Below, piece by piece: positions 1 through 64,000 of a stretch of DNA of 64,000 nt; position 1 is the stretch's first letter; the number at the start of each line of letters is the position of its first letter. Both the position numbers and the translations under genes were made by a program. Below the pieces are notes generated by a model. It made no database searches. It saw only the letters and a program-made list of their open reading frames with translations, and was not told the origin of the DNA. The stretch comes from Lachnospiraceae bacterium (GTDB lineage: Bacteria > Bacillota > Clostridia > Lachnospirales > Lachnospiraceae): NCBI GenBank assembly GCA_011959285.1, contig BLLW01000009.1, forward strand, positions 1 to 64,000. The letters run 5' to 3'.

Positions 1-61
1 GGATGGATTATGAGGGAGCCAAGCGGCACGGATGCCGCCCTGGCTCCCTCATAATCCATCC
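1..61. terminator. Long perfect hairpin downstream of the M18 aminopeptidase gene
   Basis: Positions 1-21 and 41-61 are exact reverse complements (21 bp). Inside the loop, GCGGCA at 23-28 pairs with TGCCGC at 33-38 around a CGGA tetraloop. It starts 28 bp after the aminopeptidase stop codon on the minus strand, so it probably ends that transcript or protects its 3' end. No clear U-tract follows on the minus side within the window, so intrinsic termination is inferred. The element may continue past the left edge. Confidence 0.6.
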
Positions 62-89
62 GGCAACAGCCCCCCAAAGCTGCCCCACC

Positions 90-1367
90 TCACCTCCTGC
101 AAAATCCCTTCAATACCTCTACCATGTACTCCACATCCGCGCTTCCCCCCGTCTCCACCGCCGAGTGCATACCAAGCTGCGCCAATCCAATATCCACCGC
201 AGGCACCGACACCTGTCCCGCCGAAATATTCCCCAGCGTAGATCCGCCCGCAATATCCGAACGATTATGATAATCCTGAACCGGCACCCCCGCTTCCCGG
301 CACAATCCCCTCATGACTGCCTCCGAATACCCATCAGTAGTATATTTCTGCCCTCCATGATGCTTGATCACGACTCCTCCGTTCAATACCGGACGGTTCA
401 CGGGATCTGCCTTTTCCACATGGTTCGGATGAAGCGCGTGGGCATTGTCAGCAGATATCATAAAGCTGTCCGCCAAGAGTCTCAAATAATCACTTCTGCT
501 CTTTCCAAGACTCTCCCCGATCCTTTCCAGGGTATCCTTAAGAAAAGTGGACGCCGCCCCCTGCCTAGTGAGACTTCCCACCTCTTCATTATTAAAAATC
601 GCACACATGGAGCAATACTCCCCTGGCTTTTCCTCCAAAATCGCCTCCATGGAAGCATACACACATTCCAAATCATCCAGTCGCGGCGATAAAATCAGTT
701 CTTGACAGGCGCCGGCAATCCTGCCTTGTTCCCTGACATACAAAAACAAATCTGTCCCAAGAATCTCTTCCTTCGGCACTCCTGCAAGAACTGCCAGCTT
801 TTCTTCAAACCATCCCTTTGCTTCGCAGCTTCCCATAAACGGAAGCAGATCCACCTGAGGATTAAACTCTGTTCCCTTATTTGCCTCACGGTTCATATGA
901 ATGGCAAGACTGGGAATCACAAGCAGATCCTCATCTATGTTTACATTCATCTCCTTAATCCCGGCTCCGCTTCCAGTTACCACCCTTCCTGCCACCGAAA
1001 GACTTCTGTCAAACCAAGTGGAAAAGATCATACCGCCATACCCTTCCGTGTTCAGCTTAAGATACTGATTCTCCACTGCCATTTCCGGATTGGTCTTCAC
1101 CTTGAAGGAGGGAGAATCACTGTGGGAAGCCATTATATGAAATCCCTTGACCATCCCCTTAGGCATTCTGAATGCAATCAGAGAAGAACCGCCGCGTTTC
1201 ACATAATAGCTTTGTCCACTTTTAATCTCCCACCCATCCTTTTCCCTAAGTTCTATAAATCCATTCTCCATAAGCTGCCTCTCCACATTGCCGACTGCGT
1301 GATAACTGCTTACACTCTCATCAATGAACCTTAAACATTTTTTTGCATAATTCAAATCCTTTTTCAT
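90..1367 (-). CDS. M18 family aminopeptidase
   Basis: Predicted 425-residue zinc aminopeptidase of the M18 (aspartyl aminopeptidase) family, which removes N-terminal residues from peptides in the cytoplasm. Metal-site motifs are visible: HSD in the stretch MASHSDSPSFK at about residues 82-84, a conserved N-N-E-E-V-G-S block near residue 285, and a late H/D/G block with HSAVET near the C-terminus. The reading frame opens 25 codons earlier, but the ATG at 1367 is chosen because AAGGA lies just upstream and family homology starts at MKKDLNYAKK. Length suits the family. It follows ftsZ by about 100 bp on the same strand, so it could be co-transcribed with the end of the dcw cluster, and it ends at a long hairpin. 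Family assignment is firm; substrate preference is not determined. Confidence 0.93.
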   Translation of the reverse strand: MKKDLNYAKKCLRFIDESVSSYHAVGNVERQLMENGFIELREKDGWEIKSGQSYYVKRGGSSLIAFRMPKGMVKGFHIMASHSDSPSFKVKTNPEMAVENQYLKLNTEGYGGMIFSTWFDRSLSVAGRVVTGSGAGIKEMNVNIDEDLLVIPSLAIHMNREANKGTEFNPQVDLLPFMGSCEAKGWFEEKLAVLAGVPKEEILGTDLFLYVREQGRIAGACQELILSPRLDDLECVYASMEAILEEKPGEYCSMCAIFNNEEVGSLTRQGAASTFLKDTLERIGESLGKSRSDYLRLLADSFMISADNAHALHPNHVEKADPVNRPVLNGGVVIKHHGGQKYTTDGYSEAVMRGLCREAGVPVQDYHNRSDIAGGSTLGNISAGQVSVPAVDIGLAQLGMHSAVETGGSADVEYMVEVLKGFCRR

Positions 1368-1465
1368 ATCCCCATTCCTTCCTATATTCCTCTGCGTACA
1401 AAAAGCTGCACACCTTCCGGTATACAGCCTTTGAAATTCCATTGAAAAATATTCATGCCATTGTC

Positions 1466-2668
1466 TTATCTCTTCTGAAGAAAATCCGGTATCTTAAGCG
1501 GCTTGTCCGCAACATTGCTTCTGATATCCCCAGGGCTGGTAATTCCGGACGCCGGTCTTCTTTGTGCCTGCCCACTATTGGGAGCAGCGTGTCCTGGAAT
1601 CACATTCACACCATCCGGTGTGCCTGTCCCGCGAAGCGCCACATTTGGCGTAACTGGCTTCATATACTTGCCAGAAAACGTGCTGTAAGGCGATATCGGC
1701 TTATTGGTGGGCAGTGTAGCATCCTCAAGCCCTGTGGCAATTACCGTAATCCTACAGCTGTCACCCTTAGTCTCGTCATACATTGCACCAAAGATAATAT
1801 TGACATCGTCTCCTGCAAGTTCCTGTACATAGCTTGCTGCATCAGAAGCATCAGCCAAGGTAATGTCACCAGATACATTGATGATAACATGGGTCGCTCC
1901 GGAAATCGTTGTCTCAAGAAGCGGGCTTTCCACCGCCATTTTGACTGCTTCGCTTGCCTTATCATCGCCTTTTCCTTCACCAATGCCGATATGTGCAATC
2001 CCTTTATCCTTCATAACGGTCTGTACATCCGCGAAGTCAAGGTTGATGACTGCCGGAACATTGATCAGGTCTGTAATTCCCTGAACTGCCTGCTGAAGCA
2101 CTTCATCTGCTTTCTTAAGGGCATCCGGCATGGTTGTCCTTCTATCCACAATCTCAAGCAGTTTATCGTTAGGAATCACGATCAAGGTATCTACATTGTC
2201 CTTAATCTTCTCGATTCCATTGATTGCATTGACCATACGGGCTTTTGCTTCAAAGCGAAACGGCTTCGTCACAACGCCAACCGTAAGAATCCCCATATCC
2301 TTTGCCAATTTGGCAACTACAGGCGCCGCACCGGTTCCGGTACCGCCCCCCATTCCGCAGGTAACGAATACCATATCTGCGCCCTTTAAAGCCGCCGCAA
2401 TTTCCTCGCTGCTCTCCTCAGCCGCTTTCTCTCCGATTTCCGGCTTAGCGCCTGCGCCTAATCCTTTGGTCAGCTTCTCACCTATCTGAAGCAATTTGGG
2501 TGCCCTGCATAGCTGCAGTGCCTGCTTATCTGTATTAATACCGATAAACTCAACTCCGGTAATACTTTCATCTACCATTCTATTGACAGCATTATTACCT
2601 GCGCCACCTACACCAATCACAATAATCTTGGCAGCAGATTCAGCATCGTTCGTCTTAATTTCCAGCAA
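1466..2668 (-). CDS. ftsZ: Cell division protein FtsZ
   Basis: Tubulin-like GTPase (400 residues) that polymerises into the cytokinetic ring. The tubulin signature [10 protein letters not shown] lies at about residues 108-117, preceded by a nucleotide-binding [13 protein letters not shown] at 19-31. The C-terminal tail ends in KIPDFLQKR, the conserved peptide that binds FtsA, SepF or ZapA-type partners. The start is TTG at 2668: a strong AAGGAGG lies 8 bases upstream and no in-frame ATG fits better. It sits last among the division genes after ftsQ, with its own promoter in the 122-bp gap, so ftsZ can be expressed apart from the rest of the cluster. Confidence 0.98.
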
Positions 2669-2741
2669 GGGTTTTTCCTCCTTATCATTCCCACATCAAA
2701 CCGCACACATTGCTTGCCAGTTTAATAAACTCATATAGACT

Positions 2742-2770
2742 ATCATATAATCTTTTTCTTCAATTATCAA
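2742..2770 (-). promoter_or_regulatory. Predicted sigma-A promoter of ftsZ
   Basis: On the minus strand TTGATA (2765-2770) and TATGAT (2742-2747) are separated by 17 bp, about 75 bp before the TTG start of ftsZ and downstream of the ftsQ stop. Predicted by eye. Confidence 0.55.
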
Positions 2771-2790
2771 CCATAAATTTTAGTTTTTTT

Positions 2791-3636
2791 TTATGTTCCC
2801 GGTGTTTCCTCCATTCTTTTATCCGGCTCAAAGGAAGTTTTTTTTGTTTCTTCGGTATAATTTTCCATATGAAGCGTTCCCTTCTCTCCCACAAGACTGG
2901 GCAGCATGTACTGAAGCTTCATAATCTTTTCATCCAGATTATCCCCGGCGCCAAGCGCCGCCTTCACCTCGTCAAAATATAGTGTCAACGACCCGTCACT
3001 TCCAAAATAAATTCTGTCCACCGAAAGGTTGTACTTATTTACCAGCTGGGTGATATTCAAGATAGACGCAAAAATCGCCTCGTCTTCCACCGGCAGACGC
3101 TCATGTACCACCACATAGTCGAACTTAAGCCCCGCCACCATAGGGACCCCATCCGTCTTTTCATAGGAACTTTCCACTACGATACCATCCTTATCAAAAT
3201 ACATATAGCGCTCCAGGTATTCTACATATCCCGCCAGCGCCTTCTCATAAACCTCGATCTTAATGGTGTTCGGATCCATGACAGACACATCCATTTTTTC
3301 AATAAAAGGAATATCCGTGATACTCTTGTCCTTATACACTAAGGATAAAAGAAGGGAATTATTCCCATAATGCCCTTCCATTACCATATCTATGATTTCT
3401 TCATTGGTGTAATGGATATTGCCCTCTACGTATATCGTTGTAACCGTATAGTTTTTAATAATGTAAATGAAAACCGCTACTATCACCGCCAAAAAGACTG
3501 TGAGCATTCCTCCGATGATAAAAAGGCTCTTATGACCTCTAAGGAACTCCCCCGGGCTTTCTTTTTCCTTTCTTTTTACCGGCTCTGTATTTACTTTTTT
3601 ATTCAGATTGTTCTTTTTCAGCTTCTTTTTTGCCAT
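2791..3636 (-). CDS. ftsQ: FtsQ/DivIB-type cell division protein
   Basis: Bitopic divisome protein of 281 residues. A lysine-rich cytoplasmic N-terminus (residues 1-30) is followed by one membrane helix (about 34-58) and an extracytoplasmic POTRA domain beginning TTIYVEGNIHYTNEEI. It then has a FtsQ/DivIB beta domain (KIEVYEKALAGYVEYL) and a polar tail. Family members scaffold FtsL, the septal PBP and FtsW at the division site. Position between murA and ftsZ is typical for clostridial dcw clusters. It is clearly not FtsA, which is absent from this stretch. Assignment rests on architecture and context more than on strong motifs, as this family is poorly conserved. Confidence 0.88.
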   Translation of the reverse strand: MAKKKLKKNNLNKKVNTEPVKRKEKESPGEFLRGHKSLFIIGGMLTVFLAVIVAVFIYIIKNYTVTTIYVEGNIHYTNEEIIDMVMEGHYGNNSLLLSLVYKDKSITDIPFIEKMDVSVMDPNTIKIEVYEKALAGYVEYLERYMYFDKDGIVVESSYEKTDGVPMVAGLKFDYVVVHERLPVEDEAIFASILNITQLVNKYNLSVDRIYFGSDGSLTLYFDEVKAALGAGDNLDEKIMKLQYMLPSLVGEKGTLHMENYTEETKKTSFEPDKRMEETPGT

Positions 3637-3690
3637 GAAAGTCTTCCATTCCTGATCAAACCGCGGATAGATTTGCCTTTTAAATCATTC

Positions 3691-4944
3691 CTATCCCGTA
3701 CAGATACTTACGCCCAGGTTCTGATAATCCCTGCAGATATCTTCATATCCCCGCTCAATAAAATGACGATTGTTTACTACCGTTTCTCCAAGCGCCATAA
3801 CACCGGCAATTACAAGCGCCGCTCCTCCCCTCAGTTCCTGTGCTGTCACCTCACAGCCCAGAAGGCTATCCACGCCCATGATCACTGCCTTGCGTTTTCC
3901 TTTCATCTCGATGCATGCCCCCATCTTTTTGAGCTGCTCCACAATATGGAAGCGGTTCTCAAAAATCGTCTCCTCAATGACACTGATTCCCCTTGCAGTA
4001 GATAACACTGCCATTAAAGGCGACTGCATGTCGGTAGGGAAGCCCGGATAAATTTCCGTTTTAAGATAAGGAATCGCTCTTTTGTTCTCATCCGCAATCA
4101 CATTCAGCCCTTCCCTGAAGATGTGGACCTGCGCCCCCATCTCCTCCGCCGCTTTCAGCATGCTGCGCATCTGTGCCACAGGAGCATCTTCCAGAAAAAT
4201 ATGCCCTCCCGCGCCAAGCACGCTCATCAGGTAGGTTCCCGCCACGATTCGGTCTGCCGGAATACGGAAGCGGATTCCGTGCAGCTTATGTCCCCCCTGG
4301 ATGATCAAAACCGAACCGCCGATTCCCTCAATGACAGCTCCCGCTTCCCGCAGAAACTCACATAAGGTGACGATCTCAGGTTCCATTGCCGCATTCTGAA
4401 GCACCGTCACTCCCTTTGCCATGACAGCGGCAAGGAGCACGTTTTCCGTAGCGCCCACGCTGGAGATCGGAAGCCTGATTACCGTGCCTTCAAGCTCCTT
4501 TACCCTTGCAGTGAAGCAGCCTTCCTTTTCATATATGGAAACTCCCATCCTGCGCAGTGCGTTAAGATGCAGGTCAATGGGTCTTTCCCCGATTACACAT
4601 CCCCCGGGATATGCCATCGTCACTTCTCCCATTCTGGCAAGCATTGCACTAAGCAGCGTGATAGAGGAACGCATGCCAGTGACATTTTCACCTGACATAG
4701 TGTCCTCCGACAGATTCCGTGCATCGATCATAAGTGTCTGGTCCGTCCGGCTTACCTTACAGCCCACTTCAATGAGCAGCTGCTGCATATGGTGCACATC
4801 CGAAATACGGGGACAATTTTCTATGATACAGACGTCCTCTATCAAAAGAGCGGCTGCCATTACCGGCAGCACAGCGTTTTTAGAACCTTGTATCTTTGTT
4901 TCTCCAAAAAGAGCATTTCCTCCTCTGATCTGAATAGCATCCAA
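3691..4944 (-). CDS. murA: UDP-N-acetylglucosamine 1-carboxyvinyltransferase (MurA)
   Basis: First committed enzyme of peptidoglycan synthesis; it transfers enolpyruvate from PEP to UDP-GlcNAc in the cytoplasm. At 417 residues it has full family length. The substrate-binding K22-N23 (GSKNAVLP) and catalytic Cys at about 116 in PGGCVIGERPIDLH are visible; the Cys form is the fosfomycin-sensitive type. A C-terminal RGGAALVIAGVMA block closes the two-domain fold. The start is TTG at 4944, preceded by AGGTGAG at a suitable distance. It lies between ftsW and ftsQ, an arrangement where MurG, usual in other dcw clusters, is not seen. A second murA copy elsewhere would be normal for Firmicutes. Confidence 0.96.
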   Translation of the reverse strand: MDAIQIRGGNALFGETKIQGSKNAVLPVMAAALLIEDVCIIENCPRISDVHHMQQLLIEVGCKVSRTDQTLMIDARNLSEDTMSGENVTGMRSSITLLSAMLARMGEVTMAYPGGCVIGERPIDLHLNALRRMGVSIYEKEGCFTARVKELEGTVIRLPISSVGATENVLLAAVMAKGVTVLQNAAMEPEIVTLCEFLREAGAVIEGIGGSVLIIQGGHKLHGIRFRIPADRIVAGTYLMSVLGAGGHIFLEDAPVAQMRSMLKAAEEMGAQVHIFREGLNVIADENKRAIPYLKTEIYPGFPTDMQSPLMAVLSTARGISVIEETIFENRFHIVEQLKKMGACIEMKGKRKAVIMGVDSLLGCEVTAQELRGGAALVIAGVMALGETVVNNRHFIERGYEDICRDYQNLGVSICTG

Positions 4945-5021
4945 ATTCTCACCTTCTGCCTTCCGGTTTAAAAGTTAGACCTATTCTACTATATGTAGGC
5001 GCCCTTAGAATGCATCTTGTA

Positions 5022-6191
5022 CTATAAATCTTTCAGCCGTATGCCTCTACCCACACTCAGCACAATCCCTATTTCCACTAGGAGAAAGAGCACCGAAGAA
5101 CCTCCATAGCTGATAAAGGGAAGGGAGATGCCAGTATTAGGAATCGTGTTGGTCACCACCGCCACATTCAAAATAACCTGTATCGCAATATGTCCCATGA
5201 CCCCCACCACCAAAAGCGCGCCAAACAAATCCTGTGCATTATTGGCAATCACCATAAAGCGCCAAATCAAGAGAATAAATAAAAGCAAAATGGAAATCGC
5301 ACCGAACAACCCTAATTCTTCACAGATAATCGAGAAGATCATGTCATTCTGCGCCTCCGGCAAAAAGCCAAGCTTCTGCATGCTCTGTCCCAGCCCTTTT
5401 CCCAAAATGCCTCCGGAACCTATGGCATATAGCGCCTGCAGCGTCTGAAATCCTTTGCCGCTGGCATACGCCTCCGGATCCAGCCAGGCAAGGATACGCG
5501 TGCCGCGCACGCCAAGGCTTCCGGAATCTGCCAGGTTCACGATTATGAACACGGCAAGCGCGCACACTGCCGCCCCCGCCAGCCCCAGCAGGATAAAACG
5601 TTTATAGTCGGGACTCGATACAAACAGCATCAGCACCGCAATGCCAAAAATAATGATGGCGGAACTCATATTTTCCGTAACTTTCCACACAAGCAGGCAA
5701 ATAGGCATGGGAATCATCAAAACGATCATAAAGCCCTTCCCGGTCCGAATGTTCCTTCCCATTCGGCAGATCAGACTTGCCAGGAACAAGATCATGCCAA
5801 GCTTTGCCACCTCCGCCGGCTGGATGGACATACCCGCCACTCTGATCCACCGCTTGGCGCCGTTCGCCTCATAACCAAAGGGAATGATAAGGAGAATCAG
5901 AATAATGGATGCCACATATCCCAGCATGGCAAAATGTTCCCAGAAGTGGTAAGGGATATTGGCGACCACCATCATGGCTGCCAGCCCGATAATAGTGGAA
6001 GTAAGCTGTCTTTTCAAGAAAAATGCCGGATCTCCCTGCTGACTCCCGTCATAAGAACTAGTGGAGTAAAGCATTACCAAACCAAAGGCAAGCAAAAACA
6101 GCACGATGAACAACAGTGTATAGTCAAAAAATGACTCCTGCTGCCCTTTGTTCCTCCTTCTTAGATTGTTTCCATATCTTCTTTCTGCCAA
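5022..6191 (-). CDS. ftsW: Lipid II polymerase FtsW (SEDS family)
   Basis: Polytopic SEDS glycosyltransferase of 389 residues that polymerises lipid II at the septum with its partner class B PBP. About ten hydrophobic segments are visible. The family motif PNTGISLPFISYGGSS is near residue 355, and the segment GSGGILGKGLGQSMQKLGFLPEAQNDMIFS around 270-300 contains the conserved catalytic-region Asp and the QND motif. A basic N-terminus with NLRRRNKGQQ precedes the first helix. It lies 5 bp after murD on the same strand, so translational coupling is likely. FtsW rather than RodA is inferred from dcw location. Confidence 0.95.
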   Translation of the reverse strand: MAERRYGNNLRRRNKGQQESFFDYTLLFIVLFLLAFGLVMLYSTSSYDGSQQGDPAFFLKRQLTSTIIGLAAMMVVANIPYHFWEHFAMLGYVASIILILLIIPFGYEANGAKRWIRVAGMSIQPAEVAKLGMILFLASLICRMGRNIRTGKGFMIVLMIPMPICLLVWKVTENMSSAIIIFGIAVLMLFVSSPDYKRFILLGLAGAAVCALAVFIIVNLADSGSLGVRGTRILAWLDPEAYASGKGFQTLQALYAIGSGGILGKGLGQSMQKLGFLPEAQNDMIFSIICEELGLFGAISILLLFILLIWRFMVIANNAQDLFGALLVVGVMGHIAIQVILNVAVVTNTIPNTGISLPFISYGGSSVLFLLVEIGIVLSVGRGIRLKDL

Positions 6192-6196
6192 AACTG

Positions 6197-7570
6197 CTAA
6201 ACTCCAATCTTTTCAACCAACTCTTTAAACACCTGCCCCCGCACCTCATAATTTGGGAACATCCCCCAGCTCGCACACGCCGGAGACAGCAACACCGCAT
6301 CACCGGGCACAGCCTGCTCCACGCAAAGTTCAAAAGCCTCCTCAAATGTATCTGCCATAAAAATATTCGTAACACCATGTGCCCTTGCACAGGCGGCAAT
6401 CTTATCCCTCGTCTGCCCGATCAGCACAAATGCTTTTACCTTACCGTCAAAAGCTTCTATCCATTCATCATATGCGCTCTGCTTATCATAACCGCCTCCA
6501 ATCAACACGGTAGGACGGTCCATTGCACGGATTCCCTGAATCGCCGCATCGGGATTGGTTCCCTTAGAATCATTGTAATAATCCACTCCGTTTTTGGTTG
6601 CCACATATTCAATCCGGTGCTCCACTGCCTTAAATTCACGTACCGTCTTAAGAATAATCTCCATTGGCACCTGCATCCCTCGGCAGATGGCAATAGCGGC
6701 CATCACATTTTCCACATTGCACATCCCTACAAGCTTCATATCGTGGATATGCATCAACCTCTGCACTGTCCTCTCCCCGCCGGGAAGCTTTTGTGCCAGA
6801 TAAATTTCCTCAGCCGCAAGATAAATGCCCTCTTCCAATTCTCTCTTGGAAGAAAAGAAAACCGCCTTTGCAGGACACCTGTCGCCAAACGCTCTCGTGT
6901 AGGAATCTTCGTAATTCAGAACGCAGATATCATCCTTCGTCTGATTCCTTGCAATCTGCTCTTTTGTCTTTACATAGCATTCCATGGTATGGTGACGATT
7001 CAAATGATCTGGTGTAATATTTAAAATCGCGGACACCGCCGGTTTAAAAGTGTGAATCGTCTCTAACTGAAAGCTGCTGATTTCCGCAACCGTAACCGTT
7101 TCCTCTTTTGTCTCTAAAGCAATGTCTGTATAGGGATTTCCAATATTTCCCACCACATAAACGGAATCATAATATTCTTTCATAATCTGCCCTACCAAAG
7201 TGGTAGTGGTAGTCTTTCCATTGGTTCCCGTGATGGCTGCTACCTTTCCCTTTGCAAAGGCATATGCCAATTCGATTTCTCCCCAGATAGGAATCTGCAC
7301 TTTTCGGTATTCTTCAAGCATAGGAGCATCAACCGGAACGCCAGGGCTGATTATCACAAGTGCGATTTCCTCCCTGATTTCTTCCGGCACACTTCCCAGT
7401 AAAACCTTAAGATCAGGCATCTGCGCTTTCTCAATAATCTCTTCCGCGTCCAGCTTATCATTGCCGTCAAACAAAACTGGCTGTGCACCCACGTTCGCAA
7501 GAAGCCGGGCAGCGCCGATTCCACTCTTTCCGCTCCCCACTACCAGAACCCTTTTTCCCTGTATATCCAT
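6197..7570 (-). CDS. murD: UDP-N-acetylmuramoyl-L-alanine--D-glutamate ligase
   Basis: Cytoplasmic Mur ligase (457 residues) that adds D-glutamate to UDP-MurNAc-L-Ala using ATP. An N-terminal Rossmann domain holds VVGSGKSGIGAA at 10-21. The ATP-binding P-loop GTNGKTTTT is at about 115-123, and the central domain has LNITPDHLNRH, a Mur-ligase signature. The C-terminal domain ends with SPACASWGMFPNYEVRG, a typical MurD motif that includes the Asp/Ser/Phe glutamate-binding region. Full length for the family. Only 5 bp separate it from ftsW and 18 bp from mraY, so all three are probably one transcript. Confidence 0.97.
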   Translation of the reverse strand: MDIQGKRVLVVGSGKSGIGAARLLANVGAQPVLFDGNDKLDAEEIIEKAQMPDLKVLLGSVPEEIREEIALVIISPGVPVDAPMLEEYRKVQIPIWGEIELAYAFAKGKVAAITGTNGKTTTTTLVGQIMKEYYDSVYVVGNIGNPYTDIALETKEETVTVAEISSFQLETIHTFKPAVSAILNITPDHLNRHHTMECYVKTKEQIARNQTKDDICVLNYEDSYTRAFGDRCPAKAVFFSSKRELEEGIYLAAEEIYLAQKLPGGERTVQRLMHIHDMKLVGMCNVENVMAAIAICRGMQVPMEIILKTVREFKAVEHRIEYVATKNGVDYYNDSKGTNPDAAIQGIRAMDRPTVLIGGGYDKQSAYDEWIEAFDGKVKAFVLIGQTRDKIAACARAHGVTNIFMADTFEEAFELCVEQAVPGDAVLLSPACASWGMFPNYEVRGQVFKELVEKIGV

Positions 7571-7588
7571 AAAAGCCTCCTTGTATCC

Positions 7589-8548
7589 CTATATTCCCAG
7601 CACGGCGAAAAGGCAGAGCATAGCGGTAACGATTGAAAAAACTGCCACCACCTTCGTTTCCTTCCATCCGCACAATTCAAAGTGATGATGGAGGGGCGCC
7701 ATTTTAAATATTCTCTTTCCGCCGCTTACTCTATAGTAAACTACCTGTATAATTACGGACAGAACTTCCACCACATAAATCAGCCCCACAATCGGCAGAA
7801 ACAAGGGCATCTGCATCATATAAGCACAGCCCGCCACAAATCCGCCAAGCGCCAGCGACCCGGTATCTCCCATAAACACACTTGCCGGATGAACATTGAA
7901 TAAGAGGAACCCTAGGAGCGCTCCCGTCACCGCACAAGTAATCGGCGCAATCCCTGCCCCGGTTCCAACCGCCGCCACTGTAAAAAACGTTGCCACCATC
8001 ACCGTCACGCTGCTTGCAAGACCATCCAGCCCGTCTGTGAAATTGGTGCCGTTCACAGTGCCAATCACAACAATAAACAAAAGGGGAATTTCAAGCCAGC
8101 CGAAATCCACAAAATATCCCTTCAAAAAAGGAATACGCATGGAAAGGGATACCTCCGCCGCATTTCGGAGATAATATGCAAACAGCCCGGTCACCAGAAT
8201 CTGCAGAAGCATTTTCTGCCATGCCCTAAGCCCCATGGAGCGTCGAAGCACCACCTTGATGTAATCATCCAGAAATCCGATAAGACCAAACCCCAGCGTC
8301 AGAAATAGCACTGGCGCAATTTTGGGATAATCCTTTACATATAGTACAGATGTGACTGCCACACTGACCATGATCAGGATTCCTCCCATGGTGGGCGTTC
8401 CTGACTTTTTCAGGTGCGTACTCGGTCCGTCCTCCCTGACAGTCTGCCCTGCCTTCATCCGCTTAAGAAGGGGGATGATAAGGGGACCGAGCGCCGCGCT
8501 CAGCACAAATGAAATCAGTATGGGTACAATCATAAAATTGCCTGCCAT
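7589..8548 (-). CDS. mraY: Phospho-N-acetylmuramoyl-pentapeptide transferase (MraY)
   Basis: Integral membrane enzyme that moves phospho-MurNAc-pentapeptide from UDP to undecaprenyl phosphate, giving lipid I. About ten helices are visible. Family motifs include TMGGILI near residue 50, a GFLDDYIKV block near 90, NFTDGLDGLA (catalytic aspartates) near 170, and MGDTGSLALG near 225. The C-terminal APLHHHFELCGWKETKVV matches the MraY substrate-binding loop. The frame also has an upstream GTG at 8557, but AGAGG sits well for the ATG at 8548 (319 residues). It follows the 3' part of the split PBP gene almost immediately, so its transcription from the mraZ side must cross the inserted element, or an internal promoter must exist. 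Confidence 0.96.
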   Translation of the reverse strand: MAGNFMIVPILISFVLSAALGPLIIPLLKRMKAGQTVREDGPSTHLKKSGTPTMGGILIMVSVAVTSVLYVKDYPKIAPVLFLTLGFGLIGFLDDYIKVVLRRSMGLRAWQKMLLQILVTGLFAYYLRNAAEVSLSMRIPFLKGYFVDFGWLEIPLLFIVVIGTVNGTNFTDGLDGLASSVTVMVATFFTVAAVGTGAGIAPITCAVTGALLGFLLFNVHPASVFMGDTGSLALGGFVAGCAYMMQMPLFLPIVGLIYVVEVLSVIIQVVYYRVSGGKRIFKMAPLHHHFELCGWKETKVVAVFSIVTAMLCLFAVLGI

Positions 8549-8560
8549 TGCCTGCACCTC

Positions 8561-9196
8561 TCAATTATAATCCATTTTTCCCAAATAAGGAAGAATATTT
8601 TCAAAAAGCTGCCTTACCACCGGCGCTGCCACCTGTCCCCCGTAATAAACGCCTTGCGGGTTATGAATGATGACGAGTGCAATCACCTGTGGATCATCTG
8701 CCGGTGCAAAACCCACAAAGGAAGCAATATACCTTCCGCTTCCCCTTGGAAGGGTCTGGCTTGTCGCCGTCTTTCCCCCTACTCTTGCTCCCTCTACATA
8801 TCCGTTCTTCCCAGATCCGTTTTCCACTACCTGCTCTAAGATCATCCGCATGGTAGCAGAGGTTTCCTCCGATACAATATGCTCTTTTTCCGGATAAGAG
8901 AACCTTTCAATCTCTGTTCCCTCTCTGTTGGCAGTCATAACTGCAAAATGAGGTGTAATCCTTCTCCCCCCGTTTATAATGGAAGACGCCGTAGTGATCA
9001 GCTGGATAGGAGTAATCTGAAAGGACTGCCCGAAAGACACAGTTGCCAATTCCACCGCCTTCATATCTTCCATTTTATGCATGATCGTCCCCGCCTCTCC
9101 CGGCAAATCCACCCCTGTTTTGTTCAAAAGTCCAAACTGGGTAAAATACTGATAATAATTTTCCACCCCCAGCCGCAGCCCCACCGTAATAAACAC
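8561..9196 (-). CDS. SpoVD-like class B penicillin-binding protein, C-terminal part (split gene)
   Basis: The last 211 residues of a transpeptidase domain, starting at the Val of the SCNPVF block directly after the insertion junction. It carries the third active-site motif as GGKTATSQTLPRG (KTA where many PBPs have KTG) at about residue 135, followed by FVGFAPADDPQ. The first two motifs lie in the N-terminal part at 14243-15361. There is no start codon with a ribosome site here, so this fragment is unlikely to be made alone. Joining the two parts at the shared junction gives one in-frame protein of about 576 residues. No stops or frameshifts have built up, which suggests recent insertion or selection for an intact frame. 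Class B PBP identity is sure; the SpoVD (cortex) rather than FtsI role is inferred from its place after a complete ftsI. Confidence 0.9.
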   Translation of the reverse strand: MFITVGLRLGVENYYQYFTQFGLLNKTGVDLPGEAGTIMHKMEDMKAVELATVSFGQSFQITPIQLITTASSIINGGRRITPHFAVMTANREGTEIERFSYPEKEHIVSEETSATMRMILEQVVENGSGKNGYVEGARVGGKTATSQTLPRGSGRYIASFVGFAPADDPQVIALVIIHNPQGVYYGGQVAAPVVRQLFENILPYLGKMDYN

Positions 9197-9213
9197 TGGG
9201 TTACAGGTGTTTA
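9184..9213. other. Left attachment junction of the integrated element
   Basis: The octamer GGTTACAG (9199-9206) is repeated at 14269-14276. The similarity runs wider, as ATAAA-ACT on one side and TGTT-A on the other. AAACAC (9191-9196) and GTGTTT (9207-9212) form a dyad around the core, as expected of a serine recombinase half-site pair. The recombinase stop codon is 14 bp away. Sequence left of the core belongs to the PBP gene and sequence right of it to the element. Confidence 0.8.
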
Positions 9214-9220
9214 CGTAACT

Positions 9221-10804
9221 TTAATGTATTCCTTTATAAAAAACTTTCTCTCTGCATCTTCCCTCTTCATCAAAGCTAATCAGCAATGCCCCGTCCTTAT
9301 GTACCTCGATCTGATGAACTTGCCTTAAATATTCTTTGATTGCCGCCTTCCTGATCAGCCCCTCTTTCCGAATGACTGCCTCTATCTGTTCAAGACGCAC
9401 CTCATAATTATTATATTGCAGATTGTTCTTTCTTATGCCGTCTATTTTTGCCTCCAGCATTTTTAATCTGCCATCCGTATCTTCGCTGCATCTTTTATAG
9501 TCTTCATCACTGATCACACCATTTAACAGCTTTTCCATCAGCAATTCTTTTTTGGAACGCAGCCTCCTGCGCTCCTTTTCCAGCTTTTTAAGCTCCCCCT
9601 CTCCATTGCGGGCTTCAAATACCCTCTTAAGTGCACGTCTGCTTCCGGCAAGAATAACCCCCTCCTCTTCTCCGCTCCCCCCGCAGTGATGCAGGACTGC
9701 CGTCTCCATACAGGTTAAAAGCGTCTCCTCTGAGAGATGGATATTATCGCATCCATAGGATTTTCCCGCCTCCATCTTCCTTTTGCCTGCCTTTTTTCTC
9801 CCACTTTCCAAAAAGGTAGCACATTTCCACACTACCTTTTTTCTCCCCCCCGAAGTGTAACAGGTTCTATAATAATACCGCCCGCACTCCGCGCACTTAA
9901 GCTTCCTGGTCAGTTCGTACTTTCCCTCTCTTAGCGTATTACAATCGCTCTCTCCCACCTTTCGCTGCGCCGCCCTTTTTTGCAAGACGGCGGTGACTTC
10001 CTCCTGATACTCCTTTGATACAATAGAAGGAAGCGCATCTTCCATCACAATCCATTCCTCCTTTGGCACCTCTTCATATCTTTTGGTATCGAAATTATAA
10101 ACTCTCGTATTCAGAATCATCGTCCCGTGCGCTCTGGGCGTATACAGCATCTTCCTCCACTGCACCTCGGATATCCGCTGTCCCTTCTTCCCTCTTGCAC
10201 CCAGCTCATACAAAATCCGGCTAATGGTGTAAAACCCCTTCCCCTCCTTCGCCAGCGCAAATGCCATCCTGTAATACTCCGCTTCCTCCTCATTGATCTC
10301 ATACCTGTCCTTCTCCACCTTATTCCATCCAAACATATCACAAGTAATGTTACACCCACTCTTCTTCTCCTGTCTCCTTCTGTGAGCATTTTTGATTTTC
10401 TTGGAAAGCTCCCTGCTGAAATCCTCCGCCAAGATTGCTTTGATACCGGAAATCAGATTATCATCGGGGGTATAAAATTTTCCTTCTATATATATATACA
10501 ATCTCAACTGATGCTCCGTAAGTCTGCTCAAGAAAAAGTACCAGTCCTTTGCCGATCGGGTAAGCCTGTCTATGGACTTGATCATAACAATCTCAAATCT
10601 TCCCCTCTCCATATCCTCCAAAAGCCTCTGATACTCGCTGCGCTTATACGCCACCGTCCCGGTCTGGGATTCCACATATTGTTCTGCAATCTCCCACCCT
10701 TTCTTTTCCGCAATCTCCCGGCTCTCAAATACCTGGGTGGCAAGGGCATTCCTCTGACTTTCCTCCTCCGTACTGCACCTGTTATAAATTCCCACTCTTG
10801 CCAC
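9221..10804 (-). CDS. Large serine recombinase (site-specific integrase/excisionase)
   Basis: About 527 residues. The N-terminal resolvase catalytic domain begins VARVGIYNRCSTEEESQ, with nucleophile Ser at about residue 11, followed by the conserved KSIDRLTR block near 80. A recombinase DNA-binding domain follows, with SEVQWRKMLYTPRAHG near 225 marking its usual boundary. A zinc-ribbon region has CAEC and later Cys residues around 320-350, then a long charged coiled coil (about 395-470) and a basic tail. This is the architecture of phage-type integrases and of SpoIVCA-like enzymes. The frame opens at 10873, but GTG at 10804 with AAGGGAG upstream is preferred; it overlaps the end of the small upstream ORF. 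The stop is 14 bp from the left junction, the usual att-adjacent place for an integrase. Confidence 0.93.
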   Translation of the reverse strand: MARVGIYNRCSTEEESQRNALATQVFESREIAEKKGWEIAEQYVESQTGTVAYKRSEYQRLLEDMERGRFEIVMIKSIDRLTRSAKDWYFFLSRLTEHQLRLYIYIEGKFYTPDDNLISGIKAILAEDFSRELSKKIKNAHRRRQEKKSGCNITCDMFGWNKVEKDRYEINEEEAEYYRMAFALAKEGKGFYTISRILYELGARGKKGQRISEVQWRKMLYTPRAHGTMILNTRVYNFDTKRYEEVPKEEWIVMEDALPSIVSKEYQEEVTAVLQKRAAQRKVGESDCNTLREGKYELTRKLKCAECGRYYYRTCYTSGGRKKVVWKCATFLESGRKKAGKRKMEAGKSYGCDNIHLSEETLLTCMETAVLHHCGGSGEEEGVILAGSRRALKRVFEARNGEGELKKLEKERRRLRSKKELLMEKLLNGVISDEDYKRCSEDTDGRLKMLEAKIDGIRKNNLQYNNYEVRLEQIEAVIRKEGLIRKAAIKEYLRQVHQIEVHKDGALLISFDEEGRCREKVFYKGIH

Positions 10805-10976
10805 GCTCCGCTCCCTTCCGCAAAGGGACGCCGGGCTCCAAGGCTCTCTCGTCAACAAGTGACTTTGCCGCATGCAGCTCCGCGGGACTGATCAGGACTC
10901 GCTCTGCTAAAAGATCCAAAAGGTGGAGCTGGATGCGCCTTTGCATTTCATTTCTTTCCATTGTGTTTGATCTCAT
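10782..10976 (-). CDS. Small SHOCT-like protein upstream of the recombinase
   Basis: A 64-residue ORF whose middle, RRIQLHLLDLLAERVLISP, followed by AELHAAKSLV, resembles the short helical SHOCT motif (an LL-x-G/R-x-I-S/T-x-x-E pattern). Similar short proteins are often found before serine recombinases in Firmicutes, to my knowledge. It overlaps the chosen recombinase start by 23 bp, so translation is probably coupled. It could be a directionality or expression factor, but nothing in the sequence proves that. The C-terminal third is Arg/Gly-rich and looks unconstrained. Existence as a protein is moderately likely; function unknown. Confidence 0.5.
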   Translation of the reverse strand: MRSNTMERNEMQRRIQLHLLDLLAERVLISPAELHAAKSLVDERALEPGVPLRKGAERGKSGNL

Positions 10977-11043
10977 GGTGAATTTTACCTGTTAGGTTTT
11001 ATTTTAGTATATTCGGAGAGTGTGTAAATAGACCGCAAGGGTG

Positions 11044-11072
11044 TTGACTTTAGCGCTTTAAAGCTGTATAAT
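11044..11072 (+). promoter_or_regulatory. Near-consensus sigma-A promoter of the ABC transporter
   Basis: TTGACT (11044-11049) and TATAAT (11067-11072) are exactly 17 bp apart and 52 bp before the lipoprotein ATG. The spacer contains AGCGCTTTAAAGCT, partly palindromic, which could be an operator. The promoter belongs to the element and reads away from the recombinase. Confidence 0.8.
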
Positions 11073-11124
11073 TTGATACGCAGTGATTTATTATCATTGT
11101 AATATCTTTTTGGGAGGAAACATT

Positions 11125-12171
11125 ATGAAAAAAGCACTTGTATTATTTTTAACCGCAGTCATGGTCAGCGGTCTTGTTGCATGCGGAAGCCCTGCTCCTG
11201 CCACACAGGAAGCATCCACTTCTGAAAGCAGCACAGAGACAGCCGAAACAGAATCTGCCGAAAACACCGCAGAAGGCTCTGCCGCAGACGGCGGAACTTA
11301 CAAGGTAGGCATCTGCCAGCTCGTACAGCACGAAGCATTAGATGCTGCTACAGAGGGATTTATGGATGCACTGAAGGAAGAGCTTGGCGATCAGGTCACC
11401 TTTGACATCCAGAATGCACAGGGTGATTCCAATACCTGTTCTACCATCATCAACAGCTTTATTTCCAGCGATACCGATTTAATTCTTGCCAATGCGACTC
11501 CTGCCCTGCAGGCCGCTGCAGCAGGAACCAACGAAATTCCCATTCTCGGAACTTCCGTTACAGAATACGGCGTGGCGCTTGATATCGATAACTTCACCGG
11601 AACCGTAGGCGGAAATATTTCCGGTACATCCGATCTTGCTCCCCTTGACGGTCAGGCAGATATGCTGGCAGAATTATTCCCTGATGCAAAGACGGTAGGT
11701 CTGATCTACTGTTCCGCTGAAGCAAATTCACAGTATCAGGTGGATACCATCAAAACATCCTTAGAAGCAAAAGGCTACACCTGTGAATACTATTCTTTCT
11801 CAGATTCCAACGATATTTCCGCCGTTGTGACAAATGCCGCTTCTTCCGTTGATGTGATCTACGTTCCTACCGACAACACAGCGGCTTCCAACGCAGAACT
11901 GATCAACAACATCTGCCTTCCTGCCGGCGTACCGGTAGTTGCAGGCGAAGAAGGAATCTGTGCAGGATGCGGCGTGGCTACTTTATCGATCAGCTACTAT
12001 GATATCGGTGTGGCAACCGGCAAAATGGCTGCAAAGATCCTTGCCGAGGGAGCTGATATCTCCACTATGCCCATCGAATATGCACCTACCTTTACCAAGA
12101 AATATAATGCGGCAAACTGTGAAGCATTGAACATCACCGTTCCCGATGATTACGTGGCAATCGGCGAATAA
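11125..12171 (+). CDS. ABC transporter substrate-binding lipoprotein (TrpX-like family)
   Basis: Secreted, lipid-anchored solute receptor of 348 residues. The signal peptide MKKALVLFLTAVMVSG ends in the lipobox LVAC, followed by a Ser/Thr/Glu-rich linker to about residue 58. The binding domain then starts YKVGICQLVQHEALDAATEG, a hallmark of the ABC.X4/TrpX family (periplasmic-binding-protein type 1 fold). The start at 11125 is set by GGGAGGAA five bases upstream; the frame itself opens at 11083. With the permease and ATPase behind it, the set matches the TrpXYZ type. Characterised or predicted relatives handle aromatic amino acids such as tryptophan or tyrosine, but this ligand cannot be read from sequence. 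It is cargo of the integrated element. Confidence 0.9.
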   Translation: MKKALVLFLTAVMVSGLVACGSPAPATQEASTSESSTETAETESAENTAEGSAADGGTYKVGICQLVQHEALDAATEGFMDALKEELGDQVTFDIQNAQGDSNTCSTIINSFISSDTDLILANATPALQAAAAGTNEIPILGTSVTEYGVALDIDNFTGTVGGNISGTSDLAPLDGQADMLAELFPDAKTVGLIYCSAEANSQYQVDTIKTSLEAKGYTCEYYSFSDSNDISAVVTNAASSVDVIYVPTDNTAASNAELINNICLPAGVPVVAGEEGICAGCGVATLSISYYDIGVATGKMAAKILAEGADISTMPIEYAPTFTKKYNAANCEALNITVPDDYVAIGE

Positions 12172-12205
12172 TCGCCGGCAAAGCGATTTATTGTTTCATA
12201 ACCTA

Positions 12206-12231
12206 CAGCGGGAGAATTTATTCTCTCGCTG
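12206..12231 (+). terminator. Intercistronic hairpin between receptor and permease genes
   Basis: CAGCGGGAGAAT (12206-12217) pairs with ATTCTCTCGCTG (12220-12231), with one G-U pair, and is followed by CTTTTGTTAAATTT. It probably acts as a leaky terminator or 3' stabiliser, giving more receptor than membrane components, as is common in ABC operons. Confidence 0.65.
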
Positions 12232-12297
12232 CTTTTGTTAAATTTAAAACAAGTGCACATCCATCAGTTTACAAATTTTGGATAAACGGAGGTAATC

Positions 12298-13230
12298 ATG
12301 AATATCTTACACTTACTAAATTCCATGCCGGGGACTCTTGCCCAAGGACTTATATGGGGCATCACGGCAATTGGTATCTACATTACATACCGGATTCTCG
12401 ACGTTGCCGATCTGACCGTTGACGGCTCTCTTTGTACCGGCGGCGCTGTCTGTATCATGATGATGGTTTCCGGACAGAATGTTTTTGTTTCCATGCTTGC
12501 AGCCACTTTGGCAGGCATGCTCACCGGACTGGTAACCGGACTCTTTCACACCTTTATGGGGATTCCCGCTATTTTAGCAGGTATTCTCACCCAATTAGGT
12601 CTTTATTCTGTAAACCTAAAGATTATGGGAAAAGCCAATCAGGCAATCAATGTCGATAAATACAATCTTTTGGTTTGTTCCAGATATATCAAAGGCGTGC
12701 CCTTCTATCAAAATACGATTTTTGTCGTTGCCGTTTGTACACTGATACTGGTAGCGCTTCTTTACTGGTTCTTCGGTACAGAGCTTGGATGTGCCCTGCG
12801 GGCAACGGGATGCAACGGCAATATGTCCCGCGCCCAGGGAATCAACACGAATTTCTCCAAAGTGCTGGGACTGATGATCTCAAACGGTCTCGTGGGGCTC
12901 TCCGGCGCATTGCTTGCACAGTATCAGGGATTTGCCGATATCAACATGGGACGCGGTGCCATCGTCATTGGACTTGCCGCAGTCATCATCGGTGAAGCTG
13001 TCTTTAGCCGCATCTTCCACAATTTTGCCCTTAAGCTGGTCAGTGTCGCCTTGGGCTCCATCCTTTACTACATCGTACTTCAGACCGTGGTATGGATGGG
13101 AATCGTAGATACCGACAATCTGAAATTGCTGACCGCTTTGATTGTTGCCGTCTTCCTTGCCATTCCCTACTGGAAGAGCAGATATTTCAGCAAAGCCATC
13201 GTAAAGAAGGGAGGCAGAACCAATGCTTGA
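12298..13230 (+). CDS. ABC transporter permease (TrpY-like family)
   Basis: Membrane subunit of 310 residues with about eight to nine hydrophobic segments, starting MNILHLLNSMPGTLAQGLIWG. The text GIYITYRILDVADLTVDGS is characteristic of the branched-chain-amino-acid-like permease family associated with TrpX receptors. The segment ATGCNGNMSRAQGIN around 175-190 corresponds to the coupling region that contacts the ATPase. It forms the channel for the substrate captured by the upstream lipoprotein. GGAGG lies just before the ATG. It overlaps the ATPase gene by 8 bp, so both are translated together. Substrate unknown. Confidence 0.92.
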   Translation: MNILHLLNSMPGTLAQGLIWGITAIGIYITYRILDVADLTVDGSLCTGGAVCIMMMVSGQNVFVSMLAATLAGMLTGLVTGLFHTFMGIPAILAGILTQLGLYSVNLKIMGKANQAINVDKYNLLVCSRYIKGVPFYQNTIFVVAVCTLILVALLYWFFGTELGCALRATGCNGNMSRAQGINTNFSKVLGLMISNGLVGLSGALLAQYQGFADINMGRGAIVIGLAAVIIGEAVFSRIFHNFALKLVSVALGSILYYIVLQTVVWMGIVDTDNLKLLTALIVAVFLAIPYWKSRYFSKAIVKKGGRTNA

Positions 13231-14017
13231 AATTAAAAATGTCACCAAAGTTTTTAACCCAGGAACCGTAAACGAAAAACTTGCCTTAGACAATTTTTCC
13301 TTAACCCTTGAAGATGGCGACTTTGTCACCGTCATCGGCGGAAACGGCGCGGGAAAATCAACCATGATGAATGCCATTGCCGGCGCATGGACGGTGGATG
13401 CCGGTCAAATCCTAATCGACGGCATCGATGTCACCAAACTTCCCGAGCATAAGCGCGCTAAATTCTTAGGACGTGTCTTCCAAGATCCCATGACCGGCAC
13501 TGCCGCGACTATGGGAATCGAAGAAAACCTTGCACTGGCAAAACGCAGGGGCAATACCCGCTTCCTAACGCCGGGTATCACCAAAAAGGAACGGGAAGAA
13601 TATAAAGAACTCTTAAAAATACTGGATTTAGGGCTTGAAACCCGGCTCACCTCCAAGGTAGGACTTCTATCCGGCGGGCAGCGCCAAGCGCTGACGCTGC
13701 TTATGGCAACCCTCAAGAAGCCCAAGCTCCTTCTTTTAGACGAGCACACCGCCGCCCTTGACCCCAAGACCGCAGCAAAGGTCTTAGAAACCACAGAATA
13801 TATTGTTGGAAAGGACCATCTGACCACCCTGATGATCACTCACAATATGAAAGACGCCATCGTTCACGGAAACCGCCTGATCATGCTGATGGACGGAAAA
13901 GTCATTCTGGATATCAAAGGAGAGGAAAAGAAGCGCCTTACGGTGAAAGATCTCCTGCAGAAATTTGAAGCCGCCAGCGGTGAAGAATTTACCAACGACC
14001 AAGCAATCCTTGGCTAA
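13223..14017 (+). CDS. ABC transporter ATP-binding protein (TrpZ-like family)
   Basis: ATPase of 264 residues that powers the transporter encoded just upstream. Walker A is GGNGAGKST near residues 39-47, the signature is LSGGQRQAL near 152, and Walker B is LLLLDEHTAALDP near 172. The Q-loop and H-loop (MITHNMKD) are in place, so it should be active. The gene starts inside the end of the permease gene. It is the last clear gene before the right junction of the element; no good terminator follows, so read-through towards the antisense strand of the split PBP is possible. Confidence 0.94.
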   Translation: MLEIKNVTKVFNPGTVNEKLALDNFSLTLEDGDFVTVIGGNGAGKSTMMNAIAGAWTVDAGQILIDGIDVTKLPEHKRAKFLGRVFQDPMTGTAATMGIEENLALAKRRGNTRFLTPGITKKEREEYKELLKILDLGLETRLTSKVGLLSGGQRQALTLLMATLKKPKLLLLDEHTAALDPKTAAKVLETTEYIVGKDHLTTLMITHNMKDAIVHGNRLIMLMDGKVILDIKGEEKKRLTVKDLLQKFEAASGEEFTNDQAILG

Positions 14018-14050
14018 AAAACAAGGGAAAAATTTTATAACACCGTACTA

Positions 14051-14161
14051 GTGGTAGTGGCACCAAAGAAAAAGAAAGTGTTGATGATCGATCCAGAAAG
14101 CAACAACAGCTTATATGAAGATGTCCTAAAACTAATCCACATCCGCCGAACAAGCATATGA
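14051..14161 (+). other. Doubtful 36-residue ORF near the right end of the element
   Basis: A GTG-initiated frame runs 14051-14161 and reads as a lysine-rich start followed by LMIDPESNNSLYEDVLKLI and a basic end. There is no ribosome-binding site at a proper distance. The composition looks protein-like, so it may be the degraded end of a lost cargo gene. The rest of 14018-14260 shows no gene that I recognise. Confidence 0.2.
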
Positions 14162-14242
14162 CCAGCCTCGGAGGGCAGGTAAAACAGCCTCGACGCAGGG
14201 CAGGGAGCAGACTGAACACAGGCGACAGCGTATCATATCGTT

Positions 14243-15361
14243 TCAGCTTTGCAGTTCCATAAATACTAGGTTACAGCTGTTCATAGTTGCCTGAATGAAG
14301 TTCTCCGCCCCATGACCGGAAATCTTATGGCATCGTATCCTCCGATCCTCCACCATGATGAAGCCCGGGCAGCTGAACTGATCCTCCGTGGTGACCACAC
14401 CGCCCTCCAAGCCGGCTGCCGCCGTCACAATCTTGAATGTAGATCCCGGCTCATAAGTGTCACTAATACAGCCATTTCTCCACATTCCATTTAATAACTC
14501 CTGTTTTTTTTCTTCTGAAAGCCCTGCTGTGTCCGTCTCCTCCGGCAGAGTGTAAGGCTGGTTTAAATTAAATTCCGGTACATCCACCATTGCCATGAGC
14601 TCTCCGTTCTGGGGATTCATGACGATGATAGACACCCGGTCCGCCTGTTTGGTCTCCATTACCTGCTTCGCCAGCTGGGTAGCATAGCTTTGAATATTCA
14701 TATCCAGGCTCAAATAAAGATCATTTCCGGCAACTGGTTCCACCCTTTCCTCTCCCGCCGCGTCAAGTTCCACTCCTTTTGCATCGGTAATGGTAAGGAT
14801 CATGCCATCTTCCCCTTTTAGGTACTCCTCATACTTTACTTCCAGGCCGATGATTCCCTGATTATCGCCTCCCGTGAATCCCAGCACTTTCGATGCCAGG
14901 GAATCATAGGGGTAATAGCGCTTGTAATCTTCGTCCACCTTAACGCCTTCCAGATTATAAGCCCTGATGGCATCCCCGATCTCTTTATCTACATTGCTTT
15001 TAATTCTTTCTATGGAGGAATACTTTTCTACTCGTCTGCGCACATAATCCTCCGAAAGATCAAGTTCCTTACAAAGGACTTCCACGATCCTGTCAGGATC
15101 CTTGATCTGGTTGTGTATAACAGAAATCGTACAGACGGTCTTATTGTCCGCAATAACGGTCCCGTTCACATCCAGTATCCTTCCTCTTGCCGCTTTAATG
15201 CTCCTCTCCCGTTCGTGAAGTTCCTTTGCCTTTTCCGTGTAGTGGTCTGACTGAAAAACCATCAGATAGACCAGCCGCCCTGCAAGAATGGTGAAGATGA
15301 TCAAGCAGGCAAAAAAAATCGTGACGATCTTTTTTCTGTTATAGGTTTTGTTCTTGACCAT
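14243..15361 (-). CDS. SpoVD-like class B penicillin-binding protein, N-terminal part (split gene)
   Basis: First part of a class B PBP. A short basic cytoplasmic start is followed by one membrane helix (about residues 12-32), a PBP dimerisation domain (RERSIKAARGRILDVNGTVIAD near 50), and the start of the transpeptidase domain with catalytic SxxK as EPGSTFKIVTAAAG near residue 306. The last native residues are MNSCN; after the junction the frame reads eight foreign residues and stops. The rest of the protein is at 8561-9196. Start: the frame opens at 15373, but ATG 15361 has GAGG six bases upstream. That ribosome site lies in the right arm of a hairpin with a following T6 run. Family members crosslink peptidoglycan; SpoVD proteins do so for the spore cortex. 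As it stands, the product lacks two of three catalytic motifs in full context and should be inactive. Confidence 0.9.
   Translation of the reverse strand: MVKNKTYNRKKIVTIFFACLIIFTILAGRLVYLMVFQSDHYTEKAKELHERERSIKAARGRILDVNGTVIADNKTVCTISVIHNQIKDPDRIVEVLCKELDLSEDYVRRRVEKYSSIERIKSNVDKEIGDAIRAYNLEGVKVDEDYKRYYPYDSLASKVLGFTGGDNQGIIGLEVKYEEYLKGEDGMILTITDAKGVELDAAGEERVEPVAGNDLYLSLDMNIQSYATQLAKQVMETKQADRVSIIVMNPQNGELMAMVDVPEFNLNQPYTLPEETDTAGLSEEKKQELLNGMWRNGCISDTYEPGSTFKIVTAAAGLEGGVVTTEDQFSCPGFIMVEDRRIRCHKISGHGAENFIQATMNSCNLVFMELQS
14257..14284. other. Right attachment junction of the integrated element
   Basis: The second copy of GGTTACAG lies at 14269-14276 and shares most positions of the flanking 20-odd bases with the left junction. 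Sequence right of the core is PBP gene (codons for ATMNSC); sequence left of it is element. The hybrid of this side and the left side gives the uninterrupted PBP codons for SCNPVF. Confidence 0.8.
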
Positions 15362-15367
15362 AAAAAA

Positions 15368-15413
15368 CCTCATAGAAAAGGTATTATTATAATCTATTAC
15401 CGATTCTATGAGG
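15368..15413 (-). promoter_or_regulatory. Hairpin with T6 run that covers the ribosome-binding site of the split PBP gene
   Basis: CCTCATAGAA (15368-15377) and TTCTATGAGG (15404-15413) form a perfect 10-bp stem around a 26-base A/T-rich loop. On the minus-strand RNA the second arm contains the GAGG ribosome site, and the next bases are six U's followed by the ATG at 15361. The structure could act as an intrinsic terminator, as a translation block, or both, between ftsI and the downstream PBP gene. Regulation is inference from the structure. Confidence 0.6.
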
Positions 15414-15442
15414 TTATTCTATCAAGATGATTCTTTAGGCGT

Positions 15443-17683
15443 TTACTCTTCCGGCGCCTGCATAGGAGACGGCGACGCCTCTGTCCCTTCTCCGCTTCGT
15501 CCCAGATCATAACTTCCGCCAAATACATGTCCCGTTTCCGGATCCACGTAATCTCCTGTATTGGGATCGACTGCATAGCCGGTAGCCGGGTCAATAGGAA
15601 AGGTGCGCCATACTTCTGTCGGAGCCTGTGGTTCGCTTTCTCCCTCTCCTTCTGTCGTTTCGGGATTCTCCTCACTGGTCGTCCCATCCGGCGAATCGCC
15701 TTCCTCTCCCTCCTCTCCTTCCGGCTCTTCCGAAACAGGAGGGGTCATGATTTCAATCTGCAGTGCTTCAAGCTCTTCTATCTCTTTATCCGAGAGCGGT
15801 TCCGTCATGAAAATACCTTCATAGGGAAGGACTTCCGTGAGAATGCTCCTCACGATTCTGGTTGCAAACTTTGCATCGTCCATAATAGCCCCCGGAACAT
15901 TAGGTCTGTCCACTACCACATAAATCGCTATCTGTGGATCGTCAATAGGCGCATATCCCATAAAAGATACCACATATTCATGGTTTCCGCGAGGCAGGGT
16001 CTCCGCTGTTCCCGTTTTGCCGCCGATTAAGTATCCTGCAGGTCTCGCCGTCTTTCCGGTTCCCTTTTCCCCTGACACTACCAGGTTGCACATCTCCCGC
16101 ACCTTGACCGAAGTGCTTTCGGAAATCGTCTGCTTTAAGATTCTGGGTTCTATATTCTGTACCGTGGCGCCTGACGGACTGACGATCTTGCTTACCAGAT
16201 GCGGTTCATAATAATATCCCCCGTTGATCAGGGAACAGAATCCGCTTATCATCTGAATCATGGTAGCATTATATCCCTGTCCAAAGCTGTTGGTGGCAAG
16301 ATCGGTGGGTCCCATCGTGTCTTTATTAAAGACCACGCTTGCCGTCCTCGCCTCACCAGCCAGATCGATGTTAGTCTTAAGCCCAATGTTAAAAATATGC
16401 TGAAACTGCGTAAAAATATTTACTCCTGTTGCCGAGGCGATGTACATCATATTGACGTTGCATGATCGTTCCACGCCTTCCGCTACAGACAATTCCCCAT
16501 CTCCCCATGTGTTATGGCATTTGATGTCATAATCGCCTACATGGAGTTTTCCGTCACAGTAATATCGCTCTTCGCCGGTGATGCTTCCGCTTTCTATTCC
16601 TGCCGCTACGGTAAAGGGCTTTGAGACGGAACCAGGCTCATAGGTATCACTGATGCAGAAATTTTTCCACAATGCATTCAACTGCCTGTAAAACGTCTCA
16701 TTGTCTTCCTCTATCATCCTCACATTGTCTGCATTGATATATTCCCCTGTTCTTTTCCCTTCCTCATCCAAAACGGGCATACCAATAAGCGCCTGCGTAT
16801 TTCTGGTATCATTCAGATCATAGGCAGGATAACTTGCCATCGCCAGGATTTTTCCGGTATTCACTTCCATGATGATGCATCCCATATTCAAAGCGCCGTA
16901 GCCTTCATGTGCATTGTCATGATACTCTTCATCAAATTTCTTCAGGTATTTTTCTACAATCCTCTGAATATTATTGTCAATGGTGGTAACGATACTATTG
17001 CCATCTTCAGCAGGGATCGTCGTCCTCTGCAGATTAGAATCATCATTGAGATAGCCGTATTCCCTCCCCGGTGTCCCTGAGAGAACATCATTGTAATACT
17101 CTTCCAATCCATAGGAACCTACGTTGTCGCTGGTGGTAAAGCCGATCACATCGCAGGCAAGGCTGTTTCCCGGATAAGTTCTTTTATACTCCTCTTCAAA
17201 CCAGATTCCTCTGACCTTAGAGTCCTCCGCATTCTGCAATTCAATAAATCCCTGTATTTGTTCATAATCTAAGCGTTTTGCAAGCACACGATAACGGGAA
17301 GTGTCCTTATTCGCCGCAATATAGGTGCGCACGTCAGCAGTGTCGATTCCCAGCTGGCTGCGCAGAGCCTCAAGTGTTGGTTCCAAATATTCTTCCTTCT
17401 CCGACACCGCCACCGCATCCAAAATCACATTGTAAACCTTTTCGCTTGTGGCAAGAATGCTTCCGTTTGCATCATAAATCGTGCCTCTTTTCGCCGGAAG
17501 CGTAATGCTGTCATACCTTTGCTGGGAGAGAACCTGCTTCTTGTACTGCTCACCGTTATCACGAGTAATGGCAAACAGTCTGTAGGATAATCCCACAAAA
17601 GCCAGTAGTACACACAGAAACAGTACTACCAGCTTCTTTTGCATTTTAATTGTAAATTTACTGTACTTCTTTTTACTATCCAA
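15443..17683 (-). CDS. ftsI: Division-type class B penicillin-binding protein (FtsI/PbpB)
   Basis: Septal transpeptidase of 746 residues, anchored by one helix at about 14-35. A PBP dimer domain (SITLPAKRGTIYDANGSILA) comes first, then a transpeptidase domain with all three motifs: SVSK near 355, SCN near 408 and GKTGTAETLPRG near 555. After the catalytic domain comes an unusual tail of about 110 residues: first Glu/Gly/Ser-rich, then three tandem octapeptides of the form DPxTGxxV, then a short end. There are no PASTA domains. Partner of FtsW and FtsQ/FtsL in the divisome. It follows ftsL by 12 bp and precedes the split SpoVD-like gene, so the cell keeps one intact class B PBP here. Confidence 0.95.
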   Translation of the reverse strand: MDSKKKYSKFTIKMQKKLVVLFLCVLLAFVGLSYRLFAITRDNGEQYKKQVLSQQRYDSITLPAKRGTIYDANGSILATSEKVYNVILDAVAVSEKEEYLEPTLEALRSQLGIDTADVRTYIAANKDTSRYRVLAKRLDYEQIQGFIELQNAEDSKVRGIWFEEEYKRTYPGNSLACDVIGFTTSDNVGSYGLEEYYNDVLSGTPGREYGYLNDDSNLQRTTIPAEDGNSIVTTIDNNIQRIVEKYLKKFDEEYHDNAHEGYGALNMGCIIMEVNTGKILAMASYPAYDLNDTRNTQALIGMPVLDEEGKRTGEYINADNVRMIEEDNETFYRQLNALWKNFCISDTYEPGSVSKPFTVAAGIESGSITGEERYYCDGKLHVGDYDIKCHNTWGDGELSVAEGVERSCNVNMMYIASATGVNIFTQFQHIFNIGLKTNIDLAGEARTASVVFNKDTMGPTDLATNSFGQGYNATMIQMISGFCSLINGGYYYEPHLVSKIVSPSGATVQNIEPRILKQTISESTSVKVREMCNLVVSGEKGTGKTARPAGYLIGGKTGTAETLPRGNHEYVVSFMGYAPIDDPQIAIYVVVDRPNVPGAIMDDAKFATRIVRSILTEVLPYEGIFMTEPLSDKEIEELEALQIEIMTPPVSEEPEGEEGEEGDSPDGTTSEENPETTEGEGESEPQAPTEVWRTFPIDPATGYAVDPNTGDYVDPETGHVFGGSYDLGRSGEGTEASPSPMQAPEE

Positions 17684-17695
17684 AATTACACCTGC

Positions 17696-18169
17696 CTAAT
17701 CCGGAATGTCCCCTGTCTGCCTTACATAATCGCTTCCTTCACCGTTGAAGATTACAATCTGTCCTTCCCTTGCATAGGTCATGCCAAGTTCCTGAATGGC
17801 GACTCTTTTTACTTCCTCCAGGTCAACATTGCTTGTTATTCTACTGTAATTTTCGTCATTATCACGTCTTAGCTGATTCAGCTCACTCTCTAAAGCGGCA
17901 ATATGTTTGACGCTGTTGGTGATATCCGACTGCAGCGTCAGATACCACGTAAGGATAAAGCCTGCCGCCACCATAGCGATTGCCATGGAAAGCACAGAGC
18001 CTATATTCATATGTTTTGCACGTTCCCGGTTTTTGCGTGTTCTAGCGCTTATCTTTTTTACCGGTTCATTCCTATCAGGCACTGCCTGAATTCTTCTGGC
18101 AGTATTTCCCTGCACATAGACGCCGTCTCTATATGCAGCCCTTCTTTTGGCTCTTCCATTTACTGCCAT
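17696..18169 (-). CDS. ftsL: FtsL-like cell division protein
   Basis: Small bitopic protein of 157 residues. An Arg/Lys-rich cytoplasmic segment (1-55) is followed by one membrane helix (about 58-80, IGSVLSMAIAMVAAGFILTW) and a coiled coil (about 85-115, HIAALESELNQLRRDND). A short C-terminal domain, VDLEEVKRVAIQELGMTYA, matches the FtsL/DivIC pattern. Such proteins form a trimer with DivIC and FtsQ/DivIB that activates septal synthesis. Position between rsmH and ftsI is the standard place for ftsL. Sequence conservation in the family is low, so context carries much of the weight. Confidence 0.88.
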   Translation of the reverse strand: MAVNGRAKRRAAYRDGVYVQGNTARRIQAVPDRNEPVKKISARTRKNRERAKHMNIGSVLSMAIAMVAAGFILTWYLTLQSDITNSVKHIAALESELNQLRRDNDENYSRITSNVDLEEVKRVAIQELGMTYAREGQIVIFNGEGSDYVRQTGDIPD

Positions 18170-18182
18170 CTTTTAATCTCCT

Positions 18183-19124
18183 TTATACTGATGCTTTTTC
18201 AAATATTCTTAACTTTGCGCTCTTAGATCTGGAATTTTCCTCCTGCTCCTCTTTTCCTGGCAGAATCGGCTTTCCTGTTATCACTTTTCCCCGGCTTTCC
18301 TTTCCGCATACACATACTGGAAATGAAGGAGGACATATACAAGGATTTGCTGCCTGCCTGAATGCACTCTTCACAATCCGGTCTTCTAAAGAATGAAACG
18401 TAATGATGCACAGTCTTCCTCTCGGACTCAGTAAATCAATCAACTCATCTAAAGACTCTTTTAACACTTCCAGCTCCTGATTACACTCAATCCTAATTGC
18501 CTGAAAAGTACGCTTGGAAGGATGACCGCCCTCTGCCCGCATCTTTGCCGGAATAGAAGCTTTTATAATCTCATTTAACTCGCCTGTGGTCTCTATAGGC
18601 TTCTTTTGTCTTTCCATAACAATATGTTTCGCTATGTTCTTTGCAAATTTTTCCTCCCCATAATCTCTGATTACACGGAACAGTTCCATTTCCTCATAGT
18701 GATTGACGATTTCCCTTGCTGTGAGACTTTGCCGCATGTCCATCCTCATATCAAGCGGGGTATCGAACCGATAGGAAAATCCCCTCTCCTGAGTGTCAAG
18801 CTGATAAGAAGAAACACCCAGATCCAACATCATTCCATCTATTTCTGTGATGCCCATAGAGAAAAGAACTTCTTTGGTATTCCGATAATTACTCCTTACA
18901 ATAGATACAATGTCCCCAAATTCTGAAAGTCTTTCATCGGCTGCCAAAATCGCCGCTTCATCCTGATCGATTCCAATCAGTCTTCCACCCTTTTCAAGTC
19001 TTCTGGCAATTTCCCATGCGTGTCCTCCGCCGCCTAAGGTTCCATCTACATAGATCCCTTCCGGCTTTATGTTCAGTCCTTCAATTGTTTCCTCCAACAG
19101 TACAGATGTGTGCTTAAAAGCCAT
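18183..19124 (-). CDS. rsmH: 16S rRNA (cytosine(1402)-N4)-methyltransferase RsmH
   Basis: SAM-dependent methyltransferase of 313 residues that modifies C1402 in the decoding centre of 16S rRNA. The SAM site [12 protein letters not shown] is at about 29-40, followed by [11 protein letters not shown], and [13 protein letters not shown] near 100 is the family signature. The late [17 protein letters not shown] is also characteristic. It has the usual length. It lies 13 bp after mraZ and 13 bp before ftsL, as in most dcw clusters, and should be under MraZ control. Confidence 0.97.
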
Positions 19125-19137
19125 GGATGCTCCTTTA

Positions 19138-19569
19138 TTAAATACCGATTCCGAGTTCTATCATATGTTTGGAGATTTCCTCCATATCCTGATAGGTCAC
19201 AGTGCCTTCCCATCTGTCCTTACTCCAGATTTCCACCCGGCTTCCTACTCCCACAAGCACTGTATCTTTGGTGATTCCTGCAAATTCCCGAAGCACTGCC
19301 GGTAAAAGGATTCTTCCCTGCTTGTCCACTTCTACACTGGCTGCGCCAGCAAGAAAAAAACGAGTAAACTGCCGCGCTTCTTTATCTATCATTGGTAATC
19401 CACGTAATTTTTCTTCAAAAGCCTGCCATTCGGGCTGATCAAATACAAACAGACAGCCATCCATTCCCTTTGTCACCACAAATTCATCGCCCAATACCTC
19501 GCGGAACTTGGAAGGAATGATCAGTCTGCCCTTAGCATCTATTGTATGGTTATATTCTCCCATAAACAT
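19138..19569 (-). CDS. mraZ: Transcriptional regulator MraZ
   Basis: SpoVT/AbrB-fold DNA-binding protein of about 143 residues with two MraZ repeats. The first begins [21 protein letters not shown], the second [16 protein letters not shown]. MraZ controls its own dcw operon by binding direct repeats in front of the gene, and four such repeats are present here. The frame opens two codons earlier (19575); the ATG at 19569 gives the common MFMGEYNH start. It is the first gene of the division cluster. Confidence 0.96.
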
Positions 19570-19682
19570 ATGCATTCACCCGTTCCAGGCATCCGCACAT
19601 CCCTTTCGGCACACTGCGGATTGCTGCTCCTGCCTTTGTTTTACAAAAATGGTCTGCCACGGAAAAAACGGGATCCTCTTTA

Positions 19683-19730
19683 CCACTTTCACCCACTTTT
19701 AAAACATTATCCACCACTTTCCACCACTTT
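19683..19730 (-). promoter_or_regulatory. Four MraZ boxes upstream of mraZ
   Basis: AAAGTGG occurs on the minus strand at 19724-19730, 19714-19720, 19693-19699 and 19683-19689. Spacing is 10, 21 and 10 bp, so all face the same side of the helix. The pattern matches the AAAGTG(G/T)N3 operators reported for MraZ. They lie just downstream of the predicted start of transcription, which favours repression. Confidence 0.85.
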
Positions 19731-19737
19731 TAGATAC

Positions 19738-19766
19738 ATTCTACCTCAATTTAAAGGCGAGCGCAA
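19738..19766 (-). promoter_or_regulatory. Predicted promoter of the mraZ operon
   Basis: Minus-strand TTGCGC (19761-19766) and TAGAAT (19738-19743) have a 17-bp spacer. The -35 region touches the T-tract of the terminator that ends the lgt transcript. Predicted by eye; the -35 match is weak. Confidence 0.45.
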
Positions 19767-19803
19767 GAAAAAAATGCGCTCTGCATAACCTCACAGAGCG
19801 CAT
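19766..19803 (-). terminator. Intrinsic terminator after lgt
   Basis: ATGCGCTCTG (19774-19783) and CAGAGCGCAT (19794-19803) form a 10-bp stem; on the minus strand it is followed by seven to eight T's interrupted late by C. It separates ychF-lgt from the mraZ operon. A second, looser inverted repeat (TCCCCATAT with ATATGGGGA, about 19838-19884) lies between it and the lgt stop. Confidence 0.88.
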
Positions 19804-19901
19804 AAATATTGGTTTTTTCGTTTATTTTAACAAAACTCCCCATATCTAGTACTAGGAAAATATCAAAGCACCAAATATGGGGAAAAATCTTTTAAAATTT
19901 T

Positions 19902-20774
19902 TTATTCTTCCAAATTTTTCTTTTTACTTTTCATCCGTATCCGAATCACCACATCACCGATGACAGCCCCAATAAACAGCACAACCGCAAGCACCTGCGA
20001 TACCGGAACTGTAGAGTGTGGAATAAAGAGCTGGTCCGTCCGGATTCCCTCGATCCACGCCCGCCCGAGACCGTAACCGCCCAGATATAGCAGCGCAATC
20101 TCACCTTCAAATCTTTTATGCTTCCAATAAAGCAACAGAAGGATCAGAATCATCAGGTTCCACAAGCTTTCATACAAGAAGGTGGGATGCACCTGGATAT
20201 AATTCACGCCCTCCGTGATATGCGCCGCAATAGATTCGGAAATATCACTGCTCCTGACCGCCGCAACAGGAAGACGCATCGCCAATAGATTGTCCGTATA
20301 TTCCCCAAACACTTCCCTGTTGGTAAAATTTCCCCACCTTCCAATCGCCTGTCCTAAAATCAGTCCCACCACGCCAGTGTCAGCCATCCGGAAGGCATTC
20401 TGTTTCTTGATCTTCGCATAAATGAACAACGTTGTAAACGCCGCGATCACACCGCCGTATATGGCAAGCCCGCCCTGCCGGATGTTGAAAATACTAAGCA
20501 GATTATTCTTGTATTGATCCCACGCGAACACCACATAATAAATCCGCGCCCCGATAATGGAAAAAATAACTGCATAAATGGCAAAATCCCAATATAAGTC
20601 CGGGTCCTGTCCTGTCTTCTTCGCCACCTGTGCTGCAATCAGTATGCCAAGCAACACGCCGATTCCAATAATCACCCCGTAAAGCGCAATTTCAAAACCA
20701 AATATGCTGAAACTTTTCGGCACATTCTTCAGATAGAGTCCCAGATTGGGAAAATCAATATCCATAATATCCAT
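19902..20774 (-). CDS. lgt: Prolipoprotein diacylglyceryl transferase
   Basis: Membrane enzyme of about 290 residues that attaches diacylglycerol to the lipobox Cys of prolipoproteins, the first step of lipoprotein maturation. Seven hydrophobic segments are visible. The signature GQAIGRWGNFTNREVFG is near residue 145, and a downstream HPTFLYESLWN block contains other conserved residues. The frame opens at 20795 inside the ychF stop region, but AAGGTG is placed correctly for the ATG at 20774. It is coupled to ychF and ends at a good terminator. It would process the lipoproteins found in this window (the ABC receptor and the DUF3048 protein). Confidence 0.96.
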   Translation of the reverse strand: MDIMDIDFPNLGLYLKNVPKSFSIFGFEIALYGVIIGIGVLLGILIAAQVAKKTGQDPDLYWDFAIYAVIFSIIGARIYYVVFAWDQYKNNLLSIFNIRQGGLAIYGGVIAAFTTLFIYAKIKKQNAFRMADTGVVGLILGQAIGRWGNFTNREVFGEYTDNLLAMRLPVAAVRSSDISESIAAHITEGVNYIQVHPTFLYESLWNLMILILLLLYWKHKRFEGEIALLYLGGYGLGRAWIEGIRTDQLFIPHSTVPVSQVLAVVLFIGAVIGDVVIRIRMKSKKKNLEE

Positions 20775-20787
20775 TTCGTTCACCTTA

Positions 20788-21885
20788 TTATACATTGAAG
20801 CGGAACAAAATCACGTCCCCGTCTTTTACAACATAATCCTTTCCTTCCATACCCACAAGACCTTTTTCCCTTGCTGCCGCCAAGGATCCCTGCTCCAGCA
20901 GATCCTTATAATTTACCACCTCAGCCTTGATAAAGCCTCGCTCAAAGTCGGTATGTATCTTCCCTGCTGCCTGGGGCGCCCTGGTGCCGATCTTGATGGT
21001 CCATGCCCTGGTCTCATCCTCCCCTGCTGTCAGGAAACTGTGCAGTCCAAGCAGATGATAGCTTGCCTTGATCAGCTTTTCAAGTCCGGATTCTGCTAGC
21101 CCTAAATCCTCTAAGAACATCGCCTTTTCTTCCTCGTCCAGCTCCGAAATTTCCTGTTCGATCTGAGCACAGATGACGAATACCTCGCTGCCGTTTTCAG
21201 CCGCAAATTCCCGCACAGCCTTAACGCCCACATTTCCCGCACCGTCATCGGCTAAATCATCTTCGCCCACATTGGCGGCAAAGATAACCGGCTTGTAAGT
21301 CAAAAGATTATATGAATTTAAAAGCGCCAGTTCGTCCTCATCCTCCGTCACAAAGCTCCTAGCCAGCTTTCCATCTTCCAGATGGGCTTTCAGCGCCTCC
21401 AAAAGCGCCGCTTCCTTGGCAAGAGACTTGTCCATTCTTGCCGCCTTGCCTGTCTTTGCGATTCTTCTCTCCAGTATCTCTATATCAGAAAAAATCAATT
21501 CCAGATTGATAGTTTCAATATCCCTTAGTGGATCCACACATCCATCCACGTGCACCACATTGGCATCCTCAAAGCAGCGCACCACATGCACCACCGCATC
21601 CACTTCCCGGATGTTACTTAAAAACTGGTTTCCCAGCCCCTCCCCCTTGGAGGCGCCCTTTACAAGCCCTGCAATGTCCACAAATTCAATGACCGCCGGC
21701 GTGACCTTTTTAGACTGATACATATCTCCAAGAAGCTTCAGCCTCTCGTCTGGAACCGCTACCACCCCCACATTGGGGTCTATGGTGCAGAAGGGGTAAT
21801 TTGCCGATTCTGCGCCTGCTTTTGTCAGGGAATTGAACAGCGTGCTCTTTCCAACATTGGGTAAACCTAAAATTCCTAATTTCAT
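20788..21885 (-). CDS. ychF: Redox-regulated/ribosome-binding ATPase YchF
   Basis: OBG-family P-loop protein of 365 residues that prefers ATP and associates with ribosomes. G1 is GLPNVGKST at 6-14, G3 is [20 protein letters not shown] near 70, and a TGS domain at the C-terminus ends with [17 protein letters not shown]. The conserved NVGEDDL replaces the GTP-specifying NKxD, as in all YchF proteins. It is first in a two-gene unit with lgt. Its promoter has an inverted repeat around the -10 box that resembles that of the neighbouring AlbA_2 gene. Confidence 0.97.
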
Positions 21886-21951
21886 TTCTATTTATAGCCT
21901 CCACTTTCACTCAACTTAAATCTTTTCTTCCATCATCATATCTCTTAAAAA

Positions 21952-21999
21952 ATGCCTCAACAGCTATGATAGTATAGCATATTGAGGCATAAAAGTAAA
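21952..21999 (-). promoter_or_regulatory. ychF promoter with flanking inverted repeat
   Basis: Minus-strand TTTACT (21994-21999), a 17-bp spacer and TATACT (21971-21976) with an extended TGC just before it. ATGCCTCAA (21952-21960) and TTGAGGCAT (21982-21990) form a 9-bp inverted repeat that brackets the -10 box, the layout of an operator. Confidence 0.7.
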
Positions 22000-22023
22000 T
22001 CTTGGAATTTTTTCTTCTGGCAT

Positions 22024-23403
22024 CTACAATATTTGCCAATACCCTGCCTTTTTTGAACCAATTCGTTCAATATAACTGTTCTTTTTCAAAAACATTATAT
22101 TATTATTAATTGCCGTTTCACTTATTCCCAATATTTGATGCAATTCCGATATTGTAATATTAGGGTTATCTCTTATTTCTGAAATAATTTTTTGTCTTCT
22201 CGAATTCAGCGGCTTTTTATTCCCAACTTTATTCCCAACTTTATTCCCAACCTTGTTTATTCTTTCAAAAGGAATTGTTACAACAATTGCGTTTTCTCTA
22301 AATGAAAACGCGTCCTTCCCATACATTTCCGTAATTTTTGGAACACCTCTTCCAGATTTTTCACTGATATGCAATTGAAGAAATATCTCTGACAGCTTTT
22401 CATTTACAGGAACGGATTCTCCCATATAAAAACCCTCCATTGTCTGTGCCGGAGCAAGTGTTCCTCTCGACAATATTTCTATCCTGTCAGAAAAAACAGA
22501 AATCATCGGCTCATTACCTTCCGCCCATTTATTATGCAGCACGGCATTTATGATTGCTTCTCTAAATGCCTTATTGTCAAATAATGGAATATCCTTTCTC
22601 TCGACAACTCTGTCTGTTTCGTCCGTCTGAATCAGGTTCAAAACATCTCCATACCGCAGCAATTCGTCCAAACTATATAATAAGCAGTTATTGCCAAATT
22701 CGCGTACAGAAAACAAATTTGATCCTTTTGTCTCTCCATCAAAAATGGATACACGAAGCGGAAAATGGGAATCATCCGATAAAAGCTGTGCTAAGATATT
22801 AAATTTTCCTTCTTCCGTTTTTAGACCCAAGTTCTTTATGAATGTCTTTTGATTTAAAACAATGCCCTTTGAACCATAATATCCAAAAAGTTTTTTAAAT
22901 GTAAGTTCCTGATATTTTGCTGGTATTGTTTCAATCGTTTCTGTTCTTCCATCAAGTATTTTAAAAAGTTCAATTTCTCTTTTGGGATAATCCTTGATAC
23001 TGCATTTCGACGAACCTATTCTTAAATACCTCTTTTCTTTAAATGCTGTAGGTAAGTCCGTTGCCGCCGGAATAACCAGCGCTACAACTCTCTTACCATG
23101 TATTTCCGTTTCTTCAAAACTAAAATTTATGCTCGGAGACAAATTCCTTGCAAGATAATTTTGGTATGGCTCTTTATTATAATCGCAATACTGGTTAAAG
23201 GTTGTTCCTACAATTTCATGCGTTTCATTTGTAACTCCCCAAATGAAAAAAGCATACTTCTTATAATGAAATGCGGCTGCATTCGACAACGCAGATACAT
23301 ATTCTCCTAAAGCTTCCGGCTGAAACCAGTTTTCCTTAAATTCAAACCATTCCTGCTCATCATCTAAAGCACACAACCCCAACACAATTTGCTTTATATC
23401 CAT
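22024..23403 (-). CDS. AlbA_2 (Schlafen-type) DNA-binding/ATP-binding protein with C-terminal helix-turn-helix
   Basis: A 459-residue protein. The N-terminal AlbA_2 domain (about 1-140) shows EWFEFKENW, SALSNAAAF and FIWGV. A middle domain has the HATPase_c_4-like FREAIINAVLHNKWAEGNEPMISVF near 285 and SGRGVPKITEMYG near 350. The C-terminus is a winged helix (ITISELHQILGISETAINNNIMFLKK). Between the last two lie three to four copies of N-K-V-G, encoded by a 12-bp tandem repeat. Such proteins are often called transcriptional regulators; their cellular role is not settled. Start ATG 23403 is set by GGAAG; the frame opens at 23436. The promoter carries a long dyad, so self-regulation is likely. 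It sits between unrelated housekeeping genes, flanked by a 14-bp inverted repeat. Confidence 0.85.
   Translation of the reverse strand: MDIKQIVLGLCALDDEQEWFEFKENWFQPEALGEYVSALSNAAAFHYKKYAFFIWGVTNETHEIVGTTFNQYCDYNKEPYQNYLARNLSPSINFSFEETEIHGKRVVALVIPAATDLPTAFKEKRYLRIGSSKCSIKDYPKREIELFKILDGRTETIETIPAKYQELTFKKLFGYYGSKGIVLNQKTFIKNLGLKTEEGKFNILAQLLSDDSHFPLRVSIFDGETKGSNLFSVREFGNNCLLYSLDELLRYGDVLNLIQTDETDRVVERKDIPLFDNKAFREAIINAVLHNKWAEGNEPMISVFSDRIEILSRGTLAPAQTMEGFYMGESVPVNEKLSEIFLQLHISEKSGRGVPKITEMYGKDAFSFRENAIVVTIPFERINKVGNKVGNKVGNKKPLNSRRQKIISEIRDNPNITISELHQILGISETAINNNIMFLKKNSYIERIGSKKAGYWQIL
22219..22254. repeat. Three 12-bp tandem repeats inside the AlbA_2 gene
   Basis: ATTCCCAACTTT is repeated at 22219-22230 and 22231-22242, with one changed base at 22243-22254. 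In protein this is N-K-V-G repeated, the linker between the ATPase-like and helix-turn-helix domains. The unit is a multiple of three, so copy changes keep frame. Confidence 0.9.
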
Positions 23404-23420
23404 TATTTTACTTCCTTTCT

Positions 23421-23473
23421 CAACTTTTATTCTCAACTAAATTTATTATAGCATGTTGAGAATAAAGTTGGAA
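23421..23473 (-). promoter_or_regulatory. Promoter and dyad operator of the AlbA_2 gene
   Basis: Minus-strand TTCCAA (23468-23473), a 17-bp spacer and TATAAT (23445-23450) with TGC before it. CAACTTTTATTCTCAAC (23421-23437) and GTTGAGAATAAAGTTG (23455-23470) are reverse complements apart from one extra base and bracket the -10 box. A bound dimer would block initiation. Confidence 0.75.
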
Positions 23474-23532
23474 ATAAATTCAACAGTCTTTTTATCCGAT
23501 ATGCTTTATGCCTCAATAAACCATCTTCATGC

Positions 23533-23568
23533 AGAGATGGCAGAGACTCAATAGTCCCTGCCATCTCT
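23533..23568. terminator. Hairpin between the serine hydrolase pseudogene and the AlbA_2 gene
   Basis: Positions 23533-23548 pair with 23553-23568: 16 bp with one mismatch and a CAAT loop. There is no U-tract on either side. It lies downstream of the pseudogene and may be a 3' end structure of the long operon to its right. Confidence 0.55.
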
Positions 23569-23642
23569 TAACTTGCTCACTTATAGGCTGTGCATCACCT
23601 ACTATCTTTAATATACACTAGTTTTCCCTAGTTACAACACAT

Positions 23643-25102
23643 TTAATAAATTTTTACTTTTCCGCCAGTTTCACCTACAAAAGCAATATAGCCATCCGGA
23701 GGAAGGTCGATGGTGTTACTTGCATCCTTGATGTGGGTGCTATACAGCAGCTCACGGAACTTGTTGTAGACGAATACAGCGGAGTTGTCAGGTCGTTCGA
23801 CAGCAATACTTTTTCCGCCCATATCTTCCCCGATGCGATACCATGCGGCTTCACTGTTGTGAAGGGGAATTTCGGTGATGTCAGCGGTAAACACCGGAAG
23901 ACTGTCCACACTGCGGCAGCGCGTCCCGTCGCTCAGATCAAAAGAGACTGACGATGTTCCGTCTCCATAGGTTTGCTCGGTGATCTCTACATCATACAAA
24001 TCTCTGTTTGCGCTGCTCGGTATGGAGGTGAAGAAGCCGGCATGATCTTCATCGGTCAACTTTTCCGCTCTTACCCCTGCGCTGTTTTTTACCATAATAT
24101 AGCCGGGGAATTCCTCATCTGTCACGATACGGTAAAACGGACTTTCATACTGCTGGGTGGTCCATTTTTCGTTATATGTGACAAATACTGTCTGTGAAAG
24201 TTCGTCCCATCTTTGCTGTACACTTGGGGAGACGGGATTTTCTTCCATTTTTTCACCTGTGTACATACTGTCTAACGTATTTCCAAGTCCCGGGTATACG
24301 GCGAACAACTCCGTTCTGATGAATATTTTTCCGTCCTTTTCCTCAAAATAAAGAATCTCCCTGTCTGCAGTCATCTTGCCGCTGTCGTTTACCCTGACAA
24401 ATCCTCCGTCCTCGGTAATCTTATATCTTTCAGGTGATGCGTTGTCAGTGCCCAGGTTCTCCTTGTACATGGCGGTATCATCAAATGTAATCCTGCATAT
24501 TCCTGTGCTGTATATATAGCTGATGTAGTATAAACCCTCATATTTTTTATAATAATCGGGAACAATGTCCGTTATTTTCGGCTCCGTAGGAGTAAGATCG
24601 CTTACCGCCTTTCCTTGTTCTTCAAGCGCCACGTCCATCAGGGCAGACGCCATAAGTCCCGCATATTGGCTGCTGCCATTTCCGGCAGTCAGTACCGCAA
24701 CGCTAATCTGTTCATCGGGGGCGACAAGGAGGCATGAGTTCATATACGGTAAATCTCCGCCCTTGCCCATAACTTTTATGTTTTCCTTTTCGTACCTGAC
24801 TTGTTCCACAAAGTCCCAGCCCAGACCGTAGCCCTCGTACTTTTCGTCATCATTCCAGCGGGCGGACATCTGTGTTTTGGCATCATCGGAAAGCAGAATA
24901 TCATTTCCCGTAAAGAAAGCACTGCCGAAATTTGCCACGTCAGGAGCGGTGGCATAGATGCCGCCGGAACCTGCCGCCATTTCATAGGGATATTCGATTG
25001 GCAGAAAACCTCGATAGAGCGATACCTGTGTGTCGCCCAAATCGCCCGAATACAGGCTCCATGCCGTTCCCGTATGATCTGCGCCTATCTTTGAGGCTTC
25101 TT
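23643..25102 (-). pseudogene. N-terminally deleted beta-lactamase-fold serine hydrolase
   Basis: The frame encodes the last two thirds of a class C beta-lactamase-like serine hydrolase. IYATAPDVANFG, YGLGWDF and GKGGDLPYMNSCLLVAPDEQI correspond to the family regions after the YxN motif and up to the third (H/K-x-G) motif. A long C-terminal extension of about 250 residues follows. The signal peptide and the SxxK nucleophile region are missing. Coding similarity begins right at the end of rsgA (KEASKIGADHTGTAWSLYSG) with a stop just before it, so a deletion has fused the truncated gene to the operon end. No ATG with a ribosome site exists; the first possible start is TTG 25040. The product would be catalytically dead. 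Confidence 0.82.
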
Positions 25103-25978
25103 TTAATATTTTTTCCTATTTCTTAATTCCTCATACAACACAGCATAGTTGTGGTAACGCACCCTGCTGATCCTGCCCGCTTCCAGCGCTTCCTTAACGC
25201 CGCACACCGGCTCGCTTATATGGGAGCACCCTCCAAACCGGCAGTTCTTTTCATATTCCGCAAATTCCGGGTAATACCCCTGCAGCTCTTCCTTTTCCAT
25301 CTCTCCTAAGCTAAGCGAAGTAAACCCGGGTGTATCCATAATAAATGTATCCTCATCAAGGGCAAACAGCTGCGCATGCCGGGTGGTATGTTTCCCCCGG
25401 TCGATCTTCCGGCTGATCTCGCCGGTCTCCATATTGGCTTCCGGATAGAGGGCATTGATGATTGTGGACTTTCCCACCCCACTTGGACCGGCTACCACCG
25501 TAGTCTTTCCTTTCAGGCAGTTTTTAATCTCATCCATGCCCTGCCTGCCTGTACCGCTCACAAATAACACCCGATATCCACATTCCCCGTACGCCTTTTC
25601 AAGCTCTTTCTGCTCTTCGGGGGATGCAAGGTCCTTTTTATTGAAACAGATGACGGCTTTCAGCGCCTGCTGTTCCATGGTAATCAAGAATCTATCCAAA
25701 AGATTATAATTAGGATTGGGCTTTACGATGGCAAATATCACCAACGCCTGATCGATGTTGGCGGATGCCGGTCTGATCAGTACACTTTTTCTTGGCAGGA
25801 TTTTAATGATGTTACCTGTAAAGGGCGTATCCCCCGTCCGTTCAATCTCCACATCATCCCCCACCAAGGGCTTTATCTTGTCTTTCCTGAAAATCCCCTT
25901 TGCCTTGCACTCTGCCACCCCTGCACAGGTATGCACATAGTAAAATCCGGCAATTCCTTTTATAATCTTTCCTTTCAT
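25103..25978 (-). CDS. rsgA: Small ribosomal subunit biogenesis GTPase RsgA
   Basis: Circularly permuted GTPase of about 291 residues that helps mature the 30S subunit. An OB-fold N-terminus (to about 65) precedes the permuted G domain: NKKD (G4) near 120, GPSGVGKST (G1) near 165, DTPGF (G3) near 215. The C-terminal zinc site is CRFGGCSHISEPVCGVKEAL. The frame opens with TTG at 26005 overlapping the prkC stop, but ATG 25978 gives the usual MKGKIIKGIAGFYYV start. Last intact gene of the operon with prkC and prpC, the usual order in Firmicutes. In many relatives rpe and thiN come next; here a broken hydrolase gene follows instead. Confidence 0.95.
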   Translation of the reverse strand: MKGKIIKGIAGFYYVHTCAGVAECKAKGIFRKDKIKPLVGDDVEIERTGDTPFTGNIIKILPRKSVLIRPASANIDQALVIFAIVKPNPNYNLLDRFLITMEQQALKAVICFNKKDLASPEEQKELEKAYGECGYRVLFVSGTGRQGMDEIKNCLKGKTTVVAGPSGVGKSTIINALYPEANMETGEISRKIDRGKHTTRHAQLFALDEDTFIMDTPGFTSLSLGEMEKEELQGYYPEFAEYEKNCRFGGCSHISEPVCGVKEALEAGRISRVRYHNYAVLYEELRNRKKY

Positions 25979-25991
25979 AACATGTGTAATC

Positions 25992-28175
25992 CTATTCTGC
26001 CGCAAACTGGATGGGTCTTCTGACTTCTTTGTTCTCAGAAGTCCCCTCTATCGTCGTCTGGCTGCCGTCCTCATTGGTGACTATGGTGGTCTCAGTAGTA
26101 TTCACATACTGAAACAGAACATATCCCGTTCCCACCTTGATTCCCGTGATATTCTGCTGCTGAACGGGAAATGATGCTGTCTGCGTGCTCAAAAGCTGGG
26201 TTCCGTCATCCGCCATCAATGTCACCGTCACCATAGTGCCGGCTTTATAGCCCGGATCCTCCTCCGGCGTAGGTCCTGCAATGCTGTCAGTAAACTTAAA
26301 TGTTGCCTGAGCAGGTCCTAAACTGATACTGATATCCACCTTCGTTCCCTCCGCCACGGAAGAACCTGGAGAATAGCTCTGATAGCATACCAACCCTGAT
26401 AAATCTGGATTTTCATGATTTGTCTCCGTCACGACGCCCAGCTCAAGTTTTGCCTCTATCAGCATCGCCATCGCTTCCTCTTCGCTCTTTCCCATCAAAT
26501 CCGGTACTGGAACCTTGTCTTTCCCCATACTGATACAGATGGTGACTGCCGTTCCGGCAGGCGCCTTGGAACCTGACGAAGGTGATTGGGTAATAATATT
26601 TCCTTCCTTAATATAGGCGTCATAACCGCTGGTTTTATTGACGGTAAATCCTTCCTTGCTTAAAGTCGCTACCGCCTCTGCCTCCGACATTCCTACCACA
26701 TCCGGTATCTCGATGCCCTCGGAGCCTGCGCTTACCGTAAGCACCACATTATCTCCTTCCGTAATCATCGTTCCGGCATTCACGCTTGCACTCATAACGA
26801 TTCCCACTTCATACTGCGTGCTTTCTTCATATTCAATTTCTGGTGTTAATCCAAGATTTAACAATTCAACTTTCACATCGTCTATCTGTTTCCCGACGAC
26901 TTCCACCATCTCAACCTGTTCTTTTTCCTCCTCTTCCTGCTCCTTTGTCTGTTCACTGTCCTGCCCGAACAGATCAGCCTCAAAAATCCCAAAAGCATTT
27001 CCTACCAGGAACAGAACGATGCACCCTACCAAAACCGCCGCTATGATGGCAAGGGTAGTGGTAAGCCTCTCCATCTTAGGATCGTAATCATCCTCCTCTT
27101 CCTCCTCATCGTCATCCTCGTAATATTCATATTCAGACTCGTAATACTCTTCGTCCTCTTCCTCCTCATCCTCTTCTTCAATGACATATCTTTTCTTTGC
27201 CGACTTCTTCACATCTGCTTCCTTGCGCAGATGCATTGCCTCTTCCATGCTGTCCCTGTACTTGGACTGCTTCTTTATTCTTTCCATATCATTGTCGGTA
27301 ATCATCTTTGTTGACCCCTCTTCGTCAGGGTCGATCACCTTTACAAAATCTTCATCCGGCGTCATGAGAGACTGTTTTAAATCTACAATCAGCTCTCCCA
27401 TAGACTGATATCTTCGGTCCGGACTCTTCTGGCAGCATTTAAATACAATCTGCTCCACGCTTACCGGAATTTCAGAAATATACTCTCTGGGAGAAGGCAT
27501 TTCTTCCTGAATATGTTTAATGGCGATTGCCACCGTGGTCTCGCCATTAAACGGCACTCTGCCGGTGAGCATTTCAAACATGGTAACGCCAAGTGAATAA
27601 ATGTCGCTCTTTTCATCAGAATATCCGCCCCTCGCCTGTTCGGGAGAGGTATAATGGACAGAACCCATGACGTTGGATGTAATGGTATTGCTAGTGGCTG
27701 CTTTGGCAATTCCAAAGTCTGTCACCTTGACTTTTCCTTCTTTGGAAATAATAATGTTCTGAGGCTTGATATCTCTATGGATAATATGGTTATTATGCGC
27801 TGCTTCAATGCCCATGCTAACCTGGATGGCAATGCTGACAGCCTCCTTCACGGAAAGCCTTGCTTTCTTTTCAATATATTTTTTCAGGGTGATGCCCTCT
27901 ACCAATTCCATTACGATAAAGTAGATTCCATTTTCTTCCCCTACATCATATACATTTACAATGTTTGGATGGGCAAGTCCGGCTGCCGCCTGGGCTTCGA
28001 TCCTGAACTTCGATACAAAATTCGCATTTTCACTAAATTCCTGCTTCAAAACCTTGACCGCCACCAGACGGTTTAGCTTATGATCCTTTGCCTTATAGAC
28101 ATCGGACATGCCGCCAGTGCCAATCTTTTCCAGTATTTCGTATCTGTCTCCGATTATCATTCCTATCTTAATCAT
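25992..28175 (-). CDS. prkC: PASTA-domain Ser/Thr protein kinase PrkC (Stk1/PknB family)
   Basis: Membrane kinase of 727 residues that senses peptidoglycan fragments or lipid II and phosphorylates cell-wall and translation targets. The kinase domain (about 8-270) has GTGGMSDVYKA, VAVKVLK, HRDIKPQNII and DFG motifs, so it should be active. A stretch of about 40 residues made almost wholly of Glu, Asp and Tyr (near 325-365) precedes one membrane helix (about 375-397). Outside are three PASTA repeats (about 420-620) and a C-terminal beta-rich domain. It lies 17 bp after the phosphatase gene and overlaps the frame of rsgA. The very acidic juxtamembrane linker, with several Tyr, is notable. Confidence 0.96.
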   Translation of the reverse strand: MIKIGMIIGDRYEILEKIGTGGMSDVYKAKDHKLNRLVAVKVLKQEFSENANFVSKFRIEAQAAAGLAHPNIVNVYDVGEENGIYFIVMELVEGITLKKYIEKKARLSVKEAVSIAIQVSMGIEAAHNNHIIHRDIKPQNIIISKEGKVKVTDFGIAKAATSNTITSNVMGSVHYTSPEQARGGYSDEKSDIYSLGVTMFEMLTGRVPFNGETTVAIAIKHIQEEMPSPREYISEIPVSVEQIVFKCCQKSPDRRYQSMGELIVDLKQSLMTPDEDFVKVIDPDEEGSTKMITDNDMERIKKQSKYRDSMEEAMHLRKEADVKKSAKKRYVIEEEDEEEEDEEYYESEYEYYEDDDEEEEEDDYDPKMERLTTTLAIIAAVLVGCIVLFLVGNAFGIFEADLFGQDSEQTKEQEEEEKEQVEMVEVVGKQIDDVKVELLNLGLTPEIEYEESTQYEVGIVMSASVNAGTMITEGDNVVLTVSAGSEGIEIPDVVGMSEAEAVATLSKEGFTVNKTSGYDAYIKEGNIITQSPSSGSKAPAGTAVTICISMGKDKVPVPDLMGKSEEEAMAMLIEAKLELGVVTETNHENPDLSGLVCYQSYSPGSSVAEGTKVDISISLGPAQATFKFTDSIAGPTPEEDPGYKAGTMVTVTLMADDGTQLLSTQTASFPVQQQNITGIKVGTGYVLFQYVNTTETTIVTNEDGSQTTIEGTSENKEVRRPIQFAAE

Positions 28176-28192
28176 ATCTACCTCTTACATCA

Positions 28193-28927
28193 TCATTCTT
28201 TGGCGAATACATTGATCAATATCACCGCAATATTATCTTTTCCGCCATTTTGATTTGCCGCTTCCACCAGTTTTTCAGCTCTTTCTTCCAGAGAAGGATA
28301 TTCTCTTATGATCTTGCTGATTTCTTCATCCTCCAGCATATTAGTAAGACCGTCAGAACACATAAGCACAATGTCCCCCGGTCTCAATTCCTCATGAAAA
28401 AAGTCGATTTCCACCGTATCAAGTGCGCCGATGGCTCTTGTGATAATATTTTTATCAGGATGATTTCTCGCCGCAGCGCGGTCAAGACCGCCCATGCGAA
28501 TCATCTCCTCCACCAAGGAATGATCTCTGGTAATCTGCCTGATCTCGTCATTTATGATGTAAAGCCTGCTGTCTCCCACATTTGCCACCTGAAGATAATG
28601 ACCAAGACAGGTTGCAGCCACCACCGTGCTGCCCATTCCGTAAAGGCTGTTATCTTCCTTTGCCCTACGCCGAATCTGATCGTTTGCCGCCATGATTGCC
28701 TTGCCTAAAATCCTGATAGGATTCTTTTCAAAGCATCCTCTGATTTCCCTGACCATGGTCTCCACCGTACATTTAGAAGCATAATCCCCTGCATTATGCC
28801 CCCCCATGCCGTCGGCAACAACAAAAACATTAGGAAGATTTCCCACAGAGATCTCCGATACATACACAAAATCTTGATTCAATTTTCGTTTTTTTCCTAT
28901 ATCCGTCACAGAAAAGGATCGTAACAC
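28193..28927 (-). CDS. prpC: PP2C-type protein phosphatase PrpC (Stp1)
   Basis: Metal-dependent Ser/Thr phosphatase of about 244 residues that reverses PrkC phosphorylation. Motifs: SVTDIGKKRKLNQD at the N-terminus, VADGMGGHNAGDYAS near 38, and CSDGLTNMLEDEEI near 175, with metal-binding Asp residues retained. The frame runs back to 28978, but AGGAGGT stands seven bases before GTG 28927, which is taken as the start; this begins just inside the end of rlmN. Operon partner of prkC. Soluble, cytoplasmic. Confidence 0.95.
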   Translation of the reverse strand: MLRSFSVTDIGKKRKLNQDFVYVSEISVGNLPNVFVVADGMGGHNAGDYASKCTVETMVREIRGCFEKNPIRILGKAIMAANDQIRRRAKEDNSLYGMGSTVVAATCLGHYLQVANVGDSRLYIINDEIRQITRDHSLVEEMIRMGGLDRAAARNHPDKNIITRAIGALDTVEIDFFHEELRPGDIVLMCSDGLTNMLEDEEISKIIREYPSLEERAEKLVEAANQNGGKDNIAVILINVFAKE

Positions 28928-28938
28928 GGTTTTACCTC

Positions 28939-29970
28939 CTACTGCAATGCCTTGTGCCTCCTGCGAAGCTGTCCGCATGCACCGTCAATATCTCTTCCCA
29001 TTTCCCTTCTAATAGTAACATTTATTCCATTTTTTGCAAGTTTATTTTTAAATGCATCGATAAACGAGGCTTCTGACTGCACGAAATTCCGCTCCTTTAT
29101 CGGATTTACCGGTATCAGATTGACATGGCAGTTCATCCCTTTAACAAGGGATAAAAGCTCCCCCGCATCCTCCTGTTTATCATTGACGCCGCTCACCAGA
29201 GCATATTCAAACGTAATCCTTCTGCCTGTCTTTTCAAAGTAGTAGGCACACACATCCATAAGTTCCGCAACAGAATATTTGTTTGCAACCGGCATCAGTT
29301 TTTTTCGCTTTTCATCCGTCGCTGCGTGAAGCGACAACGCCAACGTAATTTGAAGCTTTTCATCTGCCAACAGCCGCATCTTGTCCACCAATCCGCATGT
29401 GGAAACGGTTATGCTGCGCTGACTGATATGTAATCCGTTCTCATCTGTGATAAGTGTTAAAAACTTCAACAGATTGTCATAATTGTCAAGCGGCTCTCCC
29501 GTTCCCATGACCACCACGTTGGAAATCCGCTCCCCCGTCAATAATGTAATCCTATAAATCTGATCCAGCATTTCCGAAGGCAGAAGCGACCGTTCCAGCC
29601 CGTCCAGCGTAGAAGCGCAGAACGCACATCCCATGCGGCATCCCACCTGTGATGAGATGCAGACACTGTTTCCATGCTTATATCGCATAAAGACGCTTTC
29701 CACCATCTTGCCATCCCCAAGTTCAAAAAGATATTTTCTGGTACCGTCTAATGCCGATTCCTGCATACAGACCTGCTTTAGGGAAGTAAAAGAATATTTT
29801 TCGGAAAGCTTATCTCTTAAGGAAAGAGGCAGATTGGTCATCTCGTCAAAACCCCGAACCAGCTTCTCATGCATCCACTGATAAATCTGCTTCGCCCGAA
29901 AAGGCTTCTCTCCAAGCAGCTCCATTTCTCTCTTTAGTTCTTCTAAGGTAAATGATTTGATATCCTGCAT
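28939..29970 (-). CDS. rlmN: Dual-specificity 23S rRNA/tRNA adenine-C2 methyltransferase RlmN
   Basis: Radical SAM enzyme of 343 residues that methylates A2503 of 23S rRNA and A37 of some tRNAs. The iron-sulfur motif is GCRMGCAFCAS near 110-120. The downstream VVMGTGEPLDNYDNL and the conserved Cys near the C-terminus (DIDGACGQLRR) are visible; the latter is the methyl-carrying catalytic Cys. An HhH-like N-terminal domain (FRAKQIYQWMH) is present. Lies between rsmB and prpC in the operon. Confidence 0.97.
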   Translation of the reverse strand: MQDIKSFTLEELKREMELLGEKPFRAKQIYQWMHEKLVRGFDEMTNLPLSLRDKLSEKYSFTSLKQVCMQESALDGTRKYLFELGDGKMVESVFMRYKHGNSVCISSQVGCRMGCAFCASTLDGLERSLLPSEMLDQIYRITLLTGERISNVVVMGTGEPLDNYDNLLKFLTLITDENGLHISQRSITVSTCGLVDKMRLLADEKLQITLALSLHAATDEKRKKLMPVANKYSVAELMDVCAYYFEKTGRRITFEYALVSGVNDKQEDAGELLSLVKGMNCHVNLIPVNPIKERNFVQSEASFIDAFKNKLAKNGINVTIRREMGRDIDGACGQLRRRHKALQ

Positions 29971-30001
29971 CTTTCTATCCTTTAAATCTAAATTTAATAT
30001 T

Positions 30002-31366
30002 CTAATCTACACGGCGCAGTCTTGCCAGAAAGAAACCGTCTGTTTCATGGATTCCCGGGTAAAGCTGCAGCATCCCTTCCTTTTCTTCCCCCGAAAGCGC
30101 CTTGGGAAGAAAAGGAGAAAGACTTTCAAGGACAAAAGGACTCTGCTCTGACAGCCATTTTACCATGTGTTCATTTTCGTCAGGGTTGATGGTACAGGTA
30201 CTGTAGATCAGCACTCCTCCTGGCTTCACGTACTGCCATACTGCACCTAAAATCTTTCGCTGGAGTTTTACCAGTTCTTCTATACCCTCTTTGGTGATGC
30301 GGTATTTGATATCCCGCTTTTTCCCCATAACTCCTAACCCGGAACAGGGCAAGTCTGCTAAAACCACATCCGCTTTGCCAATCAGAGAGTCGTCCAGTCT
30401 GCCGGCGTCATATACCTGGACTTCTATATTCCCATATCCCATTCTTTCTATATTATCTCTAATCAGCGACACCTTATACTCTGAGAGATCTCTTGCGATT
30501 ACTTTTCCTTTTCCGGAAAGCTTTTCTGCGATGTGCATAGACTTTCCGCCTGGAGCGGCGCACACATCCACCACAAAAAAATCATTGATAACATCTGTTT
30601 TTTCTATTCCAGCCGCTTCTGCTACCAGCATACTGCTCACATCCTGTACGGCAAACCATCCTTCCTCATAGCCATACAGATTTTTGATTCCCGCCGCATG
30701 ATCAAGCAGATAAGCGTAAGAAAGATAGGGATGTTCCTTTACCTCTATCCCTTCCTCTTTAAGTTTCCTGATCCAAGTATCTTTTAGCGTATCCGCCTGC
30801 TCTGCCTTAAAGCGCACCGTTATCGGATGCTCCCTTAAAAGATCTTCCAGCATTCCCTGTGTCTTTTTCTGTCCATATGCCAGCATCCATTTTTCAATCA
30901 GCCATTCCGGCATGGAATAGCTGACGGAGAGATACTTTATCTCGTTTTTCTCCCGGTCAGGGTAAGGAATTTTATCTTTATTTCTTGCTATATTCCTTAA
31001 AACACCATTGACAAAGCCGGAAAGTCCTTTATATCCTCTTTTGCCTGCCAGCTTCACAGCCTCATTGCAGATTGCTGCATCAGGCACACTGTCCATGAAA
31101 AGCATCTGGTAAACGCTCATACGCATCAAATTTCTGATCAGCGGCTTCATCCGTGAAACGGGTACCTTGGAAAACTGATCCAGAATATAGTCAATCTGGA
31201 TCAGCCGCTCCAAAGTACCCTCCGCCATTCTCTTTACAAATGCCTTATCCCTAGTCTTGCTATAATTGTATTTATCAAGCACATCTCTGATTACCAGATG
31301 ACTGTAGGTTCCCTCTTCCAGGACTTCCATAAGTACATCCAGAACCAGTTCTCTCGTATTATCCAC
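30002..31366 (-). CDS. rsmB: 16S rRNA (cytosine(967)-C5)-methyltransferase RsmB
   Basis: Methyltransferase of 454 residues. The N-terminal NusB-like helical domain (1-140; SHLVIRDVLDKYNYSKTRDKAFVKRM) precedes the NOL1/NOP2/Sun catalytic domain. SAM binding is CAAPGGKSMHIAEKL near 260, the first catalytic region is LADLPCSGLGVMGKKRDIKYR near 330, and YSTCTINPDENE near 385 supplies the other catalytic Cys. The order fmt-Zn peptidase-rsmB-rlmN is typical of Firmicutes. Confidence 0.96.
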   Translation of the reverse strand: MDNTRELVLDVLMEVLEEGTYSHLVIRDVLDKYNYSKTRDKAFVKRMAEGTLERLIQIDYILDQFSKVPVSRMKPLIRNLMRMSVYQMLFMDSVPDAAICNEAVKLAGKRGYKGLSGFVNGVLRNIARNKDKIPYPDREKNEIKYLSVSYSMPEWLIEKWMLAYGQKKTQGMLEDLLREHPITVRFKAEQADTLKDTWIRKLKEEGIEVKEHPYLSYAYLLDHAAGIKNLYGYEEGWFAVQDVSSMLVAEAAGIEKTDVINDFFVVDVCAAPGGKSMHIAEKLSGKGKVIARDLSEYKVSLIRDNIERMGYGNIEVQVYDAGRLDDSLIGKADVVLADLPCSGLGVMGKKRDIKYRITKEGIEELVKLQRKILGAVWQYVKPGGVLIYSTCTINPDENEHMVKWLSEQSPFVLESLSPFLPKALSGEEKEGMLQLYPGIHETDGFFLARLRRVD

Positions 31367-31408
31367 CTGAAACTTTCCTTTCTATCCTGCGATGCCTCCT
31401 GGTGCGGT

Positions 31409-32131
31409 CTAATCGTTTCTCCTCCTGTTTCCTGTAAGGAGCACCAGTCTTAAAAGCTGGAGAATGGAAGATGCTGCTGCCGCCACATAGGTAAGCGCCG
31501 CTGCACTGAGCACACGTCTGCAGTCACCCACCTCATCCTGTCCCATGATTCCATAATCTCCAAGAAGCTTAAGCGCCCTCCCCGAAGCATTGAACTCAAC
31601 CGGCAGTGTAATGACCTGAAATAACACGGCGAGGGAGAACACCCATATGCCAATCTCCGCAAGAGAAAAATATCCTCCTCCCGGAAGCTCAAAGCCAAGT
31701 CCCAGAACAAGCCCTAAGATTACAATAGGCAGTCCCAGCCTCGAACCAATATTTGCAGCCGGTACAAGCGCAGAACGAATCTTTAAAGGCAGATATCCTT
31801 CTTTGTGCTGCAGGGCATGTCCGCATTCATGCGCCGCCACCCCAATGGCTGCCACAGAATGAGAACCATACACAGAATCGGACAATCTAAGCACTTTATG
31901 AACAGGGTCATAATGATCCGTCAAATTCCCTGCCACACGCTGAACCTGTACGTCATGGATCCCCGACATATGCAGAATCCGCTGTGCCGCCTCCGCCCCG
32001 GTAAAGCCGCCCCTTGCACGCACCCTTGCATATTTGTTATAAGTACTGTTCACCCGGGAACTTGCAAAGATACACAAAAGCGCACCAATCAACACCAAAA
32101 TATAAGTGGGATCAAAATAATATCCGAACAT
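31409..32131 (-). CDS. Membrane zinc metallopeptidase (YugP family)
   Basis: A 240-residue protein with hydrophobic segments at the N-terminus (about 6-23), the middle (about 125-190) and near the C-terminus. The zinc-binding active site HECGHALQH is at about 112-120, preceded by SVAAIGVAA. The family (DUF/Zn metallopeptidase 2, YugP) is widespread in Firmicutes; its substrates are not known. Four bases separate it from fmt. Catalytic capacity is supported by the intact motif; role unknown. Confidence 0.92.
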   Translation of the reverse strand: MFGYYFDPTYILVLIGALLCIFASSRVNSTYNKYARVRARGGFTGAEAAQRILHMSGIHDVQVQRVAGNLTDHYDPVHKVLRLSDSVYGSHSVAAIGVAAHECGHALQHKEGYLPLKIRSALVPAANIGSRLGLPIVILGLVLGLGFELPGGGYFSLAEIGIWVFSLAVLFQVITLPVEFNASGRALKLLGDYGIMGQDEVGDCRRVLSAAALTYVAAAASSILQLLRLVLLTGNRRRND

Positions 32132-32134
32132 TTG

Positions 32135-33091
32135 CTAATTATCTCCTTTCCTGCCAAGCAGCATTCCCGGCATCACTTCATACCCCGCCAGGAACTCTCT
32201 GACCGTCATACGCCGCTTTCCTTCCAACTGTAGAACACGGATACGCAAAACCCCTCTGCCGGTATAAACGTCAAAGAAATCCTTTTCCGCTCCAGCAACG
32301 CATCCTGGTCTTAATTTGCCGTTTCCTTCCGCTATTTCCTCTATCGCGTCCGCCTCCCAGATTTTCAAGGTCTTTCCGTGAAAATACGTATATGCGCTGG
32401 GCCAGGAATTTAACCCCCTTACAAGCCGTTCAATCACTTCCCCTTCCTTATTCCAGTCGATTTCTCCCATGGACTTGGTAAGTCTTGCCGCATAGGAAGC
32501 CAAAGCCTCATCCTGCTTTTGAGGCGTCACTTCTTTCTTTTCTATCTTAGAAAGCGCCTCCACCACCAGCTTTGCGCCGGCTTCCATTAACTTGTCGTGG
32601 AGGCTTTCTCCCGTCTCCTTAGGCGCTATCGGAACCACACTCTTTAGAAGCATGTCACCTGTATCCAGCCCTTTTTCCATCTGCATAATCGTGACGCCGG
32701 TTTCCTTTTCTCCATTTAAGATTACCCACTGAATCGGCGCCGCCCCCCGGTAGGCAGGAAGTAAAGAAGCATGAATATTGATACAGCCAAATGCCGGCAT
32801 ATTCAAGATTTCCTCTGACAAAATCTGTCCGAATGCTGCAATCACGAAAATATCTGCAGGATACTTTGAAAGCTGTTCCACAGCCTCCTTTTCTTTGATC
32901 TTCACCGGCTGAAATACCGGTATATCATACTTAAGCGCACATTCCTTTACCGGTGTCATCTGTACTTCCCTGCCTCTTCCCTTTTGTTTATCCGGCTGGG
33001 TGACGACGGCGCTCACCTCATGCCCCGCTTCTATGATTGCCTCTAAAGGCGCTACAGCAAAATCCGGGGTTCCCATATATACAATCTTCAT
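32135..33091 (-). CDS. fmt: Methionyl-tRNA formyltransferase
   Basis: Enzyme of 318 residues that formylates initiator Met-tRNA using 10-formyl-THF. The N-terminal domain begins KIVYMGTPDFAV and contains the catalytic region INIHASLLPAYRGAAPIQW near 105-125 (Asn/His) and the Asp in MEKGLDTGDML near 145. A C-terminal OB-type tRNA-binding domain follows. Adjacent to def, so formylation and deformylation are co-expressed. Confidence 0.97.
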   Translation of the reverse strand: MKIVYMGTPDFAVAPLEAIIEAGHEVSAVVTQPDKQKGRGREVQMTPVKECALKYDIPVFQPVKIKEKEAVEQLSKYPADIFVIAAFGQILSEEILNMPAFGCINIHASLLPAYRGAAPIQWVILNGEKETGVTIMQMEKGLDTGDMLLKSVVPIAPKETGESLHDKLMEAGAKLVVEALSKIEKKEVTPQKQDEALASYAARLTKSMGEIDWNKEGEVIERLVRGLNSWPSAYTYFHGKTLKIWEADAIEEIAEGNGKLRPGCVAGAEKDFFDVYTGRGVLRIRVLQLEGKRRMTVREFLAGYEVMPGMLLGRKGDN

Positions 33092-33152
33092 CTTTCACCT
33101 CCGACAACACATGGTATTTCCACATTCCATAACTTCTCCGTTATGAAACTAA

Positions 33153-33638
33153 TTATTCTTCTTCCTGCTCATACAAGTCAGCCGTGTTCATCAATTCCCC
33201 TTCCACTTTCTCCACATAGAGATGACCTTCTAAATGTTCCAGTTCATGACAGATGGCACGGGCAAGCAGTTCCGTTCCCTCCAATTCAAAAGGATCCAAG
33301 TTTTCATCGTAGGCTTTTACCTTCACATAATTGGGCCTTGTCACCACGCCGGTCTTGCCCGGAACGCTGAGGCATCCTTCATTCCCGGTCTGTTCTCCAC
33401 TGCTTTCTAAAATCACCGGATTGATTAAGAGGATAGGATTCTCCCCTGTCACATCTATGGTGACAATCCTTTTTAGAACCCCCACCTGAGGAGCCGCCAG
33501 TCCCACACCGTCCGCTTCATACATCGTGTCGAACATATCATCGATCAATTCCTTCGTCCGGTCCGTAATCTCTTTTACTTCCTTACACGCCTTATTTAAA
33601 ACCGGATCTCCTATTTCTCTTATGTTTCTGAGTGCCAT
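33153..33638 (-). CDS. def: Peptide deformylase
   Basis: Metalloenzyme of 161 residues that removes the formyl group from nascent peptides. All three family motifs are present: GLAAPQVG near 45, EGCLSVPG near 90 (metal Cys) and HELEHLEG near 132 (metal His pair and catalytic Glu). It has a slightly acidic C-terminal tail. Located between priA and fmt in the operon. Confidence 0.97.
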   Translation of the reverse strand: MALRNIREIGDPVLNKACKEVKEITDRTKELIDDMFDTMYEADGVGLAAPQVGVLKRIVTIDVTGENPILLINPVILESSGEQTGNEGCLSVPGKTGVVTRPNYVKVKAYDENLDPFELEGTELLARAICHELEHLEGHLYVEKVEGELMNTADLYEQEEE

Positions 33639-33663
33639 CTTTCTCTTTCCTTTCTATTATATA

Positions 33664-35928
33664 TTAGTATCGATCTATAGGGTCAAAATCAAATTGTATA
33701 TTCTCGTCTTTCAGTTCCATCATTGCGCTCCTGCATTCTATTTTGTCCTTAATTGCCGTCAGCTTTCCATAATCCGGAGATTTACAATAAATTACAAAGC
33801 GATAAATGTCATTAATCTTTCCGATAGAAGCCTTTGCAGGTCCAATCACCGCTGCCTTCTTGTTTCCCTCCCCAAAAGCTTCCGTCCCATCCTCCGCTTC
33901 CGCCCTGGCAATCGCCGCAACCTTCCCGGCAAGCGCTTCGCCCCTTTCTTCATCCGGTGTTGTTATAAGCACGGCAAGCATATGGGCTGCAGGCGGATAC
34001 GCCCCTAATTCCCTATAAAGGACTTCCTCCTCATAAAATGCTTCATAATCCTGCGCCGCCGCCCGGATGATGCTGTAATGCTCCGGTCTGTAAGTCTGTA
34101 TCAAGACTTCTCCCGGTTTAGCGCCTCTTCCGGCTCTTCCCGCCGCCTGGGTGAGAAGCTGGAAAGTCCTCTCCCCAGCCCGGTAGTCGCTGTCATTTAA
34201 AGACAAATCTGCCGCCAGCACACCTACCAGCGTAACATTGGGAAAATCATGACCTTTTACAATCATCTGGGTTCCCACCAGTACATCTGCCTCTCCCTGA
34301 GCAAATGCCGTCAGAATCTTCTCATAGCTGTCCTTGGTACGGGTGGTATCGGCATCCATCCGAAGCACACTTATACCTGGAAAACGTTTTAACAGCTGTT
34401 GTTCAATCTGCTGGGTTCCCGCCTTGAATCCCAGAATATAAGGTGAAGAACAAGAGGGACAGTTTTGGGGCTGGACCGTTTCATAGCCACAGTAGTGGCA
34501 CACCATTTTCCCGCCCATATGCTGAGATAAGGAAACGTCACAATGAGGGCATTTCATCACAAATCCGCAAGAACGACAGGAAACAAACCCTGCATATCCC
34601 CTCCTGTTTAAGAATAGCATGATCTGCTCCTTCTTTTGCCTTCTATCCTCAATCAATTCCTGCAGTTTCCTGCTGAAAATAGAGCGGTTGCCGCTTCTTA
34701 GCTCTTCTCTCAAGTCTATGATCGACACCGGCGCCAATGCGCCTCCTGTGAGCCGTCGGTTTAAGGTAAAAAGTTCATAACCCCCTTCTTTTGCCCTGTG
34801 ATAAGCTTCCAGAGAAGGCGTTGCCGATCCTAAAACCAAACTTGCATGCTTTTGTGCTGCCAGATACTCTGCTGTCTCCCTGGCATGGTAACGGGGCATG
34901 GTCTCACTTTTGTAGCTTGGCTCATGCTCCTCATCTATCACGATCATCCCCAGATTGGGAAAGGGGACGAACAATGCCGACCGGGGACCGATGATCACAT
35001 CGATATCACCCTTTTTTGCCCGCTCGCACTGATCGTATTTTTCTCCTGCCGACAAAGTGGAATTCATCACCGACACTCTGTCTCCAAATCTTTTATAAAA
35101 TCGCAGCAGCGTCTGATAAGTGAGGGCAATCTCCGGAATCAGCATGATACACTGCTTCCCTCTTTGTATCATTCCCTCTATCAGGGATAAATAGACCTCC
35201 GTCTTTCCGCTTCCTGTAATTCCATGAATCAGATAAGTCTTCCGTTCTTTTTGGTCAAAATCCGAAAGAACCCTGCTGCAGATCTCTGCCTGCTCTGCGC
35301 TTAAGGTCTTCCCACTCTCCCGGGCAGTCTCCACTTTCACTGGATTTCTATAATAACTCTCTGTTTCCACGGCAATAACGCCCTTTTCCTGCAGACCTTT
35401 TAATGTGGCTGGGGATACATTTAACTTTCCTGTTACCAGCTCATAGGGAAGCATCCCTTCCCTGCATAACTCTTCAAGCACCCTTGCCTTTGCCGTTTGA
35501 TGTTTCCTGATACACTCTCCCAATAGTGAACGGGTCTCTTCCACCGTAAAACGCCGGACGATGGTCCTTTTCTCCTTATGCTTTATGGTCTGTTTCACAG
35601 GAAGCACCGTCTTAAGCGCCGCAATCATGGTGGAACCATAGGTCTCCTTCATCCACGAGGCAAGCCTGACTAAATCAGCCTCTACCGGCATGCTGTCATT
35701 GACAATGCCAGCAATCAGTTTTTGCTTTTCGTCGGGAAACTGTGCCTGATCCGTAATCGCCACCACATAGCCCCTGCGCAGACGGTTTCCCATTCCAAAG
35801 GGAATCTGGACGCACATTCCTTCCTCCAGCTTTTCCTTAAGCTTTTCGGGAATCTTATATTGAAAAGGTTTATCTACTTTTTCATGGGAAATATCCACAA
35901 TGATATTTGCATATCTGCCTTTGGTCAT
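33664..35928 (-). CDS. priA: Primosomal replication protein N' (PriA helicase)
   Basis: 3'-5' DNA helicase of 754 residues that restarts stalled replication forks. A 3'-BD DNA-binding domain is at the start (FQYKIPEKL, CVQIPFGMGNRLRRGYVV). Walker A is GITGSGKTEVYL near 245, the DEAH-type box DEEHEPSYK near 335. A zinc-binding Cys cluster (CRSCGFVMKCPHC, CHYCGYE, CPSC) lies around 470-510. Helicase motif VI AAGRAGRG follows near 615. Complete. It sits between murE and def; 32 bp separate it from murE. Confidence 0.97.
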   Translation of the reverse strand: MTKGRYANIIVDISHEKVDKPFQYKIPEKLKEKLEEGMCVQIPFGMGNRLRRGYVVAITDQAQFPDEKQKLIAGIVNDSMPVEADLVRLASWMKETYGSTMIAALKTVLPVKQTIKHKEKRTIVRRFTVEETRSLLGECIRKHQTAKARVLEELCREGMLPYELVTGKLNVSPATLKGLQEKGVIAVETESYYRNPVKVETARESGKTLSAEQAEICSRVLSDFDQKERKTYLIHGITGSGKTEVYLSLIEGMIQRGKQCIMLIPEIALTYQTLLRFYKRFGDRVSVMNSTLSAGEKYDQCERAKKGDIDVIIGPRSALFVPFPNLGMIVIDEEHEPSYKSETMPRYHARETAEYLAAQKHASLVLGSATPSLEAYHRAKEGGYELFTLNRRLTGGALAPVSIIDLREELRSGNRSIFSRKLQELIEDRRQKKEQIMLFLNRRGYAGFVSCRSCGFVMKCPHCDVSLSQHMGGKMVCHYCGYETVQPQNCPSCSSPYILGFKAGTQQIEQQLLKRFPGISVLRMDADTTRTKDSYEKILTAFAQGEADVLVGTQMIVKGHDFPNVTLVGVLAADLSLNDSDYRAGERTFQLLTQAAGRAGRGAKPGEVLIQTYRPEHYSIIRAAAQDYEAFYEEEVLYRELGAYPPAAHMLAVLITTPDEERGEALAGKVAAIARAEAEDGTEAFGEGNKKAAVIGPAKASIGKINDIYRFVIYCKSPDYGKLTAIKDKIECRSAMMELKDENIQFDFDPIDRY

Positions 35929-35960
35929 ACGAATCTATTCTTCCTTATTTCAGGCATCTT

Positions 35961-37436
35961 TCATTTCGCCCGTTCCTTAAGTATATCTGCTATCAGAACT
36001 CTTTCATCCATAGGATACTTGACTCCCTCAATCTCCTGATAATCTTCATGTCCCTTGCCTGCCAGAACAATGATATCTCCCGGCTGTCCATGGTCAATGG
36101 CATATGCAATGGCTTCTTTTCTGTCGCAGATTTCAATATAACTGCCGCTGGTCTTTTGTATGCCTGTCTTGATATCCTCGATAATATCCTGGGGTTTTTC
36201 AAATCTGGGATTATCCGAAGTGATAATGGTCAGATCGGCATAATTTCCACTGACTTCTCCCATCTCAAAACGGCGTATTTTAGAACGGTTTCCGCCGCAT
36301 CCAAACAAACATACGAGCCGCTTCGGCTCATACTCTCGAAGCGTTGTCAGAAGGCTCTTTAAACTCATGGCATTGTGGGCATAGTCAATCAGCAGTGTGA
36401 ACCGATCCGATACAGGCACCATCTCTATCCTGCCTTTTACATGAGCGCCCAGAAGCGCTTTCTGTATCTGGGGAACCTTCACCTTAAAATGTCTGCATAC
36501 GGCAATCGCCGTAAGGGCATTATAAACGCTGAACCGCCCCGGTGCAGGCACTTCCACCTCAAAGCTCTCTCCATCCTTTGCTTTTACCTTAAACTCTATC
36601 CCCAGTTCTCCCGGCGTATGAATCAGCTTTAAATCTTCTGCATAAAGATCCGCCCGGGGATCAAAGCCATACGTCTCCACCTGACAGGTATGTCCTTCCA
36701 AGATTGCCTGCATATGCGCATCATCCTGATTTATGATTCCCAGCCTGCACTGCCTGAATAAAAGTCCCTTGCACGCCTGATATTCTTCAAAATCCGCATG
36801 TTCATTGGGACCGATATGATCCGGTTCTAAATTGGTAAAGATACCGGCCTCAAAGGTAAATCCCTGGGTCCTGTGCAGCTTAAGCCCCTGGGAAGCCACT
36901 TCCATGACGACAATCTCACAGCCTGCCTCCTCCATCTCCTTGAAATACTTCTGCAAAAGAAAGGATTCCGGCGTGGTATTGCTTGCCGGGATATGCTTAT
37001 CACCTATGATGGTTTCGATCGTCCCCACCAATCCCACCTTATAGCCTGCCCTCTCCAAAATGGATTTAATCAGATAAGTGGTCGTAGTTTTGCCTTTTGT
37101 CCCCGTGATTCCAATCACCTTAAGACGGTCTGCCGGGTGCCCAAAATAAGCCGCGGCGATGAATGCCATGGCATATCTGGTATCTTCCACCCTGATTACT
37201 GTGATATCGCTCTCTGCCGGCAGCTCCACATCCTTTGAGACCACAAGAACTGCCGCCCCTTTCTGGGCTGCTTCTTTTGCAAAGCTATGTCCGTCCACGT
37301 TATATCCACAGATACAGATAAACAAACAGCCTTCCGATATCTTTCTGGAATCATATACTACTTCCGTAATCTCTCTGTCTTTGCTTCCTCTTACGCATTC
37401 ATAGGGAATCCCTTTTAACAGTTCTTCACATCTCAT
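35961..37436 (-). CDS. murE: UDP-N-acetylmuramyl-tripeptide synthetase (MurE)
   Basis: Mur ligase of 491 residues that adds the third stem-peptide residue. The P-loop GTKGKTTTT is near 115, the N-terminal domain has VVYDSRKISEGCLFICICG, and the C-terminal domain contains SDNPRFEKP. The DNPR motif is the marker for meso-diaminopimelate rather than lysine, so an mDAP-type wall is inferred. The frame opens at 37487 but that is inside the promoter; ATG 37436 (with GGAGG upstream at a rather long distance) is taken. It is the first gene of the priA-def-fmt operon and lies far from the dcw cluster. A paralogue elsewhere cannot be excluded. Confidence 0.93.
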   Translation of the reverse strand: MRCEELLKGIPYECVRGSKDREITEVVYDSRKISEGCLFICICGYNVDGHSFAKEAAQKGAAVLVVSKDVELPAESDITVIRVEDTRYAMAFIAAAYFGHPADRLKVIGITGTKGKTTTTYLIKSILERAGYKVGLVGTIETIIGDKHIPASNTTPESFLLQKYFKEMEEAGCEIVVMEVASQGLKLHRTQGFTFEAGIFTNLEPDHIGPNEHADFEEYQACKGLLFRQCRLGIINQDDAHMQAILEGHTCQVETYGFDPRADLYAEDLKLIHTPGELGIEFKVKAKDGESFEVEVPAPGRFSVYNALTAIAVCRHFKVKVPQIQKALLGAHVKGRIEMVPVSDRFTLLIDYAHNAMSLKSLLTTLREYEPKRLVCLFGCGGNRSKIRRFEMGEVSGNYADLTIITSDNPRFEKPQDIIEDIKTGIQKTSGSYIEICDRKEAIAYAIDHGQPGDIIVLAGKGHEDYQEIEGVKYPMDERVLIADILKERAK

Positions 37437-37477
37437 GAGCCGTACTTTTCCTCCGAACAATCTATTTTCCTTATAAT

Positions 37478-37506
37478 AAGATAGCACGATTATGCGCTTT
37501 TTTCAA
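37478..37506 (-). promoter_or_regulatory. Predicted promoter of the murE-priA operon
   Basis: Minus-strand TTGAAA (37501-37506) and TATCTT (37478-37483) with a 17-bp spacer, about 40 bp before the murE ATG. Confidence 0.55.
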
Positions 37507-37687
37507 TCTAGTAAAGGTCCCCTTCACTTAAGTTAGTATATGTTTCTAATTTTTTTTGATGTACTTAATTTTTTGTTTAGAGGATTTTAGATTTTTATCA
37601 TAATTCGGACACAGTTTATACACATTTACCCTTTATGATAATAATCAAGATAGTTGAACAACTCACTATCTCCCCCCTCATAAGAAT

Positions 37688-37747
37688 GCAAAGCCTCCGG
37701 CATCCCCCGGAGGCTTTTGCGTTGCTTAAACAAACCGGTTCGCCGGT
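37688..37747 (-). terminator. Tandem hairpins downstream of recJ
   Basis: ACCGG (37734-37738) and CCGGT (37743-37747) form a small stem with a TTTG-rich downstream side on the minus strand. Next, GCCTCCGG (37693-37700) and CCGGAGGC (37707-37714), extended by A/T pairs, form a stronger stem. In the plus direction the second stem is followed by TTTTGC, so it may work both ways. The rest of 37507-37687 is A/T-rich with no gene that I can see. Confidence 0.65.
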
Positions 37748-37753
37748 CTTTAA

Positions 37754-39544
37754 TCAGCAGTAATGCTGCATCACGATCTGCACCGTCTCTCTCCCTGCAA
37801 AGTAATTAAGGTCAGGATAATACGCCATGCCGATTACCACCTCTCCTGACGGAACACCGCTTTCATACAGTTTTTTCACCGCCTGAGCGCCCCATCGCTC
37901 CTGCAGAAAGTTATCAAAATCTTCCAAATCACCAAAGTATATCATCTCATAGCATATACCATTTTCATCGGCAATCTTATATTTTCCCACATTTCTATTT
38001 TTTCCCATTTTCCTTCCGGAAAGAAGGCTGATATCCTTCCTTGCAAAAAGAGGTTTCGGATTTCCCACTCCAAAAGGCTCTAACAACGACAATTCCTTGA
38101 TAAAATTCCGATCCGCATAGGCAAGAGGCATGGGCACATCAATATGTACAATCTCTTCAAAATCTTCCTCCGTAAGGCGGCAGTTTTCATTCAGCGCTTT
38201 CCGGAATGCTTCCACATCTTCCTCTCCCCGCAAAGACAGCCCTGCCGCCATCTTATGTCCCCCATAACGGGTGAAGAGTTCCTTGCATGCCGTCATCTCC
38301 TCATACATATTATAGGCTTCGATGGAACGCCCGCTTCCCTTTACGCCTTCCTCGCCTTTCGTCAGCACAAAAGCCGGTTTCCCGTACTTTTCCCTGACCT
38401 TTCCTGCAATTATGCCTGCAAGACTCTCATGACAGTCCGGAAGATAGACCACCAGCACTCGGTCCTCACTTTCTTTGGTTTCTTCTACCCATGCGATGGC
38501 TTCCTTCACCCCCGCCTCCGTCATCTGCTTGCGGCTGTCATTCAGGCTCTTTAAATCGCCTGCAATGGTGACTGCATTTTTCCAGTCCTTTTCCTCAAAA
38601 AGAGCAAGTGCACGCTTCGCCGTGTCCAGCCTTCCTGTGGCATTCATACAGGGTCCTATGATAAATCCCGCATGGTAAGGCGACAGCTCCTTATCCTCTA
38701 TCCCATTGACCATAAGGAGCGCCTTAAGTCCTAAATTCTTTGTTTTTGCCATAAGGGAGAGTCCTGTTTTTACAATAATCCTGTTTTCATCCCTAAGCTC
38801 CATCACATCGCAGACGGTGGCAAGGGCGCCAAAGGTCAGCAGTTCATCCATAAGTTCTCTATATGCCGCAGCATATTTTTCTTGAAATCCATCCATCAAA
38901 AGCATAGACTGCACCAGCTTCGCTGCAACCACTGCACCGCAAATCTGTTTGAAAGGATACGCGCATGCCTGCTGTTTGGGATCTACCACTGCATCTGCCT
39001 CTGGGAGCAGATACTTCCTGCCCTCCTGGGTTTCTTCAAAGGGCACCTCATGATGGTCTGTCACCACCACCGTCATCCCCATCTGTTTTGCCTTCTGAAT
39101 GGGCACCGCCGCCGCAATGCCGTTGTCACAGGTGATGATAGTGTCGATTCCATCCTTTCCTGCATCCTCTATCAGACTTTCATTCAGCCCGTAACCGTCC
39201 TTGATCCTGTGTGGAATGACGGTATCCACTCTCCCGGAAAGGGCACGGATTCCAGTAAGAAAAATGTAAGTGGCACAAATACCGTCCACATCATAATCCC
39301 CTATAATGCGAATAGGCTTTTCCTCCCGGATTTTTCCAAGAATCAACTCTGCCGCCCGTTCCATATCTTTCATCAAAAACGGAGAATGAAGATCCTCTAA
39401 CCCCCCATGCAGAAACCTTTCAATTTCTTCATCACCTACGATATCTCTGTTTCTCATGATTCTCGCCAATACCGGCGTAATGTGATATTTGTTTGCTATT
39501 GCATCAAAATCTGCCTTTTTGGCAGCCACCATCCACTTTGCCAT
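37754..39544 (-). CDS. recJ: Single-stranded-DNA-specific exonuclease RecJ
   Basis: 5'-3' exonuclease of about 596 residues used in recombination and repair. The DHH phosphoesterase core shows RIIGDYDVDGICATYI near 82, ITCDNGIAA near 140 and VVVTDHHEVP near 160. The DHHA1 domain has KGSGRSIEAYNMYEEM and GGHKMAAGLSL near 400-440, followed by the RecJ OB domain. TTG 39607 opens the frame, but AGGAG five bases before ATG 39544 decides the start. Stand-alone, between secDF and the murE operon. Confidence 0.95.
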   Translation of the reverse strand: MAKWMVAAKKADFDAIANKYHITPVLARIMRNRDIVGDEEIERFLHGGLEDLHSPFLMKDMERAAELILGKIREEKPIRIIGDYDVDGICATYIFLTGIRALSGRVDTVIPHRIKDGYGLNESLIEDAGKDGIDTIITCDNGIAAAVPIQKAKQMGMTVVVTDHHEVPFEETQEGRKYLLPEADAVVDPKQQACAYPFKQICGAVVAAKLVQSMLLMDGFQEKYAAAYRELMDELLTFGALATVCDVMELRDENRIIVKTGLSLMAKTKNLGLKALLMVNGIEDKELSPYHAGFIIGPCMNATGRLDTAKRALALFEEKDWKNAVTIAGDLKSLNDSRKQMTEAGVKEAIAWVEETKESEDRVLVVYLPDCHESLAGIIAGKVREKYGKPAFVLTKGEEGVKGSGRSIEAYNMYEEMTACKELFTRYGGHKMAAGLSLRGEEDVEAFRKALNENCRLTEEDFEEIVHIDVPMPLAYADRNFIKELSLLEPFGVGNPKPLFARKDISLLSGRKMGKNRNVGKYKIADENGICYEMIYFGDLEDFDNFLQERWGAQAVKKLYESGVPSGEVVIGMAYYPDLNYFAGRETVQIVMQHYC

Positions 39545-39615
39545 GTCTTCTCCTATAGACCGCGTGATGCGTGTCTTTTTTACCCGTTTTTTTACAATTT
39601 TTCCCAAAGATAGAA

Positions 39616-39647
39616 ATAAGCGCTCCGACTCCTGCCGGAACGCTTAT
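39616..39647 (-). terminator. Hairpin between secDF and recJ
   Basis: ATAAGCGCTCCG (39616-39627) pairs with CGGAACGCTTAT (39636-39647) with one mismatch. On the minus strand it is followed by TTTCTATCTTT. Likely ends the scfA-scfB-secDF transcript. Confidence 0.65.
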
Positions 39648-39659
39648 CTTTCATCCTAT

Positions 39660-41915
39660 TTAAGCCGCCGACTTCTGGGGAAATACCTTGCGAAGCACCA
39701 GCCACAAAGCGCCTGTGATACATATGGATGAGTAAGTACCGCAAAGAATACCCGCCATTAAAGGCAGCGCAAATTCCTTTACGGAAGATACCCCGAACGC
39801 ATACAGCGCCGCAACCATAATGAAGGTGGTAAAGGAAGTAAAAATACTTCTGGACAGGGTCTGGGTGATACTTACATTTACCATTCCTTCCAGTGATTCC
39901 TTTTTGCCCATGTTGCTCATATTCTCACGAATACGGTCAAAAATAACAATAGTGGCATTAATCGAATAACCTACAATGGTCAGCATACATGCAATAAAGG
40001 TAGTTCCCACAGACACTCTCACAATGGCATAGAACGCCAGCACCACCAGCACATCGTGAATCAATGCAATGACAGAGCTTGCACCAAAGCGGATATCTTT
40101 AAATCTAAACCAGATGTACAAAAGCATACAAACCGCCGCCACAATGACCGCTAAAATGGCATCAGTTTTCATCTCGTTGCTGACGGTAGAACTGATCGTC
40201 TCCGTAGTAATCTTGTCCGCATCCGCTGCAAACTGTTCCACCATCACATTCTTAAAAGTCTCCCTCTCCTGTGTAGTCAATGTACGGGTCTTGAAAATAA
40301 CCTCACTGGTTCCCTCAATCTTCTGGGTCTGCACATTTCCATCGCCTGTAATCTCTTCAATCAGAGGAACCACCTGTGCATCAATATCCGCAAGCGCCAT
40401 ATCTTCATTAAAGGTCACATTAGTGGATGTTCCTCCCACAAACTCAAGACTGTAATTGAGCACGCCGCTTCCATTTGCACCGTTGATACCCATAAATACA
40501 AAGCCTGCCACAATCGCTGCAATGGAGATTCCAAAGAAAATCGCCTTTTTGGAGGTAAAGTTGACCGGCTTTTTTTCTTTTGCAACGCCATACAACTTTA
40601 CGTTCTGCAGCCCGATTGCATAAAATGCCTTCATCAACAGTCTTGTCACCACCATGGCAGTGAACATAGAAAGGATGATGCCAAGTGCAAGCGTTGCGGC
40701 AAATCCCTTGATGGCGCCGGAGCCTAAAACACCTAACACTCCTGCCGCAATCAAGGTCGTGATATTTCCATCCAAAATCGCGGAAGTAGCCTTTTTATAG
40801 CCTGTGTTGATGGCTTCTTTCACGGATTTACCTTTGCCAAGTTCTTCTCTGATACGGGCAAAGATAATCACGTTTGCATCCACCGCCATACCGATAGAAA
40901 GAATAATACCCGCAATACCTGGCAGAGTCAATGTAATCTCAAACGCATCAAGCAGGATAATGATCAGTTCTACATAGAGTGCCAATGCAAAGCTTGCCGC
41001 CACACCGGATAAATAATAAACAGCGATCATAAACACCACAATAACCGCAAATCCCACTGCTGCCGCCTTGATACTGGTGGAAATCGCCTCCTCGCCCAGC
41101 TGGGCGCCTACTATCTTGGAGTGAAGTTCTTCCAGCTCCAGCTTAAGACCGCCGATACGAATGGTGGATGCAAGCTGCTGTGCTTCCTCATAGGTAAAAC
41201 TTCCAGAAATCTGTGCCTGTCCATCATTGATAGATGCATTGACGTTAGGCGCGCTTATGATTTCTCCATCATAGTAAATTGCAATGGATTCACCGTTCTG
41301 ATACGCCTTGGCTGTTGCCTCGGCAAATTTCGTTGTGCCCTCATCTGTCATGCTTAAATCTACTACAAACTGGCTGTTCTGCATATTGTCTGTAACAGAA
41401 CGCGCCTGTGCATTCTTTACATCCGTTCCGACCAGCACGATAGAACCATCCGCCTGCAGCTCCTCGATGGTCTTATTCATGGAATAAATCATTTTGCCAG
41501 CTTCATCCATACCGAGCGCCTGATAGTTCAAACTTCCTTCTGTATCATACTCTGCAATAAAGTACAGGGAACCGGGCTTTCCGAGATCCTCCAGGATGAC
41601 ATTGGCATCTGAAACACCGGGAATCTCAATATTGATCCGGTCTGTGCCTTCCTGATATACCACAGCTTCTGTGCTGTAGCCTTCCACACGCTTCTGCAGC
41701 TTGTAGATGGTATCCGCCATATCTTCCGCACTGGGATCTTCCTCCCCCACTGCCTGATAGGTAATGCTGACGCCGCCCTCTAAATCAAGCCCCAGATTGA
41801 TGCTGGCTGCCGAACCGGACGCATCCGCTCCAAGCCCTACTACTGCGGTATAGCCAAATCCGCCAAGAAGCAGTACAAATACCAGCAAGATAATAATTGC
41901 TTTACTCTTCTTCAT
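39660..41915 (-). CDS. secDF: Fused protein translocase subunit SecDF
   Basis: Membrane protein of about 751 residues that uses the proton motive force to complete Sec-dependent export. SecD is the first half: one N-terminal helix, a large external domain (GLDLEGGVSITYQ near 42), and five helices with GMAVDANVIIFARIREE near 345. SecF begins near residue 450 (VNFTSKKAIFFGISI), with GYSINATIVIFDRIREN near 660. Both halves have the conserved Asp/Arg pattern. The start ATG 41915 lies inside the end of scfB (14-bp overlap), so translation is coupled to the SCIFF maturase. Domain order and length are normal for fused forms. Confidence 0.96.
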   Translation of the reverse strand: MKKSKAIIILLVFVLLLGGFGYTAVVGLGADASGSAASINLGLDLEGGVSITYQAVGEEDPSAEDMADTIYKLQKRVEGYSTEAVVYQEGTDRINIEIPGVSDANVILEDLGKPGSLYFIAEYDTEGSLNYQALGMDEAGKMIYSMNKTIEELQADGSIVLVGTDVKNAQARSVTDNMQNSQFVVDLSMTDEGTTKFAEATAKAYQNGESIAIYYDGEIISAPNVNASINDGQAQISGSFTYEEAQQLASTIRIGGLKLELEELHSKIVGAQLGEEAISTSIKAAAVGFAVIVVFMIAVYYLSGVAASFALALYVELIIILLDAFEITLTLPGIAGIILSIGMAVDANVIIFARIREELGKGKSVKEAINTGYKKATSAILDGNITTLIAAGVLGVLGSGAIKGFAATLALGIILSMFTAMVVTRLLMKAFYAIGLQNVKLYGVAKEKKPVNFTSKKAIFFGISIAAIVAGFVFMGINGANGSGVLNYSLEFVGGTSTNVTFNEDMALADIDAQVVPLIEEITGDGNVQTQKIEGTSEVIFKTRTLTTQERETFKNVMVEQFAADADKITTETISSTVSNEMKTDAILAVIVAAVCMLLYIWFRFKDIRFGASSVIALIHDVLVVLAFYAIVRVSVGTTFIACMLTIVGYSINATIVIFDRIRENMSNMGKKESLEGMVNVSITQTLSRSIFTSFTTFIMVAALYAFGVSSVKEFALPLMAGILCGTYSSICITGALWLVLRKVFPQKSAA

Positions 41916-43320
41916 CACTTTCTTCTCCTTCTAAATCGGCAAGCGCCGCTTTTATCATAATCGCACATTCAATGCGCTTTCTTTGCAATTCACATCCCAG
42001 ATCGTAAGCATCATTGATATGTCCGTGGAAGTTATAAGAGTTTGCCGCACATCCGCCGCTGCAGTAAAACTTGGCAAAACAGTTCCTGCACTTTTCCTTC
42101 GCATAGACATTGCAGGTCTTAAACTCATCCCTTATATCCGTCCTTGTAATGCCCTCATCCACATTTCCCATCAGAAATTCTTCTTTGCCCACAAACTGGT
42201 GGCAGGGATATAAATCCCCCCATGGGGTGACTGCCAGATACTCTGTCCCTGATCCACAGCCCGAAAGCCGCTTGGCTACACAAGGTCCACCCTCCAAGTC
42301 TATCATAAAATGAAAGAAATTAACACTTTTTCCTTCTTTTCTTCTCTTTAAAAGCGTTGCGGCAAGCCTGTCATACTCCGAAAGCAATACCGGAAGATCT
42401 TCCTCCCTGAGGGCATAATCATCCGTCGGCTCCGCTACCACTGGCTCCACCGAAATCTGCTGAAAGCCAAGATCCGCCAGATGGACCACATCCTCTGCAA
42501 AATCCAGATTGTTTCTGGTAAAAGTTCCTCTCACATAATAATTCATCTGCCCCCTGCTCTCTGCCACCTTCTGGAACTTAGGTACGATGGTGTCATAGCT
42601 TCCCTGACCGCCTCTATGGGGACGCATCAAGTCATTGATTTCCTTTCTTCCATCAATGCTCAAAACGATGTTGGACATCTCTTTATTGGCAAATTCCATA
42701 ATCTCATCATTTAAAAGAATACCATTTGTGGTAAGCGTGAACCGGAATTTCTTGTGATAAGGTTCCTCTAAGCTTCTGCCATAAGCCACCAGGTCCTTCA
42801 CCACCTGCCAGTTCATCAGCGGTTCTCCGCCAAAGAAGTCCACTTCAAGGTTGACACGACTGCCTGAATTTTTAACCAGAAAGTCCAGTGCCTTCTTCCC
42901 AACCTCAAAGCTCATGAGCGCCCTTCTGCCATGGTATTCCCCTTCTTCTGCAAAACAATACCTGCAAGCCAGATTACAGTCATGGGCAATATGCAGACAC
43001 AGTGCCTTGACCACCGTCTCTCTCTTCTTAAAATCTATAATATAATTTTCATAAATATCTGGCGCAAACAACATTCCCGCCTCTTTCAGTTCCAAAACTT
43101 GGGAAAACGCATCCTCCACGTCGCCGGATACATATTGATTTTTAAGTTCCTCCAGACAGACATTCTGTACTTCCTCATTGCTCCTTCCTTCTTTAAATGC
43201 CTTCTCTGCAAGGGGGATTATATCATATACCACATCGTCCACCACGTGCACAGATCCGCTGTTTACATCAAGAACAATGTTATAACCGTTATTTTTATAT
43301 TGATGTACCACTTCTTTCAT
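41902..43320 (-). CDS. scfB: SCIFF peptide maturase (radical SAM/SPASM)
   Basis: Radical SAM enzyme of about 472 residues that installs thioether crosslinks in the SCIFF ranthipeptide. A RiPP-recognition-like N-terminal domain (1-90; YNIVLDVNSGSVHVVDDVVYD) precedes the CxxxCxxC motif CNLACRYC near 112-119. The SPASM region has conserved Cys in CGSGTEYL, CHQF and CRNCFAKFYCSGGC near 355-425. The usual acidic C-terminus is present. The frame opens at 43377; ATG 43320 has a GGGAAGG site. Precursor gene scfA is 74 bp upstream with a hairpin in between; secDF overlaps its end. This trio is a known conserved neighbourhood in Clostridia. Confidence 0.95.
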   Translation of the reverse strand: MKEVVHQYKNNGYNIVLDVNSGSVHVVDDVVYDIIPLAEKAFKEGRSNEEVQNVCLEELKNQYVSGDVEDAFSQVLELKEAGMLFAPDIYENYIIDFKKRETVVKALCLHIAHDCNLACRYCFAEEGEYHGRRALMSFEVGKKALDFLVKNSGSRVNLEVDFFGGEPLMNWQVVKDLVAYGRSLEEPYHKKFRFTLTTNGILLNDEIMEFANKEMSNIVLSIDGRKEINDLMRPHRGGQGSYDTIVPKFQKVAESRGQMNYYVRGTFTRNNLDFAEDVVHLADLGFQQISVEPVVAEPTDDYALREEDLPVLLSEYDRLAATLLKRRKEGKSVNFFHFMIDLEGGPCVAKRLSGCGSGTEYLAVTPWGDLYPCHQFVGKEEFLMGNVDEGITRTDIRDEFKTCNVYAKEKCRNCFAKFYCSGGCAANSYNFHGHINDAYDLGCELQRKRIECAIMIKAALADLEGEESDEEE

Positions 43321-43344
43321 CCTTCCCTTTTGCGCAACACACAA

Positions 43345-43370
43345 TAAGCAGCGACGCCTGCCGCTGCTTA
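43345..43370 (-). terminator. Hairpin between scfA and scfB
   Basis: TAAGCAGCG (43345-43353) and CGCTGCTTA (43362-43370) form a perfect 9-bp stem with an 8-base loop. It lies between precursor and maturase genes and has no strong U-tract, so it probably allows partial read-through and keeps precursor RNA in excess. Confidence 0.6.
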
Positions 43371-43394
43371 CATTCACTATCCTATTTTGGGCGC

Positions 43395-43538
43395 TTATTT
43401 CACCTTTTCGCAGCTCTGATTTCCTACTGTACAGGAAGTCTTACAAGCTGACTGGCAGGAAGTCTGGCACTCTCCACAGCCGCCCTTCTTCATAGATTCC
43501 TTTAAGTCTCTTGTTGCCAATGTTTTAATACGCTTCAT
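43395..43538 (-). CDS. scfA: SCIFF ranthipeptide precursor (six cysteines in forty-five residues)
   Basis: A 47-residue peptide beginning MKRIKTLATRDLKESMKKG and ending in a core with six Cys in the pattern C-x2-C-x3-C-x3-C-x3-C-x6-C. This is the SCIFF family, a near-universal clostridial RiPP precursor whose Cys residues are linked to downstream side chains by the adjacent radical SAM maturase. The frame runs 15 codons further upstream, but AGGAG eight bases before ATG 43538 sets the start. Function in the cell is not established; near-universal presence suggests a housekeeping or signalling role. Confidence 0.95.
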   Translation of the reverse strand: MKRIKTLATRDLKESMKKGGCGECQTSCQSACKTSCTVGNQSCEKVK

Positions 43539-43563
43539 AATCATTTCTCCTTTTGCTGAACCT

Positions 43564-43578
43564 GTATTTTTATAGTAT
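43564..43578 (-). promoter_or_regulatory. Extended -10 promoter of scfA
   Basis: The minus strand reads CTCAACTATGCTATACTAT, an extended TGC-TATACT -10 box about 35-40 bases before the scfA start. The -35 region (TTTTCC) is poor. The same CTCAA-ATGCTATA core occurs in front of ychF and the AlbA_2 gene. Approximate coordinates. Confidence 0.5.
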
Positions 43579-43634
43579 AGCATAGTTGAGTTGTTTGGAA
43601 AAGCATTTTGTGAAAAAATTCTTGCATCCCTTAT

Positions 43635-44969
43635 TTACTCACCATCTGATTCCGATTCCTGTTTTACCGCCTCTTCTTCTTTCCCAGAAGAAGCAGTACT
43701 ATCTGATTGTTCAGTCTCTTTGATCTTTTCAGGAAGGGTCATCAGAACTTTTACAATTCGGTTCTGGTTAATCCCCTGCACTTCCAATGTAATATTCTGC
43801 GCTGTGGTGATCGTTTCGCCATCTTCGGGGAGACGATCCAGATTTTCTATGATAAGACCGCCGATAGAATCATAGTCTTCAGAGGAAAGGAGGGTGCCCA
43901 GTTCGTCGTTGATATCGCTCAGTTTCATGCTGCCCTCTACCAAATAGACTCTTTCTTCTATCTGCTGGATCAATTCTTCTTCATCCTCATCATATTCGTC
44001 ACGGATTTCTCCTACGATTTCTTCCAGAAGGTCTTCTAACGTAATCATCCCCACTGCTGCACCGTATTCGTTGAGCACAAAAGATACATTGACGCGTTTT
44101 TCACGCATTTCAATCAAGAGATCTGCCGTCTTTTTAAATTCGTAGGTATAGTATGCCTGACGCATAATATTTGTGATGCCGAATTGTTCTTTGTTATCTA
44201 CCAGGATAAAATCCTTGATATTGATAAGACCAATGATGTTATCTTTATCTTCCTGATATACAGGGATTCTGGTATACATGCACTCCTTGAAAAGTTCCAT
44301 GACCTCGTCATAACCTGCGTCCACATTCACCGTCGCCATATCGATTCTTGGAATCATGATATCCTTTGCCACCGCATCGCTGAAGTCGAATACATTGTAA
44401 ATCATCTCTCTCTCTTCAGACTCGATTACACCGTCTTCATGGCTGACCTCAACGTAAGTACGAAGCTCTGTTTCTGTCATAGCGGTTCTCTTGCTCGTAT
44501 CAATATGTAGCAGCTTTAAAAGCCCGCTGGACACCTTATCTACCAGAAAAATCACCGGAGTCATCAGCTTCATCAGCCCCGCAATCATGGATGCATAGAA
44601 AAGCGCCAGTTTTTCGGAATAGACCATGGCTACATTTTTGGGAACGATTTCTCCAAAAATCAAAACAAACACTGTCAATGCGCCGGTCGCAATCCCCACA
44701 GAAAGGTGAATCCTGATCGCCAGCGTCGTCGCCAGCGAAGACGCAGAGATGTTGACAATATTATTTCCTATTAGAATCGCACTGAGCATCTTGCCATATT
44801 TTTCAAGTACATCAAGCGCTACCTGGGCACGTCTGTTACCATCATCTGCCAGCGTTTTAAGCCGCACCCTGTTTGCCGTGGTCAGCGCCGTCTCCGCAGA
44901 TGAAAAGAACGCAGACAAACACAGAAGAATCAATAAAGCAAACAATTGTATGACACCATCGGTATCCAA
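43635..44969 (-). CDS. CNNM/CBS-domain transporter-like protein (hemolysin C/CorC family)
   Basis: A 444-residue membrane protein. The CNNM (DUF21) domain with four helices (about 8-175) includes SAFFSSAETALTTANRVRLK and IVPKNVAMVYSEKLA. A tandem CBS pair (about 205-330; MIPRIDMATVNVD, RIPVYQEDKDNIIGLINIKDFI) follows, then a CorC_HlyC C-terminal domain (LVEGSMKLSDINDELG) and an acidic tail. Relatives move or sense Mg2+ or Co2+ and are often misnamed hemolysins. The start is TTG 44969 with AAGGAGTG upstream. Monocistronic by appearance; ion specificity not determined. Confidence 0.93.
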   Translation of the reverse strand: MDTDGVIQLFALLILLCLSAFFSSAETALTTANRVRLKTLADDGNRRAQVALDVLEKYGKMLSAILIGNNIVNISASSLATTLAIRIHLSVGIATGALTVFVLIFGEIVPKNVAMVYSEKLALFYASMIAGLMKLMTPVIFLVDKVSSGLLKLLHIDTSKRTAMTETELRTYVEVSHEDGVIESEEREMIYNVFDFSDAVAKDIMIPRIDMATVNVDAGYDEVMELFKECMYTRIPVYQEDKDNIIGLINIKDFILVDNKEQFGITNIMRQAYYTYEFKKTADLLIEMREKRVNVSFVLNEYGAAVGMITLEDLLEEIVGEIRDEYDEDEEELIQQIEERVYLVEGSMKLSDINDELGTLLSSEDYDSIGGLIIENLDRLPEDGETITTAQNITLEVQGINQNRIVKVLMTLPEKIKETEQSDSTASSGKEEEAVKQESESDGE

Positions 44970-45111
44970 AATAAAATCACTCCTTATTATTAAAATAGTG
45001 CCCTGTTCTCCAAGACAGCTTATGCAAATATTACAATATTCGGGTATTCTCTGTCAAGTTCGTACATATGATTGTAGTATAAAGAATTTCTAGAATAAGT
45101 GGGAGAATGCC

Positions 45112-45486
45112 ATGTTAAAGAAACTGAATTTAAGTTCACGTATCACCTTCATCCTAAAATGTCTGCTCATATCCTATCTGCTTACTACCGGGTTGCTGCT
45201 TTTGCTTTCCCTCATGCTCTACCGGTTCGGTCTTTCGGAAAAAATCGTATCAATTTGTATCATCGGCATCTACATAATCGTCACTTTCCTTGCCGGTTTT
45301 CTCGCCGGCAAACGGGAGGGAAACCGAAAATTCCTGTGGGGACTCCTTATGGGCGGACTGTATTTTACCATTTTAATCGTGGTTTCCCTGATTATAAATC
45401 ATGGCATAAAAGATATATCCGGAAATTTTTTCACCGTACTCATGCTCTGCTGCGGCAGTGGGATGCTGGGCGGAATGATCAGCTGA
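45112..45486 (+). CDS. TIGR04086 family membrane protein
   Basis: A 124-residue protein with four hydrophobic helices (about 12-37, 42-64, 73-95, 103-123), beginning MLKKLNLSSRITFILKCLL. Size and topology match TIGR04086, a family of unknown function found in Clostridia near SCIFF and Sec genes. The ATG at 45112 has GGGAG six bases upstream. It faces away from the CNNM gene and converges with the Rpn pseudogene. No catalytic motif is visible. Confidence 0.85.
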   Translation: MLKKLNLSSRITFILKCLLISYLLTTGLLLLLSLMLYRFGLSEKIVSICIIGIYIIVTFLAGFLAGKREGNRKFLWGLLMGGLYFTILIVVSLIINHGIKDISGNFFTVLMLCCGSGMLGGMIS

Positions 45487-45509
45487 AACAGCCGCATAGG
45501 TTAATCTGT

Positions 45510-45559
45510 GCAGGGAATCATTACAAAGCCGTCTACGGTATTTTAACGGTATTCCCTGC
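45510..45559. terminator. Inverted repeat between convergent genes
   Basis: GCAGGGAAT (45510-45518) and ATTCCCTGC (45551-45559) are perfect reverse complements around a 32-base loop that holds smaller repeats (CCGT/ACGG). It lies between the TIGR04086 gene and the Rpn pseudogene, so it may end transcription from both sides. Confidence 0.45.
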
Positions 45560-45574
45560 CAGAACACCCTCTGC

Positions 45575-46305
45575 TCATAAGCTTCTTTGTGCATATAGCT
45601 GTTCTCTGTATTCCCGGTCAATAATACCCTTCTTTAATTCTGCCTCTTTTCCCTCTTCCAAAAGCATCTTCATCAATTGAAGAAGCCGTCCTTCACCTTC
45701 TGCTTTTCCATCCTCATAAAATGTTTCCCGTACATATTCCTCATTGTATTCATAAATTGACATGGTTATTACCTCCGCCTTTTGTTCGAGAAGAAATTCT
45801 TTTAATATGTTCTTCTCAATACATTCATTTACCGCCGTCTCCACTGCCCGCTCTAATTCCATCACTGCAAGGTTCTGACGTATCTGATCTATAAAATAGG
45901 CATATCCACACAACGACCGACATTTACCAAACAATTCACGATTATATCCAAAATTGATATTGATTACACGGACAATCATTTCTAAGCATCCATATGCATC
46001 ATTTTCAAAGGCATCTGAGAGTTTCATCGTAAATTCTTCCCTTTTGTGACTCTGCCCATTGTAAAATACAACATACTGCTGTCTATGATGAACGAGAGAT
46101 CATTCTTCATTTTAATAAAAATCGCATTTTCAAGAGTATTAACCGTAAGTTCTTCCTCATTGTTATAATTTGTACCATTCAGTCCATTGTAAAGTTCTAA
46201 AAGTCTCTTCTTATTTTTGAAGAGTAACCGGAATACCCTGTCCTTATGAGTATAATACACGGGCATGTTTTCCTGTGCTGCCTGGGATTTCATAAATCCA
46301 TCCAT
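45575..46305 (-). pseudogene. Broken Rpn-family (PD-(D/E)XK) nuclease/putative transposase
   Basis: Two frames of one gene. The first (46305 down to about 46080) reads YTHKDRVFRLLFKNKKRLLELYNGLNGTNY and DLSFIIDSS, the family N-terminus with the first nuclease motifs. The second frame resumes at YVVFYNGQSHKREEFTMKLSDAF and continues to the end (45575), including CRSLCGYAYFIDQIRQN. Between DS and YVV, about 50 residues of the expected fold are missing, including the segment that normally carries QSTYNPNMP and the catalytic region, and the frame is shifted. So an out-of-frame internal deletion inactivated it. Rpn proteins are RecA-independent recombination-promoting nucleases. A fine promoter is still present upstream. 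Confidence 0.85.
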
Positions 46306-46499
46306 AACTTTCTCCTTTCGTCTGGCTGACAGAAAGACCTGTCCCCATACGAAATGGTTTCATCTGCTCCCTGCCTTATGTGATTTAATTGGTGATAAAG
46401 CAAGGATTCTAAATCAGATGAGAGCACCTTTGTAAATGTGCTTTTTGGAAAATTAGATGTGAAAACGAATTTTCGTTAGAATTTCTATGCTTTAATTTA

Positions 46500-46528
46500 A
46501 TTATAGCAAAATAGATGTGTAGAGTCAA
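46500..46528 (-). promoter_or_regulatory. Near-consensus promoter of the Rpn pseudogene
   Basis: Minus-strand TTGACT (46523-46528), 17-bp spacer, TATAAT (46500-46505). It leaves a leader of nearly 200 bases (46306-46495), in which I see only short repeats (AACGAA/TTCGTT; AGCAC/GTGCT) and no recognised RNA element. Confidence 0.75.
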
Positions 46529-46569
46529 TTATAGAAAGAATATTGATTAAAACGTAAGGGAACAGAAGC

Positions 46570-46588
46570 GGCTCCCGATACGGGAGCC
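46570..46588 (-). terminator. Hairpin after the XRE regulator gene
   Basis: GGCTCCCG (46570-46577) and CGGGAGCC (46581-46588) form a perfect stem with a three-base loop, 27 bp after the regulator stop. Only weak T-richness follows. Confidence 0.6.
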
Positions 46589-46614
46589 AGCCCTGCCCTA
46601 ATCCATATTCTTTT

Positions 46615-46947
46615 TTATGCTTCGTTTTCCACGCACATTTTCTGGACTACTTTCAGAATATCCTGTACGCGCCCCATCTGACCCGGACTAAAACACTCAA
46701 GCGTATCCACCATCTTATCTGGAATTTTGTTCATCTCGTTACCAGTAAGTATGTAGTCCGAGCTTACGTTTAGGGCTTTTGAGAGCTTATACAATATCTC
46801 TACCGTAAATCCTTTCTTTCCCGTTTCGATTTCATAAAGAAATTTTGCGGAAATATCCACTTTTTCTGCCAAGACATCTCTTGTATAGTTATTCGATTCT
46901 CGCAAGTGGCGTACTCTAAATCCAATATCTGTACATGAATATGACAT
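46615..46947 (-). CDS. XRE-family helix-turn-helix regulator
   Basis: A 110-residue DNA-binding protein. The lambda-Cro/CI-type HTH is at about 8-65 (VRHLRESNNYTRDVLAEKVDISAKFLYEIETGKKGFTVEILYKLSKALNVSSDYIL), followed by a short helical dimerisation region. It stands divergently from agrBD with a 300-bp gap, so it may control that locus or itself. Similar small XRE proteins are common next to Lachnospiraceae agr-like operons. GGAGG lies upstream of the ATG. Target unknown. Confidence 0.9.
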   Translation of the reverse strand: MSYSCTDIGFRVRHLRESNNYTRDVLAEKVDISAKFLYEIETGKKGFTVEILYKLSKALNVSSDYILTGNEMNKIPDKMVDTLECFSPGQMGRVQDILKVVQKMCVENEA

Positions 46948-47174
46948 TTTGTACCTCCATTCTTTTGTATGAATTTTCTCTTGATAGTTCCTAAGCGCTA
47001 CATCCTGCGCTTATATCTTTTGCTGGTTCCTAACAAGGCTTTACATATCTATTTTATCTCTTTTTTAGAGGTATGCTTAAATTTCGACTGAATTATATCT
47101 TTTGAAGGTTTAAATAGTTTGTTTCACTTTGGCACTTTTGTGCACTTATTATTTAATTGGCTTTTATCTCCATT

Positions 47175-47221
47175 CAGTTAAAAAACGTCACTTTTAAGCC
47201 ATTTATAGTAAACTTTAACTG
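47175..47221 (+). promoter_or_regulatory. agrBD promoter region with paired CAGTTAAA sites
   Basis: CAGTTAAA (47175-47182) and its inverse TTTAACTG (47214-47221) flank a TATAGT -10 box (47204-47209). The -35 region is poor, and the upstream site covers its position, as for an activator-dependent promoter. CAGTTAA is the core of LytTR/AgrA sites in other Firmicutes, so binding by the regulator at 49344-50084 is a reasonable guess. The rest of 46948-47174 is A/T-rich, with one AAGCGC/GCGCTT repeat near 46993-47012. Confidence 0.5.
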
Positions 47222-47247
47222 TCTAAAAGAAAGAGGTGATTACATCT

Positions 47248-47835
47248 ATGAATGAGTTTTTGAAGGAACATTATCAGTTCAGTGACTTTCAAATTGCACA
47301 GCTTCAGTATACCTGGAAGACATTTGCTTCTGAAATCAGCAAGTTGCTGCTTATGGGGTTGTTGTTTAGGAATGATTTGGGCAAATACATTTTTTCTGTA
47401 ACAATTATGCTGCTTTTGCGAACTTCAACAGGCGGACTTCATTGTAAAAAGTATATTACTTGTTTCCTGGTCTCCTTTACTTATATGTTTTTGTCTTTGA
47501 TGGTACTTCCAATGGTGCCAGTAAATAAGGTGTTCCAGATGATATTACTGTTTGTATGCATGGTGTGTAGTTATTATGTTGGACCGGTTACTTCGATGGT
47601 TCATAGACCGTTGAGCGAGGGATGCGTCAAAAGGGTTAGGATACAGGCGTTTTTGATTATCTTTTTTTATTTGACTCTTATGTATATAGTTCCTGAGAAC
47701 TCTTATTTTACTTGTGGGTTCTGGGTTATTATATTAAATACGCTGCAATTGGTGGCAGCGAAGGTGCAAAAGATACAGAAAATACAGAAGAAGGAGGTTT
47801 TTGGTTATGAAAGAGAGGCTTATAAGGCTTGCTAG
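47248..47835 (+). CDS. agrB: AgrB-like accessory gene regulator (peptide-processing membrane protease)
   Basis: Membrane cysteine protease of 195 residues that cuts the AgrD precursor and helps form its ring. About five hydrophobic segments are visible. The catalytic pair lies in RTSTGGLHCKKYITC (His then Cys seven residues later), near residues 73-80, as in known AgrB proteins. The frame opens at GTG 47236, but AGAGGTG is correctly spaced for ATG 47248. Its end overlaps the agrD start by 29 bp. Base composition and low G+C differ somewhat from the housekeeping genes around it. Confidence 0.92.
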   Translation: MNEFLKEHYQFSDFQIAQLQYTWKTFASEISKLLLMGLLFRNDLGKYIFSVTIMLLLRTSTGGLHCKKYITCFLVSFTYMFLSLMVLPMVPVNKVFQMILLFVCMVCSYYVGPVTSMVHRPLSEGCVKRVRIQAFLIIFFYLTLMYIVPENSYFTCGFWVIILNTLQLVAAKVQKIQKIQKKEVFGYEREAYKAC

Positions 47836-47935
47836 ACCTTTGTTGATGGGGTGTATGGCTTTGGGGGCTTGGGTGAGTTTCGATATTGCAAGTGCTATCT
47901 TTTTTGGCGAATATGAATATCCTGTGGGAGAATAA
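47807..47935 (+). CDS. agrD: AgrD-like cyclic lactone autoinducer precursor
   Basis: A 42-residue peptide that overlaps the agrB end, with an ideal AAGGAGG nine bases before its ATG. It has an amphipathic basic N-terminal helix (MKERLIRLARPLL), a middle region, and the C-terminal part SAIFFGEYEYPVGE. The acidic, Pro-containing tail is the AgrB recognition part of AgrD proteins. No Cys lies in the ring region; the only Cys is in the leader helix. Ser at SAIFF would be the ring-closing residue, giving a lactone rather than a thiolactone. The mature signal and its exact ends are inferred. Confidence 0.85.
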   Translation: MKERLIRLARPLLMGCMALGAWVSFDIASAIFFGEYEYPVGE

Positions 47936-48009
47936 TTAGAAGCTGCATTTACGATTTTATCATGAATGCAGCTTTTTTATGTTTTCTTAGGCAGGTTATT
48001 CCATGAGTA

Positions 48010-48074
48010 GATTCGGCAGATGAAAGAGAGTGGGGAAGGGGATGCCTGCCCCACTCTCTTTCATCTGCCGAATC
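48010..48074. terminator. 26-bp perfect hairpin between agrD and the kinase gene
   Basis: 48010-48035 and 48049-48074 are exact reverse complements, with a 13-base loop. It begins 75 bp after agrD and ends 9 bp from the kinase stop codon, so it is placed to stop both converging transcripts. No U-tract is present. The length and perfection exceed those of a usual intrinsic terminator. Confidence 0.65.
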
Positions 48075-48082
48075 TTGGATAT

Positions 48083-49354
48083 CTACACCAGCTGTCTATT
48101 TGATATTCTAAAGGACAGCCAGTTTTGCCCATCAATTTCTTTGTTTTCAAAATAAAGTTGGAGCCCATATTCATGACATATACCGTTTACATTGCATAGA
48201 CCCAGACCTCTGTTTTCCCCTTTTTCGCTATAACCCTTGGTAAAGAAAAGGCTAATATCATTAGGCTGTATGTATGGGCTTTCGTTTCTGACTTCAATCT
48301 CAAACAAATCATCTATCTCAATCATGAGAATAAATATTTTATTTAAATTTGGCGCCTTTTCAATTGCTTCTACAGCATTTTTAAGCAGATTGCCTAGTAT
48401 CTCAACTATTTTATAGATTGGCACACCAATCTCTAGATCATTGATAATGATTTTATACGAAATGTCAATTCCTTTTTTGTCTATTTCTATCATCTTACCA
48501 TAAAGGAAGCTGATAATAACAGGGTTTCCATTTTTCAACAACTTGTTGAAGCGATTTTCCTTCAAAATTTGATGACAATACTTTTCTTGTTCATTTACTA
48601 AATCCTCATATGTATCAAACATGTAATGCTGACTATAAATTGTACTAATGTGATTTTCAAATTCATGTTGCCTCAATCGAATACTGTCAATCAAACTTTG
48701 AAAGGAATCTGCATACAATTTGTGCATTCTTAGCTCTGTTTCAATCTCCTTAGATTTTAACTTGTATTGATTTAATTTACCTGTCAATGCAAAAATAAAA
48801 ATCATGCATATAAATAGTAATATTGTTTGATTCAATTCTACTAATCTAAATTGCTTATAAGATATTATGCAAAATGCTATTATTATCAAACATATGATTA
48901 ATGAAATAATTAATATTCTTTCCTTATTTTTTAGTACCATTGTCACCCTACTAATTTTTACTTTTGGGAGTAAAAATAGCACTATAAGAAAAGCAATACA
49001 ATTTATAACCAATAATTGAATGTTTGAAAAATCGTGCATATCAAACAAATAATAAAATGGTAGCGTAGCCAACAATTGAATTACTCCTACAATTGTCAAA
49101 TATAATATATTATTTATCACCAGTTTACTTATATCAAATCCAAACTTAAATCCACAATACAACGCAATTGCTGGATAAATAAGCAACGTGTATATTTTAG
49201 GCAATCTATAATAATTTATTACAGTCATAATTATCATATATATCGCTAATAAGCTTGTTGTTTCGATATCTAGTTTGAATTTTTCATCGTATAAGTAGTG
49301 TAGACATAGGACGATTGAAAGGGCTTCTAGTAGCAGGCAGATGTTAGTAACCAT
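48083..49354 (-). CDS. AgrC-like sensor histidine kinase (GHKL domain)
   Basis: Membrane receptor kinase of 423 residues. Six or so helices fill residues 1-200. The H-box is RQHEFENHIST near 230, where His is the predicted phosphoacceptor. The GHKL ATPase domain has EILGNLLKNAVEAIE near 320 and a G-box GLGLCNVNGICHEYG near 390. This is the architecture of peptide-sensing AgrC/FsrC kinases. Its start overlaps the response regulator stop by 11 bp. It most likely senses the AgrD product made by the convergent genes. A/T-rich compared with flanking genes. Confidence 0.9.
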   Translation of the reverse strand: MVTNICLLLEALSIVLCLHYLYDEKFKLDIETTSLLAIYMIIMTVINYYRLPKIYTLLIYPAIALYCGFKFGFDISKLVINNILYLTIVGVIQLLATLPFYYLFDMHDFSNIQLLVINCIAFLIVLFLLPKVKISRVTMVLKNKERILIISLIICLIIIAFCIISYKQFRLVELNQTILLFICMIFIFALTGKLNQYKLKSKEIETELRMHKLYADSFQSLIDSIRLRQHEFENHISTIYSQHYMFDTYEDLVNEQEKYCHQILKENRFNKLLKNGNPVIISFLYGKMIEIDKKGIDISYKIIINDLEIGVPIYKIVEILGNLLKNAVEAIEKAPNLNKIFILMIEIDDLFEIEVRNESPYIQPNDISLFFTKGYSEKGENRGLGLCNVNGICHEYGLQLYFENKEIDGQNWLSFRISNRQLV

Positions 49355-50084
49355 TTTTGTACTCCATTAGCATTTTTCTTTTGTAGGTGATTCCAATTTC
49401 TACTGGGGTTTGGATGCCTCTTAGGGCGATGTATCGGTTTGTCAGGTCTATGTTTTCTATGTAGTCTTTGTTGATAATTGCGTTTCTGCTGCATTGGATC
49501 AGGACGCTTGCATTTATGTCATCCAGGAGTTGTTTGCAAGGTCTGTATGGGATGGTCAGGGCTCCGCCTTCGGATAGATAAATGTTTACGATGTGATTGA
49601 TACTTTCTATGTAGATTATGTTTTTTATCTTGATGGGATACAGAATTCCCTCTTTTCTGAAACAGTGCACTGCTTCTTTTTCGGTCTCCTTTTCCGTGGA
49701 AAAATATAGCGCCCTTTTAATAAGCTGTTTGACTCTGTCTGGGGAAAAGGGCTTTTCAACATAGCCCAGACAGTTTAAGTCTGTATAGGTGTATCTGGTG
49801 GTATCCTCAAGTGACGTGATGAAAATGACCGGGGCGAACATGTACTGTGGTATCGTTCTGATCTTTTCCCCAAGTTTGATTCCTGAGGTGTCCCCCGGTT
49901 TTGTGACATCGAGGATAATGTCTACCAGAAATGCGTCAATAATCTTCTCCATCATAATCTGATAGGCGGCTTTTACTTCGCTTGCGGTGTAAACTACCGC
50001 CTCTGCATTTACTTCTAATACCAGTTTCTTAAGCATCTCCAACTGAGTTTTGTTATCTTCGATTATTAATACTGTTTTCTTCAT
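49344..50084 (-). CDS. AgrA-like LytTR response regulator
   Basis: Response regulator of 246 residues. The receiver domain (about 1-125) begins KKTVLIIEDNKTQ, with the phosphoacceptor Asp in DAFLVDIILDV near 55 and Lys in GYVEKPFSPD near 110. The LytTR DNA-binding domain (about 145-244) has IYIESINHIVNIYLSEGG and CSRNAIINKDYIENID. First of a two-gene unit with the kinase; presumably activates agrBD and other targets. It belongs with the Agr system by content and place. Confidence 0.92.
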   Translation of the reverse strand: MKKTVLIIEDNKTQLEMLKKLVLEVNAEAVVYTASEVKAAYQIMMEKIIDAFLVDIILDVTKPGDTSGIKLGEKIRTIPQYMFAPVIFITSLEDTTRYTYTDLNCLGYVEKPFSPDRVKQLIKRALYFSTEKETEKEAVHCFRKEGILYPIKIKNIIYIESINHIVNIYLSEGGALTIPYRPCKQLLDDINASVLIQCSRNAIINKDYIENIDLTNRYIALRGIQTPVEIGITYKRKMLMEYKNGY

Positions 50085-50316
50085 GGCGTTCCCCTACATT
50101 CTAATTTTGATGGTTTATCATTTGTTTTCATTTTTCACTATTTCAATTCTATATTCTGCCTGAGCGTTCAGGTCTATGCTTCCCATTTCCCTCCTGACTC
50201 GATATCACACAGTGTTGTCAGGCAGTAACTGGAGAAGCGCGGGGCATCCAAATCAGACTTATATCTGACTATCGCTCATTATGTACTGTCTGTCAATACC
50301 ATATCCGACACCCCCT

Positions 50317-51804
50317 TCATGATAAAAGTTTTCGCTTTCTTTCTATCATTTCGTCGATTTTTTCTATGTAAAGATTCACATCTTTTACATTATCACATCG
50401 TTCAATCCTGCCGTCTGGAAAAACACGCTTGGTAATACTTCCGGCGCCCAGCGCTACGATGGTCTGCTTCTCCTCCATAATCAAAATATTATAGATGCCG
50501 AATTTTCCTTCTCTGGCATATCCCACATTTTCAAAATTGCCGGACATGTTCTTCTGGCGGTACAGGTAATAGGGAATCATATTCAGCTCTTCCGCTCCCC
50601 TTGCCGTGATCTGCATGGTCTCATCTGTGTTGTTCAACATGGAAATACCATTCTCCTCTATCCATTGGCTGAGCCTGGAAGCACGCTTGACCGCTAGGGA
50701 ATGCACGGTAAGACTGTCTGGATCCAGCTTTTTTATCTGTTCCATGGTATTTTGTACGTCTGCAGCGCTCTCCCCCGGCAGACCCAGTATCAAATCCATG
50801 TTGATGTTGGTAAATCCTGCTTCTCTTGCCATCAGAAAGGCTTCCTTTACCTGCGCCACCGTATGTTTCCTCCCGATTAAATCCAGGGTTTCCTGTTTCA
50901 TTGTCTGGGGATTTACAGATATTCTGGTAACTCCGGCTTCCTTCAACACGTGCAACTTGTCCGGCGTGATGCTGTCAGCACGTCCCGCCTCCACGGTAAA
51001 CTCTTTCAGATGGGTAAGGTCAAAGCTTTTCTTTATGCTGGCAAAAAGTCTTGTAAGCTCACATGCCTCCAGCGTTGTAGGCGTTCCTCCTCCGATATAA
51101 ATAGTGTCAAGCACTTTGTCCTTATAAAGCTCCGCTGTAAAAGCAATCTCCTTATCCAGTGCATCCAAATATTCATCTATTCTCTTTTTCCATGAAACGA
51201 TTGGGAAAGACGTAAAAGAACAGTACAGGCAGGTGGTAGGACAAAATGGAATCCCAATGTATAGGCTGTAACCCTCTTCATAATGCAGGGTTCTAAGCAA
51301 TTCCCTTTCCCTCTTTGCAATCTGTATTGCCAAATTTCTCTTTTCATCGCTGAGCAGATAGGTTTCCTTCATATATGCCATGATTTCTTCCTCCGTCCTG
51401 CCTTCCTCCAGCATGGTCATGGGGATTTTGGTGGGACGTATCCCTGTCAGCGTTCCCCACGGAAGATTCTTTCCCGTATGCTCGGAAAGTGTCTGATATA
51501 GAAGCTGTTTCAGCCGATTTTTGACCTCGGGTCTTGGCATATCCTCGGCTATGTCCACTTTTTTTCCACCAAAAGAAGCCGTTGCGCCTTCCCCTGCAAT
51601 CAGAGTAAGCAAAACAGCTTCCTTGGTAAAATGGATATGTAAATCCGGCAGACCCGGACCTGAACTTTCTTCTTTTTCATTTTCTGTGAACACCTTCACA
51701 TCCTGCGCAGGATAAAACGCTTTTACCAGCGAGTGGATATCGTATTCAAATCCTGCCTGATTGACGGTGATTCCAATTAAATTTTCTTCTTTCATCTTTG
51801 TCAT
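50317..51804 (-). CDS. hemZ: Coproporphyrinogen dehydrogenase HemZ-like radical SAM protein
   Basis: Radical SAM enzyme of 495 residues. An N-terminal extension of about 165 residues, typical of HemZ (GITVNQAGFEYDIHSLVKAF; LTGIRPTKIPMTML), precedes the CxxxCxxC motif CPTTCLYC near 188-195, then YIGGGTPTTLEA and NMDLILGLPGE blocks. HemZ is annotated as oxygen-independent coproporphyrinogen oxidase, but several relatives of this family have other roles, and no other haem genes are nearby. Follows glmS by 14 bp, so it is probably co-transcribed. Confidence 0.88.
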   Translation of the reverse strand: MTKMKEENLIGITVNQAGFEYDIHSLVKAFYPAQDVKVFTENEKEESSGPGLPDLHIHFTKEAVLLTLIAGEGATASFGGKKVDIAEDMPRPEVKNRLKQLLYQTLSEHTGKNLPWGTLTGIRPTKIPMTMLEEGRTEEEIMAYMKETYLLSDEKRNLAIQIAKRERELLRTLHYEEGYSLYIGIPFCPTTCLYCSFTSFPIVSWKKRIDEYLDALDKEIAFTAELYKDKVLDTIYIGGGTPTTLEACELTRLFASIKKSFDLTHLKEFTVEAGRADSITPDKLHVLKEAGVTRISVNPQTMKQETLDLIGRKHTVAQVKEAFLMAREAGFTNINMDLILGLPGESAADVQNTMEQIKKLDPDSLTVHSLAVKRASRLSQWIEENGISMLNNTDETMQITARGAEELNMIPYYLYRQKNMSGNFENVGYAREGKFGIYNILIMEEKQTIVALGAGSITKRVFPDGRIERCDNVKDVNLYIEKIDEMIERKRKLLS

Positions 51805-51818
51805 TGTTTCCCCGCTCT

Positions 51819-53636
51819 TTATTCTACAGTAACTACTTTTGCTAAGTTTCTTGGTTTATCCACATCCAATCCTTTATCAAGCGAAACATAATAAGCAATC
51901 AATTGTAAAACCACTGATGCCGGCATCACCATAAATGGGTCCTCCATCACTGGAAGTCTGTAAACACAGCTCCACTGTTCTCCCTCATCCAGCGTTTCAC
52001 TTGCTTTGATTAAAAGTACAACTCTCGCTCCTCTCGACTGCACTTCTCTGATATTGGATAATTCCTTGCTCTTTAACTTTTCCTGCGTCACAACGGCAAC
52101 TACCGGCGTATCTTCCGTAATCAGCGCTATCGTGCCGTGCTTCAATTCACCGGAAGCGTATGCCTCCGAATGAATATAGGAAATCTCCTTCAGCTTAAGC
52201 GACCCCTCAAGCAAAATGGAATAGTCTAAGCCCCTGCCAATCATAAAGACATCCCGTGCATTCAAAATCGTACCTGATAGGCGGTGAATCTCTTCTCTGG
52301 TATCAAGAACGGCTTCCACCACCTCAGGGACCCTCTGCAGCTCACGCATAAATCCCAAAAGTTCGCTATCACTCCAGAGCCCTCTCGCCATCACCATTCT
52401 TGCCGTAATTAGATAAAGGACTGCCAACTGGGTGGTATACGCTTTGGTGCTCGCCACTGCGATTTCAGGTCCTGCATTGGTATAAATCACGTACTCACTT
52501 GCCCTTGCAATGGACGCCCCCTTCACATTCACGATAGAAATGCTGGGAGAACCACATTTTCTTGCAAATTTAAGAGCTTCCAGCGTGTCGATGGTTTCCC
52601 CTGACTGTGAGATTGCAATCACCAGCGTCTCCTTATCCACAACCGGATCATTGTACATAAATTCAGATGCCATGACCACATCCACATGAATGCCGATAAT
52701 TGCCTGGATCAGACTCTTTCCCACCAGTCCGGCATGCATGGCTGTTCCACAGGCAATCACACAGATTCGTTTACAGTCTGCAAGCACTGCATCTGGTATA
52801 CCTTCCTCTGTAAAATCAGGTCTTCCATCCTTGATTCTAGGCAAAATCGTCTGCCTTATCATTTCGGGCTGTTCCATAATTTCTTTTTCCATATAAAAAG
52901 GATAGCCGCCCTTGCCGCTGCGGCTCACGTCCCAATCAACCTCTAACCATTCAATCTCTGCCCTGTCCCCAGACAAATCAAACATGTCAATTCCATCCGG
53001 TGACATGCAGATTACATGAAATTCGGGCACAACAAAATAATCTGTGGTGAAAGGTACAATTGCCGCCACATCGGAGGACAGCATCGCCCCTTCTTTGGTA
53101 ACTGCCGCCACAATCGGACTAACATTGCGAACCGCAAAAATCTGATCCGGCTGGTCGTCAAACACAATCGCCAGTGCAAAGGTTCCTTTCAGTTTCAGTA
53201 CAGTTCTGCGGATTGCCGAATAAGGATCCCCTGAATAAAAATGTTCCAACACTGCCGCTACCACTTCGCTGTCCGTTTGAGAAGCAAGCTTTCCCGCAAG
53301 ATCATATTTTTCCATTAGTTCCCTGTAATTTTCAATGATACCGTTATGGATCAAAGTAACTCTGCCAAACCGATGAGGATGTGCATTTTCGTCGCATACG
53401 CCCCCATGAGTAGCCCATCTGGTATGGCCAATTCCGCACTGTCCTTCCAGCTTCTTTTCTGCACACAGATTTCTTAAATCCTTCACCCTTCCCGCACGCT
53501 TTACAATCTGTGTGCCTTCCTTGCCTAAAAGTGCAATTCCGGCGCTGTCATACCCTCTGTACTCCAAAAGTTCCAACGCATCCAGCATGATTTGCTCGGC
53601 ATTTCCTTTTCCAGTATATCCAATAATTCCACACAT
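51819..53636 (-). CDS. glmS: Glutamine--fructose-6-phosphate aminotransferase GlmS
   Basis: Makes glucosamine-6-phosphate from fructose-6-P and glutamine, the entry into UDP-GlcNAc and the cell wall. The start is fixed at ATG 53636 because the N-terminal nucleophile must be Cys2 (MCGIIGYTGKGN). The glutaminase domain (2-230) has HTRWATHG and NGIIENY. Two SIS sugar-isomerase domains follow (ACGTAMHAG; SQSGETIDTLEALK), and the C-terminus ends KPRNLAKVVTVE. Length 605. A glmS ribozyme lies in its leader, giving feedback control by its product. Confidence 0.98.
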   Translation of the reverse strand: MCGIIGYTGKGNAEQIMLDALELLEYRGYDSAGIALLGKEGTQIVKRAGRVKDLRNLCAEKKLEGQCGIGHTRWATHGGVCDENAHPHRFGRVTLIHNGIIENYRELMEKYDLAGKLASQTDSEVVAAVLEHFYSGDPYSAIRRTVLKLKGTFALAIVFDDQPDQIFAVRNVSPIVAAVTKEGAMLSSDVAAIVPFTTDYFVVPEFHVICMSPDGIDMFDLSGDRAEIEWLEVDWDVSRSGKGGYPFYMEKEIMEQPEMIRQTILPRIKDGRPDFTEEGIPDAVLADCKRICVIACGTAMHAGLVGKSLIQAIIGIHVDVVMASEFMYNDPVVDKETLVIAISQSGETIDTLEALKFARKCGSPSISIVNVKGASIARASEYVIYTNAGPEIAVASTKAYTTQLAVLYLITARMVMARGLWSDSELLGFMRELQRVPEVVEAVLDTREEIHRLSGTILNARDVFMIGRGLDYSILLEGSLKLKEISYIHSEAYASGELKHGTIALITEDTPVVAVVTQEKLKSKELSNIREVQSRGARVVLLIKASETLDEGEQWSCVYRLPVMEDPFMVMPASVVLQLIAYYVSLDKGLDVDKPRNLAKVVTVE

Positions 53637-53764
53637 TTTCGTTTTCCTCATCTTTCTATGTTCTATTCTATGCCGCACCTACGCATAATGCGCTTTTGGC
53701 ACTTCATTTTTATCTTTCCATGCACTACATGAATCGTCTGCTTTTATGCATCCCATTCTTTATG

Positions 53765-53931
53765 GCATTCCTCCGCTATACCGTATTTGTTTTGCAGTCA
53801 CCCGCATATTTGCCGGTATATCTCGCACCGGAGGCGGTACGAAAGAGCACCCGCCGAATTTTCGATCACTCTTTTCCTCGTCAACCTTCTGCCTGCTCTT
53901 TTACAGCAGCCCCTTAAGAAGGTCATGGCGC
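53765..53931 (-). promoter_or_regulatory. glmS ribozyme (glucosamine-6-phosphate-activated self-cleaving RNA)
   Basis: The minus strand carries all main conserved parts: A|GCGCC cleavage site between 53932 and 53931, GTTGACGAGG at 53876-53885, and TCGAAAATTCGGCGGGT at 53849-53865. The outer P4 stem is CCTCCG/CGGAGG at 53829-53834 and 53770-53775. It lies about 130 bases before the glmS ATG. High glucosamine-6-P triggers cleavage and mRNA decay in this class. Confidence 0.95.
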
Positions 53932-53940
53932 TAGATTAGG

Positions 53941-53965
53941 GAAACAATGACAGTTTCATTGTTTC
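53941..53965 (-). promoter_or_regulatory. Leader hairpin just before the ribozyme
   Basis: GAAACAATGA (53941-53950) and TCATTGTTTC (53956-53965) form a perfect 10-bp stem upstream of the cleavage site. It would stay on the short 5' fragment after cleavage. Role unknown. Confidence 0.5.
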
Positions 53966-53998
53966 TATTTACTTTTCAATGTTCCATATCCAAAAATT

Positions 53999-54027
53999 AT
54001 TATACACAAAACGCCTGCGGTTGTAAA
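53999..54027 (-). promoter_or_regulatory. glmS promoter
   Basis: Minus-strand TTTACA (54022-54027), 17-bp spacer, TATAAT (53999-54004). The -35 box is in the loop side of the preceding terminator hairpin. Confidence 0.7.
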
Positions 54028-54035
54028 CCACAGGC
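54013..54035 (-). terminator. Terminator of the DUF3048 gene
   Basis: GCCTGCGGTT (54013-54022) pairs with AACCACAGGC (54026-54035) with one mismatch and a GTA loop; on the minus strand GTTTTGTG follows. It overlaps the glmS promoter. Confidence 0.7.
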
Positions 54036-54077
54036 ATTGTTGTTTTTCTTATCGTTGTTTTTCTTATCGCTGCTATT

Positions 54078-55250
54078 TTACTTGTATTCTACAAACTCAC
54101 CATATTCCTGCCAGATGCAGCACACCCATGTTTTGCCCTGATTAAAGATGATTTCTTTTCCATTCTCATCATAGAATTTGGCAGGGGTGGCATCGCCGTT
54201 ATAGCGCTTCCAGGTTCCCTTGATCACTTTTCCTCCAGTAAATACAATCGCATTACCCTCTCCGTGAACGCCAAAGGCAAGATAATCATGAGAGTCTCTT
54301 ACCTCACCGTGGCAATACTGAAATACCACATTGGACACCGCCAGCTGTGCGCCGTTCATTTCATCCGTCTGTGCTTTTCCATTTTGGAAACGATAGTACA
54401 GACCATCTTGAGCGTTATACTCAAAATAAGGATTGTACGCGCCATAGCCGCCCTTATTTCCGCTCTGACCACCCGGATAACATACGGTTGCACTCTGCTT
54501 ATCCTGATAGTGTTCCTCTGCTCTTATACCTTCCGCTGAAAAGGTAAATGGAGGCACATACGCCTTATCATAATTCCAATTGTAGCCAAGCCTGTCCACT
54601 GCTTTCTTCATGCCATCTATAAACAGATAGCCTGTAAATTCCTTAGCGTATCCCGGACGGCTGACTCTGTCATAAGCCTCACTGGCAGGCTGATTGATTC
54701 CCTCCACCGCTGCACTGATATTCTGAACTGTACTGCGGTTAATAAGCTCCTCCACATAAGGTCTTGCAAGTCCCCAGTTACAGTAAATCGCCTCGTAGCC
54801 CATAGCAACATACAAAAAATAATCGCGGCTGCTGCGTACAGGACCGATCTTGTCCAAATCATCAAAATCTTCAAACACTGCCATCAATCTGGTGATTCTT
54901 CCCTCAACCGGCGCCTCATAAATAATACTTGCCCTAGAAATTCCGTATTGAGGCATTGCCGCAGAATTATTTGGAATCATCACCGCAATGGGACGCCTGT
55001 TCACCACATCCTTGCTCTTCCACTCTCCCGTAAGATAGCTCTGCATCCTGCCGTCGATTTCTTTCCGCTGGGAAATGAAGGAAGTGTTCTGGGCAGAAGC
55101 TGTAGGCGCCTCCACCACATCCGGCGTCGCCTCTAATTGCTCCTCCTGCACAGGTTCCGGTATTACCTCTTCCTTTTTGCCACATCCGGCAAGCGCCACG
55201 CATGCTGCAAGACCAGCTGCTATTGATAATAATCTTATCCTGACCGTCAT
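54078..55250 (-). CDS. DUF3048 domain lipoprotein (YerB-like)
   Basis: Lipid-anchored extracytoplasmic protein of 390 residues. The signal peptide MTVRIRLLSIAAGLAACVA ends in lipobox LAGC, followed by a Glu/Pro/Ala-rich linker. The DUF3048 N-terminal domain (RRPIAVMIPNNSAAMPQYGISRASIIYEA, about 85-225) and C-terminal domain (about 240-388) are both complete. B. subtilis YerB is the named relative; its function is not known. ATG 55250 follows a weak site. Monocistronic with a terminator, 67 bp after the MBL gene. Confidence 0.92.
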   Translation of the reverse strand: MTVRIRLLSIAAGLAACVALAGCGKKEEVIPEPVQEEQLEATPDVVEAPTASAQNTSFISQRKEIDGRMQSYLTGEWKSKDVVNRRPIAVMIPNNSAAMPQYGISRASIIYEAPVEGRITRLMAVFEDFDDLDKIGPVRSSRDYFLYVAMGYEAIYCNWGLARPYVEELINRSTVQNISAAVEGINQPASEAYDRVSRPGYAKEFTGYLFIDGMKKAVDRLGYNWNYDKAYVPPFTFSAEGIRAEEHYQDKQSATVCYPGGQSGNKGGYGAYNPYFEYNAQDGLYYRFQNGKAQTDEMNGAQLAVSNVVFQYCHGEVRDSHDYLAFGVHGEGNAIVFTGGKVIKGTWKRYNGDATPAKFYDENGKEIIFNQGKTWVCCIWQEYGEFVEYK

Positions 55251-55317
55251 ATTGTTTTCCTTTCCGCTTACGCTGTTTACCTATAAGACGATACAAATCT
55301 GTTTTTTGTGACATCTT

Positions 55318-55956
55318 TTACAAAAAAGGATTATATTTTTTTTCATGCCCTATGGAAGTTGCTTCCCCATGCCCCGGGAAAACCTTTACTTCCTCCGGAA
55401 GCGGCAGCAGCTTTTCCCTCACAGAATGCACCAGCGCACTCATGCTGCCTGTGGGCAGATCCGTTCTGCCTACCGATTCCTGAAATAGAGTATCTCCACT
55501 TAACAATATTTTATCAGCTTCAAAATAATAACAACAGCTTCCCTTTGTATGCCCCGGCGTTGCTATAAGGCGGCAGGTCATTCCCGCAGCGGAAATTTCC
55601 TCTCCGTCCTTTACATAGATATCCGCCTTTACCTCACATGACCTGCCGGCATTTTCAGAATAATTGACCTCTGCCCGCTCGCAGACTTCCTTTTCCTCTT
55701 CATAAGCATACACCTTAGCGCCGGAACGTTCCTTCAGCTCTTCCACACCCCAGATATGATCAAAATGACCATGTGTCAAAAGAATTGCCTCCACTGTAAA
55801 TCCTTTTTCCTGCAGCTTATCATAAATATAGCCGCCCTTGTCTGCCGGGTCAAAAACAATTACCCCGTTCTTACCTTCTTCATACACGAAATAACAGTTT
55901 GTCTGACACACACCCAGCACGATTCTTCCAATCTTTAATTCTGCCACTTTCTGCAC
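55318..55956 (-). CDS. MBL-fold metallo-hydrolase (glyoxalase II-like)
   Basis: Predicted zinc hydrolase of 212 residues. The metal-binding THGHFDHIWG is at about 60-69, and further ligands lie in ATPGHTKGS near 130 and SGDTLF near 150, with FPGHGEATSIG near 195. All ligands of the hydroxyacylglutathione-hydrolase-like subfamily are kept. True substrate unknown; thiol esters or persulfides are possible. Four bases separate it from relA, a very common pairing in Clostridia (relA-(dtd)-MBL). Confidence 0.92.
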   Translation of the reverse strand: MQKVAELKIGRIVLGVCQTNCYFVYEEGKNGVIVFDPADKGGYIYDKLQEKGFTVEAILLTHGHFDHIWGVEELKERSGAKVYAYEEEKEVCERAEVNYSENAGRSCEVKADIYVKDGEEISAAGMTCRLIATPGHTKGSCCYYFEADKILLSGDTLFQESVGRTDLPTGSMSALVHSVREKLLPLPEEVKVFPGHGEATSIGHEKKYNPFL

Positions 55957-55960
55957 CTCC

Positions 55961-58285
55961 TTATCCTGTTGTTCTTTCTATATCTACCACACTTTCTATG
56001 GATCTGATCTTGTCAATAATGCGGTTCAGTTCCTCCCTGTTGCTAATTTCAAAAGAGGTTGCCATGGTTGCAAACCCCTGCTTGTTGACCCTTGTGTTCA
56101 TGGCAAGAATATCGATATTCTTTTCTGTCAACGCACGGGACACGTCTGCCAAAAGCCCGTTCCTGTTATTGGCATAGATATTGATTTCTGCCAGATACTT
56201 CTCATTGGACACTTCATCCGGCATTCCCTCCCAATCTGCATCGATCAGTCTTTCTCTTTCTAACTCAGGCAGGTTGATTACGTTGATACAGTCCGTCCGG
56301 TGAATGGAAACGCCTCTGCCTCTGGTCACAAAGCCAATGATTTCATCTCCAGGCACAGGAGAACAACATTTAGAAAACCGCACTGCCACATCATGGATAC
56401 CCCTTACGACGATCCCGCCCTTTGCCCTCATTTGGGCATATCTTTGGGGCGAATCATTTTCCGCAATGGAAGAAAGAACCTCTTCATTGGTCAGCTTCTT
56501 TTTATGCTCCTTCGTGTAGAGCTCCATCATCTTGTTGATAATCTGCCCCTCTTTTAATCCTCCATGTCCTACTGCGGCAAGAACAGAGTCCCAGTCGCGA
56601 AATCCGTACTTGCGCATAATGCCTTCCATATATTCAGGCTTCATGATATCCGGCATGTTGATTGCCTTTGCCTTGCAGTAAGCGTTTAAAAGATCTTTGC
56701 CTTTAATAATATTTTCTTCTTTGAATTCATTTTTAAACCATTGATTGATTTTATTGTGGGCTTGCGTGCTCTTTACCACATTCAGCCAGTCTCTGCTGGG
56801 TCCCTTTGAATTTTGGGAAGTCAAAATCTCAATCCGGTCGCCATTTCTGATTTCATAATCTATGGTCACCAGCTTGCCGTTCACCCTTGCCCCAATCATC
56901 TTGTTTCCCACAGCGCTGTGAATGCTGTATGCAAAATCAATGGGAGTAGACCCTGCTGGAAGATTCTTTACCTCGCCTGTAGGTGTAAAACAGTAAACAC
57001 TGTCGGAGAACAGATCCAAATCGCTCTTAAGCAGGTTCATAAATTCCTTATTGTCAGACATATCTCTCTGCCATTCCAGAATCTGCCTGAGCCAGGAGAG
57101 TTTCTCTTCCTCTGAATCTTCTATCTTTTTGCCGTCTGAGGCTACCTTATACTTCCAGTGGGCTGCGATACCGTACTCTGCCGCCTTGTGCATTTCATAG
57201 GTACGGATTTGTATCTCAAAAGGCTGACCGCTGTTGCCGATTAGCGTCGTATGGAGAGACTGATACATATTTGCCTTGGGCATGGCGATATAGTCCTTAA
57301 ACCGCCCAGGTATGGGCTTATACATCTCATGGATGACCCCAAGAGCAGCATAACAATCCTTCACCGTATCCACAATAATGCGGACTGCAAACAGATCGTA
57401 AATCTGGTCGATGGTCTTACTTTGGTTCTTCATTTTCTTATAAATGCTGAAAAAGTGCTTCACACGACCATCGATCTGGGCTTTGATGCCTGCATGTTTG
57501 ATATGCTCGCTCACTTCATCTACAATATTCTGAATATATTTTTCCCGGACGCTCTTGCGCACGGCAATCTTATCCACAAGATCGTAATAAGCTTCCGGCT
57601 CCAGATATTTTAACGACAGATCATCCAGTTCCACCTTGATTTTAGAGATTCCCAGCCTCTGGGCTATGGGCGCATAAATCTCCATGGTCTCACGGGCGAT
57701 CCGCTGCTGGCTTTCCACGCTTTTATATTTCAAGGTGCGCATGTTGTGCAGCCGGTCTGCCAGCTTGATGATGATTACTCTGATGTCCTTTGCCATGGCA
57801 AGAAACATCTTGCGGAGATTTTCTGCCTGCATATCCACCCGGTCCAGCGTCTTATTGCCGTTTTCATTCATGAAGTTAAGCTGCTCTAACTTCGTCACCC
57901 CGTCTACCAGAAGGGCAACGTCGCTTCCGAACTGTTCGCTTATCTCCTCCTCTGTCATAATCGTATCTTCGATCACATCATGCAAAAGTCCTGCTGCTAT
58001 GGTTTCTTTGTCCATTTCCAGATCTGCAAGTACGATTGCTACACACAAAGGATGGATAATATAGGGCTCACCGGATTTTCTCACCTGATTTTCATGGGCT
58101 TTCGCCGCCAGATGATATGCCTTTTCTATTAAAGTAGTATCATCCGAAGGATGATATTTCTGGACATGCAAAATCAAGTCCCTGTATAATTGCTCAGGAC
58201 TTTGAAATTCCTGAATGGCTTCAATCCTGCCATCGTCAAAAACAACTTCTTTTTTTGTTTGATTCGTATCTTTTTCTTCTGTCAT
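55961..58285 (-). CDS. relA: Bifunctional (p)ppGpp synthetase/hydrolase (RelA/SpoT homologue)
   Basis: Stringent-response enzyme of 774 residues. The HD hydrolase domain includes AGLLHDVIEDT near 97-107. The synthetase domain has KLADRLHNMRTLKY and MYQSLHTTL, with EIQIRTYEMHKAAEYGIAAHWKYK near 360. TGS (FTPTGEVKNLPAGSTPIDFAY), the helical/CC region with CCSPVPGD, and a C-terminal ACT domain follow. Both catalytic halves appear intact, so it should make and break (p)ppGpp. It has its own consensus promoter and is independent from groESL upstream. Confidence 0.96.
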   Translation of the reverse strand: MTEEKDTNQTKKEVVFDDGRIEAIQEFQSPEQLYRDLILHVQKYHPSDDTTLIEKAYHLAAKAHENQVRKSGEPYIIHPLCVAIVLADLEMDKETIAAGLLHDVIEDTIMTEEEISEQFGSDVALLVDGVTKLEQLNFMNENGNKTLDRVDMQAENLRKMFLAMAKDIRVIIIKLADRLHNMRTLKYKSVESQQRIARETMEIYAPIAQRLGISKIKVELDDLSLKYLEPEAYYDLVDKIAVRKSVREKYIQNIVDEVSEHIKHAGIKAQIDGRVKHFFSIYKKMKNQSKTIDQIYDLFAVRIIVDTVKDCYAALGVIHEMYKPIPGRFKDYIAMPKANMYQSLHTTLIGNSGQPFEIQIRTYEMHKAAEYGIAAHWKYKVASDGKKIEDSEEEKLSWLRQILEWQRDMSDNKEFMNLLKSDLDLFSDSVYCFTPTGEVKNLPAGSTPIDFAYSIHSAVGNKMIGARVNGKLVTIDYEIRNGDRIEILTSQNSKGPSRDWLNVVKSTQAHNKINQWFKNEFKEENIIKGKDLLNAYCKAKAINMPDIMKPEYMEGIMRKYGFRDWDSVLAAVGHGGLKEGQIINKMMELYTKEHKKKLTNEEVLSSIAENDSPQRYAQMRAKGGIVVRGIHDVAVRFSKCCSPVPGDEIIGFVTRGRGVSIHRTDCINVINLPELERERLIDADWEGMPDEVSNEKYLAEINIYANNRNGLLADVSRALTEKNIDILAMNTRVNKQGFATMATSFEISNREELNRIIDKIRSIESVVDIERTTG

Positions 58286-58338
58286 ACTCTCACATCCTCA
58301 GATACATACAGTATATGCTACTATACATAGTTTAAAAT

Positions 58339-58367
58339 ATTATATATTTTTTTATAAATTTCGTCAA
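58339..58367 (-). promoter_or_regulatory. Near-consensus promoter of relA
   Basis: Minus-strand TTGACG (58362-58367), 17-bp A/T-rich spacer, TATAAT (58339-58344), about 53 bp before the relA start. Confidence 0.8.
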
Positions 58368-58419
58368 CGCAAGTACCTTCCAAGCAAAAATGCTGCGCTT
58401 CGCGAGCCGTCGTTTGCAT

Positions 58420-58455
58420 GAAAAACAGGTATGCCATTTATTATAGCATACCTGT
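58420..58455 (-). terminator. Intrinsic terminator of groESL
   Basis: ACAGGTATGC (58425-58434) and GCATACCTGT (58446-58455) form a perfect 10-bp stem; TTTTT follows on the minus strand. It is 35 bp after the groEL stop. Confidence 0.9.
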
Positions 58456-58489
58456 CTGTAAATACGAATTATTTTTTTATATCTTTATC

Positions 58490-60136
<1,647 letters not shown>

Positions 60137-60146
60137 TTATTTCTGA

Positions 60147-60431
60147 TTACTGAATCACTGCCAGAATGTCGCTCTGTTTTACGATAATGTATTCTTCATC
60201 TTCAATCTTCACATCTGTTCCGGCATATTTGGAATAGATGACCTGATCGCCCACCTTTACTTCCATCTTAATTTCCTTGCCGTCAACCACACCGCCGGGA
60301 CCTACTGCAACGACTTCTGCCTGCTGCGGTTTTTCCTTGTTCTGTCCAGGTAAAACGATACCTGACTTCGTAGTCTCTTCTGCTACTAACTGCTTTAATA
60401 CAACTCTGTCTGCTAATGGTACTAACTTCAT
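60147..60431 (-). CDS. groES: Co-chaperonin GroES
   Basis: 10-kDa lid of the GroEL chamber, 94 residues starting MKLVPLADRVVLKQL. The mobile loop (about 16-33: EETTKSGIVLPGQNKEKPQ) and the dome region are normal. The frame extends to 60497, but homology and an AGGAGG site before ATG 60431 fix the start. The operon begins after a CIRCE operator. Confidence 0.98.
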   Translation of the reverse strand: MKLVPLADRVVLKQLVAEETTKSGIVLPGQNKEKPQQAEVVAVGPGGVVDGKEIKMEVKVGDQVIYSKYAGTDVKIEDEEYIIVKQSDILAVIQ

Positions 60432-60486
60432 TTTGACTGCCTCCTTTATTTTCGTTTGAATCTTTTCTTTCGCTTTCATTTCCTTG

Positions 60487-60513
60487 TTAGCACTCATTTA
60501 TATCGAGTGCTAA
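60487..60513 (-). promoter_or_regulatory. CIRCE operator (HrcA site) of groESL
   Basis: TTAGCACTC (60487-60495), nine bases, then GAGTGCTAA (60505-60513): a perfect match to the CIRCE inverted repeat. HrcA binds it to repress the operon in the absence of heat stress. HrcA itself is not in this window. Confidence 0.98.
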
Positions 60514-60672
60514 TTGCTAAAACATATATTAGTTTTATATGCTTTCCTTTGCAAACGGTATTACAAGTTCATTTTTCATACTTTTTATACTTATACTCTA
60601 TTATTCTCATTTTTTCTCTTAATATCTCCCTTTTACTTTATCAGGATGATTTAATAAATAGTTTAGAATTAT

Positions 60673-60703
60673 AAAAAACGTACCGCAGCTTGTGCTGCGG
60701 CAC
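60673..60703 (-). terminator. Intrinsic terminator after the GGDEF gene
   Basis: GTACCGCAGC (60680-60689) pairs with GCTGCGGCAC (60694-60703) with one mismatch; six T's follow on the minus strand. It closes the lysozyme-unknown-GGDEF unit. Confidence 0.88.
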
Positions 60704-60721
60704 GCTTCACTTTATACAAGT

Positions 60722-61654
60722 TTAAGTATTTATTCCTTTTTTAAGTCTCTCACGATATCCCGGCGCATTCTTGACATCAAATTTGTTGTTGAACATCTCA
60801 TATTCTGCGTCTGAAAGACGGTCTTCTAATAATTCCTCAATGTTTGTCTTATATACGATTCCCACAGCCACCGATGGAGCCAGGCGGGCATCCTCATAGG
60901 AATTGCATCTGTCTTGTATGCGTGCAGCAAATGCTTCCGCCTCTCCATCCCCCGCCATAGGGATTAAAACGCCGAACACATCACCGTCAACTCTTCCTGT
61001 GACAAAATATGGCTTTGCTTCCTCCTTCAGGATATCTGCTACAATCTTAATCAGACGGTCACTCTCTTCATCTCCGAAGTGATCATTAGCAAATTTCCAA
61101 TCATTGATATTTACGTTGATAACTGCCACCGGCACCACTTCTGACCGATCTATGATTTTCATCCGGCTTTCAAAATAAATTTTGTTATAGACCCCGGTCA
61201 AAATATCTTCCCTTTCATCTTGGGAAATCTTATGCTTTTTATCCGCAAGCTGGTTCTCCAGCTCTTCCATGTAAATGCTGCCTTCCCTGTGAAGATATAC
61301 TTCTTCTCCAAGTCTTTCTAGGAGCGTCACCGTACCGTCCACCATTTCCCCAATCAAACGTTCATCCCTATTCTTCGATAGCTCTTTTATGTATAAATGT
61401 CCAATGGTTCTATTCTGTACGCGTATCTTTCTTCCTGGCTCCTGCTCCACCTGGGGATGAAAACCCAGAAATCCATCTCCCACCACGATTTCCTTTTCTC
61501 CGTGACGATCTATCAGCAACACATTGATTTCCAGAAGATCTGCCAGATTGATTAGATATTTTTTGATCATTTCCATATCATACAAATTCGATAAGGAATA
61601 ATTTCTGATATTGTCTTTGATTCTCTTCTCGTAAGGTATTGCCTCGTAGCCCAT
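60722..61654 (-). CDS. Degenerate GGDEF-domain protein
   Basis: About 310 residues. The N-terminal part (about 1-130) has a sensor-like fold (LADLLEINVLLIDRHGEKEIVVG), followed by a helix and a GGDEF domain starting DILTGVYNKIYFESRM near 165. The catalytic loop reads R-V-D-G-D-V-F where active cyclases have GGDEF, so diguanylate cyclase activity is unlikely. ATG 61654 has GGGAGAG six bases upstream; an alternative GTG at 61723 overlaps the preceding stop as GTGA, which would give 333 residues. Third gene of a unit with the lysozyme and an unknown gene. Could bind nucleotides or proteins; function unknown. Confidence 0.8.
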   Translation of the reverse strand: MGYEAIPYEKRIKDNIRNYSLSNLYDMEMIKKYLINLADLLEINVLLIDRHGEKEIVVGDGFLGFHPQVEQEPGRKIRVQNRTIGHLYIKELSKNRDERLIGEMVDGTVTLLERLGEEVYLHREGSIYMEELENQLADKKHKISQDEREDILTGVYNKIYFESRMKIIDRSEVVPVAVINVNINDWKFANDHFGDEESDRLIKIVADILKEEAKPYFVTGRVDGDVFGVLIPMAGDGEAEAFAARIQDRCNSYEDARLAPSVAVGIVYKTNIEELLEDRLSDAEYEMFNNKFDVKNAPGYRERLKKGINT

Positions 61655-61719
61655 AGTAATCTCTCCCAGATTTTTTTCCTTCTCTGCCCCCAAAGAAGCT
61701 TGGTATAAGTATACCTTTT

Positions 61720-62433
61720 TCACAGCGGTTTATCAAGCTTTTCCGGCGGTTCTGCCAGCTTATTTTTCTGGTATGTGAGGTTCTCGTTCAGACGGCAGTA
61801 TTCTCCTGTTTTACTGTAGGAGTCCATCAAATGTGTATCTGCCATGGCGGCAGTACGAAGATCCGGCGATTTTCTTCTTGTGCCTTTTCCCTGCTTTTGG
61901 TCATAGGGCTCCTGTCCTTCCCGATTTCCCGTGGAACGACCTTTAGGATCGGACAGAGTTCCAAAGTCACGATTCCTGCCAAAATGTTTGAATGCGGATT
62001 TAATATGAACTTTTATCTTTTCCTTTACGCTTCCCCACCTACCTGCGATGCGGTCAGAAACTGCGGCTTGAAATGCAGATGCTGCTTCTGCAATATGGCT
62101 GTGGAGCAAACCTTTCTGTCCCGCAGCAGGTGCTTCCTTTATCCTTTCCGGTTCTTCCTGCCCCATAGAATCCCAGATTCCCTTCAGCATGCCCAATCCT
62201 TTTTTCATCGGAGTCTTCTGTCTGCCCGTGCCGGCATTATATTCAAAAAACACATCCTGCTGTGTTTTATGCTCCGTGCCTTTGTCCTGCTGCACAGTCT
62301 CCTTCCTTATGCCAAAATCTCCCCCATCATGTTTCTTGTGCTCTTCTTCATGCAGGCACTTGGTGATATGATGGGTATGGGAATTGTGATATTCCCTGCC
62401 TGAAAAATTGCTAAAATCATTTCTTATCTGCAT
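61720..62433 (-). CDS. Unknown soluble protein, 237 residues
   Basis: I do not recognise this protein. It is hydrophilic, rich in His, Lys, Gln and Gly, and has no membrane segment or signal peptide. A His-rich start (EYHNSHTHHITKCLHEEEHKKH) precedes a middle helix (QAAVSDRIAGRWGSVKEKIKVHIK) and a C-terminal block DTHLMDSYSKTGEYCRLNENL, which I remember in similar form at the end of other Lachnospiraceae hypothetical proteins. AGGAG lies just before ATG 62433. It sits between the lysozyme (16 bp) and the GGDEF gene, with a stop overlapping a possible GGDEF start. Confidence 0.7.
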   Translation of the reverse strand: MQIRNDFSNFSGREYHNSHTHHITKCLHEEEHKKHDGGDFGIRKETVQQDKGTEHKTQQDVFFEYNAGTGRQKTPMKKGLGMLKGIWDSMGQEEPERIKEAPAAGQKGLLHSHIAEAASAFQAAVSDRIAGRWGSVKEKIKVHIKSAFKHFGRNRDFGTLSDPKGRSTGNREGQEPYDQKQGKGTRRKSPDLRTAAMADTHLMDSYSKTGEYCRLNENLTYQKNKLAEPPEKLDKPL

Positions 62434-62449
62434 ACTGCTCTCCTAGTAT

Positions 62450-64000
62450 CTACTCGACCACGGTCAGATAACTGCTGACCGCATAAACCGTCTGACCATT
62501 ATAATCAAGCTGTGACCAGCCATTATCACCCACAGCAATTCTGGTAAGCACTTCTCCGTTATGCAAAAGCCCCACCACAGTGTCTGAATTGACGGTACTC
62601 GGTTCCGTCCTTAAATTGGTCTCCATTTTAGCCGTCACTGACTCATTTACCGGTGTATAAACCGGTCCCTGGGGCGGCGCTTGCTGTCCGGTATCCTCCA
62701 TATTGGTGGTGAGATAGCTGGTAACTGCATACAGGGTCTGCCCATTATAAATGACTCTGGACCAGCCATTATGCCCAACGCCCGTCCTTGTTGCTGTATC
62801 CCCATGCACCAATTTGCCCACAATAGAGGTATCGTTCAAGGTACTGGGTTCCGAACGCAGATTGGTCTCCTGCTTAGCCGTCACCGTCTCATTGACCTCT
62901 GTAAAAATAATGCCCACCTCAGGATTTGCCTCCACCACTTCCGCAGGTGTTTCATCCTTTGCTTCCGCTTCCTTTGTATAGCCAAAATAAGCAATGTTAA
63001 CATCCGTCTTTTTGGGTATGCCCGCCACCGTTCCCTGACTGGTATACTGCCACATAGCATGGGCTCCTGTATAACTTGAGGCGCCTGTTGCCGGGTATGG
63101 CTGGTCCGGATACTGTGCCACCCATATTTTGTATTTACCGGCAAGCGTCTGGGTATCCCATTTGGCGCTGCCCTCAAGTTCTCCCTTTGCAGCGTAAAAC
63201 ATGGGTGTGTAACCTGCCGCCTGAATCTCGTCCAAAAAAGCGCATGCAAGGCTCGTCCTCACCCCTGCATCCAGCCCGTACTGCCTGCTGTCCGGTGATT
63301 CAAAATCCTCACAATTATAAGCAACCGGATAAGTAATCTTATATTTTGCAATAATCTCCCTTGTAAATGCTGCTTCCTGTTTTGCCTCCTCCTGGGTAAC
63401 TGCAGAAGAGAAAAAGTATGCCCCAAGCTTGATTCCCACCGCCTGCGCTTCCTGCATATTGTATCTTGCTGTGGGATCTTCAAATAGCTCTCCTGTGGAT
63501 TTTGCCCTGTATCCTACCCGGATCATAGCAAACTCCACGCCTGCTTCTTTCACCTGCGCCCAATCGATGGTCCCTTGATATTTGGAGACATCGATTCCCA
63601 TGGTAGTGCTGCCAGTTTCGTCCTTGTTAATGGCGGATACCGTGACCTCCGCACCGTTTGCTTCCGTTCCAGCTGCCCCGTCTGCCTGGGGATCTTGATC
63701 ATCATCCAGTGCACCTACCTGAATCTCTTCCTGCATTTCCAATTCCGCAGGCACATCGGGCATCTCTTCTGGCTCGCTGCTTGCTGCCGACTGTCCGTCA
63801 GAAGCTTCTTCCTGTGCCGGAACAGTACCCGCTTCCTCATCACTGTGCGGCTGCTGTTCCATACTTTCAAGATTCATCTGTGCCTGCACAGCTTCTCTTT
63901 CTTTCCTGCTGTCTTGAAAGACAATGACAAAAACAATAATTAAAGCAGCAATGATACAAACGCCGCCTATCGCCAATAAGAGTATGATTTTCTTATCACT
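62450..64000 (-). CDS. GH25 lysozyme with two C-terminal SH3b domains (5' end beyond the window)
   Basis: Peptidoglycan hydrolase anchored by an N-terminal helix (IILLLAIGGVCIIAALIIVF) and a long Glu/Gln/Ala-rich linker. The GH25 domain begins GIDVSKYQGTIDWAQVKEAG, with catalytic acidic residues expected in the D of GIDVSK and in CEDFE. MWQYTSQG closes it. Two SH3b repeats follow (VNETVTAKQETNLRSEPSTLN and VNESVTAKMETNLRTEPSTVN), which bind wall peptide. The frame stays open to position 64000 with coding sequence (SDKKIILLLA), so the true start is outside. At least 516 residues are here. First gene of the unit with the unknown and GGDEF proteins. Confidence 0.93.
   Translation of the reverse strand, partial: SDKKIILLLAIGGVCIIAALIIVFVIVFQDSRKEREAVQAQMNLESMEQQPHSDEEAGTVPAQEEASDGQSAASSEPEEMPDVPAELEMQEEIQVGALDDDQDPQADGAAGTEANGAEVTVSAINKDETGSTTMGIDVSKYQGTIDWAQVKEAGVEFAMIRVGYRAKSTGELFEDPTARYNMQEAQAVGIKLGAYFFSSAVTQEEAKQEAAFTREIIAKYKITYPVAYNCEDFESPDSRQYGLDAGVRTSLACAFLDEIQAAGYTPMFYAAKGELEGSAKWDTQTLAGKYKIWVAQYPDQPYPATGASSYTGAHAMWQYTSQGTVAGIPKKTDVNIAYFGYTKEAEAKDETPAEVVEANPEVGIIFTEVNETVTAKQETNLRSEPSTLNDTSIVGKLVHGDTATRTGVGHNGWSRVIYNGQTLYAVTSYLTTNMEDTGQQAPPQGPVYTPVNESVTAKMETNLRTEPSTVNSDTVVGLLHNGEVLTRIAVGDNGWSQLDYNGQTVYAVSSYLTVVE

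Follow-up and report, generated by a model that had tools for sequence, protein, structure and literature searches.

A candidate skin-like intervening element splits spoVD at its SxN codons in gut Lachnospiraceae

The known rearrangements of sporulation genes concern single genes in a few Bacilli and Clostridia, and the intervening DNA is mostly a prophage remnant. Described elements interrupt sigK, spoVFB, spoVR, spsM, gerE, and yabG (PMC5595907, PMC5025042, PMC4191935, PMC10747680). The locus analyzed here lies in a 64,000-nucleotide stretch of Lachnospiraceae DNA (the window) and resembles gin, the element in gerE of Bacillus cereus ATCC10987. Both split a sporulation gene and lack phage genes, both encode a serine recombinase together with a small factor (GirX in gin, a candidate here), and in both the att sites contain an inverted repeat, with AA as the dinucleotide predicted to be cleaved (PMC5595907). 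However, gin lies in gerE, spans 28.6 kb, and has three recombinases, whereas the window element lies in spoVD, spans 5.07 kb, and has one; near-identical gin copies suggest recent transfer, whereas the spoVD element persists across a genus and beyond with exchangeable metabolic cargo; and excision, demonstrated for gin, is predicted for the spoVD element (PMC5595907). The skin elements in sigK of Clostridioides difficile and Bacillus subtilis likewise combine a large serine recombinase with a split mother-cell gene, which in skin is restored, but they are prophage-like and target a sigma factor, whereas here the interrupted gene encodes a peptidoglycan enzyme and is divided at the codons of its catalytic motif (PMC5025042). 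The small recombination directionality factor of skin, CD1234, is under sigma-E and SpoIIID control, and the candidate factor of the spoVD element is unrelated to it by name (PMC5025042). vfbin (spoVFB), vrin (spoVR), SP-beta (spsM), and yin (yabG), the last reported as unique to one isolate, are also intervening elements of sporulation genes but are prophages or prophage-like and occupy other genes (PMC4191935, PMC10747680).

Outside sporulation, many diverse large serine recombinases are described at one conserved coding site; there, in contrast, the target is lost with no developmental restoration, and the main text of that report contains no occurrence of spoVD or Lachnospir (PMC10083194). 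The first-pass annotation knew of no description of spoVD and its motif as an integration site. This holds for the literature searched, in which no such site was found, except that work on ICEBs1 names spoVD: in Bacillus subtilis the gene served this element as a chance secondary site, from which excision was undetected (PMC3715440). Compared with these accounts, the features that appear new are (i) the spoVD target, (ii) long vertical persistence, (iii) exchangeable host-type cargo, and (iv) truncated recombinases.

Direct reading of the sequence bore out the split of spoVD by a 5,070-bp element between two copies of CTGTAACC (Table 1). On the minus strand, the N-terminal half reads ATGAACAGCTGTAACC then TAGTATTTATGG, with CTGTAACC at 14276-14269, and the C-terminal half is entered through ACACCTGTAACC then CAGTGTTTATT, with CTGTAACC at 9206-9199. 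The AA dinucleotides of the two copies are 5,070 bp apart, and crossover there yields one frame, MNSC-N-PVFITVG, of 576 amino acids counted from MVKNK, as initially proposed, or 580 from the first ATG. The crossover falls in the Asn codon of the SxN motif, at its AA, in agreement with the earlier claim that the active-site codons are divided. The similarity of the two ends extends beyond 8 bp because the element end repeats the AGTNTTTAT of the gene, and this repeat forms an arm of a palindromic attP, whose commonest form in the 17-genome alignment is ATAAACACC-TGTAACCC-GGTGTTTAT. Counterparts of the 5' part are 85-98% identical in split and intact genomes, and those of the 3' part are 88-98% identical in split genomes. 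TIGR02214 (SpoVD) was the best model for each half, with 323.6 bits for the first and 230.9 for the second, both under the curated cut-off of 688, and also matched the neighboring penicillin-binding protein (PBP) (398.5 bits, against the same cut-off). In B. subtilis, spoVD follows the first PBP gene and precedes mraY, the order also seen here; this gene position, together with co-occurrence with SpoIVA, supports the name SpoVD.

Table 1. Features of the split spoVD locus in window coordinates
Feature	Position	Strand	Description	Basis
spoVD 3' part	8561..9202	-	SxN Asn to stop, including the KTA motif region	Sequence, profile match
attR	9185..9215	-	Element arm GTAAACACCTGT, gene arm AACCCAGTGTTTATTACG, crossover AA 9202-9201	Alignment, 17 genomes
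Large serine recombinase	9221..10804	-	GTG start at 10804	Pfam, alignment, structure model
Small ORF	10782..10976	-	MERNEMQRRIQLHLLDLLAERVLIS..., overlaps recombinase start; candidate recombination directionality factor	Role inferred
Promoter-like site	11006..11033	-	GTCTATT-N13-AATATACT, aligned with sigma-E-like block of relatives	Alignment; window match not significant
Cargo, substrate-binding lipoprotein	11083..12171	+	ABC transporter, PF04392	
Cargo, permease	12298..13230	+	ABC transporter, PF02653	
Cargo, ATPase	13223..14017	+	ABC transporter, PF00005	
Element end	14243..14270	-	In frame past the junction (NLVFMELQS, stop); attP right arm, attL with the gene	
attL	14255..14290	-	Gene arm ATGAACAGCTGT, element arm AACCTAGTATTTAT, crossover AA 14272-14271	Alignment, 17 genomes
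spoVD 5' part	14271..15373	-	Residues 1-367 to Cys of SxN (SCN), plus AA of the Asn codon	Sequence, profile match
Class B PBP	15443..17683	-	Uninterrupted, beside the split gene; pbpB/ftsI position of the dcw cluster	

The large serine recombinase and the ABC transporter named in the first-pass annotation are both present. The element has one such recombinase, with matches to PF00239 and PF07508, and the transporter comprises three genes; with the small ORF, these make up its whole gene content, and no phage genes are present. Catalytic Ser11 and Arg9 are invariant across 13 aligned homologues. PF00239 and PF07508 were detected in 23/23 recombinases and the zinc ribbon PF13408 in 20/23; the window recombinase misses the PF13408 threshold (E 0.001), yet its cysteines are kept. 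It also has long paired helices at residues 402-427 and 433-464 that qualify as a coiled coil, and serine integrases were the top structural matches to its model, with low whole-chain TM-scores of about 0.27. By eye, a small upstream ORF is present in 33 of 36 spoVD-type elements and missing in the three with truncated recombinases; its dN/dS is about 0.13-0.20 (three pairs only). The substrate-binding lipoprotein scored 232.5 bits against the TrpX model, below the cut-off of 390.

Across the 37 genomes of the window's genus, spoVD is split at the SxN Asn codon in 17 and seamless in 16. All 16 single-piece alleles, which had been proposed as a check in close relatives, read MNSCNPVFIT across the site; because of these alleles and the recurrence of the same split in 17 genomes, the split is not a chance arrangement. 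The recombinase was assembled in 16 of the 17 split genomes, with an open frame in all 16, and the ATPase and permease adjoin spoVD in 17/17. None of the 17 has a second intact spoVD, and their assemblies yielded no joined allele beside the split one and no excised junction or circle. A wider scan of 84,980 species genomes (named records) returned 52 loci. At 37 of these the recombinase was at least 44% identical, and a spoVD C-terminal half lay within 1.5 kb downstream in 37/37, so that related recombinases do occupy this site in further Lachnospiraceae. Where both halves fell within the fetched stretch, all loci (26/26) rejoined on paper in frame to NSCNPVF, with AA common to every junction. 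Cargo at the site includes ABC transporters, a glycerol kinase operon, Hsp70, MgtE, and symporters. Breaks in SpoVD matches in eight other genomes (G067, G384, G220, G174, G230, G057, G224, and G393) were rejected as elements because each is a small insertion, close to residue 280, that leaves a single open frame.

We estimated selection from genome pairs with 0.15 < dS < 2. Median dN/dS of the N-terminal half was 0.029 in split genomes (19/136 pairs) and 0.043 in intact genomes (10/120 pairs); for the C-terminal half it was 0.039 (121/136 pairs) and 0.056 (96/120 pairs), respectively, and for the recombinase 0.126 (12/120 pairs). Judged from these ratios, purifying selection acts on both spoVD halves. 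At the junction, the 17 split genomes use nearly uniform codons (Ser AGC in 16/17; Cys TGT, Ile ATT, and Thr ACG in all 17), and the same codons vary among the 16 intact genomes. The split-intact codon difference there ranked first among 299 codon windows (5.36 versus 3.0 for the next nonoverlapping one); within split genomes alone, 8 of 299 codon windows had codon entropy as low as that of the junction. Because the genomes are related, these ranks are not probabilities. By this comparison, freezing of synonymous codons at the junction is confined to split genomes.

The host and recombinase trees shared 9 of 13 splits, against a mean of 0.35 and at most 3 after shuffling, and the cargo and host trees shared 8 of 13, with conflict at some supported branches. 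Split genomes do not form one clade. A single origin followed by one loss was rejected as too simple because the tree needs five changes of state, at least four of them forced by well-supported branches; gains and losses are indistinguishable. Seamless intact species are nested among split ones, with G006 and G027 beside G018 and G034 and G036 beside G033. In G021, the recombinase clusters with its counterparts from G100 and G158, which belong to other genera, and recombinases have therefore been exchanged at least once. As read from these comparisons, the split is old and largely vertical, and the element is neither recent nor decaying.

Presence of spoVD follows that of SpoIVA: among 397 family genomes, 251 have both, 133 have neither, and 13 are discordant (6 and 7). 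Within the genus, SpoIVA matched in 37/37 genomes, 36 over the cut-off, and is kept in all split ones. The sigma-K model TIGR02846 was matched but exceeded its cut-off in 0/37 genomes, the B. subtilis control likewise falling below, and was dropped as a sign of the full pathway. Our literature search found no paper reporting sporulation of Parablautia. For promoters, a scan with a sigma-E consensus, in which single elements mostly scored no better than shuffles, was replaced by a matrix built from the spoIVA promoters of 20 genus genomes. The summed score of 33 upstream regions was 167.8 (shuffled mean, 12.2; sd, 19.9; maximum, 63.5), only 6 of the 33 stood out singly (≤3 of 200 shuffles), and the window's own match was no better than shuffles (130 of 200 as good). 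Sigma-E control of the element is thus only suggested.

Taken together, these results make it probable that spoVD harbors a skin-like gene-intervening element, whose own serine recombinase excises it in the mother cell. The first-pass annotation had offered this switch beside a recent inactivating insertion; seamless alleles in close relatives, the old vertical split, selection on both halves, junction codons frozen only with the element, and the tie to sporulation support the former and oppose the latter. On the other side stand the lack of joined alleles and circles in the split assemblies, the weak sigma-E signal, the sigma-K matches under cut-off, codon windows elsewhere in split genomes with entropy as low as at the junction, the scatter of split genomes over the tree, the sister recombinase clade described below, and the lack of papers on Parablautia sporulation. 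During growth, the element would stay in the chromosome and be copied along, preserving its cargo (here the ABC transporter) and leaving spoVD silent. At sporulation, the recombinase would join attL to attR at the AA of the SxN Asn codon, perhaps with the aid of the small protein whose ORF precedes its own gene; the element would leave as a circle and spoVD would be rebuilt in frame. As in the known cases, this would take place in the mother cell, which dies, and the spore would therefore keep the split gene. Excision itself, its restriction to the mother cell, sigma-E control, and the part played by the small protein are all inferred.

Alternatively, the element could be a stochastic switch or ordinary mobile element that excises at low frequency at any stage of growth, with element-free cells completing sporulation. 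We consider this unlikely, although the intact species nested among split ones would fit it, and five nested intact genomes (G006, G027, G029, G034, and G036) gave no match to the transporter permease (E ≤ 1e-40), the state expected after precise germline loss. Mobile forms also exist at the same codon, given elements there that carry a relaxase (PF03432 in L166) and are 16-39 kb long, and sigma-E control is unproven. Against it, losses on the tree are few, a scan of the viral collection by the patterns used turned up no relative of the recombinase, and the transporter inside the element is the only close copy in 17/17 split genomes, so that frequent loss from the germline would come at a cost.

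Both halves are open, conserved frames, as expected of an enzyme translated in two pieces and assembled without excision, but such an enzyme is very improbable here: the C-terminal half has no conserved start, an in-frame GTG stands at its first codon in 11/17 genomes with a ribosome-binding site in none by the test used, an upstream start with such a site is present in just 5/17, the N-terminal half ends in short tails that differ, and the junction codons frozen only in split genomes would go unexplained. B. subtilis spoVD is dispensable for growth. By analogy, the gene may be dispensable here, and it is missing together with SpoIVA in the 133 family genomes mentioned above, which would suit a recent insertion that inactivated a gene the cell had ceased to need. 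We rate that reading the least probable of all, since the insertion is common to seventeen species with recombinases down to 51% identical, the halves are under purifying selection, and all split genus genomes keep SpoIVA.

Returning to skin-like excision, we tentatively extend it to a broader proposal, itself somewhat less likely to be right than wrong: one spoVD codon may be a stable docking site for an old, mostly vertical family of elements that eliminate DNA during development in gut Lachnospiraceae, whose att sites and recombinase persist as cargo is exchanged for ordinary host genes, such that each sporulating mother cell would discard some of its metabolic genes, and in which some lineages have a recombinase of <290 residues (truncated forms include those of L168 and L179) and have lost the small protein. 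Such a short recombinase would, if this is true, be an excisionase free of a directionality factor. Should the skin-like reading hold, programmed rearrangement would be a long-standing trait in a major gut family, affecting a spore-wall enzyme gene at its catalytic-motif codons, and host metabolic genes on the element would be removed from the mother cell. Conservation of the enzyme itself would then preserve the recombinase binding site, and this may be why the same site is used across genera. A sister recombinase clade interrupts an ABC permease gene not known as sporulation-specific; among its 15 loci, the permease N-terminal part was found in 14 and the C-terminal part in 9, with the recombinase between both in those 9. 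The spoVD elements would offer a natural series (full, minimal, mobile, and lost) in which the path from an integrase to a one-way developmental excisionase can be studied, and cultured members among the named records include Parablautia intestinalis D8-82, P. muri D42-62, and Lachnospiraceae bacterium 10-1.

Within the assembly of the window's genome (G000; 317 contigs, 4.23 Mb), the interrupted gene is part of the dcw cluster of division and cell-wall genes, ordered mraZ, rsmH, ftsL, a class B PBP gene (746 aa), the split PBP gene, mraY, murD and an ftsW-like gene. The two PBP genes stand in the B. subtilis order (pbpB, then spoVD), and the split gene is therefore spoVD by position. As the first-pass annotation had claimed, the element cuts this SpoVD-like PBP at its SxN codons, with 5.07 kb (5,070 bp) carrying a serine recombinase and an ABC transporter between the parts. 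The N-half is unbroken to ATG AAC AGC TGT AA (Met-Asn-Ser-Cys-Asn) and the C-half restarts with the Asn codon. The AA dinucleotide of the crossover, read from the window sequence, falls inside that codon, which encodes N of the SxN motif. The best model for the transporter's substrate protein is TrpX (232.5 bits, below the cut-off of 390). Upstream of spoVD, a terminator-like hairpin (−24.2 kcal/mol, z −6.4) is retained in most of the 33 aligned genomes, split and intact, and would separate spoVD from the vegetative operon.

Features of the split spoVD locus and of related loci
Feature	Location	Strand	Pfam
Serine recombinase of the insert		that of spoVD	
Small ORF preceding the recombinase and overlapping its start	window 10782..10976	-	
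ABC transporter of the insert		opposite to spoVD	
Terminator-like hairpin between first PBP gene and spoVD	window 15358-15422	-	
Locus L135, unrelated spoVD interruption	G039:C13:53500-66500		
Three adjacent serine recombinase family matches, contig 33	G000:C33:14203-20878		PF07508
L154 cargo: glycerol kinase type protein, two FAD oxidoreductases			PF00370, PF01266, PF07992
L161 cargo: Hsp70			PF00012
L179 cargo: MgtE			PF01769
L169 cargo: sodium:solute symporter			PF00474
L150 cargo: ABC sugar-type system			PF13416, PF00528
L166 cargo: relaxase			PF03432
L158 cargo: protein without Pfam match			

In its commonest form, the gene half of the left junction reads ATGAACAGCTGT-AA and the element half of the right junction ATAAACACCTGT-AA, with C(C)GGTGTTTAT-like sequence beyond the AA on both sides. 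From these arms, the element's own site is therefore a near-perfect palindrome centred on AA, the form expected for a serine integrase. The spoVD coding sequence for MNSCNPVFI is a weaker copy of this palindrome. All junctions have AA in common; in 19/26 loci the shared core extends to five bases, TG(T/C)AA. The outer parts had been claimed to rebuild one frame when joined: on paper, the window join is in frame and, likewise, all 26 loci with both halves available (including 14 genus genomes counted already elsewhere) give NSCNPVF without a stop.

Intact alleles, proposed earlier as a check, were sought with the joined spoVD protein as query against all 37 genus genomes. The gene was split at residues 372-375 in 17 genomes and in one piece in 16, among them G034, which is so counted but contains TAG. 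In the remainder, spoVD formed one open frame of 606 aa that includes a small insertion (G019), was interrupted by contig ends at another position (G024) or gave no match to this query in the assembly (G011 and G012). Both halves lay on a single contig in 15 of the 17 split genomes (on two in G025 and G028); beside the N-half were permease and ATPase genes in 17/17 and substrate protein and recombinase genes in 16/17 each. Across the family, the break at the SxN Asn codon was found in at least 5 of 397 genomes (G000, G001, G100, G158 and G263, the last with the N-half alone, at a contig end), a lower bound because close inspection covered 15 genomes whose match patterns were odd. Named species genomes, searched with the recombinase alignment, yielded 52 loci. 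In 37 the recombinase was at least 44% identical, with the spoVD C-half within 1.5 kb downstream in every case (at least 17 came from genomes already counted in other searches); in the other 15 it was 36-41% identical and located elsewhere than spoVD. One of the 37 (L159, in G436) is a short contig with the recombinase and an 86% C-half piece; a different contig of its bin carries an intact spoVD (58%), and the locus may be a contaminant, probably through a binning error. Separately, spoVD of G039 is interrupted at residue ~172 by an unrelated 8.2-kb element (L135) that, by eye, comprises a SulP-like transporter and three ORFs resembling serine recombinases; this is an independent interruption at a different site. 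SpoVD of other genera (G067, G384, G220, G174, G230, G057, G224 and G393) has a small insertion near residue 280 in a single open frame.

The first-pass annotation had offered an inactivating insertion as an alternative. The halves of a dead gene would be expected to decay with species divergence, but median dN/dS in split genomes was 0.029 for the N-half (19/136 pairs) and 0.039 for the C-half (121/136), counting only pairs with 0.15<dS<2, which argues against inactivation. Corresponding medians were 0.043 (10/120) and 0.056 (96/120) in intact genomes and 0.126 (12/120) for the recombinase. Junction codons were fixed or nearly so in split genomes (Ser AGC 16/17; Cys TGT, Ile ATT and Thr ACG each 17/17) and mixed in the 16 intact genomes, whereas overall codon diversity was similar (1.08 versus 1.12 bits over 305 codons with invariant amino acid). 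Because eight windows in split genomes alone were as uniform as the junction, the split-intact contrast is what counts; over the seven junction codons it was the largest of 299 windows (5.36 versus 3.0 for the next non-overlapping one). The simplest cause would be that the recombinase still must recognise those bases. On the MraY plus SpoVD tree, five changes of the split state are required, of which at least four are forced (shuffled mean, 13.9): intact G006 and G027 are the sisters of split G018, and intact G034 and G036 cluster with split G033. The permease, within the element in 17/17 split genomes, had no match at E ≤ 1e-40 in intact G006, G027, G029, G034 and G036; nine other intact genomes carry a close copy elsewhere, and a tenth, G007, has a partial match at 67%. 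The nesting of intact genomes among split ones would follow from repeated precise loss, and the split state may also have been gained repeatedly. Host trees shared 9/13 splits with recombinase trees and 8/13 with cargo trees (shuffled maximum, 3). The G021 recombinase (L066) clusters with those of other genera, although the cargo and the host genes of G021 belong with the genus; this is one clear exchange, inside the element.

A block like ATATT-N13-CATATATT is retained 5′ of the small ORF in the genus alignment. In C. difficile, spoIVA is a sigma-E target (PMC5025042); the spoIVA promoter takes the form TAATAAA-N14-CATACATT in the genus and GCATATT or TTATATT-N13-CATATATT in G014 and G016. 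Scored with a matrix built from 20 spoIVA promoters, the 33 element regions summed to 167.8, versus 12.2 for shuffles (sd 19.9, maximum 63.5); 6/33 regions were striking individually, and the window's own upstream region was not. With a high collective score but few striking single regions, sporulation control of the element would be plausible. Among 397 family genomes, 251 had both a spoVD-like gene (called at E ≤ 1e-120) and SpoIVA, 6 and 7 had one without the other, some of these being incomplete, and 133 had neither (Fisher p about 4e-88, uncorrected for kinship).

Known intervening elements occupy sigK, spoVFB, spoVR, spsM, gerE and yabG (PMC4191935, PMC10747680 and PMC5595907). Subscription papers and supplements aside, the literature searched yielded no spoVD intervening element; PMC3715440 names spoVD as a chance ICEBs1 integration site. 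By anatomy, the spoVD element would be a further member of the sporulation gene-intervening elements, with a different target gene, spoVD.

Elements at the same spoVD codon in other genera carry varied cargo (see table), and lengths range from 3.4 kb (L169) to 38.7 kb (G437). Large elements with mobilization-type genes occur there in L156, L163, L166, G435 (15.9 kb), G437 and G439, the relaxase being confirmed by Pfam in L166 only. The presence of such genes in some elements hints at descent from integrative mobilizable elements.

Domain content, predicted model (mean pLDDT 79) and fold all identify the recombinase as a large serine integrase. In the fold comparison it best matched DNA-bound serine integrases, at a whole-chain TM of only about 0.27 because the domains are placed differently. 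Directly 5′ of the recombinase gene, by eye, a small ORF matching LL-x-x-GLI-x-x-EE was found in 33 of 36 spoVD-type elements, a set that excludes L157 and L169 (start not found). The three without it, L168, L177 and L179, are exactly those with a shortened recombinase (284-287 residues) that stops at attR and lacks the zinc ribbon and coiled coil. Since directionality factors of known systems work on the coiled coil (PMC5025042), joint loss would fit, and the small ORF product is a candidate directionality factor.

The sister recombinase clade (36-41% identical) splits a NitT/TauT-type ABC permease gene, not known as sporulation-specific, between GYLIIYGSQVF and QLNMVITS. The permease N part was present in 14/15 loci and the C part in 9/15, with the recombinase between the parts in 9/9 (L170-L174, L176, L178, L181 and L183; G029, G032, G034 and G036 are also listed); the arrangement may represent another such switch. 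In G000 itself, the serine recombinase family PF07508 is matched 12 times, on contig 33 and other contigs, and the three matches on contig 33 are adjacent.
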